Of a stretch of DNA of 64,000 nt, positions 1 to 64,000 are shown piece after piece (positions within the stretch are counted from its first letter, which is position 1; the number at the start of each line of letters is the position of its first letter). Below the pieces are notes generated by a model, which had not been told where the DNA came from, searched no databases, and was given only the letters and a program-made list of their open reading frames with translations. The position numbers and the translations under genes are program-made. The stretch is from Oceanicaulis alexandrii DSM 11625. Its GTDB lineage: Bacteria; Pseudomonadota; Alphaproteobacteria; Caulobacterales; Maricaulaceae. The DNA is taken from positions 1,612,001 through 1,676,000 of the forward strand of contig NZ_ATUP01000001.1 of assembly GCF_000420265.1 (NCBI RefSeq), written 5' to 3'.

Positions 1-1188
1 AGACGCGGTCTGGGCGGGAAGACCCGCAGTGCGAGCGGCCTCCGCCACAGCGCCGGGGCTCTGCGCGCCGTCGCGCCCGCCCTGGAAATCTATGGCGATG
101 ACGCGGGCGGCGAGGCCTTCGAAATACGCCAGAAAGCCGGTCGCGTCCTTGTTTTTGGAGAAGGCGCAGATCAGCACCAGCGGACGCTCGCGCCCGGCTT
201 CCATCTCCCCCAGGCTGGAGGCGAGAGATTCCGCGGCCGAGAGATTATGCCCGCCATCAAGCCAGAGCGCGCCTTCGCCCTCAGACACGATCTCGGCCAG
301 CTGACCCTCGGTCAGTCGCTGCAGGCGCGCGGGCCAGCGCGCGGTTTCAAGCCCTGTGCTGACCGCTTCAGGGCTGTAGCCGCAGGCGCGCGCCGTGGCG
401 GCGGCGACGCCCGCATTGATGATCTGGTGCGACCCGGCGAGGCTGGGCGGGTTGAGATCCCACAGCTCGTCTTCAGCCTCAAACACCAGTCGTCCATGTT
501 CGGTGTAAGCGCGGAAATCCTGTTCCCAGATCGAGAGCGGGGCCTTGAGGCGCTCGGCGGCCCGGCGGATCACAGCCTCGGCGTCAGGCGTTTGAGGTCC
601 GACGATCACCGTCACGCCTGGCTTGATGATCCCGGCTTTCTCGGCGGCGATGTCTGAGATCGTGTCGCCCAGAAAGTCCTGATGATCGAGGCTGACCGGG
701 GTGATCACCGTGCATTGGGGTTTGGCCAGCACGTTTGTGGCGTCCACCCGGCCCCCAAGGCCGGTCTCAAGGATTAGGCGTTCGGCGGGCGTTTCGGAAA
801 ACAGCAAGAAGGCCGCCGCCGTGGTGATTTCGAAAAAAGTGATCTCATGATCGCCATTGGCGGCCTCGCAGCGCGCAAACGCGTCTTCAAGCCGGGCGTC
901 ATCGACGATCTCGCCCGCCAGCACGATCCGCTCGTTAAAGCGCACCAGATGCGGTGAGGTGTAGACATGGCAGCGCTCGCCGGCGGCCTCTGAAATCGCC
1001 TTCAGAAAGGCGCAGGTCGACCCTTTGCCATTGGTTCCGGCCACATGGATGACGGGCGGCAGACGATCCTGCGGGCGGCCCAGCGCATCAAGCAGGCGTT
1101 CAATCCGGCCCAGCGACAGGTCGATTTTCTTGGGATGCAGGCGCGAGAGGCGTTGCAGCGCCGCCTCAATGGTTTCAGCGGTCGCCAA
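1..1188 (-). CDS. folC: Bifunctional folylpolyglutamate synthase / dihydrofolate synthase, 3' end cut by window
   Basis: This enzyme joins glutamate to dihydropteroate and to folates, using ATP, in the cytoplasm. The open frame runs 396 codons without a stop to the window edge, so about 30-40 C-terminal residues are missing. The ATP-binding P-loop reads HVAGTNGKGST near residues 48-58, followed by the family's TSPHLVRFNERI stretch. I chose a TTG start at 1188 because GGAGAG lies just upstream and there is no suitable ATG; the translation begins MATAETIEAALQRL. It is the last gene of the trpF-trpB-trpA-accD-folC series and starts 14 bases after the accD stop, so co-transcription is likely. Family assignment is firm; the start is inferred. 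Confidence 0.93.
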   Translation of the reverse strand, partial: MATAETIEAALQRLSRLHPKKIDLSLGRIERLLDALGRPQDRLPPVIHVAGTNGKGSTCAFLKAISEAAGERCHVYTSPHLVRFNERIVLAGEIVDDARLEDAFARCEAANGDHEITFFEITTAAAFLLFSETPAERLILETGLGGRVDATNVLAKPQCTVITPVSLDHQDFLGDTISDIAAEKAGIIKPGVTVIVGPQTPDAEAVIRRAAERLKAPLSIWEQDFRAYTEHGRLVFEAEDELWDLNPPSLAGSHQIINAGVAAATARACGYSPEAVSTGLETARWPARLQRLTEGQLAEIVSEGEGALWLDGGHNLSAAESLASSLGEMEAGRERPLVLICAFSKNKDATGFLAYFEGLAARVIAIDFQGGRDGAQSPGAVAEAARTAGLPAQTAS

Positions 1189-1202
1189 AATGCTCTCTCC
1201 GC

Positions 1203-2081
1203 TTATTCAGTTCGCGCCGGGGTGTTGTCCGCGGCGGCGGGACGTTTCAGGAGGGTCCGCATCAGATTGCCCAGCACAGTGCGCAGCTCATGACGATGCA
1301 CGACCTTGTCCACCATGCCCTTGTCCAGAAGGTATTCCGCCCGCTGGAAGCCTTCGGGCAGTTTCTCGCGAATGGTCTGCTCGATCACGCGCGGACCGGC
1401 GAAGCCGATCAGGGCGCCCGGTTCCGCGATCTGCACATCGCCCAGCATGGCGTAAGACGCGGTGACGCCGCCCGTGGTCGGGTCAGTCAGGACCACGAGA
1501 TAGGGCAGCTTGGCGTCTTTGAGCATTTGAACGCCCAGCGTGGTGCGCGGCATCTGCATCAGCGACAGCGCGCCTTCCTGCATGCGCGCGCCGCCTGCGG
1601 CGGTGAACACCACCAGCGGGGTGCGGCGCTCGACGGCGGTTTCGCAGGCCTTGAGGAAGCCCTCGCCTGCGCCCATGCCCAGAGACCCGCCCATGAAGGA
1701 GAAGTCCTGAACCAGAACCGTGGTTTCAATGGACTTGATCGAGCCGACGCCGATCGCCATCGCGTCCTCGCGCCCGGTCTTCTTGCGGGCGGCGGCGAGG
1801 CGGCTGGTATAGGGCTTGTCGTCCTTGAACTTCAGCGGGTCCTTGGCGACCTCAGGCAGGTCCACCTCGGTGTAATCGCCGTCAAACGTGTATTTGAAGC
1901 GCAGGGCCGGGCCGATGCGCATATGGTGGCCGGCGGGGGTGACGTGCTGGGAGGCTTCCAGGTCCTTGTTGAAGACCATCTCGCCCGAAATCGGACACTT
2001 CACCCAGAGATTTTCCGGGGTGTCGCGTTTTTCAAACATCTTCTGGACGCCCGGCGGGGTCAGTTTCTGAAGCCAGCTCAT
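1203..2081 (-). CDS. accD: Acetyl-CoA carboxylase carboxyltransferase beta subunit
   Basis: AccD pairs with AccA to move the carboxyl group from biotin to acetyl-CoA, making malonyl-CoA for fatty-acid synthesis. The 292-residue length and the crotonase-like core ([40 protein letters not shown]) fit the family. The N-terminal zinc finger of the E. coli protein is eroded: only Cys29 (KCPISG) of the expected four cysteines remains. From memory, other alphaproteobacterial AccD proteins show the same loss, so I read it as lineage-typical. It lies between trpA and folC on the same strand. Confidence 0.96.
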
Positions 2082-2137
2082 ATCGCGTCACACCTCTTCA
2101 AACACTTTGTATCGCACCGGGCCGAACATGTGCCCCG

Positions 2138-2929
2138 CTAACGTGCGGAATGGGCGGCGTCCGCCAGGGTTCCGGCGAGATGCAAGGCCTGGTCCACGCC
2201 GTTTTGCGCCAGTTCCTCGACAATCGCCGAACCGACCACGACCGCGTCCGCAACCTTGCCGATATCGGCGGCGCGCTCGGGCGTCTTGACGCCAAAGCCC
2301 ACAGCCACCGGCAAACCCGACGCGGCGCGCACCCGCGCCACAGCCGCCGAAATATCCCCGGTCGCGCCCGATCCAGCGCCGGTCACGCCCGTTGTGGATA
2401 CGTAATAAACAAATCCGGACGTGTGCGCGACCACTTGCGGCAGGCGCTTGTCGTCGGTGGTGGGGGCGGCCAGGCGCACAAAGGAGAGGCCGTTGGCGTC
2501 CAGGGCGCCGCGAAACTCGGTGTCTTCCTCAGGCGGAATGTCCACGCAGATCACCCCGTCCGCGCCCGCCGCCGCGGCGTCCGTCGCGAATTGGGCGTAG
2601 CCGTAAGAGAAGAACGGATTGGCGTAGCCCATGAGCACGACAGGCGTGTCGGCATGGGTTTCGCGGAAGCGTTTGACGATGCCAAGCACGCCGCGAAGTG
2701 TCATGCCGCCTTCCAGCGCGCGGATCGCGGCGCGCTGGATGGTCGGCCCGTCCGCCATGGGATCGGTGAAAGGCACGCCCAGCTCGATAACGTCCGCGCC
2801 CTTATCGGCGAGGCCTTTCATCATCTCAAGCGTCGTGTTCGCATCGGGATCACCCGCCATGACATAGGCGACAAACCCGGCGCGGTTGTCTGATTTCAAA
2901 GCGGCGAAGGTGGGGGCGAGGCGGGTCAT
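2138..2929 (-). CDS. trpA: Tryptophan synthase alpha chain
   Basis: TrpA cleaves indole-3-glycerol phosphate to indole and glyceraldehyde 3-phosphate and channels indole to TrpB. The TIM-barrel motifs are intact. With the start at 2929 the catalytic residues fall exactly at Glu49 (VIELGVPFTDP) and Asp60 (MADGP), as in E. coli. An in-frame upstream ATG at 2974 would add 15 unrelated residues and overlap trpB by 41 bases, so I prefer 2929, four bases after the trpB stop with GGAG about ten bases upstream. Product is 263 residues. Confidence 0.96.
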   Translation of the reverse strand: MTRLAPTFAALKSDNRAGFVAYVMAGDPDANTTLEMMKGLADKGADVIELGVPFTDPMADGPTIQRAAIRALEGGMTLRGVLGIVKRFRETHADTPVVLMGYANPFFSYGYAQFATDAAAAGADGVICVDIPPEEDTEFRGALDANGLSFVRLAAPTTDDKRLPQVVAHTSGFVYYVSTTGVTGAGSGATGDISAAVARVRAASGLPVAVGFGVKTPERAADIGKVADAVVVGSAIVEELAQNGVDQALHLAGTLADAAHSAR

Positions 2930-2933
2930 GATC

Positions 2934-4145
2934 TTAAAGCTCCACACCGAGCGCATCGGCGACGGAGAAGACATCCTTGTCGCCGCGGCCGCACATATTC
3001 ATCAAGATGACGCCGTCCTTGCCCAGTTCTTTCGCGAGATCGCGCACGCGCGCGAGGGCGTGGGCGGGTTCAAGGGCGGGAATAATGCCCTCTTTCTGTG
3101 AGCAGAGCTGGAACATCTCAAGCGCCTCGGCATCGGTGGCCGATCGGTATTCCGCCCGTCCCACGTCATGTAGGAAGGCGTGCTCTGGGCCGATACCTGG
3201 GTAATCAAGACCCGCAGAAATCGAATGGCCCTCGGTGATCTGACCGTCAGCATCCTGCAAAAGGTAGGTCTTGTTGCCATGGAGGATGCCGGGACGACCG
3301 CCGTTAAGGCTGGCGGCGTGATCGGGCGTATCAAGGCCCTTGCCCGCAGCTTCGACGCCGATCAGGCGGACGCTTTCATCTTCCAGGAAGGGATGGAACA
3401 AGCCCATCGCGTTTGAGCCGCCGCCAATGCAGGCGACCGCTGCGTCGGGCAGGCGTCCGATGCGGTCGAGCATCTGTTCGCGCGCTTCACGGCCAATGAC
3501 GGACTGAAAATCACGCACCATGGCCGGATAGGGGTGGGGACCCGCTACTGTGCCGATGACGTAGAAGGTCTCATCGGGATAGGTCACCCAGTCGCGCAGC
3601 GCCTCGTTCATGGCGTCTTTCAGCGTGCCGCGTCCCGAGGTGACGGCGTGGATTTTCGCGCCCAGCAAATTCATGCGGAAGACATTCGGCTTCTGGCGCT
3701 TCACATCGGTCGCGCCCATGAACACTTCACACGGCAGGCCAAAGCGGGCCGCCACGGTGGCGGTCGCCACGCCGTGCTGACCGGCGCCGGTTTCAGCGAT
3801 GATGCGGGTCTTGCCCATGCGTTTCGCCAGCAGCACCTGACCCAGGCAGTTATTGATCTTGTGCGCGCCGGTATGGTTGAGCTCGTCGCGCTTGAACCAG
3901 ATCTTCGCCCCGCCAAACTCTTCAGTCAGACGCTCGGCGAAATAGAGCGGGCTGGGACGACCGATGAAATCACGGCTGAACTCGTCAAACTCGGCGATGA
4001 AATCAGGGTCGGTCTTGTAGTGCTCATACGCTTCCTGCAGCGCCAGAATGTTCGGCATCAGAGTCTCGGCCACATAGCGGCCGCCAAACTGTCCGAAACG
4101 GCCCTCAGCATCAGGCTGTTGGGAGAAGGCGTTGGGTTGGGTCAT
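2934..4145 (-). CDS. trpB: Tryptophan synthase beta chain
   Basis: TrpB condenses indole with serine to give tryptophan, using pyridoxal phosphate. At 403 residues it has normal length. The PLP lysine is Lys96 in [10 protein letters not shown], and the phosphate-binding GGGSNAMG loop is present. It lies between trpF (102-base gap) and trpA (four-base gap), the usual alphaproteobacterial order, and must form the alpha2-beta2 complex with the TrpA next to it. Confidence 0.98.
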
Positions 4146-4247
4146 GACAGCGGTCTTTCACGACGCTCAGAGCTGCGAGACGCGCAGCCCTGACAGGTTC
4201 TAAAGGTCAGCCTCAGAGAAGCCGGTAAAGCAAGGCGGCGCAAGGCG

Positions 4248-4898
4248 TCAGCGCGCTTTGACTGCAGTGATGAACGCCTTGATTTTGTCTAGACTTTTGA
4301 CGCCCGGCTCGGCTTCGACGCCTGACACGACATCCACGCCCGGCGCGCCGGATTGGCAGATGGCGTCGGGGACGGTCTCAACCGTCAGTCCGCCCGCCAG
4401 CAGCCAGGGCTGGCCGGGGTCAAAATCCTTGAGAACGCCATAGTCCCACGCTTGCCCGAGCCCGCCGGGCCGGTCCGCGTCCTTGGGCGGCTTGGCGTCA
4501 AATACGAAGCCGTCCACATGGTCTTTGTAGGTCAGCGCTTTTCGAAGGTCGTCTGACGTGGAGACGCCCAAGGCCTTCCACACGCCGATTTCGGCGTAAT
4601 GGCGCGCATCGAGGCACCGCATCGGGCTTTCCCCCCCATGAAGCTGGATAAAGTCGGGCCGCATATGGCGCAGTACTTCGCCCATCAGCATTTCATCGGG
4701 ATCCACCAGGACGGCGACAGACTTGGCGTCGCCTTTTCGTGCGGCGAGCGCGCCCATTTGCTCCAGCGAGAGGTGGCGCGGGCTTTTGGGAAAATGAATG
4801 AAGCCCAGATAATCCGCGCCGGCGTTGACTGCGGCGTCCACCGCGTTGGCGGAATTGAGGCCGCAAATCTTGATCAGGGGGGAGCGCGTCTGTGTCAT
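4248..4898 (-). CDS. trpF: Phosphoribosylanthranilate isomerase
   Basis: TrpF performs the Amadori rearrangement of phosphoribosylanthranilate in tryptophan synthesis. The 216-residue protein shows the family's catalytic cysteine (KICGL, near residue 13), the IQLHG strand, the catalytic aspartate in VFDAK, and the phosphate-binding LLAGGLT. It is the first gene of the minus-strand trpF-trpB-trpA-accD-folC run. I saw no leader peptide or attenuator in front of it, only a 55-base gap to the metallopeptidase gene. Confidence 0.96.
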   Translation of the reverse strand: MTQTRSPLIKICGLNSANAVDAAVNAGADYLGFIHFPKSPRHLSLEQMGALAARKGDAKSVAVLVDPDEMLMGEVLRHMRPDFIQLHGGESPMRCLDARHYAEIGVWKALGVSTSDDLRKALTYKDHVDGFVFDAKPPKDADRPGGLGQAWDYGVLKDFDPGQPWLLAGGLTVETVPDAICQSGAPGVDVVSGVEAEPGVKSLDKIKAFITAVKAR

Positions 4899-4953
4899 GC
4901 GCCGGATGTAGCGCTGAAGTCTCGCCCCGCCAAGTCAGGACTGTGTATGGCGG

Positions 4954-5796
4954 TTAGGCGACCATCCCCACAAGCTGGCTGATGGATTGCGCGCGCGTCG
5001 CAGCGGCATAGGCGCCATTGGCCTGGTTGATCTGGGCGGGCTGGGCGCCGCTGAACCCGAACGGCGCGGCTTGCGCCTCCGCCTGTTCGGCGCCTGGCTC
5101 TGCGAACGGACTTTGGCTATCTGGCGATTGCGGGCCTGTCGAAGGCTGTGTTGGATCGGACGGCGCGTCCCCGCGCGCGACCGCTTCGCGCTCTTCGCGG
5201 TCCTGAGCCGCCTGTTCGGCGCGGGCTTGTTGGGCGGCGGCGTCAGCAGCGGCGGCCACCTTGCGGTCCTGACCTGAGGGTTCAGCCGGCGCCAGGGCGG
5301 CGGCCTTGACCACGCGCATTTTCTCAATGGTGGCGGCGGGATCGCCGGGAATGGGGCTGGCGTCGATCTGCACCTCGCCGCCGACCGCGTATTGCTTGCC
5401 GTCCGGGCCTTGCTGGAAGCTGTAAGACGGCGCGCTGGCGTATTGCCCGCCCGCCGCCTGGTGCGCCTGTTCGTGCTGACGCACTTCGCGGTCGCGCTTT
5501 TTCAGCTCGGCGACCTGTTTTTGCTCGGCGTCCGAAAGCTGTTCGCCGGGCTGAGAGGCCTTGGCGCTGCTGGCTTGCGGCGCGACTGACGCCGGGTCGC
5601 TGAGCTTCTGCGCGGCGGCGGACAGGGAGACCGGGTCATTGATCGCCGTGCGGGTTGAGGTTGCAGCGGCGGAGCGATCAGAAGATGGAGTCAGCCGGTT
5701 CGCTTGAGCGGTCAGCTCACGCGTTGGGAAGGCAGCGCCCGGCCCGGCCATGAAAGCCGGATCAGCGCTGCCCAGACTAACGGGCGAAAGCGCCAT
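4954..5796 (-). CDS. SprA-related putative metallopeptidase
   Basis: This 280-residue protein matches what I know of the SprA-related family (PF12118): an alanine/glutamine-rich variable N-terminus, then [10 protein letters not shown] with a zinc-peptidase HExxH at His108-Glu109...His112, then [23 protein letters not shown], then a charged Ala/Gln/Glu tail likely to be helical. I see no signal peptide, so location is unclear. The substrate is unknown; the family name comes from similarity and not from a shown activity. It lies on the same strand as trpF but has its own upstream gap to ihfB. Confidence 0.8.
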
Positions 5797-5872
5797 GGAT
5801 CATCCCGACAGATACAACCTGCCGGAGAGAATGAAGGACAACCCTTAAAGCTTTGGTAATGCGGGTTAAGGC

Positions 5873-6157
5873 TTAGGCCTTGCCGTCCACGCGTTCGCGC
5901 AGCTCTTTTCCGGTCTTGAAGAACGGCACGTGCTTTTCCTTCACCGACACCGGGTCGCCTGTCCGCGGGTTGCGACCCTGGCGCGGCGGGCGATTGCGGA
6001 CGGAAAAGGCGCCAAAGCCGCGCAATTCCACACGATCGCCGCGCTCAAGCGCTTGGGTGATCTCTTCCAGCACCGTGTTGACCACCCGCTCCAGATCCTT
6101 CTGGTAGAGGTGCGGATTGTCTTCGGCGAGCTTCTCGATGAGTTCGGATTTGATCAT
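5873..6157 (-). CDS. ihfB: Integration host factor beta subunit
   Basis: IHF is a heterodimeric DNA-bending protein used in recombination, replication and transcription. The 94-residue product starts [10 protein letters not shown] and has the HU/IHF hallmark [21 protein letters not shown], whose arm inserts its proline into the minor groove. An upstream in-frame ATG at 6259 would add 34 residues across the rpsA terminator, so 6157 is the sensible start. It follows rpsA, as in most alphaproteobacteria, but a strong terminator separates the two, so it probably has its own promoter. Confidence 0.96.
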
Positions 6158-6231
6158 GGTGCAGTCCCCTTGCAGACCATCAGTGTAGGAACACCACGAG
6201 AGCGCCGTCAATCGGCAAGCCGGGGTTGCAG

Positions 6232-6267
6232 GCAAAAAAGAACCCCCAATGCAGGGCATTGGGGGTT
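6232..6267 (-). terminator. Rho-independent terminator after rpsA
   Basis: A perfect 12-base-pair stem (6241-6252 with 6256-6267) with a three-base loop AGG is followed, on the minus strand, by CTTTTTTGC. It sits 40 bases after the rpsA stop and before ihfB. Confidence 0.93.
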
Positions 6268-6306
6268 CCAGCTCCCTCAGACGGGGAGGTTCAGCCGGTC
6301 AGAGGA

Positions 6307-8004
6307 CTAGTCCTCGTCCTGACCTTTCAGTGCGGCGCCCAGGATATCGCCCAGAGACGCGCCGGAGTCAGAAGACCCGTACTGTTCGACGGCTTCTTTC
6401 TCTTCCGCCATTTCCAGCGCCTTGATGGACACGGAAACGCGGCGAGACGCCTTGTCGATATTGGTGACGCGTGCGTCGACCTTGTCGCCGACCGCAAAGC
6501 GCTCGGGACGTTGCTCGGCGCGATCGCGCGAGATGTCGGACTTGCGGATGAACGCCTTGACCAGGTTGTCCGGGCCCAGGCTGACTTCCACGCCGCCGGT
6601 GGTGATTTCGGTGACGGTGCAGGTCACGGTCTCGCCGCGCTTGAAGCCGCCTTCGTCCATCGGGTCGCCGCCGAGCTGCTTGACGCCCAGGGAGACACGT
6701 TCTTTCTCGACATCCACGTCCAGAACCTTGGCGCGCACGGAGTCGCCTTTCTTATAGTCCTGGATGGCGTCTTCGCCCGAACGATCCCAGTCGAGATCGG
6801 ACAGGTGAACCATGCCGTCGATTTCGTCGTCGACGCCGATGAACAGACCGAATTCGGTGATGTTCTTGACTTCGCCTTCGACTTCAGAGCCGACCGGGTG
6901 CGCTTCCGCGAACACTTCCCACGGATTGCGCTGGGTCTGCTTGATGCCCAGAGAAACGCGGCGCTTGTCCGGATCCACGTCGAGCACCATCACGTCCACT
7001 TCCTGGGAGGTGGAGACGATTTTGCCCGGATGGACGTTCTTCTTGGTCCAGCTCATCTCGGAGACGTGCACCAGGCCTTCGACGCCCGGCTCCAGCTCCA
7101 CGAACGCGCCGTATTCGGCGATGTTCGTCACGCGGCCTTTGAACACAGCGCCGTTCGGGTATTTCAGCGCCACGCCGTCCCACGGGTCGGACTGCAGCTG
7201 CTTCATGCCGAGCGAGATGCGCTGGGTGTCTTTGTTGATCTTGATGATCTGCACCTGAACGGTCTGACCGACTTCGACCACTTCGCTCGGATGGCCCACA
7301 CGCGACCAGCTCATGTCGGTGACGTGCAGCAGGCCGTCAATGCCGCCCAGATCCACGAACGCACCGTAATCGGTGATGTTCTTGACGACGCCTTCGCGCA
7401 CTTCGCCTTCGGCCAGCTGACCGACGAGCTCGGCACGCTGCTCGGCGCGGGATTCTTCCAGAACAGCGCGGCGTGACACCACGATATTGCCGCGCGGACG
7501 GTCCATTTTCAGGATCGCGAACGGCTGTTCCTTGTTCATCAGAGGCGCGACGTCGCGCACCGGACGGATGTCCACCTGAGAGCCCGGCAGGAAGGCCGAA
7601 GCGCCGCCCAGATCCACGGTGAAGCCGCCCTTGACGCGGCCCACGATGGCGCCGTTGACCGGCTCTTTGGATTCGAACGTCTTCTCCAGACGGTCCCAGG
7701 CTTCTTCGCGACGGGCTTTGTCGCGCGACAGGACAGCTTCACCGAGCGCGTTTTCGATGCGCTCAAGGTAGATGTCGACCTGTTCGCCCAGTTTCGGCGC
7801 TTCCGAGCCGGGACCGGTGAATTCGCGCAGGGCCACGCGGCCTTCGGTTTTCAGACCGACGTCGATGACGACGGTGTCGTGCAGCACGGCGGTGACGGTG
7901 CCGCGCACGACAGCGCCTTCCATCAGGTCGCGGCCAGCAAGGCTCGCTTCCAGCATTGACGCGAAATCATCGCGGCTCGGGGCCGAGGTTTGGGTGTCAG
8001 ACAT
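6307..8004 (-). CDS. rpsA: 30S ribosomal protein S1
   Basis: S1 helps mRNA bind the 30S subunit. The 565-residue protein contains six successive S1 RNA-binding repeats; the later ones are well conserved (DYGAFVDLGGIDGLLHVTDMSW, then EYGAFVELEPGVEGLVHVSEMSW, then EFGLFIGVDDEIDGMVHLSDLDW, each with the closing RISLG/RVSLG strand). Length fits the family. It is usually preceded by cmk in alphaproteobacteria; here aroA is the upstream neighbour, with a 330-base gap. A strong terminator follows. Confidence 0.97.
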   Translation of the reverse strand: MSDTQTSAPSRDDFASMLEASLAGRDLMEGAVVRGTVTAVLHDTVVIDVGLKTEGRVALREFTGPGSEAPKLGEQVDIYLERIENALGEAVLSRDKARREEAWDRLEKTFESKEPVNGAIVGRVKGGFTVDLGGASAFLPGSQVDIRPVRDVAPLMNKEQPFAILKMDRPRGNIVVSRRAVLEESRAEQRAELVGQLAEGEVREGVVKNITDYGAFVDLGGIDGLLHVTDMSWSRVGHPSEVVEVGQTVQVQIIKINKDTQRISLGMKQLQSDPWDGVALKYPNGAVFKGRVTNIAEYGAFVELEPGVEGLVHVSEMSWTKKNVHPGKIVSTSQEVDVMVLDVDPDKRRVSLGIKQTQRNPWEVFAEAHPVGSEVEGEVKNITEFGLFIGVDDEIDGMVHLSDLDWDRSGEDAIQDYKKGDSVRAKVLDVDVEKERVSLGVKQLGGDPMDEGGFKRGETVTCTVTEITTGGVEVSLGPDNLVKAFIRKSDISRDRAEQRPERFAVGDKVDARVTNIDKASRRVSVSIKALEMAEEKEAVEQYGSSDSGASLGDILGAALKGQDED

Positions 8005-8334
8005 ATTAGAGGATGGCTCCAGGGGTTATCGTCGTTTCCGGCCGGCCGGTTGGTTCCGGCGGTCTTGCCGCGCGCAGCGGCTGGAAATCTCCAAAGCAGC
8101 CGCGAACGGCCGGAATACGCTTTCAAAATGAGCGGAGCGAAACGACAGGGCGGCGCACATCGTGCCGTGGGTCTGAACCGACAAACATGAAGGATGCGCA
8201 CGCCTGGCCGCGGAACATCGCCCGCCCGGCGAACGACCGGCTTGCTGACGCAGGGTGAGCGCAGCAAGACAATCGCGCGCGGACTTACCGCAAATTCGCT
8301 GTCAGGGCAAGGCGTGCAGCCCTTTGAAGCTGAC
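8005..8334. other. Non-coding gap between aroA and rpsA
   Basis: No credible gene is seen in these 330 bases in any frame, and in particular no P-loop or other trace of cytidylate kinase, which normally sits here. It must contain the rpsA promoter and leader, but I cannot name a convincing -35/-10 pair. A stem-loop is visible: CTTGCTG at 8241-8247 pairs with CAGCAAG at 8262-8268, extended by CGC/GCG past a bulged A. It has no T-run on either strand. Confidence 0.7.
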
Positions 8335-9690
8335 TCAATCGGCGCCGATCTCAGCGCCCAGAACGGCCATGTGATCGAAAAAGTCCGGATAGCTGGTGGC
8401 GATCATGCTCACATCATCGACGCTCACCGGCGCTTGCGCGCCGCAGCCCATGATCAGGGCGCTCATGGCAAGGCGATGATCATGATGGGTTTTAACGCTT
8501 CCGCCACCCGGAACGCCGTCTCTGCCGCAGCCATGAACGACAAGGCTGTCCTCGCCCAGCTCGACCTTGACGCCATTGGTTTCCAGCAGGGCGGCGCTGG
8601 CCGCAAGGCGATCACTCTCCTTGGCGCGTAATTCCTCCAGCCCCTTCATCACCGTCACGCCGTCCGCAAAGGCGGCGATGACGGACAGGATGGGGTATTC
8701 GTCGATCATGGACGGGGCGAGGGCGGCGGGAACCTCCACGCCTTTCAGCGCGCCCGATTTCACCGTGATGTCCACAAGCTGCTCGCCGCAGCGCTCGCCC
8801 GCCGGGGTCAAATGGATGTCGGCGCCCATCATCTTGAGCACCTGGTACAGGCCGAAGCGTGCGGGGTTGGTCATGACGCCGGTGATCGTGACCTCGCTGC
8901 CTGACGTGACGAGGGCGGCGGCCAGGGGGAAGGCGGCGGATGACGGGTCGCCGGGGATGGAGACGTTCGCCGGGGTCAGCGTCTTGCCGCCGCGCACGCG
9001 CGCAATCAGCCCCTCCCCCTCACGCTCCACGCTGAGGTCCGCGCCATAGACAGGCGCCATGATTTCCGTGTGATCGCGGGTGGCGCGCGGCTCGCGCACG
9101 ATTGTTTCGCCTTGCGCGCCCAGCCCCGCCAGAAGAATGGCGCTTTTCACCTGGGCGGAGGCGACGGGCGGCGTGTAGTCAATCGGATCGAGATGATTTG
9201 AGCCGCGCAGGGTCACCGGCAAGCGGCCGCCATCGCTGGACTGGCTTTTGACGCCCATGCGCGCCAGCGGATCAAGCACCCGCGCCATCGGGCGCGAGGA
9301 CAGGCTTTCATCGCCGACAAACTCCGCCTTGAGCTCGAACCGGCTCGCAGCGCCCATCAGCAAGCGCACGCCTGTGCCCGAATTGCCCAGATCCAGAGGT
9401 TGGGCCGGGCTGGTCCAGCGGCCTTGCCCGATAACGCGCCAGGCGCCGGGCCCTTCACGCTCGACCGTTGCGCCCAGGGCGGCGACGGCGCCGGCGGTCG
9501 CCAGCACGTCCTCGCTCTCCAGAAGGCCCTCAATTCGACTTTCTCCGTCCGCCAGCGCAGAAAATATCAGTGCGCGATGCGAGCATGACTTGTCCGCGGC
9601 CGCCTGAAGACGTCCTTTCAGGGCATTGACAGGCCGGGCGGTTTTTGGCCCGTTTGCGGTCGAGGACGGGGAAGGCGTGGCGTGTGTCAT
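8335..9690 (-). CDS. aroA: 3-phosphoshikimate 1-carboxyvinyltransferase (EPSP synthase)
   Basis: AroA transfers enolpyruvyl from PEP to shikimate 3-phosphate in aromatic amino-acid synthesis. The 451-residue product has the family motifs: KSCSHRALIFSALA near the N-terminus, LGNSGTGVRLLMG, the LRAKESDRL segment and DHRLAMS. The GNSGTGVR and GDPSSAAF patterns resemble class II (alphaproteobacterial) enzymes. I start it at 9690 (MTHATPSPSS); an upstream ATG at 9834 would overlap the divergent FYDLN gene. The chorismate branch feeds the trp genes nearby. Confidence 0.96.
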   Translation of the reverse strand: MTHATPSPSSTANGPKTARPVNALKGRLQAAADKSCSHRALIFSALADGESRIEGLLESEDVLATAGAVAALGATVEREGPGAWRVIGQGRWTSPAQPLDLGNSGTGVRLLMGAASRFELKAEFVGDESLSSRPMARVLDPLARMGVKSQSSDGGRLPVTLRGSNHLDPIDYTPPVASAQVKSAILLAGLGAQGETIVREPRATRDHTEIMAPVYGADLSVEREGEGLIARVRGGKTLTPANVSIPGDPSSAAFPLAAALVTSGSEVTITGVMTNPARFGLYQVLKMMGADIHLTPAGERCGEQLVDITVKSGALKGVEVPAALAPSMIDEYPILSVIAAFADGVTVMKGLEELRAKESDRLAASAALLETNGVKVELGEDSLVVHGCGRDGVPGGGSVKTHHDHRLAMSALIMGCGAQAPVSVDDVSMIATSYPDFFDHMAVLGAEIGAD

Positions 9691-9808
9691 GCGGACTCCG
9701 CAGGTGTGCAGATGTGGGAAGGCTTCAATCGGGTTTTGACAGCCGCTCCAGAACATGGCAACTGGCGCGCCGATTTGATCGCCCTTCTCTGTGAAAGGAT
9801 TTGGACTC

Positions 9809-10261
9809 GTGGCGAAAGCTGAACTTGGCACCAAGCGCGTTTGTCCGGAAACCGGAAAAAAATTCTACGACCTGAACAAAGACCCGATTGTGTCGCCGTT
9901 CACGGGCATGGAATATCCGCTTTCCTACTACGAGGAAGTCTCCGCAACCCTGACGAAGAAGGCTCCCAAGCCCGAACCGGAAGAAGAGAAAGAGGCTGAG
10001 GCGGAAACGGATGATTCCTCTGATGAAGAGGAAGATGACGACGCGCCTGAGCTCGATGAAGAGCCCATTGATCTGGGTGGCGATGAGGATGAGGACGAAG
10101 CGCCGGTCGCCAAGCGAGCCGCGCCCGCCGATGATGATCTGGACGGCTTCTCCGATGACGAAGCTGACCTGGATGATGATGACGACGACAGCGTTCTCCT
10201 CGGCGATGACGACGATGATCTGGATGACGACATCGCACTCAAGGATGACGACGACGTCTGA
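9809..10261 (+). CDS. FYDLN-acid family protein (TIGR02300)
   Basis: This 150-residue protein begins VAKAELGTKRVCPETGKKFYDLNKDP and ends in a long Asp/Glu-rich low-complexity tail with several runs of five or more acidic residues; this is exactly the TIGR02300 pattern. Function is unknown. In many members the FYDLN motif is flanked by two CxxC pairs; here these read CPETG and SPFTG, so the zinc ribbon is not intact. I chose the GTG at 9809, with AAAGGA nine bases upstream; an in-frame ATG at 9791 is possible. It is divergent from aroA, a common alphaproteobacterial arrangement. Confidence 0.88.
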   Translation: MAKAELGTKRVCPETGKKFYDLNKDPIVSPFTGMEYPLSYYEEVSATLTKKAPKPEPEEEKEAEAETDDSSDEEEDDDAPELDEEPIDLGGDEDEDEAPVAKRAAPADDDLDGFSDDEADLDDDDDDSVLLGDDDDDLDDDIALKDDDDV

Positions 10262-10386
10262 TCCGGGTCACTGCCATTGACTGCGACAAGTGCTGAAAAC
10301 AGGCTTGATTGCAGTGAAAGGCGCGGATAACGTCCGCGCTCTCGAAACGGCGGGGCCCCAATCCCGCCCGCTTCGCAAAGCGTTTC

Positions 10387-10462
<76 letters not shown>

Positions 10463-10468
10463 AAAAAG

Positions 10469-10500
10469 AACCCCTGCGCTCTGCGCGGGGGTTTTTCTTT
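10469..10500 (+). terminator. Rho-independent terminator after tRNA-Ala
   Basis: An 11-pair stem (10469-10479 with 10483-10493, one G-U) with loop TCT, then TTTTTCTTT. Confidence 0.93.
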
Positions 10501-10588
10501 GTCGCGATTGCAGCGCAGACGCACGCCTTGAACGTTTTGACAAGAAAACCCATGTCATTGTCCAAGATAACAATGCATGAGGCGTTGG

Positions 10589-10822
10589 ATGGACATGGAA
10601 ACAGATCTGACACTGGATACGACGCCGACGGTGTATGTACGCACGATCGACGCGTCTGAAGTCATGGAGCAAGCGGCGAACGCCGGGGTCAAACTGGACT
10701 CTGACGCCACGCTGTACGCCATTCACGATGAGAACGGCCAGCGCATGGCGGTGTTCTCTGACCGCGAGGCGGCCTTTGCGGCGGCCCGTGATCATGGCGC
10801 GGAACCGGTCAGCGTTCACTAA
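10589..10822 (+). CDS. DUF1150 family protein
   Basis: A small protein of about 77 residues matching the alphaproteobacterial DUF1150 family: a YVRTIDASEV segment, then LYAIHDENGQRMAVFSDREAAFAAARDHGAEPVSVH at the C-terminus. Function is unknown; in other alphaproteobacteria I recall it next to small heat-shock genes, but none is seen here. Start chosen at 10589 because TGAGG lies six bases upstream; 10577 and 10595 are alternatives. It has its own terminator, so it seems monocistronic. Confidence 0.83.
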   Translation: MDMETDLTLDTTPTVYVRTIDASEVMEQAANAGVKLDSDATLYAIHDENGQRMAVFSDREAAFAAARDHGAEPVSVH

Positions 10823-10845
10823 GGCTCGGTCTATCTTTTGAACAG

Positions 10846-10876
10846 AACGCCCTCTGCTCGTGCAGGGGGCGTTTTT
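10846..10876 (+). terminator. Rho-independent terminator after the DUF1150 gene
   Basis: A 12-pair stem (10846-10857 with 10862-10873, one G-U) with loop TCGT, followed by TTTTTGTGT. Confidence 0.93.
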
Positions 10877-10928
10877 GTGTGTAAAGAGCGGTTTGCCTCC
10901 GCAAGAGGTCGCGGCTAAACCCTTTTTC

Positions 10929-11450
10929 ATGAGAGGCTATTTCGCAGTCGGCGTTGAGGGAATCTCCAAGGCGCGCAATCTGGGCGCAGTCATGCGCACC
11001 GCACACGCCTTTGGCGGCAGCTTCGTGTTCACCGTGGGCGCGGCCAACCGCGCGCGCGAGATGTTTCAGACCGACACCGCCAAGACCACCCAGAACCTGC
11101 CCTATTACGACTGGGAGAGCGTGGATGACATGGCGCTGCCGCGCGGTTGCCAGATCGTTGGTGTGGAGCTGACTGATGACGCGGTGGAGCTGCCAAGCTT
11201 CCGCCATCCGCGCATGGCCGCCTATGTCCTGGGCAAGGAACGTGGCGATCTCAGCCCCGCCATGCTCGAGCGATGCTCGCATGTGGTGAAAATCCCCACC
11301 AAATTCTGCGTGAATCTGTCCGTGGCCGCGGCCATTGCGCTGTATGATCGCACGCTATGCCTGGGCGGTTACCCGGAGCGCCCGGTCATGCCGGGCGGCC
11401 CGATGGAAGACAAGCAGCACATCTGGGGCGCGCCGAAGAAACGCACCTGA
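10929..11450 (+). CDS. SpoU/TrmH-family RNA 2'-O-methyltransferase
   Basis: This 173-residue protein is a SPOUT-fold methyltransferase. Visible motifs are ISKARNLGAVMRTAHAFG (motif 1 with the catalytic Asn/Arg), YVLGKERGDLS (motif 2) and IPTKFCVNLSVAAAIALYD (motif 3, the SAM-binding knot). It lacks the N-terminal substrate-binding domain of RlmB-type enzymes and so is a short TrmH-like form; whether the target is tRNA or rRNA cannot be read from the sequence. The start at 10929 (MRGYFAVGVEG) is chosen by homology; the upstream in-frame ATG at 10860 lies inside the terminator of the DUF1150 gene. It converges with the UbiH-type gene. Confidence 0.87.
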   Translation: MRGYFAVGVEGISKARNLGAVMRTAHAFGGSFVFTVGAANRAREMFQTDTAKTTQNLPYYDWESVDDMALPRGCQIVGVELTDDAVELPSFRHPRMAAYVLGKERGDLSPAMLERCSHVVKIPTKFCVNLSVAAAIALYDRTLCLGGYPERPVMPGGPMEDKQHIWGAPKKRT

Positions 11451-11471
11451 CCGCTCAGGGTTTGATGGCGT

Positions 11472-12743
11472 CTAGAGGTGCAGGCTGTCGCCGCGCAGCA
11501 GCGCCGGCAGATCGCCCACTTCGCCACCTGCCGTACGCATGAAAAAGCGTCGGGCGACGGGGATCTGATCCACGATGGACAGACCCAGCCCTCGGGCAGC
11601 CCTTATCGTGCTGTGATCATTGGAGAACAGCCAGGTGAACAGGTGCGCGCCCAGCCCGACCGCGACAGAATCCGTTCGCCGCCAGCGCTCATAGCGCTGC
11701 AAGGTCGCAGGGGCGCCCAGATCAAGCCCGGCGCGCTTGGCGTCCACCAGCACATCGGCCAGAACCGCCGCATCGCGGATGCCCAGATTAAAGCCTTGTC
11801 CGGCGATGGGGTGAATGCCGCGGGCGGCGTCGCCCACCAGCGCCAGCCGGTCATCGGTGAAGCGTTCCGCGAATTTCAGCGTCAGCGGATAGGTCCAGCG
11901 CGGGCTGGCGGGTTTCACCCAGCCGAGGAAATCGCCAAAGCGCGCCTCCAGCGCTTCCTGGAAGCCCGCGTCATCCATGTCTTTCAGGGCGTCCGCCGCC
12001 TTTGGCTTTTCACACCAGACCAGGCTCGAGCGATTGCCCGGCAGCGGCAGGATGGCGAACGGGCCTGTGGGCATGAAGCATTCATACGCCACACCCTCAT
12101 GGCTGTGTTCGTGCTCGACGGTCAGCACCACAGCCTTTTGATTGTAGGCGTAATCTGTGGTTCGCACGCCCGCCTGAGCGCGCAGACCGGAAAACTTGCC
12201 GTCACAGCCGACAATGAGGGGCGCTTCGAGCACCTCGCCGCTTTCCAACACCAGGCGATTGCGTCCCGGAGTGACGTCCGGCTCCATATGACTGGCGCGG
12301 GCGGGCGCAAACACGGTGAGACCAGCCTCTTCGGCGGCTTTGGCGAGCGCCACGCGCGTCCAGCGGTTCTCGGCCATATAGCCCAGAGCTTCGCCGTCAT
12401 CCTCGGGTGAGATTTCGCGACGGTCAAAATGCAGCTGGTCAGGGCCGGGGCCGCCGCGCTTGAGCCCGTCATAGGGACGGCCATCCACGACCAAGATGTC
12501 TTCAATAGGCTGGACATGGTCTTTCAGATGCTGGCCGGCGCCGACCGCGTTCAGCATGCGATAGGAGGTGTAAGCCAGCGCCGAGGCGCGCCCGTCATGC
12601 TCCGGCGTTACGTGCTCAGACAGCGCCATCGCATCAATGACCGCCACTGCCAGCCCGGCTTTATGCAGGGCCAGCGCCAGGGTCAGACCGGCGAGCCCGC
12701 CGCCGGAAATCACCACATCGCCAGAAAAGATCGGTTTGCTCAT
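11472..12743 (-). CDS. UbiH/UbiF/Coq6-family FAD-dependent hydroxylase
   Basis: A 423-residue flavoprotein monooxygenase of the ubiquinone-ring hydroxylase group. It has the N-terminal GGGLAGLTLALAL FAD site, DGRASAL (the family's substrate/FAD loop), and the second FAD motif GDAARGIHPIAGQGFNLGIRD about residues 290-310. It most likely hydroxylates a polyprenyl-phenol intermediate of ubiquinone. UbiH, UbiF, UbiI and UbiL cannot be told apart safely by eye. It lies 57 bases downstream of the ChrR-like gene on the same strand and could be read through from it. Confidence 0.9.
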   Translation of the reverse strand: MSKPIFSGDVVISGGGLAGLTLALALHKAGLAVAVIDAMALSEHVTPEHDGRASALAYTSYRMLNAVGAGQHLKDHVQPIEDILVVDGRPYDGLKRGGPGPDQLHFDRREISPEDDGEALGYMAENRWTRVALAKAAEEAGLTVFAPARASHMEPDVTPGRNRLVLESGEVLEAPLIVGCDGKFSGLRAQAGVRTTDYAYNQKAVVLTVEHEHSHEGVAYECFMPTGPFAILPLPGNRSSLVWCEKPKAADALKDMDDAGFQEALEARFGDFLGWVKPASPRWTYPLTLKFAERFTDDRLALVGDAARGIHPIAGQGFNLGIRDAAVLADVLVDAKRAGLDLGAPATLQRYERWRRTDSVAVGLGAHLFTWLFSNDHSTIRAARGLGLSIVDQIPVARRFFMRTAGGEVGDLPALLRGDSLHL

Positions 12744-12800
12744 GGACGTTAAGATAACAACGCCCCCGCCGAAAGAAAGCGGCGCGGCGCCGCAGGGCGC

Positions 12801-13499
12801 TTAGCGGCTCAGTGCGCGCTGAATCCAGCCCAGGGCGCCGGTAAAGGCGAGCGGGCCGTCGGTGACAGCGAGCACGATACAGACCTCGCCTTCGTCGGCG
12901 ATCGGTTTGTGGATCGTGTCGGGATTGGCCATACACACATCGCCGGGGGCATAGCTGCCGCGCCCGTCCGAGAAACCGCCGGACAGAACGAGCGTGAATT
13001 CCGTGCCGTCATGGCCGTGATGGGGGACGCCGCGACCCGGTTCGATGCGGATCAGCTCGGCTTTCGCGCCGTCTTCGGTCATCAGCGGCATGGTGCGGAC
13101 GCCGGGGCCGGCGAAAGACCAGCCGCCAGCTTCCAGCGCCAGATCGCGGACGGAGCCCGGCAGATCCAGCAGTTCATCAATCGCCTGGCCGGCCTTCTGG
13201 GCGGCGTTGCGTGAGGTTTCAGACCCGGTGCGGGCGTTGAAACGCGCCGGACCGGCTTCGCCCAGACCCGCTTCTTCGGTGTCGATGATGTCAAACAGGG
13301 TCGCCAGAGCATTCGGCGCCATTTCGGCGGGCGCTTCGCTTTCCAGCAGGACGCCGGCGGCGGCCTCGACCGTTTGACGGGCGCGTGCGACCTCGGCGTT
13401 CACAGCCGATTGCGCGTCCAGCAGCAAGCGCATCGGACCCGAAAGGGCGCCCGAAGCGTAAGCGGCGTAAATCTCGTCACCCAGCGGATGGTTGGTCAT
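12801..13499 (-). CDS. ChrR-like cupin anti-sigma factor with degenerate zinc site
   Basis: This 232-residue protein has the two-domain ChrR layout: an N-terminal anti-sigma domain (about 1-100) and a C-terminal cupin (about 130-230). In Rhodobacter ChrR the first domain binds zinc through His6, His31, Cys35 and Cys38; at the same spacing here are Gln30, Asn34 and Val37, and only His4 remains. The cupin metal site is intact with the exact ChrR spacing (His161, His163, Glu167, His197). It follows its sigma-factor gene by 105 bases, longer than usual for such pairs. By family knowledge it would hold the sigma factor inactive until singlet oxygen or peroxide is sensed. Confidence 0.85.
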   Translation of the reverse strand: MTNHPLGDEIYAAYASGALSGPMRLLLDAQSAVNAEVARARQTVEAAAGVLLESEAPAEMAPNALATLFDIIDTEEAGLGEAGPARFNARTGSETSRNAAQKAGQAIDELLDLPGSVRDLALEAGGWSFAGPGVRTMPLMTEDGAKAELIRIEPGRGVPHHGHDGTEFTLVLSGGFSDGRGSYAPGDVCMANPDTIHKPIADEGEVCIVLAVTDGPLAFTGALGWIQRALSR

Positions 13500-13604
13500 G
13501 GTCTTCTTCTAAGTCGGCGTCTGGTACAGCGTGGCGGATATTGATCAGTTCAGTCTGACGTCAAGTGACAGGGCGTTTTTTAGTACGGATGCGTGCATTA
13601 TTTC

Positions 13605-14186
13605 TTACAAGGTTTCAGAATCAAGCACCCGCCTGAGCTTGTCGAAAGCCAGCCTGAGCCTTGATTTAACAGTGCCTAGCGGCATGCCGAGCTGATCGGC
13701 GATGTCGCGGTGAGACAAGCCGTCAAAAAACGCCAGACGCAGCAGCGCCACCTGTTCGTCGGGCAAGTCTAGCATGGCTTCACGCACCCGGTCATCGCGA
13801 TCATTTTCATGAACGGCGTCGTCGGGGGGCTGGATGTCCGGCGGGCGAAGGCTGGGATCCTCACCGTCAAGCGCGGGCTTGTTGGCCTGGCGCGCCGCGT
13901 CGATGCGCCGATTGCGCGCGATGCGGAAAATCCAGGTGGAGGCGGAGGCCTGATCGGGATCGAACTGTTCGGCCTTGCGCCAGACCGTCAGCATGATCTC
14001 TTGCGCCAGCTCTTCAGCCAGGCTGTCATGGGCGTTCAGGCGCAGCAGATAGGCTTTGACCCGCGGCGCATAGAAATTGAACAGCGCCGCGAACGCCTGC
14101 CGATCACGTTGTGCGGTGGCCAGCACAAGCGAGTTCAGGGTCGCACGATCCGGCTTTGCGCCAGTGGAAAAAGGGGCGTCAGGCAA
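13605..14186 (-). CDS. ECF sigma factor, RpoE/ECF11-like, partner of the ChrR-like gene
   Basis: A 193-residue group IV sigma factor. Region 2 is seen at about 30-100 (AFAALFNFYAPRVKAYLLRL, then AEELAQEIMLTVWRKAEQFDP, then TWIFRIARNRRID) and region 4 at about 135-190 (LPDEQVALLRLAFFDGLSHRDIADQLGMPLGTVKSRLRLAFDKLR). Resemblance and the ChrR neighbour point to the ECF11 group that controls photooxidative stress genes. No clear ECF11 promoter was found upstream. It is divergent from the IalB-family gene. Confidence 0.92.
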   Translation of the reverse strand: MPDAPFSTGAKPDRATLNSLVLATAQRDRQAFAALFNFYAPRVKAYLLRLNAHDSLAEELAQEIMLTVWRKAEQFDPDQASASTWIFRIARNRRIDAARQANKPALDGEDPSLRPPDIQPPDDAVHENDRDDRVREAMLDLPDEQVALLRLAFFDGLSHRDIADQLGMPLGTVKSRLRLAFDKLRRVLDSETL

Positions 14187-14353
14187 GTTTCACCCTTGAA
14201 GCTCGTTGCAGATCACTCTCACATCCGCACACATGACGATCAAGCCAGATCATGCCTTGAAACCGCCGTCTCAGACCGCTTTAAACGGGAATACAGACCG
14301 GCGCCAGCCGATCTTGCTTGCGTCAAACCGCTCATATCTGAATGGAAATCCCC

Positions 14354-14863
14354 ATGCGCGTTCTATTTGCCAGCCTGTGTCTGACCATCGCCGCACTGTC
14401 GCCTGTGCAAGCGCAGGAGGCGTCAGAACCTGAGTTTCAGGGCGCGCATCGCGACTGGCGCGTGTTCACGCGCGGTTCGGCCGAGGGTCAGGTCTGTTAT
14501 GCGCTCAGCCGCCCGCAAGAGGCTTTGCCCGCCAATGTGGACCATGGCGAGGTGTTCTTCCTGGTGGCGAGCTGGCGCAGCGGCGCCGCGGAGAACCAGC
14601 CCAGCTTCCTGGCCGGGTACGCCCTGCGTCCTGACAGCCCGCCGCGCGTGCGAGTGGGTTCGGACCGGTTTGAGATGTTCGTTTCCGAGCAGGAAGGGTT
14701 TCTGGAAGAGCCGGGCGAGGAGAGCCAGCTTGTGCGCGCGATGCGACGGGGCTCTGATATGCGGGTCGAGGCCACCAGCGCTCGCGGCACCGCCACCGCC
14801 TATACGTTTTCACTTTTGGGGGTGACTGCGGCGCTGGAGCAAGTGGACGATCTGTGCGGCTAG
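14354..14863 (+). CDS. IalB-family secreted protein
   Basis: A 169-residue protein with an N-terminal signal peptide (MRVLFASLCLTIAALSPVQAQ, cleavage likely after AQA) and the invasion-associated locus B (IalB) domain: DWRVFTRG, CYALSRP, FLVASWRSG, then GSDRFEMFV and MRRGSDMRVEATSARGTATAYTFSL, closing with a C-terminal cysteine that may bond to the first. It is probably periplasmic; role unknown in free-living bacteria. The start at 14354 has GGAAA upstream; 14342 is an in-frame alternative. Confidence 0.8.
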   Translation: MRVLFASLCLTIAALSPVQAQEASEPEFQGAHRDWRVFTRGSAEGQVCYALSRPQEALPANVDHGEVFFLVASWRSGAAENQPSFLAGYALRPDSPPRVRVGSDRFEMFVSEQEGFLEEPGEESQLVRAMRRGSDMRVEATSARGTATAYTFSLLGVTAALEQVDDLCG

Positions 14864-15729
14864 GCCTGTCGCGCGACGGCTTCGAAACACTCAAACAGAA
14901 GCTGGCGGGCGGCGCTGTGCGGCGCGTTGGCGCGATAAATCAGAGCGGGCCGCACCACCAGATCCGGTGATGAGGCTGTCAGCTGGACCAGGCCGTGTTC
15001 GGCCGTCAGCCGGTCCACAACCGAGCGCGGCGCAGCGAGGATATGGTCTGACGCTGAACACGCCAGCGCCAGAACGGTGTAATCATCACACACGAGACCC
15101 GGACGCGGCCGCCCCCAGGGCAGAGGCTGGCGGCTGAGGCGTTCGGGCGGCGTGGCCGTGGCCAGCGGAAACCGGTCATACGCCTCACCCTTGAGGGCCG
15201 GGTGGTCGGGGCGCACCAGCGCCGTCACGCTCTCCTCTGGCAAGGGATGCACCACCAGGTCCGGATCCAGGACGGCGTCGCCCATATCCGCGGCGACCAG
15301 GTCCAGCGCGCCGCGGCGCACCTGATCGACCAGCATCCCCGCCGCGCCCGCGCGGACGGTCAGCTGAACCGTACGCCCGGCGCGATAAAAACGGGCCACC
15401 GCCTCGGGCAGCAGGCGGTAGGTGACGCTCGGCCCAGCCCCCAAGCTCAGCACGCCGTCTTCTCCAGCGCGCCAGCGTTCGGCCTCAGCCTTCAGGTCTG
15501 CAGCCTGCTGGATCAGCGATCGCGCACGGGGCAAAAGCGCCTCGCCCAGCGCGGTCAGGATCAGCTTGCGCCCGGCGCGGTCAAACAAGGCGCCGCCCAG
15601 ATCGGTCTCCAGCTGGGCCAGCGCCTTGCTGGCGGCAGGTTGGCTCACATGCAGGCGCTCCGCGGCTGCGGTCAGCGTGCCGGCGTCGGCGGCGACGAGA
15701 AACAGGCGGGCGGTGCGCAGGCTGAGCAT
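14860..15729 (-). CDS. LysR-family transcriptional regulator
   Basis: At 289 residues it has standard LysR form: an N-terminal winged helix (SLRTARLFLVAADAGTLTAAAERLHVSQPAASKALAQLE) and a periplasmic-binding-like sensor domain. I start it at MLSLRTARLF (15729); an earlier ATG at 15765 would run into the divergent gene. It is divergent from the sterol-desaturase-family gene and overlaps the IalB gene end by four bases. An inverted repeat with T-N11-A form lies just upstream, so it probably controls itself and the neighbour. Effector unknown. Confidence 0.92.
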   Translation of the reverse strand: MLSLRTARLFLVAADAGTLTAAAERLHVSQPAASKALAQLETDLGGALFDRAGRKLILTALGEALLPRARSLIQQAADLKAEAERWRAGEDGVLSLGAGPSVTYRLLPEAVARFYRAGRTVQLTVRAGAAGMLVDQVRRGALDLVAADMGDAVLDPDLVVHPLPEESVTALVRPDHPALKGEAYDRFPLATATPPERLSRQPLPWGRPRPGLVCDDYTVLALACSASDHILAAPRSVVDRLTAEHGLVQLTASSPDLVVRPALIYRANAPHSAARQLLFECFEAVARQA

Positions 15730-15737
15730 GCTACAAG

Positions 15738-15754
15738 CATAAGCATTAGTTATG
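15738..15754. promoter_or_regulatory. Candidate LysR operator
   Basis: CATAA-N7-TTATG is a perfect five-base inverted repeat containing the LysR signature T-N11-A (T at 15740, A at 15752). It lies between the divergent LysR and sterol-desaturase genes. Proposed from form and position only. Confidence 0.5.
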
Positions 15755-15823
15755 GAAGAATGCAAAATTTGTATTGGAAGTTATGATTCGAACCGGCGAG
15801 GGTCTGTCCGGGAGGCGTTCGCC

Positions 15824-16618
15824 ATGATCAATGAAAAAATCCTCGTACCCGCAATTTTCGCCGGCTTCATTGTGCTGGAAGCGGTGACAGGACGATTCCT
15901 GCAGAAAGAACGCGGCTCCCGCCGGGATGTGATCATCGAGGTTTTGTCCTCGCTCACCATCGTGTTGGTCACCGTGCCGCTGATCTTCGCTGTGGCGCCC
16001 ATGCTGGTGGAAGCGATCCGGCCCGGCTCGAAAGACGCGCTGGCGTTCCTGCCCTGGTATCTGATGGTGGCGATCTTGCTCGTCGGCGATGACATGACCC
16101 AATACTGGTGGCATCGCGCCAGCCACACCTTCCCCGTGCTCTACAATCTGCATCGGGCGCATCATTCAGGCGCTTATCTGTCGATCCGCACCGCCTATCG
16201 CAACAATCTCTTCTATTACCTGTTCATGCCGGGGCTGTGGATCGCCGCCGTGCTGGTGCATCTGGGGTTCTACCCGGTCTATGCGGTGTATCTGGTGGTC
16301 AAGATGACGGTGATCTTCGGCGCGCATTCATCCTGGCGCTGGGATGCGGCGCTCTACCGGATCCCGCTGCTGGCGCCGGTCATGTGGGTTCTGGAACGGA
16401 CCATCTCGACGCCCGCCACCCACAGCGCTCATCATGGCCTGCACAAAGAGGACGGCGTCACCCATTACAAAGGCAATTACGGCAATCTGCTGTTTTTCTG
16501 GGACGTTCTGTTCGGCACCGCGAAGATCACCCGCCGCTATCCGGAGACCTACGGCATAGAGGGGATGGAGCCGGTCAGCGCCGGGCGAGAGCTGCTCTGG
16601 CCGCTGGTGCGCAAATAG
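15824..16618 (+). CDS. Sterol desaturase / fatty acid hydroxylase superfamily protein
   Basis: A 264-residue integral membrane di-iron enzyme. It has about four hydrophobic segments and the three histidine clusters of the superfamily: WWHRASH (HxxxH), HRAHHS (HxxHH) and THSAHHGLH. These bind the diiron centre that hydroxylates or desaturates a lipid C-H bond; the substrate (sterol, fatty acid, carotenoid or alkylglycerol) cannot be read. The start at 15824 has GGGAGG eight bases upstream. It is divergent from a LysR gene that likely controls it. Confidence 0.9.
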   Translation: MINEKILVPAIFAGFIVLEAVTGRFLQKERGSRRDVIIEVLSSLTIVLVTVPLIFAVAPMLVEAIRPGSKDALAFLPWYLMVAILLVGDDMTQYWWHRASHTFPVLYNLHRAHHSGAYLSIRTAYRNNLFYYLFMPGLWIAAVLVHLGFYPVYAVYLVVKMTVIFGAHSSWRWDAALYRIPLLAPVMWVLERTISTPATHSAHHGLHKEDGVTHYKGNYGNLLFFWDVLFGTAKITRRYPETYGIEGMEPVSAGRELLWPLVRK

Positions 16619-16762
16619 CCGCGAGACGGCGGCTGACGCTGACAATCGGTCCGGATGAGCCTGGCTCGGGACAGCGAACAAACAAGCGTGTCTGCAGGCG
16701 CAAGCCCGCCATGCGTTCTCGCCTCTCGAAGTTTGTTCAGTTTTCCAGTATACGACGGCGCT

Positions 16763-17962
16763 ATGAACGCACCTTTGAAAACTCTCGACCTGTCTTTTTC
16801 CAACCGGCCAGAGATGTCCGGCCCGGTTCCGCTCGCCGGTCTGACCCGCGCGCAATTGCGCGACGTGCTGATCGCGCATGATCTGGTGGATGAGAAAAAG
16901 GCCAAGATGCGCGCCGAGCAGCTCTGGCGCTGGATCTATCATTACGGCGTCACCGATTTCGATGAGATGACCAATGTGTCCAAGGCCTTGCGCGAGGCGC
17001 TCAAGGCGAAGTTCACGCTGGCCCGTCCCGAAATCACCGAACGCCAGGTCAGCGTGGACGGCACGCGCAAATACCTCATCAAGCTGGAAAGCGGGATCGA
17101 GGTGGAGACCGTCTTCATCCCCGGTGTTGGCCGTTCGGGCGCGTTGTGCGTGTCCTCTCAGGTGGGCTGCACGCTCAATTGCACCTTCTGTCATACCGGC
17201 ACCCAGCCGCTGGTGCGCAATCTGACCGCTGCTGAAATTGTCACTCAGGTGATGATCGCGCGCGATGATCTGGGCGAATGGCCGACGTCGAACGAAGACC
17301 GCCAGATCACCAATATCGTCTTCATGGGCATGGGCGAGCCGCTTTACACCCTGGATACGGTGTCGGACGCCATCGACGTGATCTCCGACCATGAAGGCAT
17401 CGCCATCGGCCGTCGCCGCATCACGGTGTCCACCTCCGGCGTGGTGCCGAAAATCCCGGAACTCGGCGAGCGCACCCGCGCCATGCTGGCCATCAGCCTG
17501 CACGCGACCAATGACGAGTTGCGTAACGAGCTGGTGCCGCTGAACAAGAAATACCCCATCGCGGAGCTGATGGACGCCATTCGCGCCTATCCCGACCTGT
17601 CCAACGCCAAGCGCGTCACATTCGAGTATGTGATGCTGAAAGGCGTGAACGACTCCCTCGCCGAGGCGCGGGCGCTGGTCAAACTGCTGCGCGGCATCCC
17701 GTCCAAGATCAATCTCATCCCGTTCAATCCCTGGCCAGGCAGCCCGTATGAGTGCTCGGACTGGGATCAGATCGAAGCCTTCGCCGATGTGGTGAACAAG
17801 GCCGGCTACGCCAGCCCGATCCGCACGCCGCGGGGCCGCGATATCTTCGCCGCCTGCGGGCAGCTGAAAAGTGAAAGCCAGAAAATCCGCGCCAGCGAGC
17901 GCCGGCGTCTGGAACGTGAAGCCGAAGCCAGCCAGGAAGCCGCTCAAGAGGATCAGGCGTGA
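16763..17962 (+). CDS. rlmN: Dual-specificity 23S rRNA/tRNA adenine-C2 methyltransferase
   Basis: RlmN is a radical-SAM enzyme that makes m2A in 23S rRNA (A2503) and tRNA. The cluster motif CTLNCTFC gives Cys136, Cys140 and Cys143; the two methyl-carrier cysteines are Cys129 (ALCVSSQVG) and Cys365 (FAACGQL). MGMGEPL and the SINLHATND-like SLHATND motif are also present. I start it at MNAPLKTL (16763, 399 residues); an in-frame ATG at 16655 would add 36 residues with no family match. It overlaps the next gene by four bases (GTGA), so the two are translationally coupled. Confidence 0.96.
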
Positions 17963-19308
17963 ATCATTCAGACCGCCGCCAGCCGCGCAAGTCTGGATCT
18001 GAGCCTAAATCCTCCACCAAGAATTTGATGCCGCGCGGCACCGCGCTCGGCGCGGTCGAAGGCGTGCTCGCCAAGGGCGTGCCGCTGGACGGCGCTCTGG
18101 CCGGGCGGCCGGAATGGAAACGCATGGAGCCGCGTGATCGCGCTTTTGCGCGCGCCATCGCCTCCTCCGTGATCCGCCGTCCCATCGCGCTCGACGCGGC
18201 TCTGATGCAGGTGCTCGACAAGCCTTTGCCGGATGAAGAGATCAAGGCGCATCTGATCCTGCGTTGCGGCGCGGCCGAGCGCCTGATCCTTGAAACCCCG
18301 GCCCACGCCGCGGTGGACGCCTGGGTCAGCCTGATGGCGCAGGATCCCAATACCGCCCGGTTCAAGAATCTGGCGAACGCCGTGCTGCGCCGGGTCGTGG
18401 ATCAGGGCAAAGGCGCGTTTCTGGATTCAGACCCGCTTGAAGATCTGCCCGACTGGCTGGCCGAGCGCTGGGTGGAGACCTATGGCGAGCCGGTGGCGCG
18501 CGCCATCGCCATCGCCCGGTCCGTCCCGCCGACGCTGGATCTCACCGCCAAGCCGGGCTTTGACGCTCAGAGCTTCGCCGACGAAATCGGCGCCAAGGTG
18601 TTGGAGACCGGCACGATCCGGCGCCCGGACATTGGCGCGGTGGATGGCCTGCCGGGCTTTGAAGCGGGCGATTGGTGGGTTCAGGATGTGGCCGCGGCTC
18701 TGCCGGCGCGCATTCTGAACGTCAAACCCGGTGAAAAGGTCGCCGATCTCTGCGCTGCGCCGGGGGGCAAGACCTTGCAGCTGGCCGCTGCGGGCGCGTC
18801 AGTGATCGCGGTCGACGCTTCGCCGAAACGCCTCAAGCGTCTGGCTGAAAACCTGGAACGCACCAAACTCAACGCCGAGATCGTCACCGCCGATGTGGCG
18901 GACTGGACAGCGCCGGAGCCCATGGACGCGATTTTGCTCGATGCGCCCTGCTCGGCGACGGGCACGCTGCGTCGCCGCCCGGATGCGGCCTGGGCGAAAG
19001 AGCCCGGCGATATCGCCAATCTGGCCGAGATCCAGCGTCGCCTGCTGGACGCCAGTTTCGCCCAGCTTAAATCGGGCGGGCGGCTGGTCTATTGCACCTG
19101 TTCGCTGGAGCTTGAAGAGGGCGAAGACCAGATCGCGGCCTTCCTCGACCGCACGCCGGACGCGCGGCTTGATCCGGTGACGGCGGACGAGCTGCCGGGC
19201 CTGAAAGAAGCGCTCCGCCCGGACGGCGCCGTGCGCACCCGTCCCGATATGTGGGATGAACGCGGCGGCATGGACGGCTTCTATATTGCGCGCATCGTGA
19301 AAGCCTAA
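17959..19308 (+). CDS. RsmB-family rRNA cytosine-C5 methyltransferase
   Basis: A 449-residue protein with an N-terminal NusB-like domain (about 25-160) and a C-terminal SAM-methyltransferase domain with [21 protein letters not shown] (release cysteine) and YCTCSLE (catalytic cysteine). This matches RsmB, which makes m5C967 in 16S rRNA. Start is GTG, overlapping the rlmN stop. A bidirectional terminator follows. The pairing of two rRNA modification genes suggests a shared operon role in ribosome maturation. Confidence 0.92.
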
Positions 19309-19335
19309 CCGTCAATTGCCAAACAGACGCACAGC

Positions 19336-19367
19336 AAACCCCGGCCCGCATTGCGGACCGGGGTTTT
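19336..19367. terminator. Bidirectional terminator between rsmB-like gene and isocitrate dehydrogenase
   Basis: AAACCCCGG (19336-19344) pairs with CCGGGGTTT (19358-19366), with an inner CCGC/GCGG stem and one C-A mismatch; TTTTG follows on plus, and T-rich bases also follow on minus. It serves two converging genes. Confidence 0.88.
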
Positions 19368-19383
19368 GTGTCGGATGTGACCC

Positions 19384-20871
19384 TTACTGGCCCTGACCCA
19401 GCGAGTAGCCGGGCTTGCCGTCGAACTCGTAGAGCTGTTCGGTTTTCACAAAGTCGACGCCGCTTTTTTCAAGCCGGGTCAGAAGATCGACCACGTCGGC
19501 GTTCTTGCGCACGCCCTCGCCCATGAAGCGGCAGCGCCAATGGTCGGTCTTGAAGGTTTCGGGCAAGCCTTGCGGCCAGACCTTCACCCCGCGATTGGTG
19601 ATCATCTTCAGCGACAAGGCCGCACCGCCGGCCGCAAGGTTCAGCGTTTTCGCCAGCTCATCGGGGTTCTGCGTCGGTATGTCCACAAAGACATCCACGC
19701 CGACCAGCGTCTTGGTCTGGCGCTCGCGGCGCTTGTAGGGCGCGATGGCGACGCCGCCGGCTTTGGCGTTGTAGCGCACGGGCGTGAAATGGGACGGCTC
19801 TTGGCCCAGGCGCGCGATCACGGCGTCGGCGAAGGCGTCCGTGCCCACTTGTTGCTTGGTCATGCCCTCAGAGGCGATGTCGACGGTATGCACGCCGTCC
19901 TCAAGGGTTTTCAGCCAGGCGTTATGGAGTTTTTCCGCCACATCGGCCTGACCGATATGGACCAGCATCTGCACGCCCGCGAGGATCAGGCCGGACGGGT
20001 TCGCCACATTCTGGCCCGCAATCATCGGGGCCGAGCCGTGAATGGCCTCGAACATGGCGCAATGCTCGCCGATATTGGCGGATCCGCCCAAGCCCACCGA
20101 GCCGGTGATTTCGGCGGCGACGTCGGAAATGATGTCGCCATAAAGGTTCGAGGTGACGATCACATCGAACTGTTCGGGCGCATCGGCGAGCTTGGCGGTG
20201 CCGATATCAATGATCCAGTGATCGGTCTTGATGTCGGGATACTCTTTGGAAATCTCGTCAAACACCTCATGAAACAGACCATCGGTCAGCTTCATGATGT
20301 TGTCCTTTGACAAGCAGGTGACTTTCTTGCGGCCATTGGCGCGGGCGTAATCAAACGCATAGCGCACGATCCGCTCACAGCCGGGGCGCGAGATCAATTT
20401 GAGGCATTGCACCACTTCATCGGTCTGACGGTGCTCGATCCCGGCGTAGAGGTCTTCCTCGTTCTCGCGCACGATCACCACGTCCATGTCAGGATGGCGC
20501 GTGGCGACGAAGGGCGACAGCGCGGCGCAGGGGCGCACATTGGCGAACAGGCCCAGCGATTTGCGCACGGTGACATTCAGCGATTTGAAGCCGCCGCCCT
20601 GAGGCGTGGTGATCGGCGCCTTGTAGAAGACTTTCGTCCGGCGCAGGGACTCCCACGCGCTGTCCTCAATGCCGGCGCTGACCCCGTTGAGATAGACCTG
20701 CTCACCGATGGCGATCGGCTCGGGCGCCAGGGCGGCGCCGGCGGCCTCCAGCACTCTCAGGCTGGCTTTCATGATTTCCGGGCCGATGCCATCGCCGTAC
20801 GCGACGGTGATCGGGGTGGGGGTGCGCGTCGCCGTGGAGGCGGCGTTCGAGGCGGAGACGTGGACGTTCAT
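19384..20871 (-). CDS. icd: Isocitrate dehydrogenase, long Thermus-type form
   Basis: This 495-residue enzyme oxidises isocitrate to 2-oxoglutarate in the TCA cycle. It has the beta-decarboxylating dehydrogenase core (YGDGIGPEI, the substrate loop around SLNVTVRKSLGLFANVRP, NLYGDIISD) plus a C-terminal extension of about 150 residues, like the 496-residue Thermus thermophilus enzyme and unlike the ~415-residue E. coli one. The cofactor loop reads HGSAPMIAGQNVANP: neither the Lys-Tyr pair of NADP enzymes nor the Asp of classic NAD enzymes, so cofactor choice is uncertain. It is divergent from a LysR gene. Confidence 0.9.
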   Translation of the reverse strand: MNVHVSASNAASTATRTPTPITVAYGDGIGPEIMKASLRVLEAAGAALAPEPIAIGEQVYLNGVSAGIEDSAWESLRRTKVFYKAPITTPQGGGFKSLNVTVRKSLGLFANVRPCAALSPFVATRHPDMDVVIVRENEEDLYAGIEHRQTDEVVQCLKLISRPGCERIVRYAFDYARANGRKKVTCLSKDNIMKLTDGLFHEVFDEISKEYPDIKTDHWIIDIGTAKLADAPEQFDVIVTSNLYGDIISDVAAEITGSVGLGGSANIGEHCAMFEAIHGSAPMIAGQNVANPSGLILAGVQMLVHIGQADVAEKLHNAWLKTLEDGVHTVDIASEGMTKQQVGTDAFADAVIARLGQEPSHFTPVRYNAKAGGVAIAPYKRRERQTKTLVGVDVFVDIPTQNPDELAKTLNLAAGGAALSLKMITNRGVKVWPQGLPETFKTDHWRCRFMGEGVRKNADVVDLLTRLEKSGVDFVKTEQLYEFDGKPGYSLGQGQ

Positions 20872-21014
20872 TCGGGTTTCCTCATTCCAGCGTGAGTCAA
20901 CAAACGACGGGCGCGGGTGGACGCGATCAGTCGCTGTGTGAGGCAGGTTTTAGCAAGTCATTAGAATTTGAAAAATTGATTGTCTTGCGTCCATGCATTT
21001 GAGAAACTCATAGT

Positions 21015-21884
21015 ATGCAAACGGACCGTCTGGATCTTGATCTGCTCCGCGCCTTTGTGGCGGTGGCGCAATCGCAGAGCTTTACGCGCGCTGGAGCGCT
21101 GTTGTTCCGCAGTCAGTCGGCGGTCTCGCTCCAGATCCGCAAGCTTGAGCAAATCGTGGATGAGCGGCTGTTCAGCCGCACCGCGCGGCGGGTCACCCTG
21201 ACGCCGGCGGGGGAGCGTCTGATGGGGTATGCCGAGCGCATGCTGGCGCTCCATGACGAAGCGCTGTCGGCGTTTCGGCAGGGCGAGGCGCGCGGCCATG
21301 TGCGCCTGGGAACGCCGGAAGACATCGCCACGGCGCATTTGCCCAAGGCGCTGGCGGAGTTCTCCCGCGCCCACCCCGGCATTCAGCTCGAAGTGACCTG
21401 TGACCTGACGCTGAACCTGATGGATATGTTTCACGCCGGGCGTCTGGACGTGGCGCTGGTCAAGCGCGAGCCGAGCGCGGCGGTGGACGGCCAGCGCGTC
21501 TGGTCAGAGCCTCTGGTCTGGGTGGGGGCCGATGACAGCGTGTTCAAAACGGACGGTGTCACAGCGCTGGTGGTGAGCCCCGAGCCTTGCGTCTACCGCA
21601 AGCGTGCCGTGGAGGCGTTGGGACGCGCGGGCGGCCGGGCGCGTGCCGCCTATGTCTGCGGCTCGCTGGCCGGGGCGCTGGCGGCGGTGCGGGCCGGCTT
21701 GGGCGTTGCGGTCTTGCCGCGGGATTTCGCCCCGGATGATCTCGCCATTGACGAGGGCGCGCGCATGCCGCCGCTCGATGACGCCGAGGCGGTGTTGCTG
21801 ACCGCCGCAGACGCCGGACTGGCCGCCCGCCGCCTGGCCGACCATCTGGCGCATGCGCTCGAGGACGAACCGGCGCGATTCTAG
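21015..21884 (+). CDS. LysR-family transcriptional regulator beside isocitrate dehydrogenase
   Basis: A 289-residue LysR protein: winged helix at the N-terminus (LDLDLLRAFVAVAQSQSFTRAGALLFRSQSAVSLQIRKLE) and an effector domain with GHVRLGTPEDIATAHLP. The 143-base gap to the divergent icd gene is AT-rich (TTGAAAAATTGATTG) compared with its surroundings and likely holds both promoters. By layout it may control icd, which would be unusual for a core TCA gene; this is inference only. Confidence 0.92.
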   Translation: MQTDRLDLDLLRAFVAVAQSQSFTRAGALLFRSQSAVSLQIRKLEQIVDERLFSRTARRVTLTPAGERLMGYAERMLALHDEALSAFRQGEARGHVRLGTPEDIATAHLPKALAEFSRAHPGIQLEVTCDLTLNLMDMFHAGRLDVALVKREPSAAVDGQRVWSEPLVWVGADDSVFKTDGVTALVVSPEPCVYRKRAVEALGRAGGRARAAYVCGSLAGALAAVRAGLGVAVLPRDFAPDDLAIDEGARMPPLDDAEAVLLTAADAGLAARRLADHLAHALEDEPARF

Positions 21885-22153
21885 GCGTCTGCGTCAGGCT
21901 TCAGGAGCGATGCTGGAAAGCGCCGCGCAAATTAAGAAGCCTGCACTGACATATCTGAATGGACCCGGCGTGAGCCCTGTTGCGTCTGCAGATGAGAAAA
22001 CAAAGAAAATCAGGTCGTTGCGGGATGATTTTTTGATTTCAAGGCGGATTCAATCAGTCGCCACTGTAATGAAGAATAAACCCATTCCCTTTCAAGAATT
22101 GTGTGTTTTGACAAATGCTGGGCCGCTTCGCGGGACTGAGCGAGGGATAGAGA

Positions 22154-24145
22154 ATGCGCCTGCAGACACAGCTCCTGATCGGAATTTGCGCTGGAATGGC
22201 GCTGGCGGCCGCGGCCTGTTTTGGCGTAACAATCTGGTTTGCAAACGGTTTGCGGGACACGAGCATCAATACGCGCCTCCAGGCGGAGGCGATCAGCATT
22301 GAAGGCTCCATAGAAGCTGAAGCGCGCCGCGCCTCCAGCATGGCGCGTCTTGCTGGCGCTCTTCCCCCTGTCATTGACGCCTTCGCTGCGAATGATCGCG
22401 AAACATTGGCGACCATTGTCGTTCCGGCGTTTGAGGCGGTCAGCGCCGAGGGTGTCGCGCAATTTCAATATCATCTGCCCCCCGCCACCTCATTTTTGCG
22501 CGTGCATCGGCCTGAGCGATTTGGCGATGATCTGTCTTCATTCAGACAAACAGTCGTTGAGGCCAATGAACGGCGCGAGACGGTGAGCGGCATTGAAGTC
22601 GGGGTGGCAGGTCTCGGCATCCGTGGAGTGCAGCCCGTCTTTGATGGGGCGCGTCATCTCGGTACTGTGGAGATGGGCTTGCGCATGGGCGACGACTTCC
22701 TGGCTGCGCACACCAGTCGGACGGGCACGCAAGCCGCGGTGCACAGAGTGACCGAGAGCGGGATGCAACTGGTCGGATCCTCCTTCCCGCAAACGTTTGA
22801 ATTTGACATGTCGGCTCTGAACAACGGGCTCGTGAACCCGGTGGTTATTCCGCGCGTGGTTATGAATGATACGCCCTTTTCGCTGCGCATCTTCCCACTC
22901 AGGGATTTCGATGGGGCGGTGATCGGCGTGGTCACCATAGCTCTGGATCGCAGTGCTCTGGACGCCAGTCATACCCGTCTTCTGACGGTTTTCAGCACCT
23001 TGTCAGTTCTGATCGTATTGGCCGGGTTTGGTTTGGCGTGGTTGCTCAACCGGTCGATCGCCCGCCCTCTGGTCGCCTTTAACGGCTCCCTGCAAGCCAT
23101 CGCGCGCGGTCAGACGGATGTCGATGTCTATGGGAGCGATCGGAAAGATGAGATCGGCGATCTCGCCGTCGCAGTCACTGAGATCCAGGCGAACGCCAAG
23201 GCCAAGGCTGAAGCCGAGCATGCTGCTGAACAGGAACGCGAATCCCGAGCGCGTGAAGAGCGCCGCCGAATGATGCGCAATCTGGCCGCAGAGTTTGAAA
23301 GCGCAGTGGGTTCAATCGTTGAAACTGTCGCCGCCGCATCCAAGCAGCTGGAGCAGGCCGCTCAGGCGTTGACGTCATCTGCGAAAAAGACCTCCGAGAC
23401 GGCCGGGACTGTCTCTTCATCATCGACCGAGGCTTCCGCCAACGTACAGGCGGTCGCCGCCGCAGCTGAAGAGCTTGCTGCATCGGTCAATGAGATCAGC
23501 GCCCAGGTCTCCAGGTCCAGTGAAATGGCCGACAAGGCCAGCTCGGAGACGCGTGAAACATCCGGGAAAGTCGGCGAGCTGGCTGATTCAGCACAGAAAA
23601 TTGGCGATATCGTCACATTGATCAAGCAAATCGCCGAGCAAACCAATTTGTTGGCGCTGAACGCTACGATCGAGGCCGCGCGGGCAGGTGAGGCGGGTAA
23701 GGGCTTTGCCGTTGTGGCCGATGAAGTGAAGACCCTGGCTGATCAGACTGCTCAGGCGACCACCGAGATCGCCGAGCAAATCGGCGAAATCCAGGCCTCC
23801 ACAGCCGCATCTGTTCAGTCCATCGATGTTATTCAGGACACCATCGAAAAGCTGAACGAAGCCAGTTCCATCATCGCCGCGGGCGTGGAGGAGCAAGGCG
23901 CCTCCACCCGGGAGATCGCTCAAAATTCGAGCGAAGCTTCACGGTCCACAGACACTGTGAGCGCGTCCATTGACGAGGTTATGCGTGAGGCGTCGGATTC
24001 CAGCGCTTCAGCATCACAGGTCCTTGTGTCGGCCTCGGAGCTGTCCCGTCAGGCGGACCAGCTACGCACAGCAGTCGCCGATTTTCTGTCGGCGGTCACG
24101 CGTGAGGATGAGGACGAGGGGCAGCCAAAGGCTCAGGCGGTCTGA
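22154..24145 (+). CDS. Methyl-accepting chemotaxis protein with periplasmic Cache-like sensor
   Basis: A 663-residue chemoreceptor. It has one membrane segment at about 8-30, a periplasmic sensor of about 245 residues resembling Cache_3 / double-Cache domains ([40 protein letters not shown]), a second membrane segment at about 277-300, a HAMP linker, then a long coiled coil with the signalling tip [32 protein letters not shown] near 495-525. The C-terminus has no CheR-binding pentapeptide. The ligand is unknown. The 269-base region upstream holds no other gene. Confidence 0.93.
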
Positions 24146-24177
24146 TCGCCTGGTGGCAGGCCATCAGATGCCGGAAC

Positions 24178-24861
24178 TCAGGCAGGCTGGGCGTCTGCAG
24201 CCTTATGGATTTCGTTGACCAGATCGGGGTCGAGCTCCAGCCGCGCCGCCAGCATTTGCAGATAGGCGCGCTCGGCGGGGGTGTCGATCTCGATCGCCAC
24301 CAGCGACGCGGCGTAAATCTCGGCGGCGTGTTCGGGCGTATCCGCAGCGGCGACGACCGCATTGATGTCGAACGGCGCTGACAATTCGTCAAACACGAAC
24401 GCCTTGTCTTCCGCGCTCAGATCCATGGCGTTCAGGCGCGCGAAAATCGCCTCTTTCTCTTCGGCGTCGACCTTGCCATCCGCCTTGGCCGCCGCGATCA
24501 TGGCGCGCACCAGCGCCTTGCCGAGCTGATCGACCGCCGCTTCGTCGGACGGGGCGGGCAGGAAGGCGGAGTTCTCCGGGGCCGGCGTGAACTCTGCGTC
24601 CTGGGCTGATGCCTGAGTGGCGGGCGCTGCGGCCTGGCCTTGCTTGTTTTGCTGGCTCTTCTGCCAAGCGTGATAGGCGAGGCCGCCAATAGCGGCGACG
24701 GCGCCGTATTTGGCCGCTTTGCCCATCATCTTGCGCCCGGACTTGCCCATCAGCATGGAGGCGGCGAAGCCCGCTGCGACGCCGCCGCCGCCCGCCAGCG
24801 CCGTGCGCTGCGCGTTGGGGTCAGTCTGGAGGGCGGTGATGATTTTGTTCACGTCAAACAT
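24178..24861 (-). CDS. DUF533 (TerB-like) inner-membrane-associated protein
   Basis: A 227-residue DUF533 protein. The N-terminus MFDVNKIITALQ is followed by a glycine/alanine-rich hydrophobic stretch (GGGGVAAGFAASMLMG, then YGAVAAIGGLAYHAW), a Pro/Ala/Gln linker, and a helical TerB-like domain (ALVRAMIAAAKADGKVDAEEKEAIFARL). Function is unknown. Start at 24861; an upstream in-frame ATG at 24999 would add 46 unrelated residues. It converges with the chemoreceptor gene. Confidence 0.84.
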   Translation of the reverse strand: MFDVNKIITALQTDPNAQRTALAGGGGVAAGFAASMLMGKSGRKMMGKAAKYGAVAAIGGLAYHAWQKSQQNKQGQAAAPATQASAQDAEFTPAPENSAFLPAPSDEAAVDQLGKALVRAMIAAAKADGKVDAEEKEAIFARLNAMDLSAEDKAFVFDELSAPFDINAVVAAADTPEHAAEIYAASLVAIEIDTPAERAYLQMLAARLELDPDLVNEIHKAADAQPA

Positions 24862-25016
24862 GGCGGACCTTTGCGTCGGTTGGAGGGGTCGGCGCGGCGT
24901 CTCGCCGTCCGTCCGTTTGAGATTGAAATATGCGCCTTTGAGCAATTGGGAAGACCGCCATTCTGGCGCAAGAAGCCGTGACCGGTTTTTCACGCACACA
25001 CAGCAGCGTTAGGTCC

Positions 25017-25044
25017 TTGACTGGCGCGGTGTATTGGGTACTTT
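25017..25044 (+). promoter_or_regulatory. Candidate promoter for tRNA-Ser
   Basis: TTGACT at 25017-25022 and TACTTT at 25039-25044 are 16 bases apart, ending 12 bases before the tRNA. Form and position fit a sigma-70 promoter. Confidence 0.45.
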
Positions 25045-25056
25045 CCGCCGCCTTAC

Positions 25057-25146
25057 GGTGAGGTGGCCGAGTGGTCGAAGGCGCACGCCTGGAACGCGTG
25101 TAGGCGGGTAACCGTCTCGTGGGTTCGAATCCCACCCTCACCGCCA
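25057..25146 (+). tRNA. tRNA-Ser (GGA)
   Basis: A 90-base class II tRNA with encoded CCA. Acceptor arms GGTGAGG and CCTCACC pair fully; anticodon stem CACGC/GCGTG encloses CTGGAAC, giving anticodon GGA (UCC codons). A long variable arm (TAGGCGGGTAACCGTC region) and T loop GTTCGAATC are present. Discriminator base is G, normal for serine. Confidence 0.97.
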
Positions 25147-25154
25147 TTCCTTTT

Positions 25155-25586
25155 TCATGGCTGGTCGCGCAGGCGAACGAAGGTCATGCGCGCTGTGACC
25201 AGGGCGCAATCGCCCTCGGCGGTGCGGATTTCTCCCTTTACGACCGCCTGGCGACCTCTGCGGTTCGCCACACGCGCTTCGCAGATGAGCGCAGCCTGTC
25301 CCGGGACCGGGGCGCGATACACCAGCTCGGCCTTGCCGGTCACCCAGCGGCCCTCTGCCGTGGCGTTGGCTGCGAGACCGCACGCCTGGTCGAGCATGGC
25401 TGCGCTCTCTCCGCCATGCACGACGCCGGCGAGATTGCACCGGCTCGCAGCGGGGGCGAGTTCGAGCACGGCGCGGTCTTCTTCCAGAATGGCGATCCGG
25501 GCCTGCAGTTTCGCCCAGAAGGTGTCGCGGCTGACAGCCCCGTCGAGCTCGGTGCGCATCGCGGCCAGGCGGATGTCCAGGCTCAT
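25155..25586 (-). CDS. PaaI-like hotdog thioesterase
   Basis: A 143-residue hotdog-fold protein with the PaaI-type signature CNLAGVVHGGESAAMLDQACG (the HGG loop and catalytic acid) and the strand RAPVPG. It probably hydrolyses acyl- or aryl-CoA, removing dead-end thioesters from the pathway of the genes before it. It starts at 25586, overlapping the stop of the AMP-ligase gene by four bases (ATGA), and is third in the minus-strand thiolase-ligase-thioesterase operon. Confidence 0.85.
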   Translation of the reverse strand: MSLDIRLAAMRTELDGAVSRDTFWAKLQARIAILEEDRAVLELAPAASRCNLAGVVHGGESAAMLDQACGLAANATAEGRWVTGKAELVYRAPVPGQAALICEARVANRRGRQAVVKGEIRTAEGDCALVTARMTFVRLRDQP

Positions 25587-27088
25587 GACGTCTCCGAAAA
25601 CTGCCGTACAAGATCGGTTCGCATCAGCTTGCCCAGTCCATTGCGGGGGAGTGCGTCGAGCACATGGATGCGCTTGGGTGTCTTGACCGGGCCCAGTCGT
25701 TCCCGCACGGCGGCGCGCAGGGCGTCGACATCGACGCGACCTGCCGCAGGCGCAGTCACGGCGGCCTCGACCCGCTCGCCCCAGTCGAGGTCTTGAGCGC
25801 CGAAGACGCACGCTTCGCCGACCGCGCCGGTCGCCAGAAGCGCGGCTTCGACCTCTGATGGAAAGACATTGAACCCGCCTGAGATGATAAGCTCGCTCGC
25901 CCGGCCTGTTATAAAGAGCCGGCCTTGTTCATCCATCTGTCCGAGATCGCCGGTGTGAAGCCGTCCGTCCCGGATTGTTTCGGCGGTTTTTTCCGGATCC
26001 CCGAGATAGCCGTCCATGATCAGTGGGCCGGCCAGGGTGATCTCTCCGGTTTCTCCGGGGGCGAGCGTTTCGCCGCCGGGACCAAGGATCGTCACCTGGC
26101 TGAGCGGCGCCGGGCGCCCGACGCTGGTCTGCAGCTCGGGATTGGCGAGCTCGGTCTCGCTGATCGTCGTAATGGTCATTGGAGCTTCCGTCTGTCCGTA
26201 CAGTCCGGCGATGCGCGGGCCCAGCGTTTCCTGCGCGCGGATGAGGGCCGGGACAGGAAAGGGAGCCGCGCCATAGATCAGTCGGCGCAGCGCATGAAGC
26301 TGCGTTCCGCTTTCCGCCAGCGCGGCGGCGAGGCGCTGGATGGCTGTGGGCGCCGTGAAACCGGTGGTCACGCCTTCTTTGGCCATGATCCGGGCGAGCG
26401 CGGCCGGAGATGCGCGATCAACCAGCACCAGGCGCGCGCCAGCGGCGAGGGCGGGCAGGATGAAGTGCGAAGAGCCATGGGTGAGCGGCGCGCTGGCCAG
26501 GACAACGTCATCAGAGGCGAGCGGGAACCGGTCAGCCATGTTGATTCGGTTGGCCATGACCGAGCGACACGACTGGACGACGGCTTTGGGACGGCCGGTC
26601 GAGCCGCCCGTGAACTTGATCGCCATGGTTTGCGCGCCGCTGGCGTACAGCGCTTCGAAGCGCGCCGTGTCCGCGCCCAGCGCGTCAAGCGCGAGCGGGT
26701 TCTCTGCGCCCGCCGTTTCAAGAAGGCGCGCTCCGGCCGGGTCGGCGCAGACAAGGTCTGGGCGCGCGAGCGACAGGGCGTGCGCCGTGGCTTCAGGCCC
26801 GTTCGACAGCCCAAGAGGGACCCAGATTCGGCCAGAGATCTGCACGCCAAGCCAGACGCAGAGATGGTCGATCGAGTTGCCCGCTGCGATCGCGACGCGG
26901 CCACCTTTGGGCGTGCGCTGGTCGATAATGGCTGCAGCGGAACGCGCAGCAATCAACAGGTCTCCCGCGGTGATCTCGGAGATCTTGCGCGCATCAGCAT
27001 CATAGCAGGTCGTCGAGATGCGGTCGGGATTGCGGCCGAGCCGGTCGATGGCGTCGGCGACGGGAGCGGAATTGAGGTCCAGACTCAT
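25583..27088 (-). CDS. AMP-dependent acyl/aryl-CoA synthetase
   Basis: A 501-residue adenylate-forming ligase. It has the ATP-binding P-loop FTGGSTGRPKAVVQS, GLYGQTEAPMT, the HTGDLGQMDEQGRLFITGR hinge, and the catalytic lysine near the C-terminus in PRNGLGKLMR. It activates a carboxylic acid as the AMP ester and then CoA thioester; chain type is unknown. It overlaps both neighbours by four bases, showing tight coupling with the thiolase and thioesterase. Confidence 0.9.
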   Translation of the reverse strand: MSLDLNSAPVADAIDRLGRNPDRISTTCYDADARKISEITAGDLLIAARSAAAIIDQRTPKGGRVAIAAGNSIDHLCVWLGVQISGRIWVPLGLSNGPEATAHALSLARPDLVCADPAGARLLETAGAENPLALDALGADTARFEALYASGAQTMAIKFTGGSTGRPKAVVQSCRSVMANRINMADRFPLASDDVVLASAPLTHGSSHFILPALAAGARLVLVDRASPAALARIMAKEGVTTGFTAPTAIQRLAAALAESGTQLHALRRLIYGAAPFPVPALIRAQETLGPRIAGLYGQTEAPMTITTISETELANPELQTSVGRPAPLSQVTILGPGGETLAPGETGEITLAGPLIMDGYLGDPEKTAETIRDGRLHTGDLGQMDEQGRLFITGRASELIISGGFNVFPSEVEAALLATGAVGEACVFGAQDLDWGERVEAAVTAPAAGRVDVDALRAAVRERLGPVKTPKRIHVLDALPRNGLGKLMRTDLVRQFSETS

Positions 27089-28302
27089 CGCGTCAGCACC
27101 GTTACGAGCGTTGCGGCCTCCTCGACGCCGAGAAAGCCCCCGCCATTCTCGGCGACGGCGACGCGCGCGCCTTCGACCTGAAGGGCGCCGGCCTCCCCGC
27201 GCAATTGCTCGACCAGCTCGCAGATCTGGACCACGCCTGTGGCGCCGACCGGATGGCCTTTGGCGACGAGACCGCCGGAGACGTTGACGGGAATCCGTCC
27301 GTTGCGAGCGGTGGCGCCGGAAGCGGTGAACGCCCCGCCTTCACCGCGCGGACACAGCCCCAGGTTTTCAATCTGAAGAAGTTCGGCGAAGCTTGTAGCG
27401 TCGTGCACTTCGGCGAGATCGATCTCTTCGGGTCCAATGCCCGCCGCCTCATAGGCCTTGAGCGCGGCGCGGCGGCCCAGATGATTGTCGTAATCCTCCA
27501 GCGTCCGGTCCGAAGCGCTGGTCCAGCCCGTCCCGGCCAGTGTGACGCCGCGTTGACCAGCTTCACGCGCCGGGCGCAGGACAAGCGCCGCTGCGCCATC
27601 AGATATGGGCGCGCACATCAGACGGGTCAGCGGCCAGACAACCGGTTTGTCGGCCAGCACCTGGGCGGGGCTGGTCTCGCCCCCATACTGGGCGCGCGGA
27701 TTGCGCACGGCGTTGGTATGGTTTTTCGCGGCGGCGTAAGCGATTTGCTCAGGCGTTGTGCCGAAGCGTTCCATGTGGAGCCGCGCCAGCCCGGCGTAAA
27801 TATCCATGAAGAAGCTGCGCCGGGTCGCGGGCGTATAATCCGCAGGCAGGAGCGTTGCGCCGCAAGCCGCCATGCGTGCGGCGGTCTCCTCAATGCGCTC
27901 CACATCGGTTCCGCCGCGGAACGCCTTCATCACCAGCTCGTCGCGGTCGCGATAGACCATCTTCTCGGCGCCCACGACCAGAACGGTCTGTGCGCGTCCG
28001 GCCCGGATCATGTCCGCGCCCATCGCCACGGCCGAGGAGCCCGAGGCGCACGCGTTCTCTACATTGACGATCGGGATCGTATCGAGCCCGAGCGGGGCGA
28101 GCGCGATTTGTCCGCGAACAGCGTTCTGTCCCTCAAGGATGGGCTGTCGCGTGTTTGAGAACAGCGCCGCCTCGATCTGGCCCGTCGCGACCCCCGCATC
28201 GGTCAGCGCCGCTAGGACCGCTTCGCGCACCAGGTCCTTGATTGACCGGGCTTCATGTTTGCCAAGCGCCGTCATGCCCACGCCCGCCACTGCGATCTTC
28301 AT
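27085..28302 (-). CDS. SCP2-type thiolase
   Basis: A 405-residue thiolase-superfamily protein. Acylation cysteine is Cys85 in VENACASGSS; the catalytic histidine is in GGLVAKGHPVGATG. The third position, a cysteine in classical degradative thiolases, is replaced by asparagine in AENGGG, as in SCP-x/SCP2-like thiolases that work on branched or steroid-type acyl chains. No DUF35 partner lies nearby. Start 28302 has GGGAGA upstream; 28347 is less likely. It leads the minus-strand operon, divergent from the PaaN gene. Confidence 0.9.
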   Translation of the reverse strand: MKIAVAGVGMTALGKHEARSIKDLVREAVLAALTDAGVATGQIEAALFSNTRQPILEGQNAVRGQIALAPLGLDTIPIVNVENACASGSSAVAMGADMIRAGRAQTVLVVGAEKMVYRDRDELVMKAFRGGTDVERIEETAARMAACGATLLPADYTPATRRSFFMDIYAGLARLHMERFGTTPEQIAYAAAKNHTNAVRNPRAQYGGETSPAQVLADKPVVWPLTRLMCAPISDGAAALVLRPAREAGQRGVTLAGTGWTSASDRTLEDYDNHLGRRAALKAYEAAGIGPEEIDLAEVHDATSFAELLQIENLGLCPRGEGGAFTASGATARNGRIPVNVSGGLVAKGHPVGATGVVQICELVEQLRGEAGALQVEGARVAVAENGGGFLGVEEAATLVTVLTR

Positions 28303-28350
28303 GTCGTCTCCCGATCTGGTTAAGCGCGCGGAGTCACCCTTGCGCAAGTA

Positions 28351-28367
28351 ACTTTGATAACGATACT
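28351..28367 (-). promoter_or_regulatory. Shared 17-base motif, site 1
   Basis: Read on the minus strand: AGTATCGTTATCAAAGT. It lies in the divergent gap between the SCP2-type thiolase and the PaaN-type gene, and matches sites at 30144, 30172 and 33573. Proposed operator; regulator not proven. Confidence 0.5.
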
Positions 28368-28432
28368 CTATTGGCTTACAAGTGCAAACGCCGTGACTTG
28401 CGGCGCCTTCAGCCTGACCGGAGAGACCTTAA

Positions 28433-30127
28433 ATGACCGCACCCGCCACTCAGACGCGCTCAGATCGCCGCAAGGTCCTCGAAGCTGCTCTGGAGGCGGT
28501 CCGGCTTCGAGACCAGTTCAGCCCCTTCAAGGAAAGCCCATCGAAAAAGTTGCACGGCGAGGCGGCGCCGCGACTTGGCGAGGAGCGGTTTCAGGCGCGG
28601 CTGGGGAAACCCTTTGAACTCGACCAGCCTGGCGAGATTGGCCGGGTGGGTGAGGCGGAGATATCACCTTACACGCGCAAACCGCTGGGCATTGACTATC
28701 TGCGTTGTGATCCGGATGCGCTGATCAAGGCGGCGCGCGCCGCCATGGGGAGCTGGGCCGCAACGAGCCCGGATACACGTGCGGATGTGCTGATTGAAAT
28801 GCTGTTCGAGCTAGAGAAGGACACGTTCGAGACCGCACACGCCACCATGCACACAGCCGGGCAGGGGTTCGTCATGGCGTTCTCCGGGTCGGGCGCCAAC
28901 GCACTGGACCGCGGGCTCGAGGCGCTGGTCTATGGCTATAAGGCCCAGATGGACGTGCCCGATACGGCGCGCTGGACCAAGCGCTTTCTGGATCCGGAGC
29001 CGGTCACGCTGGACAAGCGGTATCACCGGGTCCCGCTTGGCCCCGCCGCCATCGTGTGCTGCGCGACCTTTCCGTTGTGGAACGCCTATCCGGCTCTGAC
29101 GGCCAATTTGATGACCGGCAACGCGGCGATCCTCAAACCTCACCCCAGCTCCATCCTGCCCACTGCAATGGCGGTCGCGACTTGCCGCCGGGTGCTGGAG
29201 CGCGCAGGTTTTGATCCCAATCTTGTCCTGCTCGCGACGGACAGCCCGGATCATCCGGTGACCAAGGAGCTGATCTCACATCCCGATTGCCGGATCATCG
29301 ACTATACCGGCTCTCAGCGATTCGGGACCTGGATCGAACAGAACGCCGGGGACCGTCTGGTCTTCACCGAGACGGCAGGCTGCAATTCTGTGGTGTTTCA
29401 CTCGGCGCAGGATTTTGAAAAGGCCGCAGGCGCGGTGGTGCGCGCCATGAGTTCGTTCTCAAGTCAGATGTGCACCGCCCCGCAGAACTATTTCATACCC
29501 CGCTCCGGCGTGCGATCCGGCGACCGGGTCATCGCCTATGAGGAGGCAGTGCAGATCCTTGTCTCGGCCATTGACCGGATTGCCGGCGACAACGCCACCG
29601 GTTCGGCTGTTTGCGCCACGGTTCAGGCTGAAAGCACGCTTGGCAATGTCGAGGAGATGACCGCACGCGGTGAACGCGAGGGGCGGATTCTGCGCCGCGC
29701 CTCTCCGGTCGCCAATCCCGATTACCCTGATGCGCGCACGTGCAGCCCGGTCCTCATCGAAAGCGAGCCTGACAACGAGGATTTCTACGGGGAGGAGCGT
29801 TTTGGCCCGATCGGTTTCGTCATCCCGGTCGAGACCGCCGAGGAGGGTGTGGAACGCGCCACTCGCCAGGCCCGGAGCCGCGGCGCGATCTCTTCGTATC
29901 TTTACTCGACCGATGAGGACTTCATTGAGAAGGCTCTGCCCGCTTACATCGCGGCCGGCGCCTCGGTCAGCGTGAACATAGACGGCGGCATGCCGGTCAA
30001 TTTCATGGCGGCCTATTCAGACTATCACGTCACCGGACTGAACCCGGCCGGCAACGCCAGCCTGACCGATCTCGCCTTCGTCGCGCCGCGTTTCCGGGTG
30101 GTGCAAACGCGCCGAAAGGCAGGGTGA
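28433..30127 (+). CDS. PaaN-type aldehyde dehydrogenase (TIGR02288-like)
   Basis: A 564-residue member of the aldehyde dehydrogenase superfamily closest to the long PaaN form. The N-terminal part (KESPSKKLHGEAAP, then ISPYTRKPLGIDY) is typical of that form; the catalytic cysteine is Cys347 in SSQMCTAPQNYF, with the general-base glutamate likely in FTETAGCNS. No other phenylacetate (paa) genes are in the window, and it lacks the MaoC hydratase domain of PaaZ. It therefore may oxidise another aldehyde, perhaps from the carotenoid-oxygenase reaction. It is divergent from the thiolase operon. Confidence 0.85.
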   Translation: MTAPATQTRSDRRKVLEAALEAVRLRDQFSPFKESPSKKLHGEAAPRLGEERFQARLGKPFELDQPGEIGRVGEAEISPYTRKPLGIDYLRCDPDALIKAARAAMGSWAATSPDTRADVLIEMLFELEKDTFETAHATMHTAGQGFVMAFSGSGANALDRGLEALVYGYKAQMDVPDTARWTKRFLDPEPVTLDKRYHRVPLGPAAIVCCATFPLWNAYPALTANLMTGNAAILKPHPSSILPTAMAVATCRRVLERAGFDPNLVLLATDSPDHPVTKELISHPDCRIIDYTGSQRFGTWIEQNAGDRLVFTETAGCNSVVFHSAQDFEKAAGAVVRAMSSFSSQMCTAPQNYFIPRSGVRSGDRVIAYEEAVQILVSAIDRIAGDNATGSAVCATVQAESTLGNVEEMTARGEREGRILRRASPVANPDYPDARTCSPVLIESEPDNEDFYGEERFGPIGFVIPVETAEEGVERATRQARSRGAISSYLYSTDEDFIEKALPAYIAAGASVSVNIDGGMPVNFMAAYSDYHVTGLNPAGNASLTDLAFVAPRFRVVQTRRKAG

Positions 30128-30143
30128 ATCGACCACCCAAGTC

Positions 30144-30160
30144 AGTATCACTATAAAAGT
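30144..30160 (+). promoter_or_regulatory. Shared 17-base motif, site 2
   Basis: AGTATCACTATAAAAGT, upstream of the TonB receptor gene. It matches site 3 at 14 of 17 bases and site 1 at 13 of 17. Confidence 0.5.
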
Positions 30161-30171
30161 CGCCTTGAGTC

Positions 30172-30188
30172 AGTTTGTTTATTGAAGT
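30172..30188 (+). promoter_or_regulatory. Shared 17-base motif, site 4 (weaker)
   Basis: AGTTTGTTTATTGAAGT, 28 bases (start to start) after site 2. It keeps AGT, TA and AAGT at the same spacing; 12 of 17 bases match sites 1 and 3. Confidence 0.35.
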
Positions 30189-30253
30189 TATCATCCTCCC
30201 TGCATGTCCGCCGGACAAAGAAAAACAGGCGGGTCAGCAGGGGAGGAAACACA

Positions 30254-32458
30254 ATGGCTCATCGCAGCAACGCCTTAATGGGCGCGTCCGCGCTCGTTCT
30301 CTCGCTTTTGGCCGGAGAGGTCGCTCTGGCCCAGGTCGAAAGCTCAGACATCATCACCATTACGGCCCAGCGTCGGGCCCAATCCATTCAGGACGTGCCG
30401 ATTGCGGTCAGCGCGTTCGACGAAGAGGCGCTGCGCGGCAGCGCGATCGAGGGGATTGGGGGCATAGCCGACCGTACGCCCGGCTTCACCATGAGCGAAT
30501 TCAATATCGGCGAGCCCCAGCTTTATATCCGCGGCGTGGGCTCGACGTCTGACAGCGCTGCGGGCGACCCTTCTGTCGCGGTCTCCATCGATGAAGTCTA
30601 TATCGGACGCGCCGGCGGCGGGGCGATCAGCTTCTTTGATCTGGAGCGCGTCGAGGTTCTGCGCGGACCGCAAGGCACGCTCTATGGTCGGAATGCAGCG
30701 GGCGGTGCGGTCAACATCATCACCGCCAAGCCCGACGGCGACGATCCTTTCACCGAAGTGACCGTCGGATATGGCGAGTACGAGGACATCCAGCTCACAG
30801 GTGTGGCCAATGGCGCAATCGGTGAGGGCGTGGCGGGACGTATCGCTCTGCTCTACCACGACCATGCCGGCTATGCAGAAAACGCAGTGACCGGCCAGGA
30901 CCTGCAAGGCGCCAGAACGATCGGTGGACGTGGCGCGATCAGTTTCGAGAATGGTCCGGTGAGCGGATTGTTCCAGATCGACGTCTCTCGCGACGAGACG
31001 GATGGTCAGGCGCGCATTCCGGTCGCCGGTCCAAACACCGCTCCGCCGCTTGTGGCCCTGATCGGCGCCTTGCGCAGCGGTCTTGACGAACGCGAGAGCT
31101 TCTCCAGTCCAAACACGTTCCAGGAGCGCAACACTTACGGCGCCCAGGCCCGGTTCGATGTCGAACGTGACGCGTTCACGTTCACCTCTCTGTCGAGCTG
31201 GCGGGCGACAGATTTCTCCTGGTTCGACGATCTCGGCGGTCTGCCCACGCCGCCTTATGTTCTGCTGGTCGAAGACCGGGCCGACGAGGATTCAGACCAG
31301 TTCACTCAGGAGTTCCGCTTTACGTCGAATAACGATTCCGGCGTGTCATGGGTGGCGGGACTGTTCCTCTTCCACGAGGACGTGAACCGCTCCGAGAACT
31401 TCGTGGTGGACGCTCTGCCGCCCTTCCCGTCTTTTGTCGGCGGAGACGTGACGTTCACCCAGAACGCAACCAATCAGAGTGTCGCAGGTTTCGCCCAGAT
31501 GACCTGGCCCGTAACCGAAACCGTCAATCTGACGGGCGGTGTGCGCTTGACCTGGGATTCCAAGGAAATCCTTGCGCGGGGCATCGACAATGACACGCCG
31601 GGCGGTCCCTTTCCGGGGATTCCGCTCGGCCCGCCCCCGCTCGGGGTGGCCTTTCCGGGCGGCGTGACCGGCGAAGAGAGCTGGACCGAGCCGACCTGGC
31701 GTCTTGCTGCGGATTGGCGTCCGAATGACAACATACTCGCCTATGCCAGCTATGACCGGGGTTATAAGTCGGGCCTGTATCCCAGCCAGGCTCAGAACGC
31801 GGTCCAGGCAAGCACGCCGCTAGATCCGGAGATCCTCGATAATTTCGAGATCGGGTTGAAGACCAACTGGAACAATGGCCGGTTCATCCTGAACGGCTCC
31901 GCCTTCTTCACCGATTACCAGGATCTGCAGGTCTACGAGCTGCTTGGCTTGGCGCTGGTGACCTCGAACGCAGATGCCGAGATTTTCGGTGTCGAGATCG
32001 AGACCCAGGCGCGCCTGACCGATAACTTCATGGTCGGGGGCACCTATGCCTATCTGGATGCGGAGTATGTGTCCGACGCCCAGTCTGCAATCGGTGTTCT
32101 GCCCTATAACGGCAATCAGCTCACCCGGGCGCCGGAGAACAAGTACACCGTGTTCGCTCAGCTCGATGCGCCGATCGGACCCGGCTATGCACGTCTGCGG
32201 ACGGACTATCAGCATACGGGCGAGTACTTCTTCGATCCGTCGAATAATCCCGAAGTGCTGGTGGATTCTTACTCGACCGTCGACGCGCGGCTGTCCTGGC
32301 AGCCCAATGACGAGCGATGGGAAGTCGCGCTGTGGGCGAAGAATCTCGGCGACGAGACCTACCCGCTTCATATCATCAAGAACAACGGGATCGGCTTTAA
32401 TGTGTTCGCGCCGCCGCGCACATGGGGCGCGAGCTTGCGTGTTCGCTTCGGCGGCTGA
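30254..32458 (+). CDS. TonB-dependent outer-membrane receptor
   Basis: A 734-residue receptor. It has a signal peptide (ending about ALAQ), a TonB-box-like ITITAQRR, a plug domain (VPIAVSAFDEEAL; YIRGVGST; VEVLRGPQGTLYGRNAAGGAVNI), and a beta-barrel ending in a C-terminal aromatic/Gly strand (WGASLRVRFGG). This is the iron-independent type common in sphingomonads and Maricaulales, used to import large or hydrophobic organic compounds. The start at 30254 has GGGGAGGAAAC upstream. Its place between PaaN and carotenoid oxygenase suggests it imports their substrate. Confidence 0.93.
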   Translation: MAHRSNALMGASALVLSLLAGEVALAQVESSDIITITAQRRAQSIQDVPIAVSAFDEEALRGSAIEGIGGIADRTPGFTMSEFNIGEPQLYIRGVGSTSDSAAGDPSVAVSIDEVYIGRAGGGAISFFDLERVEVLRGPQGTLYGRNAAGGAVNIITAKPDGDDPFTEVTVGYGEYEDIQLTGVANGAIGEGVAGRIALLYHDHAGYAENAVTGQDLQGARTIGGRGAISFENGPVSGLFQIDVSRDETDGQARIPVAGPNTAPPLVALIGALRSGLDERESFSSPNTFQERNTYGAQARFDVERDAFTFTSLSSWRATDFSWFDDLGGLPTPPYVLLVEDRADEDSDQFTQEFRFTSNNDSGVSWVAGLFLFHEDVNRSENFVVDALPPFPSFVGGDVTFTQNATNQSVAGFAQMTWPVTETVNLTGGVRLTWDSKEILARGIDNDTPGGPFPGIPLGPPPLGVAFPGGVTGEESWTEPTWRLAADWRPNDNILAYASYDRGYKSGLYPSQAQNAVQASTPLDPEILDNFEIGLKTNWNNGRFILNGSAFFTDYQDLQVYELLGLALVTSNADAEIFGVEIETQARLTDNFMVGGTYAYLDAEYVSDAQSAIGVLPYNGNQLTRAPENKYTVFAQLDAPIGPGYARLRTDYQHTGEYFFDPSNNPEVLVDSYSTVDARLSWQPNDERWEVALWAKNLGDETYPLHIIKNNGIGFNVFAPPRTWGASLRVRFGG

Positions 32459-32483
32459 CCCGCGGAGCGTGTAGGGATGAGGC

Positions 32484-32520
32484 GGGCGCGAATCAGAAAT
32501 GGTTCGCGCCCGTTTCGTTT
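32484..32520 (+). terminator. Terminator after the TonB receptor gene
   Basis: GGGCGCGAA (32484-32492) pairs perfectly with TTCGCGCCC (32503-32511), ten-base loop, followed by GTTTCGTTT. It lies just before the end of the converging HxlR gene. Confidence 0.75.
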
Positions 32521-32523
32521 GGA

Positions 32524-33489
32524 CTAGCCGCTTGCCGCCCGGGTGCGGTCTGCATGCGTGCGCGCGGGGGCGGCTCTGACCCTGCGGGGATCGATCACCT
32601 CGCCGGTAACCGCATCGGTCAGGCGTGGCAGGACCGGCGCTCCGCTCACGCGGTCGACCAGAATCACCGGCGCTGTTTCTTCCGGGCATAGCCAGCGCTG
32701 GCCCCAGGCGAAGAAAGCGAGCACGAGCGGGTAAAGCGCCAGGCCGCGTTCGGTCAGCACATACTCAAAGCGCTCGGGCCGGGTGCGATAGCGTCGCTTT
32801 TCCAAAATGCCGTGGCCAACCATGGCGTTTAATCTGTCCGCCAGAACGCTGGTGGATATGTCCAGATTGGAGAGGAACTCGTCATAGCGCCGGATACGGT
32901 AGAAAGCCGCAGCGAGGACCAGATTGGTCCAATAATCCCCGAACAATTCTACACCAAGCTCGATCGGCCCGGACGCGCCGCGCTGGGCGGGCTGGACGCG
33001 ACGGCGGCGCATCGTCTTCATGCGGGGGGCGAAGTCAGGGTTCGGTCCGGGCGTGGGCATGACGTCATGGGGCGAGAGCGCCCGGGTCGGGTCGGCGCCG
33101 GACATGATGGGACGCACTTCGTCATCGCTGGAGCGGCGCACGAAACGGACCGCGCGCGCTGGATCGGCGCGCGGTGACCAGTCCTGTTCCCACAACGTCA
33201 GCATGACCGCGACGCCGAACAGGTCTCGGCCCATTTCCGTGAGTAGATATTCGTAACGCTCCGGCCGGGTCTGATAGAGCCTGGCTTCGAGCAGTCCGGC
33301 CTCCGTCATGGTCTTCAGGCGGCGCGCCAGCACCGAGCGGGCGATGGTGAGGCGCGAGAGCCAGTCTTCGAACTGGCGCACGCCGCGAAACGCCTCTCGC
33401 AGGATGAGCATGGTCCAGGCTTCCCCGACCACGTCGATGGCGTGCGAGACCGGATTGTTCTGGATCATCCTTTTCAGTGTCACTGGCAT
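32524..33489 (-). CDS. Tandem-domain HxlR-family regulator
   Basis: A 321-residue protein made of two HxlR winged-helix domains. The first (about 10-100) has AIDVVGEAWTMLILREAFRG and TRPERYEYLLTEMG; the second (about 175-265) repeats the pattern with VELFGDYWTNLVLAAAFYR and TRPERFEYVLTERG. Normal HxlR proteins are about 110-150 residues with one domain and act as dimers, so this looks like a covalent pseudo-dimer. The redox cysteine of classic HxlR proteins is absent (NNPVSHA). Start is uncertain: 33489 or 33468, neither with a good ribosome site. It is divergent from the nitronate monooxygenase operon. Confidence 0.88.
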   Translation of the reverse strand: MPVTLKRMIQNNPVSHAIDVVGEAWTMLILREAFRGVRQFEDWLSRLTIARSVLARRLKTMTEAGLLEARLYQTRPERYEYLLTEMGRDLFGVAVMLTLWEQDWSPRADPARAVRFVRRSSDDEVRPIMSGADPTRALSPHDVMPTPGPNPDFAPRMKTMRRRRVQPAQRGASGPIELGVELFGDYWTNLVLAAAFYRIRRYDEFLSNLDISTSVLADRLNAMVGHGILEKRRYRTRPERFEYVLTERGLALYPLVLAFFAWGQRWLCPEETAPVILVDRVSGAPVLPRLTDAVTGEVIDPRRVRAAPARTHADRTRAASG

Positions 33490-33572
33490 GGTTGGGAATA
33501 GACCCGATCACGCCAGAGCCGACAAGTGGCGCTCTACGCCTCTTGTCAGCAAGGGTCTCGGTCTATAGGGTG

Positions 33573-33589
33573 AGTTTCACTAACAAAGT
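33573..33589 (+). promoter_or_regulatory. Shared 17-base motif, site 3
   Basis: AGTTTCACTAACAAAGT, between the tandem HxlR gene and the nitronate monooxygenase operon, 43 bases before the start codon. It contains TCACT-N5-AGTGA as an inverted repeat and lies just after a possible -10 (TATAGG at 33564). Confidence 0.5.
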
Positions 33590-33632
33590 GACACACGGTT
33601 TGGCCCGTTCGGGACCGGATGCGGAGAGGACG

Positions 33633-34607
33633 ATGACGCGGCTATCTGAAACGCTCACGCGCAATCTGCGCCTGCCTGCGGTGTGCGCGCCGATGTTCCT
33701 GATTTCCGGGCCGGCGCTTGTGATCAACGCCTGCAGGGCCGGGATGATCGGCGCCTTTCCCGGTCCAAATTGCCGCACCATCGAGGATCTTGACGCCTGG
33801 ATGAGCGAGATTTCCGGCGCCCTTGGCCCGGACGATGCGCCCTGGGCGTTCAACATGATCACCCATTCGAGCTATCCGCGCTTCGAGGCGGAGCTGGAGC
33901 TCGTGAAAACCTATCGCCCGCCGCTCGTGATCACTGCGCTGGGCGGGCCTCAGCGCGTGGTCGAGGCTGTCCACGGGTATGGCGGCACGGTGTTCGCTGA
34001 CGTCAACTCGGTCGCGTTCGCCCGCAAGGCCGCGCTGGCGGGCGCGGACGGGCTTGTCCTCGTCTCGTCCGGTGCTGGCGGCCATACCGGATTTCTCGCG
34101 GCCAATGCATTTGTGGAAGCGGTGCGCGGATTTTTCGAAGGCCCGATCGCGGTCGGCGGGGCGATATCAACCGGGCGCGGCGTCGCTTCGGTCGAGGCGC
34201 TGGGCGCCGACCTCGCCTATATGGGCACGGCTTTTATCCCGGCTGAGGAGAGCCTGGCGGCTGACGCGTACAAGGCGATGGTGGTCGCTGCGGACGCGAC
34301 CGACCTGGTGGTCTCAGACTGCATGACGGGCGTGCCGGCCAGCTGGCTGAAAGAGAGCCTGCGCAGGGCCGGACTCGATCCGGACGACCTGCCCAAGAAA
34401 GGCCGTGTCCAGTTCGATGACCCCTCCAAAATCCTGAAGGGCTGGAAGGATGTGTGGTCCGCCGGCCAGGGGGTTGGCGCGGTCAACGCGATCGAGCCGG
34501 TCAAAGACATTATCGCGCGCCTCGTACACGAATACGCCGCCGACGTTCCTGCGTTTGGTGGTTTGCTTCAAGACAGGAGACAAGCTCATGAACGCCCCAA
34601 GCCGTAA
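33633..34607 (+). CDS. Nitronate monooxygenase family (2-nitropropane dioxygenase-like) flavoprotein
   Basis: A 324-residue TIM-barrel FMN protein. Family marks are PAVCAPMFLISGP near the N-terminus, the flavin/phosphate loop SSGAGGHTGFLA and GGAISTGRGVASVEALGADLAYMGTAF. Members oxidise nitronates but many, in catabolic clusters, have unknown substrates. Start 33633 follows GGAGAGGACG; the in-frame ATG at 33477 would run through the control region. It leads the plus-strand operon and overlaps the carotenoid-oxygenase gene by 20 bases. Confidence 0.88.
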   Translation: MTRLSETLTRNLRLPAVCAPMFLISGPALVINACRAGMIGAFPGPNCRTIEDLDAWMSEISGALGPDDAPWAFNMITHSSYPRFEAELELVKTYRPPLVITALGGPQRVVEAVHGYGGTVFADVNSVAFARKAALAGADGLVLVSSGAGGHTGFLAANAFVEAVRGFFEGPIAVGGAISTGRGVASVEALGADLAYMGTAFIPAEESLAADAYKAMVVAADATDLVVSDCMTGVPASWLKESLRRAGLDPDDLPKKGRVQFDDPSKILKGWKDVWSAGQGVGAVNAIEPVKDIIARLVHEYAADVPAFGGLLQDRRQAHERPKP

Positions 34608-36075
34608 AGATTTTCCGCGCCTCGAGCGTGACGCTCCGGCCTGGCTGGTCGATGTGGACAATCCCTATTTGCGGGGGCTCTATGCGCCTGTGAAGAGCGA
34701 AACCACGGCTGAAGACCTGGATGTGATCGGCGAAATACCGGCTGATCTGTGCGGCGCCTATATGCGCAACGGACCCAACCAGGCCTACCCTCCGGCGTCC
34801 AAGCATCACTGGTTTGACGGCGACGGCATGGTGCACACCGTCGCTTTCAAGGACGGCAAGGCGAGCTATCGGTCGCGCTATGTGCAAACCGACCATTTCA
34901 AGCTGAACGCAGAGGCCGGGCGCGAGCAATGGCCCGGTTACATGGGCCACCCTGATCCGAACGCGCCTCCCGGCGCGGGCTCTGACGGTTGGCTGAAGGA
35001 CAGCTCAAACACCGATCTCATCGTTCATAATGGCGAGGTGCTCGCGCTTTGGTATCAGGCGGGGGTTCCGGTGCGTATCGATCCGGCCACCGGCGAGACG
35101 CTTGGACCGCAGACCTTCGGCGGTCAGCTCCAGCGTCAGGTTTCGGCGCACGCCAAGACCGACCCGGAAACGGGTGAGATGTTCTTCTTCGACTACAACA
35201 CCAAGCCGCCTTACATGACCTATCACGTGGTCAGCCCGGACGGGCGGATGAGCACGGTGGAAATCGACGTGCCGGGCCCGCGCCTGCCCCACGACATGGC
35301 ACTGTCGAAGAATTACGCCATCTTGCACGACCTGCCGCTGTTCTGGGACCCTGAACTTCTCAAGACCCGCGGGCTGCACAAGGTGACGTTCTACGAGGAC
35401 ATTCCTTCGCGCTTCGCGGTGATCCCGCGCTATGGCTCGGCTGAGGATGTTCGCTGGTTCGAGGCTGAACCGGGATACATCTATCACGTCACCAACGCCT
35501 ATGAGGACGGCGACTGGCTGATCATGGAAGGGTGCCGGGTCACCGATCCGTGTCCGGACAGTCAGCCCGGCCGCGGCCAGTATGCGCGGATGATGGCCTT
35601 CTTGCTGCTCAAGGCGCGTTTCCATCGCTGGAAGTTTAATCTGAAGACCGGCGAGACCAAGGAAGAATGGCTCGACGACCGCAATGCGGAATTTCCGACC
35701 ATCAATATGGACGTTCAGGGCGTGCCCTCGCGGTATTCCTACCATGTCTCGATCCCGACGGATCGCGAGACCATGGTGTTTGACGGCCTGATCAAATACG
35801 ACACCCGCACCGGGCGATCGCAGAGCCTGCGCTTTGAAGACGGCTGGTACGGTTCGGAGAGTCCCTTCGCTCCACGCCTGAACGGAACGGGCGAGGAAGA
35901 TGACGGCTATCTCGTCAGCTTCGTGTCAAACGAAGCCGAGGGCCGCTCGGAAATCCATGTCATCGACGCCGCCGATATCGAGGCCGGCCCCATCGCGCGG
36001 GTCAAGCTGCCTGTGCGCGTGCCGGCGGGCTTTCACTCCACCTGGGTGCCGGGATCGGAGATGGGCTGGGTCTGA
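34588..36075 (+). CDS. Carotenoid / stilbene cleavage oxygenase (RPE65 family)
   Basis: A 495-residue non-haem iron dioxygenase of the seven-bladed propeller family, which splits C=C bonds of carotenoids, apocarotenoids or stilbenes into two aldehydes or ketones. All four iron-binding histidines are visible: His188 (SAHAKT), His235 (LPHDMA), His300 (YIYHVTNAYEDG) and His483 (GFHSTWVPG). The family start RNGPNQAYPP and WFDGDGMVH are present. No signal peptide. Start 34588 has GGAGAC upstream. The substrate cannot be fixed by eye; the neighbours (CoA ligase, thiolases) show that products are degraded. Confidence 0.92.
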   Translation: MNAPSRKDFPRLERDAPAWLVDVDNPYLRGLYAPVKSETTAEDLDVIGEIPADLCGAYMRNGPNQAYPPASKHHWFDGDGMVHTVAFKDGKASYRSRYVQTDHFKLNAEAGREQWPGYMGHPDPNAPPGAGSDGWLKDSSNTDLIVHNGEVLALWYQAGVPVRIDPATGETLGPQTFGGQLQRQVSAHAKTDPETGEMFFFDYNTKPPYMTYHVVSPDGRMSTVEIDVPGPRLPHDMALSKNYAILHDLPLFWDPELLKTRGLHKVTFYEDIPSRFAVIPRYGSAEDVRWFEAEPGYIYHVTNAYEDGDWLIMEGCRVTDPCPDSQPGRGQYARMMAFLLLKARFHRWKFNLKTGETKEEWLDDRNAEFPTINMDVQGVPSRYSYHVSIPTDRETMVFDGLIKYDTRTGRSQSLRFEDGWYGSESPFAPRLNGTGEEDDGYLVSFVSNEAEGRSEIHVIDAADIEAGPIARVKLPVRVPAGFHSTWVPGSEMGWV

Positions 36076-36162
36076 CAACCCGCCAAGACGGCCGCGCGGC
36101 TGGCGAGAGACCAAAAAAAGACCGCGCGCGCTTTTGTGTGAACAGGGGAGGAGACGACAGCG

Positions 36163-37872
36163 ATGAAGCTCGCGTCGGCCAAGAAGATCGCCGCCTATAC
36201 CCGGAAGGGATGGTGGGGGCGGGAAACGTTCTACGACCTTTTTACGCGGGTGGCGAAGGCGCGTCCCGGCGCCCCGGCGACCGTGGATCCGCCTGATCGC
36301 GAGACCTTTCTCGGCGATAGCCCCAAACGGTTTGATTGGCGGCAGCTGTCCGACCTGACCGAACGCTACGCCGCTGTCTTCACGCAGGCGGGGCTGCGGC
36401 GTTCCGACGTCGTGGTCATGCAATGCCCTAACATTGTCGAGGCGGTCGCAGTGTATCTCGCTGCGGCGAAAATCGGCGTCGTCGTCTCGCCGCTGCCGGT
36501 GCAATACGCGGGCTATGAGCTGGGATACGTGATCAAGGCGGTCAATCCCAAGGCCGTGATCGCCGCGAGCCGGTTCAAGGACCGCCATCTCGCCAAAGCT
36601 TGCCGTGACGTTGCAGGCGCCGGCGTGATCGTGTTCGCCATCGGGCCGGATGCAGGGGTGGACGGTCTTGTGGACCTGAACGCCGAAGCTGCGTCCGTCT
36701 CTCTGCGAAAGGGGCCGCTGGGCGTGTTCGGCGCCGCCTCAAAGCAAGAGGGAGAGGCCAACGACGCCTTCACCATCGCCTGGACTTCAGGCACGACCGG
36801 AACGCCCAAGGGCGTGCCGCGGTCTCATAACCACTGGCTCGCCATTGCGCCGGCGACCTTTGACGCGATGGCGGTGCAGCCTGGCGAGCGTCTGCTCAAC
36901 CCGTTCCCGCTGACCAATATGGCCGCTATTGGGGGCATGTTCGCCAGCTGGCTTCTGAGCGGGGGGGTGCTGGTGCTTCACCACCCCTTCGAGCTGCCCG
37001 TGTTTTTAGCCCAGCTTGCCGAGGAAGAAATCACCGCCACCATTGCGCCCCCGGCCGTGCTGACCCTCCTGCTCAAGCAAGGCGATCTCTTGGACCAGTT
37101 CGACCTGTCCAAGCTGCGCGTGATCGGGTCGGGTTCGGCCCCGCTATCGGAGTTTATGGTTGCGGGCTGGAAAGATCGCGGTGTGGAGATCGTCAACCTG
37201 TTCGGTTCGAACGAGGGCGTGTCGCTGGCGTCAGGCCCCCGGGAGGCTCCAGAGCCGGCCAAACGGGCCAGCTGGTTCCCGCGCTTCGGCCATCCCGGCG
37301 CTGATTTCTCGAACCGCATGCATGAGCGTTTGCAGACCAAGCTGGTCTCTCTGGAGACAGGCAAACCGGTCGATCAGCCCGGCGAGGAGGGCGAGTTGCT
37401 GGTCAAAGGGCCGGCGGTGTTTGAGGGCTATTACGGCGATACGGGTGAGGCGCGCGACGAGGTCTTTGATTCCGAGGGCTATTTCCGTACCGGAGACTTG
37501 TTCATGATCGCACCGGAAGACGAGAATTTTCTGGTCTTCAAAGGTCGCGCCAAGGACATCATCATCCGGGGCGGGGTCAACGTATCAGCCGCCGAACTTG
37601 ATACCTTGCTCGATGGCCATCCCAAGATCGTCGAGGCCGCGGTGTTCGGCATGCCTGACGAAGTCATGGGCGAGCGCATCTGGGTGGCGGTGGTCGTCAA
37701 GGATGGTGAGACAGCAAGCCTTGAAGAGGTGATCGACTGGCTCACCGCCAAGGACATCGCCAAATACAAGCTTCCCGAGAAACTCGTGCTCGTCGAGGCT
37801 CTGCCGCGCAACGCCATGAACAAGATTCTGCGCTGGAAACTCCGGGAGATGGCGGAGGCGGAACCAGCATGA
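36163..37872 (+). CDS. AMP-dependent fatty-acyl/aryl-CoA synthetase
   Basis: A 569-residue adenylate-forming ligase with TSGTTGTPKGVPRSH (P-loop), VNLFGSNEGVS, YFRTGDLF...FKGRAKDIIIRGGVNVS and the C-terminal catalytic lysine in LPRNAMNKILRWKL. It likely activates the acid made from oxygenase products. An 87-base gap separates it from the oxygenase gene, and a GGGGAGGAG ribosome site precedes it. It overlaps the next thiolase gene by four bases. Confidence 0.9.
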   Translation: MKLASAKKIAAYTRKGWWGRETFYDLFTRVAKARPGAPATVDPPDRETFLGDSPKRFDWRQLSDLTERYAAVFTQAGLRRSDVVVMQCPNIVEAVAVYLAAAKIGVVVSPLPVQYAGYELGYVIKAVNPKAVIAASRFKDRHLAKACRDVAGAGVIVFAIGPDAGVDGLVDLNAEAASVSLRKGPLGVFGAASKQEGEANDAFTIAWTSGTTGTPKGVPRSHNHWLAIAPATFDAMAVQPGERLLNPFPLTNMAAIGGMFASWLLSGGVLVLHHPFELPVFLAQLAEEEITATIAPPAVLTLLLKQGDLLDQFDLSKLRVIGSGSAPLSEFMVAGWKDRGVEIVNLFGSNEGVSLASGPREAPEPAKRASWFPRFGHPGADFSNRMHERLQTKLVSLETGKPVDQPGEEGELLVKGPAVFEGYYGDTGEARDEVFDSEGYFRTGDLFMIAPEDENFLVFKGRAKDIIIRGGVNVSAAELDTLLDGHPKIVEAAVFGMPDEVMGERIWVAVVVKDGETASLEEVIDWLTAKDIAKYKLPEKLVLVEALPRNAMNKILRWKLREMAEAEPA

Positions 37873-39095
37873 GCGTCTATATTCTCGGCGGCGCGCAGAG
37901 CGATTTTGCGAAGAACTGGACCCGCGACAACAAGGGCCTGTTCGAGCTGATGAGCGAGACCACTTTGCGGGCGCTCGATGACGCGCGTCTCGACGCTGAA
38001 GCGGTCGAGGTCATTCATATCGGCAATTTCGCTGCTGAGCTGTTCTGCGGGCAGGGGCTGCTGGGCGGAATGGCGGCGCATATCCATCCGGCCTTCTCCG
38101 GCCTGCCGACCAGCCGGCACGAAGCAGCCTGCGCGTCGGGATCAATGGCGATCTTTGCCGCCAGCGCCGATATCGAGGCGGGGCGGTACGGCCTGGCCGC
38201 GGTGATTGGTGTTGAACTGATGCGCAATGTGCCAGGTCAGGTCGCGGCGGAGAATCTGGGCGCGGCGGCCTGGGCCGGGCGCGAAGCCCAGGGCGCGCGC
38301 TATCTATGGCCGTCCATGTTCTCTGACCTCGCCGAAGAATACGACCGGCGCTACGGGCTCGACCCCGCGCATCTCGCCGAGATCTCGCGGATCAATTTCG
38401 ACAACGCCAGGAAGAACCCCAACGCCCAGACTCGAGACTGGACCTTCGGGCCGGACAGCTTCTCCCAGGATGATGAGGCCAATCCCGTCATCGAAGGCCG
38501 CATGCGCAAGTCCGATTGCGGCCAGGTTACCGACGGGGCGGCGGTGATCTTTCTCGCCTCCGAAGACGTCGCGCGCGAGTATGCGTCTGAACGGGGGCTC
38601 TCGCTTGAGGATCTGCCGCGGATCAGGGGCTGGGGCCACACCACCGCGCCGCTCCTGTTAGCGTCCAAACTCGAAGAGAGCGCCGGGGGAGAGGGCTATA
38701 TGTTCCCCTGGGTCCGGAAGGCGATTACCGACGCCTATGGGCGGGCGGGCTTGTCAGGCCCGTCCGAGCTTGACGCGGTCGAGACCCATGACTGTTTTTC
38801 GGTCACCGAATACATGGCGATCGAGCATTTCGGATTGGCCGCGCCCGGCGAGGCCTGGAAAGCGATCGAAGACGGCGCCGTCGCACACGGCGGGACGCTG
38901 CCTTTCAATCCCTCCGGCGGGCTGATCGGACTCGGTCATCCGGTCGGGGCGACCGGCGTGCGCATGGCGTTGGATGCGGCGCTTCAGACGCGCGGCGCTG
39001 CCGGGGATATGCAGGTGGATGGCGCGCGCACGGTGGCGACCTTCAATGTCGGCGGTTCGACCACCGCAAGCGCCTGTCTCATCATCGGAACTTAA
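37869..39095 (+). CDS. SCP2-type thiolase
   Basis: A 408-residue thiolase-superfamily protein with Cys88 in HEAACASGSM and His in GGLIGLGHPVGATG. The third catalytic position reads FNVGGST, again without the cysteine of classical thiolases, as in SCP2-like enzymes. It is the second such protein in the island (the other is at 27085). The ATG overlaps the ligase stop, so the two proteins are made together. Confidence 0.88.
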   Translation: MSVYILGGAQSDFAKNWTRDNKGLFELMSETTLRALDDARLDAEAVEVIHIGNFAAELFCGQGLLGGMAAHIHPAFSGLPTSRHEAACASGSMAIFAASADIEAGRYGLAAVIGVELMRNVPGQVAAENLGAAAWAGREAQGARYLWPSMFSDLAEEYDRRYGLDPAHLAEISRINFDNARKNPNAQTRDWTFGPDSFSQDDEANPVIEGRMRKSDCGQVTDGAAVIFLASEDVAREYASERGLSLEDLPRIRGWGHTTAPLLLASKLEESAGGEGYMFPWVRKAITDAYGRAGLSGPSELDAVETHDCFSVTEYMAIEHFGLAAPGEAWKAIEDGAVAHGGTLPFNPSGGLIGLGHPVGATGVRMALDAALQTRGAAGDMQVDGARTVATFNVGGSTTASACLIIGT

Positions 39096-39108
39096 CGGAG
39101 CGCCAAGC

Positions 39109-40308
39109 TTGGACATCTATCTTTACGACGCAGTGCGTACGCCGCGTGGCAAGGCGAAGAGCTCAGGAGCCCTGGCCAGCCACACGCCCCATGCGCTTGT
39201 GGGAAAACTGATCGACGCTCTGGGCGCTCGCAACGGGCGTGATGAAGTTGCGCGCGCGGCCTCGCTCATACTTGGAAGCGTCGGACAGGTCGGCGCCCAG
39301 GGCGGTCATCTCGCTCTTGTTTCCCGCTTGCATGCTGATTTGCCGGCCAGCATGCGCGCTCTGACGATCAACAATTTCTGCGTCTCTGGTCTGACCGCAA
39401 TACGGATCGCGGCCGACGAGGCGCGGAGTGCGGGCGATGACCGGCTGCGCCTTGCCGGCGGGGTCGAGATGATGAGCCGGGTGCCGTTTATGGGCGATCA
39501 GGCTTTTTACTACGCCGACCCCGAGACTGCGCGCGCTCTGCGCTATGTCCCCGTGGCGCTCTCGGCCGATCTGATGGCGACGCGGGAAGGCTTTCAGAAG
39601 GCCGATCTCGACACAGTCACGGCCCGTTCTCATCAGCGCGCCGCCGCCGCGTTCGAGCGCGGCCGACTCGAAGAGATTGTGCCCGTGGCAAGTGCAGAAG
39701 TCGTGCTTGATCATGACGAGCCGGTGCGACCGGACACGACTGTTGAAACGCTCGCGAAGATGGAGCCAGCCTTCACAGGTCTTGGCGCGACAGGCTTTGA
39801 CGCCCTGATGCTGGAGAACCGGCCTGAAGTGTCGGAGATCCGCCATGTCCACTCGGCCGCCAACTGTCCGCCGCCCTGCGACGGCGCGGCGCTCGCACTG
39901 ATAGGGTCGAAGGCGGCCGGAGAGGCTGCGGGTCTGAAGCCCAAGGCGCGTATTCTTGCGATCAGCGAGGTGACCGGTGATCCAGTGCTGCAGCTGACGT
40001 CGGGTTTTGACGCCATGGACGCTTTGCTCAGCCAGTCCGGTCTGTCGCTCTCTGATTTCGACCGGATCGAGTTCATGGAGGCGTTCGCCGCCCCGCCGCT
40101 CAAATTCGAACGCGATTACGCGCCTGACATGGATCGGGTCAATCCGGAGGGCGGACATCTGGCCATGGGCCATCCCATGGGCGCGTCCGGAGCGATTCTC
40201 GCTGCAACCGCGCTCTCTGGACTCGCTCGTCAGGATGGCGCGCTGGGTCTGGTCGTCACCCATGGAGGGTCCGGCGTCGGCGCGGCGATGGCGATAGAAC
40301 GGCTTTAG
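39109..40308 (+). CDS. FadA/acetyl-CoA acetyltransferase-like thiolase lacking the second cysteine
   Basis: A 399-residue thiolase that begins MDIYLYDAVRTPRGK from a TTG start, eight bases after CGGAG; the only in-frame ATGs upstream lie inside the previous gene. The nucleophile is Cys91 (NNFCVSG) and the histidine is in GGHLAMGHPMGASG, but the C-terminal CxGGG motif reads THGGSG, so the proton-shuttling cysteine is absent. Overall layout is degradative thiolase, but activity may differ. It ends the operon, overlapping the converging AttH-like gene by four bases. Confidence 0.87.
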   Translation: MDIYLYDAVRTPRGKAKSSGALASHTPHALVGKLIDALGARNGRDEVARAASLILGSVGQVGAQGGHLALVSRLHADLPASMRALTINNFCVSGLTAIRIAADEARSAGDDRLRLAGGVEMMSRVPFMGDQAFYYADPETARALRYVPVALSADLMATREGFQKADLDTVTARSHQRAAAAFERGRLEEIVPVASAEVVLDHDEPVRPDTTVETLAKMEPAFTGLGATGFDALMLENRPEVSEIRHVHSAANCPPPCDGAALALIGSKAAGEAAGLKPKARILAISEVTGDPVLQLTSGFDAMDALLSQSGLSLSDFDRIEFMEAFAAPPLKFERDYAPDMDRVNPEGGHLAMGHPMGASGAILAATALSGLARQDGALGLVVTHGGSGVGAAMAIERL

Positions 40309-41402
40309 TCGTCTGGTTCGTATCCAGTCATTTCCAGATAGCCGCGGCCGCCATGACTGCCCCGGATCGTCACCGGTCCTTCCCAATAGGGAAACTGGGT
40401 CGGCATCCAGCTCGATGGATTGACGGCTGTGACCTCCACATCCAGTGCGCGTGACGGCAGCTGCACGCGCCAGCGCACGGGTATGTCGCGTCCGCGAATG
40501 CGCGCCGTTTCAAGTGCGGTGAGGGTCAGGGCGCCGTCCTCGAACGCGGTGAGCGCGCCGTCGGGCGAAATCCAGCTGGCCGAGGTGTAGACGGCGCCAT
40601 CAGATTGACGCAACTGGAAGCCCATGAGCTTCTCACCCGTGTCCAGGTGCAGAGAGACCCAGTCCCAGCCTGTCTGGGTTTCGGCCAGGGGCTGGGACGC
40701 GTATTCGCGGTCCAGCCAGGCCTGACCGGTGACTGTGACCTCGCCGTGCGGCAGCTGCAGCGTTCCGCGGACGTCGTAAAAGGGCTGGGAGTAATAGTAA
40801 CTCGCCTGACCACTGGCGGATTTGACCGAAAAGCCCGCCTCGCCGTGAAACACAAGCGGGCCATTTGCATCCAGCTCCAGCGCATAGGCGAAGTCCTCGC
40901 CGCGTGCGCTCAGATCGAGCGCGGACAGCGCATCCGCTCCGGGCGCCAGTCTTTGAGGAGCGCTCTGCATGGCCCATTCATCGATATGGGCGCGGAAAGG
41001 GGCGATCTCGACGCCGGCGACGCCCAAGCCGCCGCGCGCCAGGCGTTCGGCATGGTGATGCGCGTCAGGGGTGGTGATGGCGGCATGGCCCATCCACAGC
41101 TGTGGCGACTCCCAGCCTTCGCCTTCAAGCGGCGACAGCGCGGTGCGAAACAGCGTCCATTGCGCGCCGTATTGCGCGCCGTCCTCATCTTCGAGCACGG
41201 CTGTCAGATACCACCACTCGATCCGGTAGTCGGGGTGCGGTCCGTGATCGGCTGGAAAGTCAAACGCTCGGCCGGGTTCCGGCGCTGCGAACGCGTCTGA
41301 GGCGGCGCCCAGACCGGCGAAACCCTGGCCGGACGCGATGCTGGTCAGCGTGGCTGTCAGGGCGGCGATGAGAGTCAGGGCGATGGCGAGGGGGCGCATC
41401 AT
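40305..41402 (-). CDS. AttH/CrtC-like lipocalin-domain secreted protein
   Basis: A 365-residue protein with a signal peptide (ALTLIAALTATLTSIASGQG) and the paired lipocalin-like domains of the AttH / carotenoid 1,2-hydratase family: FPADHGPHPDYRIEWWYLTAVLED near the start, YYYSQPFYDVRG, and WLDREYASQPL...GWDWVSLHLD. Some members hydrate carotenoids, but those beside an FtsX-type ABC exporter, as here, are of unknown role. It is last in the ABC operon, three bases after the permease gene. Confidence 0.87.
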   Translation of the reverse strand: MMRPLAIALTLIAALTATLTSIASGQGFAGLGAASDAFAAPEPGRAFDFPADHGPHPDYRIEWWYLTAVLEDEDGAQYGAQWTLFRTALSPLEGEGWESPQLWMGHAAITTPDAHHHAERLARGGLGVAGVEIAPFRAHIDEWAMQSAPQRLAPGADALSALDLSARGEDFAYALELDANGPLVFHGEAGFSVKSASGQASYYYSQPFYDVRGTLQLPHGEVTVTGQAWLDREYASQPLAETQTGWDWVSLHLDTGEKLMGFQLRQSDGAVYTSASWISPDGALTAFEDGALTLTALETARIRGRDIPVRWRVQLPSRALDVEVTAVNPSSWMPTQFPYWEGPVTIRGSHGGRGYLEMTGYEPDD

Positions 41403-41405
41403 GGC

Positions 41406-43817
41406 TCAGCGCTCCTGGGTGAAGGTTTGCAAAAAGGCGCGTGGCGACCGCGTCGCCAGCGCGCGCGCGGGCCAGGCGGCGGCCAGAAGGGCGGCCAGCG
41501 CCGCCAGACCCGCCAGCCGCAGCCAATCGCCTGCGAACAGATGCATGGGAAGCCGCCAGCCGAACGCTTCCACATTCACCACCGCCAACAGCGCCCAGGC
41601 CAGAACCAGCCCGGTAGGCAGGGCGATCAGGAAGGTCAGCAGCGCCAGCACCAGCGCCCGCAACAGCTCTAGCTGGGCGAGCCGGGTGCGCGTCAGGCCC
41701 AACGCCCAGAGCGGAGCCAGCTGGGGCAGGCGCATGGCGGCCAGCGTGGTCAGGCTGGCGAACATGGCGAACGCGGCGACCGACAGCGTCAAAACATTGA
41801 GCGCGGCTGTGATGGCGAAGGTGCGCTCGAACACCGACAATGAGAAGCGTTTCACGCTCGCCTGGTCGATGACGCCATTGGCGGGCAGGTCAAACCTGGC
41901 CAAGAGATCCTCGCTCAGCGCACTGGCCTGATCGGGGGCGATCCGGACGCCGTAACGCAGGCGCGAAACCGTATCGCCATAGCGCGCCGTCAACCGGTCC
42001 AGAGCGATGATCGCTTGCGCGTTGGGATTGCCGTAATCGGTGTACACACCGGCCAGCGGCAGAGCCGGTCCGGCGCCAACGCGCACTGGCTCTCCCAACT
42101 CAAGGCCCGACCGCCGCCAGCTTTGCTCGTTGAGCAACACCCCCTCGCCCGCCATCACTACATCCCAGGCGTTCGGCGCTGACAGCAAGAGCGGCCAGTG
42201 ATCCCGATACGTGGCGTGATCGACCACCCCGAACACCTCGCCGTGCTGGTTCTCTATATTGGCGTCGGCGCTCCAGATCGGCAGCACCGCATCGCTGCAC
42301 GTCTCCAGAAACGCGCGAACCGCCTCGGACTGGGCGTCGTCGCGTGTGGTGACATAGAGCTCGGCCGCCAAGCGCTGGTCGAGCCAGCCCTCGAACGTCA
42401 GACGAAAGCTCGACACCATCGTGCCGACGCCGATATTCGCCGCCAGCGCCAGCATGAGCGCCATCAACGCCATTGAAAGTCCCGGCAGTTGCTGGCGTGT
42501 GTCGGCGATGAACCACTCCGCCACAGGACCGCGGACCAGCCGCTGGGCGCCGCTGAGCGCCAGCGCCAGGGCCGGAGGCAGCAAGAGCGCCGCTCCAAAC
42601 AGCAAGCCCGCCATCAATGCGAACCCCGCCACCACCCCTGACGCGAGGGTCGACAGGATCGCGGCCGCGATGAAACATGCCCCTGCGCTAAGAGCCTGGA
42701 CCTGGTAGGACCGGGCGGAAGCGAGAGCCCAGGCGCGCGGTTGTCCAGACGCCAGCAAGGGCAGGCGCGCGGCTTTGACAAGCGATTGCGCCGTCGCTGC
42801 CAAAGCGCCGATCACAGCGATGGCGAAACCCGACAGCCACCATGCGGGCCGGATCGTCAGCACTCCGGGCACGCTGGCGCCATACAGGCCGCGCAGCGTG
42901 GCGGCCACGTCGGGCAAGAGCGCGCTCGCCACCCCATAGCCCAGCGCCACGCCGGCGGCGCCGGCGATCAGCGCGAAGACCATAACCTCGATCAAAAGGG
43001 CGACGACCAGGGTGGAGACCGGCGCGCCGAGCGCGCGCAGCGTTCTCAGCATGGCGCGCCGTTGCTCGAAACTCAGCCCGATCGCCGCGTAGACTATGAA
43101 CAATCCCACGGCGAAGGATAACAGGCCGAAAGCGGTGAGGTTGAGGTGAAAACTCCCGGTCAGGCGCGAGACCTCTCCGGTCGGGGCTTGGGTAGCGCTG
43201 TTCAGCTCGGGCGCCAGCACGGCCAAGGGCGTCTGTCCGGGACGCGCGGCCGGATCAATCAGCACGGCGTCGATCTGATCGCCGCGCCCCAGCAATCGCG
43301 CCGCCACGGCGATGTCGGTGATGATCTCCCCGCGTGCGATTTCGGCGCGCGCGGCCACAGGCGGCAAATCCAGCCCGGACGCATCAAGCTGGCGGGCGGT
43401 TTCCGGAGCGGCCAGTAAAACGCCCGGCCTTGTCAGAAACTCAAGCCCGATCCCGCCCCCGCCCATGGGGGCGTCTTGCCGACCCACAGCGCTTAGGGGC
43501 TCCACGCCCCGAAGCGTCAGCGCCGCTTCTCCAACGGTCAGAACCCCTTCGATGACCGGGGTGGCGGCCCAGCCGTCCCGGCGCAGCCGAACCCAGATGT
43601 CGAGCGGAAGAGGGCCGGTCTCGGCGGTGAGCACGATCAGCGCGCCGCCGCCCAATGTCGCGCTGGCCTGGTCATAGCTGGCGCGCGCTTCGGCGTTGAT
43701 CGCCTGAACGCTGGTCCAGAGCGCGGTGGCGAGGCTCAGCCCGATCAGCAAGGTCGCCAGCTGGCCGGGCTTGCGCCGCCAGTGCGACACAAGCGTCAGC
43801 AGAACCGTGCGGATCAC
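41406..43817 (-). CDS. FtsX-like ABC transporter permease
   Basis: An 803-residue permease with two FtsX/MacB-type membrane units: a single N-terminal helix, a large periplasmic part, helices at about 220-430, a second periplasmic part (about 460-690, with AELYVTTRDDA), and C-terminal helices at about 690-790. This fused form corresponds to the AttF+AttG pair of AttEFGH. It overlaps the ATPase gene by four bases. Such exporters usually push substrates from the inner membrane or periplasm without crossing the cytoplasm. Confidence 0.9.
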   Translation of the reverse strand: MIRTVLLTLVSHWRRKPGQLATLLIGLSLATALWTSVQAINAEARASYDQASATLGGGALIVLTAETGPLPLDIWVRLRRDGWAATPVIEGVLTVGEAALTLRGVEPLSAVGRQDAPMGGGGIGLEFLTRPGVLLAAPETARQLDASGLDLPPVAARAEIARGEIITDIAVAARLLGRGDQIDAVLIDPAARPGQTPLAVLAPELNSATQAPTGEVSRLTGSFHLNLTAFGLLSFAVGLFIVYAAIGLSFEQRRAMLRTLRALGAPVSTLVVALLIEVMVFALIAGAAGVALGYGVASALLPDVAATLRGLYGASVPGVLTIRPAWWLSGFAIAVIGALAATAQSLVKAARLPLLASGQPRAWALASARSYQVQALSAGACFIAAAILSTLASGVVAGFALMAGLLFGAALLLPPALALALSGAQRLVRGPVAEWFIADTRQQLPGLSMALMALMLALAANIGVGTMVSSFRLTFEGWLDQRLAAELYVTTRDDAQSEAVRAFLETCSDAVLPIWSADANIENQHGEVFGVVDHATYRDHWPLLLSAPNAWDVVMAGEGVLLNEQSWRRSGLELGEPVRVGAGPALPLAGVYTDYGNPNAQAIIALDRLTARYGDTVSRLRYGVRIAPDQASALSEDLLARFDLPANGVIDQASVKRFSLSVFERTFAITAALNVLTLSVAAFAMFASLTTLAAMRLPQLAPLWALGLTRTRLAQLELLRALVLALLTFLIALPTGLVLAWALLAVVNVEAFGWRLPMHLFAGDWLRLAGLAALAALLAAAWPARALATRSPRAFLQTFTQER

Positions 43818-44470
43818 GACAGCCGCCCCCGCGACAGGTGAACGCGGCGCGACGCCTGATCGGCCGCTTGCAGGGAGTGCGTGGCCATGATCAACGCCGT
43901 GCCGGCGTCCGCGCAGAGCTCAAGCATCAAGGTCAGCACGCGGGCGCTGGTCTCTTCATCGAGATTGCCGGTGGGTTCGTCCGCCAGGACGAGCATCGGT
44001 TTGGCCGCCAGGGCGCGCGCGACGGCGACGCGTTGTTGCTGGCCGCCCGATAGCTGTTCGGGATATCGCGCCTGGAAGTCTGACAAGCCCAGACGTTCGA
44101 CAAGATTGGCGGTCCAGGCGGGGTCGAAACGCCGGGCGAGCCGGGCCTGCAGCGCGATATTGCTGGCGACGGTCAGGGAGGGCGCCAGATTGAATTGCTG
44201 AAAGACGAGACCGATCTGTTCACGGCGGCGCTGGGCGCGACCCGTGTCGTTCAGGGTCGAGACGATGTCTCCGTCAAGGATGATCTGGCCGGCGTCCGGC
44301 GCATCCAGCAGGCCGATCAGGTGCAGCAGCGTGCTTTTGCCCGAGCCGGACTCGCCCGTGATCGCCAGGCTCTCGCCGCGATCAAGGTCCAGGCTGACGC
44401 CGCGCAGCACGCGCTGGCGATCTGCGCCATCGCCATAGGCTTTTTCCAGATTTTCAAGCTGAACCAGCAT
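43814..44470 (-). CDS. ABC transporter ATP-binding protein, LolD/MacB type
   Basis: A 218-residue nucleotide-binding subunit with Walker [10 protein letters not shown], signature LSGGQQQR, Walker [16 protein letters not shown] and the switch ATHSLQ. It drives the FtsX-like permease encoded directly after it. It opens the three-gene operon with the AttH-like protein; the gap to the divergent macroglobulin gene is 318 bases. Confidence 0.93.
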
Positions 44471-44788
44471 GGACGCTCCAAATCTTGTTTAGCACTGACA
44501 TAGACCAGACTGCGCCCGGATACAGCGGGACGCGATTCCGGCATCCGTCCGGCTAAGGATCAGGGCGTGATCCAGCGTCCTCACCAGGTTTAGCGGCGAT
44601 GGTGTGAATCCGTTTCCGGCTCCCTTTGGCCATTGTCTTGAATTGTTTGAGAAACACACATGACTGAGCCGGCGCAATTTGGCGCCGTTGCCCAATAGAT
44701 TCGATTGTCTCGGAATATTCGTCTCCCAGGCGCTGCAATTCCGGTCTGGAAAGCCTAAGCTCCCATCCAAGACGGGAAAGGGTTTTCC
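44471..44788. other. Divergent gap between ABC and macroglobulin operons
   Basis: No gene is supported in these 318 bases. They must hold two divergent promoters. I see one clean short inverted repeat, CGGCGC (44670-44675) / GCGCCG (44682-44687), and no convincing -35/-10 pair. Confidence 0.6.
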
Positions 44789-47700
44789 ATGACATTTCGG
44801 CGCGCACTTACCGCAATGGGGCTGGCCGCCAGCCTTCTGTTCGCCTGTTCTCCGGGCAGCGAGGATGAGACCGGGCCGGCGTTTGAAACCCGGCCGGTTG
44901 ATGCGCCCCGCGCCCAGCCCGAGCAGGCCAGTCAGTTCGCCTTCCTGCGCTATCGCGTTGAAGTCGGGGGCGAGGCTCCGGGCGTATGCCTTGGCTTCAC
45001 CCATCCGCTCGACCCTGAAGCGGACTACCAGTCCTATATCGCGCTGGAGAGCGGCGAGAGCCTCGCACTGTCGGCCGAGGGGCAGACCCTGTGTCTGGGC
45101 GGGATGAGTTTCGGGGAAAGTGTTCAGCTGACGATGCGCGCCGGCTTGCCGGCGGCCGATGGCCAGGCTTTGCCCCAGGACGAGACCATCGAGATCGATT
45201 TCGGTGACAGGCCCGCCTATGTCGGCATTGTCGGCGACGGGGTCATCTTGCCGCGTCTTGAGGCTGACGGGTTGGCGATTGAAACCGTCAATGTGGATCA
45301 AGTCAGCATTCGTCTCTGGCGGATCACCGACCGTGCGCTTGCCTTTCGCTCCATCACCTCCGGCTTCAATGCGAGCGAGGGCGAGTATGAGTGGCTGGGC
45401 GGCGACGAGAACCCGTTCGAGGTGGCCGAGCGCATCTGGAATGGTCAGATGGACACGGCCGGTGATCTCAATACGCCTGTGACCACGGTCTTCCCGATCG
45501 CCGAAGCCATTGGCGCTTTGCAGCCCGGCGCCTATTTTATCGAGGTCGACGACGCCGCAAGCGCGCAGGATGATAACCGTACGCCTGCACGGGCGCGCCG
45601 CTGGCTGGTCATCACAGACCTGGCGCTGACGGCCTATCGCGGCGAGGACGGCATTGATTACGTCGTGCGCTCCCTGCAGACCGCCCAGCCCGTAAGCGGG
45701 GTGGAGGTCGAGCTCGTCGCACGCAATAACGAGATCCTGGGGCGAGCAAGGACGGATGCGGGCGGTCGTGCTCGTTTCGACGGCCCGCTGATCCGAGGTG
45801 AGGGCGCCATGGCGCCGCGCCTGTTGACCGCCTACGGCCCGGACAATGATTTCGCCGTGCTCGATCTGCAAAGATCACCGGTCGACTTGTCCGGCCAGAA
45901 TGTGGGGGGGCGCCAGCGTCCCGATGGCGCCGATGGCTATCTCTATCTGGACCGCGGCATCTACAGGCCCGGCGAGCACGTCTACGCCAATGCGCTCTTT
46001 CGCAATGCGGAGGCCCTGGCCGTCACCGAACGGCCGGGCACGCTGATCCTGTTCGGCCCGAACGGGCTGGAAGCGGATCGCCAGCGCTTTGAGTCCGCCG
46101 AGGCGGCCGGGGCTGTGTTCTGGGAGTTCGACTTGCCGGCCCAGGCCGCACGCGGGCAATGGCGCATCGACGCCGAGCTTGATGGTCATGGCCGTGTCGC
46201 GCAGGCGCGGTTCTCGGTCGAGGATTTCGTGCCCCAGCGCATTGCGCTGGACCTTGAGGCTGATACGCAGACCCCGATCCTGGCCGGCGAGAGCCGTGAT
46301 GTGACCGCTGATGTCCGCTTTCTCTATGGAGCGGCTGGCGCCGGGTTGACTGTGGAGACCCGGATCCGCGTCGAGGCTGATCCCAATCCTTTCCCCGCTT
46401 ACAGCGGTTACCAGTTCGGCCGACACGACCAGCCCTTCCGCGAGACCAGCCGTGATCTGCCCGATACTGTGGCTGACGGCGCCGGTCGCGCCAGCATTGT
46501 GGTCGCCGCCCCCAATGCCGGGGTCGACGCGTCCATGCCGTTGCGCATTCGCACCGTGGTCAGCGCGATCGAACCCGGTGGCCGGGCGGTGGCTGATGAT
46601 GTGCGTCTGCCTTACCGGCCTCAACCGGTCTATCTGGGGATCGATCCCCAGTTTGAAGGCCGGGCCCAACGCCAGGCGGAAATCGGCTTCAACCTGGTCG
46701 CGCTGAACCCGCAAGGCGAACTCCAGGCGACATCGGCGAGCTGGCGATTGCTGCGGATCGATTGGGAGTATGACTGGTACCGGACGTCTGGCGGCAGCTG
46801 GCAATGGCGCCGGTCGCGCAATGTGGTTCTGGTTGAGGAAGGCGTGGTCGGGTTGACGGCGGATGCGCCGACGCAATTGCAATTGCCGCCCATGGACTGG
46901 GGTGACTACCAGCTGGTCCTGACCCATGACGGAACTGAAGCAAGCGCTTCGACGGGCTTTTGGGTGGGCTGGGGCGCACGTGCATCGTCCGGGACCGAGG
47001 CCCCGGATCGGGTGCGTCTCGCCGGCCCCGATGAGCCGCTGGGCGTGGGCGAAGACGCCGTGATCAATATTCTGCCGCCCTATGCCGGTGAGGCGGAAAT
47101 CGTGATCGCGACGGATCGCGTATTGGAAACGCGTTCTGTCAGCGTGCCCGAAGAGGGCGCGGAGATCCGTGTCCGGGTCGACGAGGACTGGGGGGCTGGC
47201 GCCTATGTCATGGTTTCTGTGCTGACGCCGCGTGATCCGGTGGCCGAGCCACGACCGCGCCGGGCTGTCGGTGCGATGCATCTGCCGGTCGATGTCTCTG
47301 ATCGTACCTTCGAGATTGCGTTGAATGCGCCGGAGCTGGTGAGACCGCGACAGACGTTGACCCTCGACGTTGAAGTTGATGGGCCTGCGCGCGACGGGGC
47401 CTGGCTAACCGTGGCGGCTGTGGATGAAGGCATTCTGGCTCTGACCCGTTTCCAGTCGCCTGATCCGGTGGGCTGGTATTTCGGCAAGGCCGCTCTGGAT
47501 GTGGATCTGCTGGATGATTATGGCCGTCTGCTCGACCCGAACCAGGGCGCGGCGGCGGCGATCCGCTCCGGGGGCGACCAGATTGGCGGGGCCGGGCTGA
47601 GCGTGGTGCCGACCCGGACCGTGGCGCTTTATTCCGGTCCGGTCCGGCTGGATCGTGACGGCCGGGCGACGGTGGAGTTCGATGTTCCGGACTTCAATGG

Positions 47701-49651
47701 TGAACTGCGCCTTATGGCGGTGGCTTGGTCTGATACGGGTGTTGGTGCGACAGCCCAGCCTTTGACGGTGCGCGATGAGGTGACGGCCGAGCTCGTGCTG
47801 CCGCGGTTCCTGGCGCCGGGCGATACGTCCATGACGACGCTGACGCTGGACAATGTCGAGGGCGCTGCGGGTGAGTACGCCGCCCGTATCAGCGGTCAGG
47901 CGCCCGTCCTTGCCGATATCCAGGCGACCTATCCGCTGGCTTCGGGCGAGCGGGTCGACCCGCGCCACCCGATCGCCGCCAGCGACACCGGGATTGGCGG
48001 GCTGTCGCTCAGCGTCTCGGGGCCGGAAGGGTTTGCCGTCGAACGGTCCTACCCGATCGAAGTGCGCTCGGCTTGGCTGCCCTATTCCGACATTGAGCGA
48101 GGCCGACTGAGCCCGGGAGACAGCTGGACGGTGCCTGCGGATGTGTTCGCCGATTTCATGCCAGGCACAGGCGGGGTGAGCGTCAGCTTTTCGCCGACGC
48201 CGCTGGATGAGGCGGCCCTGTTACGCTCGCTCAGCCGCTATCCCTATGGCTGCTCGGAACAAGTCACCAGCCGCGCCATGCCGCTGCTTTACGCCGATCA
48301 ACTCGCAGACTTGTCCGGCTCTGACAGGGTGGATGAAGCCCGCTCTCGCGTTCAGGACTCCATCGGCGCCCTGCTGTCTCGGCAGGGTGCGGACGGGACA
48401 TTCGGCCTCTGGCGGGTCGGGGATCGTGGCGCTTCGCCCTGGCTAGGGGTTTATGCGGTGGACTTCCTCGCGCGCGCCTCGGCTGCCGGTTATACGGTGC
48501 CAGATGCGGCGCTGGAACGCGCCTATCAAACCCTCGTCCAAATCGGCGACCAGGAACTCTGGCGGGTGAATGGCTATGACAGGACGGTCAGTCCTTGGAA
48601 TGGTCAGACGGATACCGAACAAAGGCTGTCTGACAGGAGCGCCGCGTATGCGCTCTATGTATTGGCCCGTGCTGGCCGCGTCGACCGCTCCCGCTTGCGC
48701 TACATGCATGATGAACGCCTGGATGACATCGCCAGCCCTTTGGCGCGCGCTCAGCTGGGAACGGCTCTGTACCTGATCGGTGACCGGGCCCGCTCGCGAA
48801 GCGCTTTTGCGGCGGCCGAAGAGGCTCTGGGGTATTCCAATCAGGGCGATTGGTACCAGACGCCCCGCCGCGATCTGGCAGGTTTGCTGGCGCTGGCGGC
48901 CGAAGCTGACGATTTTGAGCTGGTCGAGCGCCTGGCTGAACGTGTGGCTGAGGAATTGCCGGAGCCTGATCGTCTGACGACGCAGGAAAAGGCCTTTCTT
49001 CTGCTGGCGGCGCGGGCGATGGGCGGCGATGCCGACTCGCTGGATATCTCAGCAGGTGAGCGGGCCTCTCAGCCGGGCCAGGCCGTTTTCGAACTTACGG
49101 CTGCTGATCTGGATGCGCCTGCCGGTTTCGAGAATGCAGGGTCCGGCCCTGTCTGGGTGACCCAGATCGCCCATGGCGACCCGGTCAACGCACCGCCGGC
49201 AGCGATGGAAGGCGTGGTCGTGCAGAAACGTCTTAGCACAATGGATGGGCGGCCTGTGACTCTCAACGCCATCACCCAGGGCGACCGGATGATCATCGAT
49301 ATCAGCCTGACGCCCCGCGAAGCGCGCACCATCCCGGCCATCCTGGTCGATCTGCTGCCGGCCGGTTTCGAGATCGAGGCGGTGCTCGACCGAACCGATG
49401 CGGGGGGGCAGGGGCCCTATGCCTGGCTCGGCGAACTGAGTGAGCCACGGATCGCCGAGGCCCGGGATGATCGTTTCCTGGCGGCTATTGACTTGCGACA
49501 GCGGCGCTCGGTGCGGCTTGCCTATATCGTGCGCGCCGTCACGCCAGGAGAGTACACCTTCCCGGGCGCGGTGATGGAGGACATGTATCGTCCGGATGTG
49601 TTCGGACGTTCAGGCTCCAATACCGTCACCATCGCACCGCGCGGAGACTAG
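44789..49651 (+). CDS. Bacterial alpha-2-macroglobulin lipoprotein
   Basis: A 1620-residue lipoprotein of the ECAM/YfhM type that traps proteases in the periplasm. The signal peptide ends in a lipobox with Cys20 (LLFAC). The macroglobulin domains fill the first two thirds (for example YLYLDRGIYRPGEHVYANALFRN), and the thioester site is intact: YPYGCSEQ with Cys1155 and its glutamine partner. The helical thioester domain follows. It is nine bases before the PBP1C gene, the standard partnership in which PBP1C repairs the wall that attackers damage. Confidence 0.95.
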   Translation: MTFRRALTAMGLAASLLFACSPGSEDETGPAFETRPVDAPRAQPEQASQFAFLRYRVEVGGEAPGVCLGFTHPLDPEADYQSYIALESGESLALSAEGQTLCLGGMSFGESVQLTMRAGLPAADGQALPQDETIEIDFGDRPAYVGIVGDGVILPRLEADGLAIETVNVDQVSIRLWRITDRALAFRSITSGFNASEGEYEWLGGDENPFEVAERIWNGQMDTAGDLNTPVTTVFPIAEAIGALQPGAYFIEVDDAASAQDDNRTPARARRWLVITDLALTAYRGEDGIDYVVRSLQTAQPVSGVEVELVARNNEILGRARTDAGGRARFDGPLIRGEGAMAPRLLTAYGPDNDFAVLDLQRSPVDLSGQNVGGRQRPDGADGYLYLDRGIYRPGEHVYANALFRNAEALAVTERPGTLILFGPNGLEADRQRFESAEAAGAVFWEFDLPAQAARGQWRIDAELDGHGRVAQARFSVEDFVPQRIALDLEADTQTPILAGESRDVTADVRFLYGAAGAGLTVETRIRVEADPNPFPAYSGYQFGRHDQPFRETSRDLPDTVADGAGRASIVVAAPNAGVDASMPLRIRTVVSAIEPGGRAVADDVRLPYRPQPVYLGIDPQFEGRAQRQAEIGFNLVALNPQGELQATSASWRLLRIDWEYDWYRTSGGSWQWRRSRNVVLVEEGVVGLTADAPTQLQLPPMDWGDYQLVLTHDGTEASASTGFWVGWGARASSGTEAPDRVRLAGPDEPLGVGEDAVINILPPYAGEAEIVIATDRVLETRSVSVPEEGAEIRVRVDEDWGAGAYVMVSVLTPRDPVAEPRPRRAVGAMHLPVDVSDRTFEIALNAPELVRPRQTLTLDVEVDGPARDGAWLTVAAVDEGILALTRFQSPDPVGWYFGKAALDVDLLDDYGRLLDPNQGAAAAIRSGGDQIGGAGLSVVPTRTVALYSGPVRLDRDGRATVEFDVPDFNGELRLMAVAWSDTGVGATAQPLTVRDEVTAELVLPRFLAPGDTSMTTLTLDNVEGAAGEYAARISGQAPVLADIQATYPLASGERVDPRHPIAASDTGIGGLSLSVSGPEGFAVERSYPIEVRSAWLPYSDIERGRLSPGDSWTVPADVFADFMPGTGGVSVSFSPTPLDEAALLRSLSRYPYGCSEQVTSRAMPLLYADQLADLSGSDRVDEARSRVQDSIGALLSRQGADGTFGLWRVGDRGASPWLGVYAVDFLARASAAGYTVPDAALERAYQTLVQIGDQELWRVNGYDRTVSPWNGQTDTEQRLSDRSAAYALYVLARAGRVDRSRLRYMHDERLDDIASPLARAQLGTALYLIGDRARSRSAFAAAEEALGYSNQGDWYQTPRRDLAGLLALAAEADDFELVERLAERVAEELPEPDRLTTQEKAFLLLAARAMGGDADSLDISAGERASQPGQAVFELTAADLDAPAGFENAGSGPVWVTQIAHGDPVNAPPAAMEGVVVQKRLSTMDGRPVTLNAITQGDRMIIDISLTPREARTIPAILVDLLPAGFEIEAVLDRTDAGGQGPYAWLGELSEPRIAEARDDRFLAAIDLRQRRSVRLAYIVRAVTPGEYTFPGAVMEDMYRPDVFGRSGSNTVTIAPRGD

Positions 49652-49660
49652 GCCGGGCCC

Positions 49661-51724
49661 ATGCGCAAAATGGGACGGCCATACTGGGTTCTGCTGGGCG
49701 TTCTCAGCCTGGTTGCGAGCGTGGCGGCGCTGGACCAGCTCTTCCCGCCGCCGCTGGCGCGGACGGCCGAGGTCTCTCATGTGGTGCGAGACCGCAATGG
49801 CGTTGTGCTGCGCGCGTTCCCGGTGGAGGAGGGGCGATGGCGTTTGCCGGCTCATCTTGACTCCATCGATCCCGATTTCGTTCAAGCGCTCCTGGCCTAT
49901 GAGGATGAGCGCTTCTACAGCCATGCCGGGGTGGATATGCTCGCGATGCTGCGCGCCGCCCGTGACAACCTCGCCTCGGGCCGCATCGTTTCCGGCGCCT
50001 CGACCCTGACCATGCAGCTGGCCCGACTTATGGAGCCGCGCGAGCGCACACTCGCCGCCAAACTCCTTCAGATGATCCGCGCCGTGCAGATCGAGCGGCG
50101 CCTGTCCAAGGATGAGATCCTTGAAGCCTACCTGACCCTGGCGCCCTATGGCGGCAATCTGGAAGGCGTGCGGTCGGCCAGCTGGGCCTATTTCGGACGC
50201 GAGCCGGATGAGCTGACCATTGATCAGATCGCGCTCCTGATCGCCTTGCCGCAATCGCCTGAATCCCGCCGGCCGGATCGCCGACCGCAACAGGCTGTCG
50301 CCGCGCGTGGCCGTGTGCTTGATCGACTGGCGTCCATCGGACTGGCGTCTTCCCAAGCGGCCCGCGATGCGGCCCTTGACCCGGCGCCCGACCGGCGCGC
50401 CTTCCCTGCCCTTGCCTGGCATGCGAGCGAGGGGCTGGTGCGAGAGCAGGGCGGTCATGCCGGGGGTCTGGATCTGGTCTCCACACTGGACTTCAGCCTT
50501 CAGACCGCTCTTGAAACGGCGATTGTTGAAGAATTGCCCGGCGGGGACGAAGACAGCCAGCTGGCTGTGCTTGTGGTGGAGAACGAGACCCGCGCCGTGC
50601 GTGCCGCGCTGGGTTCTGCTTCGCGCTCCCGAGCGGGCGGTTGGATCGATTTGACAGACCGCGCGCGCTCGCCGGGCTCGACACTGAAGCCCTTCATCTA
50701 TGGCATGGCTTTTGATGACGGACTGGCGGCGGCCCAAACGCGTATCGCTGACTTGCCGACGCGCTTCGCCGGGTATCAGCCGGACAATTTCGACCGCACG
50801 TTCCGGGGCGACGTGACAATCGCCGAGGCTTTGCAGCATTCGCTCAATGTCCCGGCTGTGGCGACGCTGGACGGGGTCGGGGCGCGTCGTTTCAGCGCCG
50901 TGCTGGGCTTTGCCGGGGCCGCCCCCTCGCGTCGCCGAACCGCCGGACATGATGACGGTCTGGCGGTGGCGCTGGGCGGGGCCGGGTTGAGCGTGCGTGA
51001 GCTGGCCGTTCTCTACTCGGCGCTCGCCGATGAAGGCGTCGCGCAACCCTTGCGCTGGCTCGAAGACATGCCGACCGCCGAGGGCGGGTTTTCTGTGCTG
51101 AGTGCTGAATCGGCCGTCGAGATCGTCGACATCTTGCGCCGGGCGCCGCATCCAGGCGGACGGATGCCGGCCAGCCTGACCCGCGCCGCCCCGGATATCG
51201 CCTTCAAGACAGGCACGTCCTACGGGTTCCGCGACGCCTGGGCGGCGGGCGTTTCCGGGCGTTACACCATCATTGTCTGGAGCGGCCGGGCCGACGGTGC
51301 GCCGCGCAGCGGGCTGACCGGGCGCGCGGCGGCCTTGCCTGTGCTCTTTCGCATGTTCGACCTGGTCGAACAATTTGATCCGTCTCCGGCTTCTCTCCGA
51401 CTGGCCGAACGGGAGACCGTCGATGCGCCGCCGACGCTGGAACGTTTCGCCGCCGACGCAGCGCCGCACATCCTGTTCCCGCCGGACGGGGCGGAGGTCT
51501 GGGCCGACCGCGCCGGACGCGGCTTCGTGCTCGCCGCCCAGTCAAGCCAGGCGGTGACCTGGTACGCCGATGGTCAGCCGGTGGAACGCAATGCGGTCGG
51601 TGACGCCGTCTGGGTTCCGGGCGCACGCGGCTTTTACCAAATCGAGGCGGTGGATATCCAGGGGCGGGCGACGCGGTCCAGGGTCCGCATTCGCGGCGCT
51701 GGCGAGGCGGCGCCTCGAGGATAG
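49661..51724 (+). CDS. pbpC: Penicillin-binding protein 1C
   Basis: A 687-residue bifunctional peptidoglycan synthase. It has a membrane anchor at about 8-25, a GT51 glycosyltransferase domain with EDERFYSHAGVD and the STLTMQLAR motif, a transpeptidase domain with Ser340 (STLK), Ser394 (SLN) and Lys516 (KTGTS), and the short C-terminal BiPBP_C domain (ILFPPDGAEVW) seen in PBP1C. It is coupled to the macroglobulin gene. Nothing is missing. Confidence 0.95.
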   Translation: MRKMGRPYWVLLGVLSLVASVAALDQLFPPPLARTAEVSHVVRDRNGVVLRAFPVEEGRWRLPAHLDSIDPDFVQALLAYEDERFYSHAGVDMLAMLRAARDNLASGRIVSGASTLTMQLARLMEPRERTLAAKLLQMIRAVQIERRLSKDEILEAYLTLAPYGGNLEGVRSASWAYFGREPDELTIDQIALLIALPQSPESRRPDRRPQQAVAARGRVLDRLASIGLASSQAARDAALDPAPDRRAFPALAWHASEGLVREQGGHAGGLDLVSTLDFSLQTALETAIVEELPGGDEDSQLAVLVVENETRAVRAALGSASRSRAGGWIDLTDRARSPGSTLKPFIYGMAFDDGLAAAQTRIADLPTRFAGYQPDNFDRTFRGDVTIAEALQHSLNVPAVATLDGVGARRFSAVLGFAGAAPSRRRTAGHDDGLAVALGGAGLSVRELAVLYSALADEGVAQPLRWLEDMPTAEGGFSVLSAESAVEIVDILRRAPHPGGRMPASLTRAAPDIAFKTGTSYGFRDAWAAGVSGRYTIIVWSGRADGAPRSGLTGRAAALPVLFRMFDLVEQFDPSPASLRLAERETVDAPPTLERFAADAAPHILFPPDGAEVWADRAGRGFVLAAQSSQAVTWYADGQPVERNAVGDAVWVPGARGFYQIEAVDIQGRATRSRVRIRGAGEAAPRG

Positions 51725-51885
51725 GGCGGGTTGATCGCGAAGGCGAAGGCCTGCCGCCTACCGTCGCGAAACGCCAGCGCGCCATGACCTGGTTTCGGCA
51801 AATGCGACGTTTGCAGATGTTCGCAGCCGCTCACGCCTCAGTTCATAATCACTGCAATCAAAGCGTTGTCTGGACCGTACTGATT

Positions 51886-51918
51886 GTGCCCGCGCTCAGT
51901 GAAGCTGAGCGCGGGCAC
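51886..51918. terminator. Strong hairpin between converging genes
   Basis: A perfect 14-pair stem (51886-51899 with 51905-51918) with five-base loop TGAAG, in the 237-base gap between pbpC and the converging DUF4386 gene. No T-run on either side, so it may be a factor-dependent or mRNA-protecting structure; terminator is a guess from position. Confidence 0.5.
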
Positions 51919-51961
51919 GGTTCGGCATTGCGACAGGCTGTCTGTACCAGATGGCCAGACT

Positions 51962-52681
51962 CTAGTCGGCGACTGGAGGGGAGGTTTTCAGTCTTTGAGT
52001 GTTGACGCCAGCAAAGATGAGCCAGAACGCGAGGACCCATTCAAACAGGGCGCCGGGCAGGAAAAAGAGCATGACATGCTGTTCCAGGGACGGATACAGC
52101 ACGATTGAGGCGGCCAGCGTTCCGACGATGAAATAGGTGAACATGCCCCAGCCTGACAGCCATCGCGGGATATAGCGGGACCGGAAAAACAGGGCGAAAA
52201 AGATGACCCCGCCGAACGCCATCGGAATGAGCAGGAAATAGAGCGCGGAACTGGTGACGTCCCGCAGGAGCAGCATCAGTGAAACCCGTTCCTCGCCTGA
52301 GAAGGCCGGGGTCAGTTCCGGGTTCATCACCGCTGCGAAAGCGGCGTATTTGAAGATGATGAAGGTTGCGCCCATCGCGCCTTCGATGAGGCGGCAGAAT
52401 GCGGCGATCAAAGCGCCGCCATGGCTTACAGATCTCAGCAAGACATACATGGCGGCCGCTGAAACGATGACGAAGGTGTAGAGCAGAACCTCGGCCAGAA
52501 GTCCTGTGCGGAACAGGAAGCCGAGCGTCTCTGTCTCCGCCCCCTGATCGGCCAGGCGACTAAAGGACGGGATCGGCCCGAAGGTGATATAGAGCCCTGC
52601 TGCTGTGTAGAGGGCGTAGGACAAGCCGGCCAATCGGGCCATGCGGCTGGCGGATTTTTCGGCTGGGTTTATGGCGGACAT
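51962..52681 (-). CDS. DUF4386 membrane protein
   Basis: A 239-residue protein with about six hydrophobic helices and the DUF4386 pattern: ARLAGLSYALYTAAGLY at the start, LLRSVSHGGALIAAFCRLIEGAMGA in the middle, and FEWVLAFWLIFAGVN near the end. Function is unknown. It is 100 bases downstream of the membrane-bound AraC regulator on the same strand, so control by or with it is plausible. Confidence 0.85.
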   Translation of the reverse strand: MSAINPAEKSASRMARLAGLSYALYTAAGLYITFGPIPSFSRLADQGAETETLGFLFRTGLLAEVLLYTFVIVSAAAMYVLLRSVSHGGALIAAFCRLIEGAMGATFIIFKYAAFAAVMNPELTPAFSGEERVSLMLLLRDVTSSALYFLLIPMAFGGVIFFALFFRSRYIPRWLSGWGMFTYFIVGTLAASIVLYPSLEQHVMLFFLPGALFEWVLAFWLIFAGVNTQRLKTSPPVAD

Positions 52682-52781
52682 GGCGTGAGCGGCCCCTTAG
52701 AACGAAGAATGATCCAGGCCGGCAACGCGCACCGGCGAGACGAGACTGGCGCCGATCCAGTCGTCCGTCGTCCGGATGGGG

Positions 52782-53966
52782 CTATTCGGACGTCGTCACG
52801 CTCACTCTGTCGGGTTTCGCAGCGTCATTTGGAGGGGCGTTGCGTATGTGCGTGCGATATGTGCTCGGGGGTGAGCCCACATGCTTTTTGAACGCCGCGT
52901 TGAAGGTTGAGCGGGAGTTGAATCCCACCTCCAGTCCGACCTCAAGAATACTGAGGTCCGTCTCCGCCAGCAGCCGTTTGGCCTCAGCGGTCCGGTGGCT
53001 GTTCACAAAGTCAAAGAAGTTGACGCCCAGATGTTGGGAGAGCGTCTCCGAGATGTGGTTTTTGGTGACGCACGTGATGTCGGAAACCTTGCGAAGCGAC
53101 AAGTCGCTGTCGGCATAGAGCCTGTTGGTGTTGAGCGCGTCCACCAGCTTGGCGGCGGTTCGATCCATCCTCTGCGCGGACAGGATCGGGCGTCGGGTCG
53201 GTGTCATGGCTTTGGGCGCCGGGTCAGACGTCAGGTCAGGCTGGCGCATGCCCAGATAGGCGAGGGCCGCGATCGCCAGGGATTCTGTAAACGCCAGAGT
53301 GATGGTGAAGGCTGGTATCGTGACGCCGCTCAACCACAGAGCTTGCTTGACGGCGAAAAACAGCCAGGCCGCGGCGAATACGAACAGCAAGTTGCGAAGC
53401 CAATCCAGGGATCGACGCTCGATATTGGCGAACTGCGCCATCATTTCCCGCCTGTGCTTCAGTTGCAGCCTCAAGGCGGCGACGAGGTAGAGCGCGGTCG
53501 AGGCGAGGAAAATGGCTAGCGACGCGGTGCAGGTGAAAATGGCGATCCTGTAGTGGTCGGGATTTCGGGTCGCCGGATCCGCAAGCGCGAGTTTCTGCTC
53601 TGCGCTCAAACCCGCAAAGGGCAGACTTGCGAGAATGACCAGCGCCGGACCGATAAGCGCCATCCAGTCGAGACCGCCGAATCCGGGTTTGTCAGAAGAA
53701 ACCAAGGCGCGAGTATAGAAGAAGACGGCTGGTCCAAGCAGCGCCTTGATCGCAAGGTCAGCGCCGACAAGATGCGGCGCGAGCCGATAGAGGCCTGACA
53801 CAATGAGCAGCTGACCGAGCACATGCGCCAATAGCGCCGTCAGAAGCATGCAGAAGAACAAGACTCGGTCGCTGCGCTGACCTGAGTGGGTCAGCGCCAT
53901 GGCGAGCGCAAAGCCGATGGACCCGGTTGCGATAGCGTAGGCGATTGTCGAAAACGTGTCGAACAT
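52782..53966 (-). CDS. Membrane-bound AraC-family regulator
   Basis: A 394-residue protein with an N-terminal region of about seven hydrophobic helices (residues 1-240) and a C-terminal AraC double helix-turn-helix (about 280-380; LSLRKVSDITCVTKNHISETLSQHLGVNFFDFVNSHR, then ILEVGLEVGFNSRSTFNAAFKKHVGSPPSTYR). Such proteins sense signals at the membrane and act on DNA from there. The target is unknown; the DUF4386 gene downstream is the nearest candidate. Confidence 0.9.
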   Translation of the reverse strand: MFDTFSTIAYAIATGSIGFALAMALTHSGQRSDRVLFFCMLLTALLAHVLGQLLIVSGLYRLAPHLVGADLAIKALLGPAVFFYTRALVSSDKPGFGGLDWMALIGPALVILASLPFAGLSAEQKLALADPATRNPDHYRIAIFTCTASLAIFLASTALYLVAALRLQLKHRREMMAQFANIERRSLDWLRNLLFVFAAAWLFFAVKQALWLSGVTIPAFTITLAFTESLAIAALAYLGMRQPDLTSDPAPKAMTPTRRPILSAQRMDRTAAKLVDALNTNRLYADSDLSLRKVSDITCVTKNHISETLSQHLGVNFFDFVNSHRTAEAKRLLAETDLSILEVGLEVGFNSRSTFNAAFKKHVGSPPSTYRTHIRNAPPNDAAKPDRVSVTTSE

Positions 53967-54070
53967 TGCTCGTGTTCTCCAACGTATCGAAATTTAGGGC
54001 AACCGCTGAATGGTAACGGCTCCGGGCTTCGCCTTCATTCCGATCCGATCCGGGCTCTTATGAAGGGCGG

Positions 54071-54838
54071 TCAGTCAGACGATCCCGCTTGAAAGGCGGC
54101 CAGTGCGTTGGTCAGGGCCGTGAGAGAATGATCCGTTCGTTCGGTGACGGCCTCTACATACAGCGCCAACATCACTGTATTATTGGCTATGTTGTTCAGG
54201 AATTCGCCGTCCGTACGCATTGCGGCTAGATCGCATTCTATCTGCCGGATTTCTGAGAGGCGCGCCGCACGGAGGTTCTCGGGAGACAGGCCGTTCTGCG
54301 GAATAAAGATTCTTTGTCGGATAAGGTCGGAGTGCCGCAAGCTGAGATCGACGGTTTTGCTGCTGAGCTCCCGGGCGATCTCAGACCTTGCCTGTCGACC
54401 TTGCACAAAAGTCGATATTGCAGCGTTCAGTTCCGGGTCGCGGATGAACTGCCGGTCGCCTGAGGAGCTTAGTTCTTCCAGAGCGGGCAAGTCTGCGGGG
54501 TCGTAATTGATCAGGTTCGACACGATCATGAAGGCGCATTCGTCTGGATCGAATCCGGTGGCGCTAGATTCCGGACTAAGTTTTTCCAAAACTCCGGCGT
54601 TTAGCGTGCGGTTCCTCTCGGCCATGCGCGCGATATTGGCGCGCTCCAGCCGAAGCGTGTCCAGGTCGGCCTGCAGCCGGTCCACAAACGCGCGCTCTTC
54701 AACACGAAGCTGCTGGTCGACTGCCCAGGCATTGATCTGGAAACCCATCACGATACCGGCGATGACGATTACGAGTTCCAGAACCACCGCTAACCAGTTT
54801 TGCTGGCGCAAGGCGTTGGAGAGATTTTGAAGGATCAT
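54071..54838 (-). CDS. Membrane-anchored protein of unknown function
   Basis: A 255-residue protein I do not recognise. It has one hydrophobic helix at about 14-37 (LAVVLELVIVIAGIVMGFQINAW) and then a mostly helical, charged part with likely coiled coils (RVEERAFVDRLQADLDTLRLERANIARMAER). Similar single-helix proteins with a QINxW start are frequent in marine alphaproteobacteria, from memory. No enzyme motif is seen. Confidence 0.7.
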   Translation of the reverse strand: MILQNLSNALRQQNWLAVVLELVIVIAGIVMGFQINAWAVDQQLRVEERAFVDRLQADLDTLRLERANIARMAERNRTLNAGVLEKLSPESSATGFDPDECAFMIVSNLINYDPADLPALEELSSSGDRQFIRDPELNAAISTFVQGRQARSEIARELSSKTVDLSLRHSDLIRQRIFIPQNGLSPENLRAARLSEIRQIECDLAAMRTDGEFLNNIANNTVMLALYVEAVTERTDHSLTALTNALAAFQAGSSD

Positions 54839-55274
54839 TGGCCGAGCCCCAGGATGCCAGTATCACCATCAAGGCGCTGAGATATGATCGCAAGCATATT
54901 CTGGGGCTGGGCGCCTGCATCTGGAGGCGCGCGGAGGCGCGATGGGTGTTTGATGCAGATTTCTTTGACGGCATGAAATTTTCCAAGAATGACGGGGCGA
55001 TACGTGAGTCTAAGCGCGCAGCCTCGGTAGATCAGGGCGCCCAGATTTCGGGTAATTTGATCGGGAACTCTTGAGGCGCGAGCGCCGAATTCTCAGCGCT
55101 ATTTTTATTCAATCGCTATCAAGCTTGCCGTGAGTGAGCAGTATTGGTCTGACCGTGCGATTTGACTTTAAGCGCACAGATTGCGACCACAGCAGGCCGT
55201 AGGCGTGCATGCAGCTGCCGATCGCGCAGTTCGCTGATGCGTCTGTCCTGTTCACCCTCAAAAAGGGTTCTACC
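54839..55274. other. Long gap before the FKBP gene
   Basis: No gene is supported in these 436 bases. A plus-strand frame from a TTG at 54838 to 55074 has no family features and starts inside the opposite gene's start codon, so I do not call it. Base composition is more AT-rich at 55085-55175 (TATTTTTATTCAATCG), probably promoter sequence for the FKBP gene. Confidence 0.55.
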
Positions 55275-55712
55275 ATGCAGACAGCAAAGAAGGGCGACAC
55301 CGTCCTGGTGAATTACGTCGTTCGCACCACTGACGGCCGGGTCGTCGGAAAAACCGAAGACAATGATCCCGCCGCCCTGACCATTGGCGGCGCCGAGATC
55401 TTCCCGGCCGTGGAAGCCGTTCTCGACGGCATGGAAGTCGGCCACGAAGAATCCGTCACCGTCGGCGTCGCTGACGCGTTCGGTCCGCGTCGCGAAGACC
55501 TGATCGTCGAAATTCCGCGCGCGCAACTCTCTGGCGACAACACGCCCGAGCCGGGCATGACCCTCACCGCGGCGCAGCCCGATGGTTCGACGGTCAACCT
55601 CACGATCACCGATGTGGGCGCCGAGACGGTCACCGCTGACGGCAATCATCCGCTGTCTGGCGAAGACCTGCATTTCGATCTGAAACTGGTCGAGATCAAG
55701 TCCGCGGCCTGA
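55275..55712 (+). CDS. FKBP-type (SlyD-like) peptidyl-prolyl isomerase
   Basis: A 145-residue protein of the SlyD/FKBP group: KGDTVLVNYVVRTTDGRVVGKTE, then LTIGGAEIFPAVEAVLDGMEVGHEESVTV, an inserted IF-like flap, and a final strand HPLSGEDLHFDLKLVEI. It lacks the histidine-rich metal tail of E. coli SlyD. It would speed proline isomerisation during folding in the cytoplasm. Start 55275 has AAGGGT upstream; 55209 is a weak alternative. Confidence 0.87.
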   Translation: MQTAKKGDTVLVNYVVRTTDGRVVGKTEDNDPAALTIGGAEIFPAVEAVLDGMEVGHEESVTVGVADAFGPRREDLIVEIPRAQLSGDNTPEPGMTLTAAQPDGSTVNLTITDVGAETVTADGNHPLSGEDLHFDLKLVEIKSAA

Positions 55713-55790
55713 GGCCGGGATTGCGGTGATGGCGGCCATGGTCGCCAACACCGTCATGGCTGTGCGTTGATGCGCCAGCCTGTTTATTGT

Positions 55791-57149
55791 CTACAGTTCA
55801 AAGACCTGGTCTTGCCGCGGCGCCCGGGCGTCCCAGCCGAATTCACGCTTGATGCGTATGCGAAGCGCGTCAGAGGATTCCGGCTCTCCGTGCACGACGA
55901 ACACTTCTTTGGGCGCGGTCTTGAAGCCGGACAGCCAGCGTATCAGCTCATCGCTATCGGCATGGGCGGAGAGCTGTGACAGGTCGGCGATCTCCGCCTC
56001 GATCGCGATCCACTCGCCATGAATCTTCACCTCGCGCTTGCCGTTGAGCAGGGCGCGTCCGCGCGTGCCGGCGGCCTGGTAACCGGCGAACAGAATCGTA
56101 TTGCGATGATCCCCGCCCAGGGCCTTGAGGTGATGCAGGACGCGCCCGCCGGTCACCATGCCGCTCGCAGAGATCACGACCTTGGGGTAGGGGCTCGCCG
56201 TGACGGCCTTCGACTGATCGACGCTGCGCGTGTACTCGGCGATGGCGCACATCTTCCGGCAACTGTCGCGGTCCAGGCGGTGATCGTCGATATGGGCGTG
56301 CAGCAGTCCAGTCGCGTCAATCGCCATCGGACTGTCGAGATAGATCGGAACCGATTTCAGACGCCCCGCCTGCTTCAGTCGCCATAGATAATACAGCAAC
56401 AACTGAGCCCGCCCCACGGCGAAAGAGGGAATCAGTACGTTGCCGCCACGCTTTAGGGTGCGTTCGATGATCTCGCCCAGCTGCTCGATCGGGTCCCCCG
56501 GCGCGTGCAGGCGATCGCCATAGGTGGATTCAATCACGACATAGTCCGCGCGTTCCACGGGTTCTGGGTCGACCATCATGCCGTCGCCATAGCGCCCGAG
56601 ATCCCCTGAGAACACGATGCGCCGACCGCCCCACTCAATGTCGGCCGTCGCGGCTCCGAGAATATGGCCCGCGCGGCGAAACCGCAGCTTTGCGCCGCCC
56701 GGCAGGGGCGTGACCTGGCCAAACTCTGTCGGGGTGAAGTGATCCAGCGATTGCTCGGCCTGCTCAAGATCATACAGCGGCAAGGCGCGCGAGTGTCGCG
56801 AGAAGCCTTTGCGGTTTGCGTATTCGGCGTCCTTCTCCTGAAGATAACCGGAATCACGCAAGATCAGTTCGGGGACGTCGCACGTGGCAGGTGTGGCGAA
56901 GACAGGCCCTTCAAAGCCGTCTGCGATCAGGCGCGGCAGATACCCGCAATGGTCCAGATGGGCGTGAGTGAGAACGACGGCGTCAATACTGGACGGATCA
57001 ACGGGCAACGGGCCCCAGTTCAGCTCGCGCAAGTTCTTCAAGCCCTGAAACAGGCCGCAATCAATCAGGATCCGCCGCCCCTCATGGGTCAGCAAATGTT
57101 TGGAGCCGGTGACGGTTCCAGCGCCGCCAAGACAAGTCAGTGTCAGCAT
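55791..57149 (-). CDS. Beta-CASP metallo-beta-lactamase-fold RNA hydrolase
   Basis: A 452-residue protein with the metallo-beta-lactamase core (TCLGGAGTVTGSKHLL; zinc motif HAHLDHCG; FSGDLGRYGDGM) and the beta-CASP and RMMBL parts (STYGDRLH; ISASGMVTGGRVLHHL; LSAHADSDELIRWL). It fits the CPSF73-like family of RNA-cutting enzymes, though substrates in bacteria are unclear. No KH domain. It converges with the FKBP gene. Confidence 0.92.
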   Translation of the reverse strand: MLTLTCLGGAGTVTGSKHLLTHEGRRILIDCGLFQGLKNLRELNWGPLPVDPSSIDAVVLTHAHLDHCGYLPRLIADGFEGPVFATPATCDVPELILRDSGYLQEKDAEYANRKGFSRHSRALPLYDLEQAEQSLDHFTPTEFGQVTPLPGGAKLRFRRAGHILGAATADIEWGGRRIVFSGDLGRYGDGMMVDPEPVERADYVVIESTYGDRLHAPGDPIEQLGEIIERTLKRGGNVLIPSFAVGRAQLLLYYLWRLKQAGRLKSVPIYLDSPMAIDATGLLHAHIDDHRLDRDSCRKMCAIAEYTRSVDQSKAVTASPYPKVVISASGMVTGGRVLHHLKALGGDHRNTILFAGYQAAGTRGRALLNGKREVKIHGEWIAIEAEIADLSQLSAHADSDELIRWLSGFKTAPKEVFVVHGEPESSDALRIRIKREFGWDARAPRQDQVFEL

Positions 57150-57378
57150 GCATCCTCTATAAGCTGTTTGAAATGCGGCTGGTAGGTGCTGAATTTCGCG
57201 GTGAGGCTTGAGGCGTCACCTGTCGCGGAAGCGCGGCCTATCCCACTCCTGTCCACGGCGGCGTCGGGTTTGCGCGTGATTTCCTTCAGGCGCTCTTGCG
57301 CGTGGGTGATCAGAAACTACGGTATGGCCATGAACCAAATAAGCGCCACTCGAAAACGAGCGCATACAGGGGGTATAC

Positions 57379-58860
57379 ATGGCGAATGATGCAAGCGGTG
57401 AAGCCGTTGGCGGCAGTGTAGGCGAAGCGGGTCGAAACTACGGTACGCCGCGGTATCGCTTTTATGTCCTGAACGCCTTGCTAGTGGTTTACATCCTGAA
57501 CTTTGTGGACCGGGGCTTGCTGGCGGTCGCGGCGGCGCCGATCAAGGCGGACCTTGGGATTGACGACACCGGCTTCGGGCTGCTCACGGGCTTTGGCTTC
57601 GCCATGCTCTACACGCTGGCGGGCATCCCTATCGCCCGGCTGGCGGAGCGCAAGAACCGGGTGATCATCATTGCAGTCTCGGTGGCGTTCTGGTCGCTGA
57701 TGACAGCGGTGTGCGGCCTGGCCATGGATGTGACGATTTTCGGTTTCGTCATCGGCGGGTTCTGGCTGCTCTTGCTGTTCCGCATCGGCGTCGGGCTGGG
57801 CGAGGCGGGCTGCACGCCGCCCGCCAACTCCTTGCTCGCCGATTATTACGCCCCTCAAAACCGCTCCTCGGCGCTGGGTTATTACGCCATGGGCGTGACG
57901 CTGGGGTCCATGCTGGCCAGCTTGATCGGCGGACCGGTCACAGATGCGTTCGGCTGGCGCGCCGCGTTCTTCATCCTCGGTGTGCCCGGCATCGCCATCG
58001 GCGCAGTGTTGTGGCTCACCATCAAGGAACCGCCGCGCGGCTATACCGATCCGCCCAACGCGCCGCGTCCTGAGAAAGCCGATTTCGGCGCGGCGATGAA
58101 AGAGCTATTGGCCAAGCCGTCCTACTGGACGATGACGGCCGGAGCGACGGTCGCTGCTTTCTGCGGCTATGGCATTTCAAGCTTTCTGACGCTGTACGTG
58201 GTGCGCAGCTTCGAGCTGACCACCGGGCAGGCGGCGGTGTATTTCAATACGCCCGCCGCGCTGGCCAGCGCCATTGGCACCTTCGCGCTGGGTTGGCTGG
58301 CGACGCGCCTTCAGAAGAAGAACGCCGCGGCCATCGCCTGGCTCGCTGCAGGCGGGCTGGCCTTGTCCGTGCCCTTCTATGTGGTCGCCTTCACGACGGA
58401 GATCGCCTGGCTGTGCGTGCTGACCCTGTCTCTGGGCGGCTTCATCAAATACGGCTATCTCGCCGCGCAATACACCATCGGTCAGGGCGTGGTGAGCACG
58501 CGGGTGCGCGCGACGGCCACGGCCATCTTGTTGTTCGTGGTGAATTTGCTGGGCTACGGCCTTGGCCCGCTGTTCGCCGGCGTGGTGAGTGACTTCTGGT
58601 TCGCCCGCATGCGCGTAGCGGCGGATCTGGGCTTTGCGGTGGATCGGGCGGCGTGCGACGCCGCGCAAACGGCCGCAAACGCCGCCCGGCTGGCCGGGGA
58701 GGCCGCCACGGGATCGTCAGACGCGCTTTATGCGTTCTGTGTCGAGGCGAACGCGGCGAGCACGGAGTATTCCATGGTCACCATCGCCCTGATCTATGTG
58801 GTCGCGGCCGGGTTCTTCGTGCTCTGCGCCCGCAAGCTCAAGCAGGATCTGGTGGCGTAA
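57379..58860 (+). CDS. Spinster-type MFS transporter
   Basis: A 493-residue major facilitator with 12 predicted helices. The MFS signature after helix 2 is GIPIARLAERKNR, and FVDRGLLAVAAAPIKADLGIDDTGFGLLTGFGF marks the spinster-like family common beside lipid-degradation genes. A short loop of 40-50 Ala/Asp-rich residues sits before the last helix. A GGGGG ribosome site precedes the ATG. The substrate may be a lipid, organic acid or related compound; it converges with the beta-oxidation gene. Confidence 0.88.
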   Translation: MANDASGEAVGGSVGEAGRNYGTPRYRFYVLNALLVVYILNFVDRGLLAVAAAPIKADLGIDDTGFGLLTGFGFAMLYTLAGIPIARLAERKNRVIIIAVSVAFWSLMTAVCGLAMDVTIFGFVIGGFWLLLLFRIGVGLGEAGCTPPANSLLADYYAPQNRSSALGYYAMGVTLGSMLASLIGGPVTDAFGWRAAFFILGVPGIAIGAVLWLTIKEPPRGYTDPPNAPRPEKADFGAAMKELLAKPSYWTMTAGATVAAFCGYGISSFLTLYVVRSFELTTGQAAVYFNTPAALASAIGTFALGWLATRLQKKNAAAIAWLAAGGLALSVPFYVVAFTTEIAWLCVLTLSLGGFIKYGYLAAQYTIGQGVVSTRVRATATAILLFVVNLLGYGLGPLFAGVVSDFWFARMRVAADLGFAVDRAACDAAQTAANAARLAGEAATGSSDALYAFCVEANAASTEYSMVTIALIYVVAAGFFVLCARKLKQDLVA

Positions 58861-58875
58861 GGCGCGCGGGCGGCG

Positions 58876-60918
<2,043 letters not shown>

Positions 60919-61075
60919 CGTCGCTCTTCCTTCTGTCGGGCGCAGTGTCATACCCGATTTTCTATTGTCTTGTGTCGTGGGGTCAAGGCTTGCTCGCCAC
61001 GAGGGCTTGATTGCCGGGCCTGCTGGGTTCGGATAACGTGGCAAAAAACAATACATACAATAAAACGGGAGGTGG

Positions 61076-62797
61076 ATGATGGGCGGAAGCGCTTGGCCGG
61101 TTCTGTCGGTGAGTGAAGCGCGGAAGCGCTTGTGCGAGCCGGGGTCTCTTTTCGAATTTGAAGTGCGCGAGATCAATGGCGCGCCGGTGCGCGTGTGGAA
61201 GAACGGCCCGCAAACTCTGCCTGACCTGGTGCGTGCGGCCGTCAGTCATGGCGACCGCGAATTTCTGGTTCTGGGTGATGAGCGAGTGAGTTTCCGCGCG
61301 TTTTGCAATGCTGCGGCCCTGCTGGCTCAGACGTTGCGCGCGCGAGGCGTGACCAAGGGCGACCGCGTCGCGATCGCCATGCGCAATCTGCCCGAGTTTC
61401 CGGTCGCGTTTTTCGCCGCCGCCGCGGTCGGCGCCATTATCGTGCCCTTGAACGCCTGGTGGACGGCGGACGAGCTGGCCTATGCGCTAGATGATAGCGG
61501 CGCGCGAAGCTTGATCTGCGATGCGGAGCGTTGGGCAGTGCTCTCAGGCGCAAGCCTGTCTCTGGATGTTCTGGTGTGCAGCGCGGACGCCCCTGTCGAT
61601 GCTGAGCGCCTTGAGGACGTGATCGGCGCGCCGAACGACTGGGCGGCGTTAGCTGATCAATCCCTGCCGGATGTGGACATCGCGGCGGATGATCCGGCGA
61701 CCCTATTTTACACCTCAGGCACCACAGGCCGTCCGAAAGGCGCTCTGGGAACGCACCGCAGTTCCATGAGCAATGTGCTGGCCACCGCCTATGCCGGGGC
61801 GTTCGCGGCGCTGCGGCGGGGTGAGCCGGTTCCAGAGCCGCAACCGCGCGCCTCGCTCTTGCCGATCCCGCTCTTTCATGTGACCGCCTGCAATGCGCGC
61901 ATGCTGTCGAGCCTTCATGTGGGCCACACAATGGTGCTGATGAACAAATGGGACCCGCTTGAGGCGCTTCAGATCATCGAGCGCGAAAAGATCGCTTACA
62001 CAGGGGGCGTGCCCGCCATCGCCTGGAGCCTTCTTGAGCATCCTCAGCGGGGTGAATTTGACCTCTCCTCGCTTGAAGGCGTGGCCTATGGCGGCGCGCC
62101 GGCGGCGCCCGAGCTGGTGCGTCGGCTTCATGAGGATCTGGGCTGCGAGCCTGGCACGGGCTGGGGCATGACGGAGACCAGCGGCACCGTCACTCGGCAT
62201 GACGGAGAAGATTATCTCAATCGTCCCGGCAGTTGTGGTCCGCCCGTAGCGGTCGCCGAGCTGAAGATCATGAGCCTGGACGGTGCGAATGAACTCGAGA
62301 CCGGAGAGGTCGGCGAGCTCTGGGCGCGCGGGCCAATGGTGGTGACAGGGTATTGGAACAAGCCTGACGCCACGGCTGACACCTTTATCGACGGCTGGGT
62401 GCGGACGGGGGATGTCGCGCGTCTGGATGAGGACGGGTTCTGCTACATCGTCGACCGGTCCAAGGATGTGATCATCCGCGGCGGCGAGAATATTTACCCG
62501 GTCGAGGTGGAGAACCGCCTGTATGAGCATCCTGCCGTTGTGGATGCGGCGGTGGCGGCTATCCCGCACCAGATCTTGGGAGAGGAGCCAGCAGCGCTCA
62601 TCACGCTGTCGTATGGCGCGTCAGTAGACGAGCCAACGCTTCAGGCTTTCGTGCGAGAGCGGCTCGCAGGGTTTAAAACGCCGGTGCTTATCCAGGTTCA
62701 TGACGCGCCCTTGCCGCGCAACGCCAGCGGTAAAATCCTCAAGGCCGAGGTGCGCAAAATTTTGGCGGCTGAATCGGCCCGGCGAAGCCCCGCCTGA
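61076..62797 (+). CDS. Acyl-CoA synthetase (AMP-forming)
   Basis: A 573-residue fatty-acid-activating ligase. It has the P-loop [28 protein letters not shown], the hinge [35 protein letters not shown], and catalytic lysine [18 protein letters not shown] site precedes two ATGs (61076 and 61079). It is divergent from the beta-oxidation enzyme and 55 bases before the tandem TetR regulator. Confidence 0.9.
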
Positions 62798-62852
62798 ATG
62801 TGTTGGGGGCTTGGGCGGTGACGTTCAGCATGACGCGCTATAAGCTGGCGAA

Positions 62853-64000
62853 ATGAACGAGATCGCTCCCCCAGCCGCCGCCAGCCGCTTTGATCGCAAG
62901 CGCGACCAGATTGTCTCGGCCGCGACCGAGCTGATGAACGAACTGGGCTTCAAGGGCATGACCCTGACCAAGGTGGCCCACGCCATCGATCTCAACACCA
63001 CCAGCATCACCTATTACTTCAAGCGCAAGGATTTGCTGGCCGAGGCGATCCTGTCGGACGCAATCCAGCGCTATTCCGACATCGTTGAGCGCGCTGCGCT
63101 TGAGCGCGACCCTTATGACAAGCTGCATTGCATGGTCTGGTCGGTGTTGGAGTTGTTCGCGGCGATCCGCTCCGGCGATGCGCCGCCGGTGGCGAACCTC
63201 TCTCACATCCGCAGCCTGGAAGAGCCTCTACGTTCGCAACTGAGCGACAAATACATCGCCCTGTTTCGCCGGGTGCGCACTTTCTTTGATCGGGATGAAC
63301 CCGCGCGCAAGACGCTCGCCACGGCGCAAACGCATGTGTTGCTGGAAAACCTGTTCTGGGCCCAGGCCTGGCTGCGGCGCTATTCGCTGGGGGATTTCGA
63401 ACGCGTCGCCCATCGTTTCAGCGAAGTCCTCGCTTATGGGGTGTCAGCCAAGGGGCGTCGCTGGGATCCGGTTGCGCTGACGGTGGACCGCCCAGAGACC
63501 CTTGAAGGGCTGGGCGAGATGAATATCGCCTTTCTCAAATCCGCCGCCATCACCATAAATGAATGGGGGTATCGCGGCGCATCGGTGGACAAGATCGCCG
63601 CCGAGCTTTCCGTCACCAAGGGCAGCTTTTACCACCATCTGCAGAGCAAGGATGACCTGGTGCTGGCCTGTTTTGATCTGAGCTATGCGCGGGTGTCGCT
63701 GGCGCAGCGCGCGGCGGAGCGCGTCGAGGGCGACCACCACGCCAGGCTCTGCTCATCAGTGGCGTCCTTGCTCGACCTGCAGCTTTATGGCGAGTCTCCG
63801 TTGTTGCGCACCACGGCGCTATACGCCCTGCCGCCTGATGTGCGCGCAGGCGTCATCGAGCGATCCAACCGCATGGCCCGCCGGTATGCCGGGGTTTTGA
63901 TCGACGGCATCACTGAAGGCTCCATCAAGGCGATAGATCCTTTGATCGCCGCCCAGATGGTCATGGCGACGCTCAACACCGCGTTTGAGATGCGCCGTTG
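62853..64000 (+). CDS. Tandem-domain TetR-family regulator, 3' end cut by window
   Basis: The frame from ATG 62853 runs 382 codons to the window edge without a stop. It holds two TetR-type DNA-binding domains: residues about 15-65 (FDRKRDQIVSAATELMNELGFKGMTLTKVAHAIDLNTTSITYYFKRKDLL) and about 225-275 (FLKSAAITINEWGYRGASVDKIAAELSVTKGSFYHHLQSKDDLV), each followed by a helical domain. Normal TetR proteins have one of about 200 residues, so this is a covalent pseudo-dimer. It likely controls the neighbouring acyl-CoA genes. No good ribosome site is seen before the ATG. Confidence 0.87.
   Translation, partial: MNEIAPPAAASRFDRKRDQIVSAATELMNELGFKGMTLTKVAHAIDLNTTSITYYFKRKDLLAEAILSDAIQRYSDIVERAALERDPYDKLHCMVWSVLELFAAIRSGDAPPVANLSHIRSLEEPLRSQLSDKYIALFRRVRTFFDRDEPARKTLATAQTHVLLENLFWAQAWLRRYSLGDFERVAHRFSEVLAYGVSAKGRRWDPVALTVDRPETLEGLGEMNIAFLKSAAITINEWGYRGASVDKIAAELSVTKGSFYHHLQSKDDLVLACFDLSYARVSLAQRAAERVEGDHHARLCSSVASLLDLQLYGESPLLRTTALYALPPDVRAGVIERSNRMARRYAGVLIDGITEGSIKAIDPLIAAQMVMATLNTAFEMRR

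Follow-up and report, generated by a model that had tools for sequence, protein, structure and literature searches.

Zinc-site loss with cupin retention in a ChrR-type anti-sigma factor of Oceanicaulis alexandrii and its relatives

Inhibition by Rhodobacter ChrR reportedly requires zinc binding (PMC6852236). A ChrR-like protein of Oceanicaulis alexandrii DSM 11625 has lost the zinc-binding residues of its anti-sigma domain and has kept the metal site of its cupin domain, which raises the question of whether, and how, it still holds its sigma factor. The locus lies in a 64,000-nucleotide stretch of contig NZ_ATUP01000001.1 (hereafter the window, to which all coordinates refer unless stated otherwise). 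On its minus strand, an ECF sigma gene is followed by a 105-base gap and then by the gene for a 232-residue anti-sigma factor. The original prediction covered 12801-14186 and gave the same gap; the open reading frames, at 12801-13499 and 13605-14186, and their spacing were confirmed. The genes and the parts of the anti-sigma protein are as follows.

13605..14186, minus strand: ECF sigma factor gene, 193 residues, TTG start; cognate partner by position (PDB 2q1z_A)
12801..13499, minus strand: chrR-like anti-sigma factor gene, 232 residues (TIGR02451, Cupin_7; PDB 2z2s_B, E 6e-23)
13266..13499, minus strand: anti-sigma domain, residues 1-78, with four helices predicted by AlphaFold2 (9-16, 21-33, 35-54, 64-78)
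13485..13487, minus strand: Pro5, replacing zinc ligand His6 of ChrR (HMMER alignment, column counts)
13389..13412, minus strand: Q30-x3-N34-x2-V37, replacing H31-x3-C35-x2-C38 (alignment, column counts)
12804..13139, minus strand: cupin domain, residues 121-232, with metal ligands H161, H163, E167 and H197 intact

The anti-sigma protein scores 128.7 bits against TIGR02451, the model for ChrR family anti-sigma-E factors (cut-off 124.5; residues 7-225), and 51 bits against Pfam Cupin_7 (cut-off 27). Its closest solved structures in a PDB comparison are two Rhodobacter ChrR entries. The adjacent gene, 105 bases upstream, encodes an ECF sigma factor of the ChrR-partner type, the top PDB match of which is the sigma factor of the ChrR complex (2q1z_A, E 1e-42). 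Oceanicaulis provides the nearest named genomes, with anti-sigma identities of 84% and 83%. An AlphaFold2 model made from 12 sequences (mean pLDDT 69, falling below 50 at residues 160-162, which include one cupin ligand) resembles ChrR 2q1z_B over residues 3-214 (Z 18.3, rmsd 4.0, 179 aligned residues), a predicted likeness from a program that may already know that structure; a helix break falls at residue 34. H161, H163, E167 and H197 correspond to the His, His, Glu and His cupin ligands expected of TIGR02451 proteins and stand at ChrR spacing, as had been claimed.

The zinc site is a different matter. The HMMER alignment to 2z2s_B places Q30-x3-N34-x2-V37 opposite H31-x3-C35-x2-C38 of Rhodobacter ChrR, which confirms the substitutions originally proposed. 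The same proposal had kept His4 as the only remaining ligand, and here it was mistaken: H4 lies opposite ChrR His5, a non-ligand, and P5 lies opposite the true fourth ligand, His6. The published zinc motif is given as H-x24-H-x3-C-x2-C (PMC6432622); by this spacing the fourth ligand should stand 25 residues before Q30, again at Pro5. With P5, Q30, N34 and V37 at the ligand positions, zero zinc ligands remain in the anti-sigma domain, and the signature of ZAS proteins, H-x3-C-x2-C with an upstream fourth ligand, is absent from the window protein.

These substitutions extend well beyond one genome. The gene was found in all 15 genus genomes searched, each time with a sigma neighbour, and in these sigma-linked orthologues both cysteines are absent (15/15), Gln30 is invariant (15/15), position 34 is N or D, and position 37 is V, I or A. 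Both cysteines are also absent in named Oceanicaulis, Alkalicaulis and Marinicauda records. A wider set of relatives was assembled from TIGR02451 matches in the family, order, class and phylum, giving 339 distinct proteins of which 292 are sigma-linked. Many, though not all, of the listed matches were taken, by rank and for spread, and the fractions given here describe that sample; open reading frames shorter than 150 residues and identical proteins were excluded, and the matches left out include 12 full-length ones from outside the class. The cupin quartet reads HHEH in 337 of the 339 relatives (the exceptions are one HHDH and one HHAH), although sampling through TIGR02451 favours ChrR-like cupins and may therefore make the cupin look more conserved, and Cys loss rarer, than they are. 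Residue 207 in the cupin half, the counterpart of ChrR Cys187, is Cys in 127/128 sigma-linked proteins with neither zinc cysteine and in 163/163 proteins with both. In Rhodobacter, according to PMC6852236, neither the response to singlet oxygen nor that to organic peroxide depends on Cys187.

One or both zinc cysteines are missing in 137 of the 292 sigma-linked relatives. Their share is high in the family (67/76, two named Maricaulaceae records included) and in two other families, f2 (22/24), which is probably the Caulobacteraceae, and f3 (13/15); it is lower in f144 (4/11), f200 (2/20) and the rest of the class (29/116), and reaches 0/29 in the phylum outside the class. A metagenome-assembled genome, L043, was counted apart from the family groups and has both cysteines. 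The fourth ligand tends to disappear together with the cysteines in other relatives too, judging from the alignment column, where His stands in 162 of the 163 proteins with both cysteines vs 7 of the 176 without. Close kin of the type protein are affected as well: L170 has Rhodobacter ChrR as its top PDB match over nearly its whole length (2z2s_B, E 1e-59), and in its sequence Ser and Ala replace the two cysteines while both His are retained. Nine proteins (L064, L068, L073 and others) keep one of the two cysteines and are possible intermediates of loss.

The number of losses was estimated on quick maximum-likelihood trees plus one FastTree, all restricted to sigma-linked pairs; such trees cannot themselves show that sigma linkage persists after Cys loss. 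On a tree of 253 representatives, built from joined sigma and anti-sigma sequences with the ligand columns taken out, at least 17 state changes were required, or 15 when branches below 80 SH-aLRT were collapsed and 11 when those below 95 were collapsed; 50 label shuffles needed 68 or more. For an earlier set of 202 representatives, three trees required 16-17 changes, or 14-16 and 5-9 when branches below 80 and below 95, respectively, were collapsed. Over all trees the range is thus 14-17 at branch support of at least 80 and 5-11 at 95. The changes are best read as losses rather than reversals, because the sampled outgroup proteins all carry both cysteines. Zinc-site loss with the cupin kept, which might have seemed peculiar to this pair, is on these comparisons real, genus-wide and recurrent.

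The original prediction left three options for such a protein: zinc-free holding of its sigma factor, a different way of working, or loss of inhibition. Of these, the first is best supported and the last unlikely. Comparative sequence evidence makes it probable, in our view, that the window protein still works as a cytoplasmic anti-sigma factor of the ChrR type, with a zinc-free anti-sigma domain and with sensing through its cupin. Inhibition without zinc is favoured by purifying selection, by the sigma neighbour in 15/15 genus genomes, by the repeated loss of the cysteines, and by two Cys-less members of a curated equivalog family. Residues 2-52 have dN/dS of 0.13-0.16 among the three closest genomes and pN/pS of 0.27 over 15 genomes, values that indicate purifying selection on the first helices of the domain. 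Residues 53-78 (helix IV) are looser, with dN/dS of 0.04-0.27 in the close trio and pN/pS of 0.44 over 15 genomes.

The strongest hint of function is kinship with L334 and L336, two proteins without either cysteine that score 352 and 343 bits (cut-off 300) against NF051881, the curated NCBIfam equivalog "cadmium/peroxide/UV radiation responsive anti-sigma factor ChrR". Every cysteine of L334 is in the cupin half, and it has His at 140 and at 142, residues that were reportedly among those tested in a Caulobacter study. Judged by its name, the model probably stands for Caulobacter ChrR. Singlet oxygen, organic hydroperoxide, cadmium and UV-A are the reported triggers of the Caulobacter system (PMC3818230; PMC6852236), in which two conserved cysteines are described as important for cadmium (PMC3511200). 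The window protein scores 113.4 bits against NF051881, far from the cut-off of 300, so function would transfer by analogy only. Like L334 and L336, it lacks both zinc-site cysteines and keeps the cupin quartet; the replacing residues differ, being R and T in the f2/NF051881 type and N and V in the window protein, and the gap is -4 in 21/22 Cys-less pairs of f2 vs 105 in the window.

In the mechanism that we propose, packing alone would stabilise the three-helix core that holds sigma, much as it does in E. coli RseA. The old Cys38 position, now occupied by a small hydrophobic residue (A, V or I), would serve this packing, and N or D at the old Cys35 position may cap a helix in the window lineage. 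Helix capping was rejected as a general rule, since it fits the window lineage (N, D) and fails for the f2 group (R, K); the old Cys35 column of the 128 sigma-linked proteins with neither cysteine holds N, S or D in 74 and R or K in 45. Stress, for example singlet oxygen or organic hydroperoxide, would be sensed at the cupin metal site, and sigma would then be released.

Inhibition could instead have been lost, leaving the protein as a relic or with another job and the sigma factor free or otherwise controlled. This would fit the lack of all four ligands reported as necessary in Rhodobacter ChrR, and Cys loss is commoner in ChrR-like proteins without a neighbouring sigma gene (39/47) than in sigma-linked ones (137/292), as relaxed selection would produce. 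It would also fit a second ChrR-like gene of the same genome, which has no sigma neighbour and is likewise Cys-less. We nevertheless judge lost inhibition improbable, given the selection on residues 2-52, a sigma gene that adjoins in every genus genome, and the two Cys-less proteins above the cut-off of a stress-responsive equivalog. The second protein (G000:C1:17580-18158; locus L002, 1171-1839) retains the cupin quartet and is encoded beside a gene that we take to be cysteine-synthase-like; similar second copies occur, among the matches listed, in 14 of the 15 genus genomes.

A second alternative is that other residues of the anti-sigma domain bind metal, in a shifted position or jointly with the cupin. 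A site built of His and acid side chains is possible: H4 is present in 15/15 genus orthologues, position 30 is H or Q in 111 of the 128 sigma-linked proteins with neither cysteine, and Asp is common at position 8 (69/95 Cys-less proteins). Position 8 is, however, mostly acidic in Cys-Cys proteins too, and no column of residues 2-69 gained a majority of His or Cys in the Cys-less proteins. A shifted site, named in the original prediction as a possible refutation, is contradicted by the absence of both H-x3-C-x2-C and C-x2-C from residues 1-78 in 128/128 of these sigma-linked proteins, 86 of which have no cysteine there at all; the commonest Cys column, position 29, has a cysteine in 21. We regard another metal site as very improbable. 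A sequencing or assembly error, the other refutation foreseen, is excluded, as the cysteines are missing from every genus genome and from the named Oceanicaulis, Alkalicaulis and Marinicauda records alike.

The preferred reading, a working anti-sigma factor with a zinc-free domain, leaves the spacing of the two genes to be considered. The gap and the promoter-like elements are as follows.

13500..13604, minus strand: gap between the sigma and anti-sigma genes, 105 bases
13538..13565, minus strand: promoter-like CTTGA-N19-ATAT before the anti-sigma gene (conserved spacing; candidate promoter)
14219..14243, minus strand: weaker promoter-like TTGAT-N15-TGTGA upstream of the sigma gene (genus conservation)

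The gap had been called long for such pairs, and it is: among 126 sigma-linked ChrRs with both cysteines the median is -4 and the 95th percentile 26. Gaps of 97-134 bases occur in 23 relatives, all of which carry TTGA-N19-AT(A/T)(T/C) at identical spacing (shuffle mean 0.62, maximum 3 over 500), a 23/23 that is not independent of discovery because the spacing was read from the alignment of those 23. In 20 of them the second box reads ATAT, the other 3 having ATTT or ATAC, and further conserved bases flank this box, CG before it and CCGC after it. The element is present in 39/46 pairs that lack the full Cys pair and have gaps above 40; beyond the first 23 relatives this amounts to 16/23, with relatedness among pairs remaining. 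It occurs in 1/155 Cys-Cys pairs and in 1/91 short-gap pairs without the full Cys pair, where the 125 bases scanned before the anti-sigma start are mostly sigma coding sequence. On the tree, 31 of 32 long-gap representatives fall within one group of 37 (support 96). Long-gap pairs with the element come from four families of the order.

This conserved spacing is most simply read as a promoter that serves only the anti-sigma gene, which would let that gene be transcribed separately from the sigma gene. A first trial pattern with another spacing had matched 1/23, no more than shuffles. The strict pattern matches the genome once and its reversed control twice, so its uniqueness says little, and a relaxed scan (3 mismatches) is too noisy to define a regulon, with 108 sites vs 61 in the reversed control. 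In a comparison meant as a test for a heat-shock promoter, the groES promoters of 14/15 genus genomes share the CTTGA part, differ in the second part and carry a repeat that is presumably of HrcA type. The element upstream of the sigma gene, a pattern picked from the alignment itself, is found in 15/15 genus genomes (shuffle maximum 4/15), lying 54-64 bases ahead of the start in 14, and in 0/8 of those outside the genus.

Two further genes accompany the pair. An IalB-like gene (window 14342-14863, plus strand) lies divergently upstream in 11/11 longer loci, and an FAD monooxygenase-like gene (window 11472-12743, minus strand) follows the anti-sigma gene in 6/11; the latter is a possible operon partner and the former a possible target. 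L043, with its zinc ligands intact and a computed gap of -20, shares two neighbours with the window: one is the IalB-like gene, at 31% identity, and the other, at 55%, is a gene that we take to be TrmH-like. The zinc form can thus occupy the same locus.

Among known systems, the window protein resembles Rhodobacter sphaeroides ChrR with its partner sigma-E (2Q1Z, 2Z2S) in domain order, predicted fold, cupin spacing and sigma factor; it differs in that its anti-sigma domain retains none of the four zinc ligands, in that about 20 extra residues (by numbering) separate the old zinc site from the cupin ligands, and in the 105-base gap with its own promoter-like element. E. coli RseA and M. tuberculosis RskA have no cupin and are membrane-bound, unlike the two-domain window protein, in which zinc was lost secondarily from a zinc-binding family. 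Like the window protein, RseA and RskA are described as having zinc-free anti-sigma domains (PMC7406223; PMC6852236), and one source gives the zinc motif as present in about 72% of soluble anti-sigma domains, hence absent from about 28% (PMC7406223). Streptomyces RsrA and other ZAS proteins share the anti-sigma domain fold. In RsrA the zinc cysteines reportedly act as a redox switch (PMC4960319), which is impossible in the window protein.

No statement about ChrRs without a zinc site was found in the literature searched, and the Caulobacter paper may contain one. One source treats a role of the zinc site in singlet-oxygen sensing by ChrR as a matter of debate and states that no data exclude it (PMC6432622). 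We tentatively advance a broader reading, which we hold to be somewhat on the doubtful side: a zinc-free class of ChrR, arisen repeatedly in the Alphaproteobacteria, would sense singlet oxygen by the cupin alone, the zinc site would be a structural staple rather than a sensor, and one lineage would have gained a fixed-geometry anti-sigma promoter, read by a non-housekeeping sigma factor, that uncouples the supply of anti-sigma from that of sigma. Surveys for cytoplasmic anti-sigma factors that are keyed on H-x3-C-x2-C may miss many ChrRs; in the present sample 137 of the 292 sigma-linked proteins lack one or both cysteines. ChrRs that naturally lack a zinc site are ready test proteins for the debate on zinc-site sensing: should they prove both to inhibit sigma and to react to singlet oxygen, a general sensing role of the zinc site would be ruled out.
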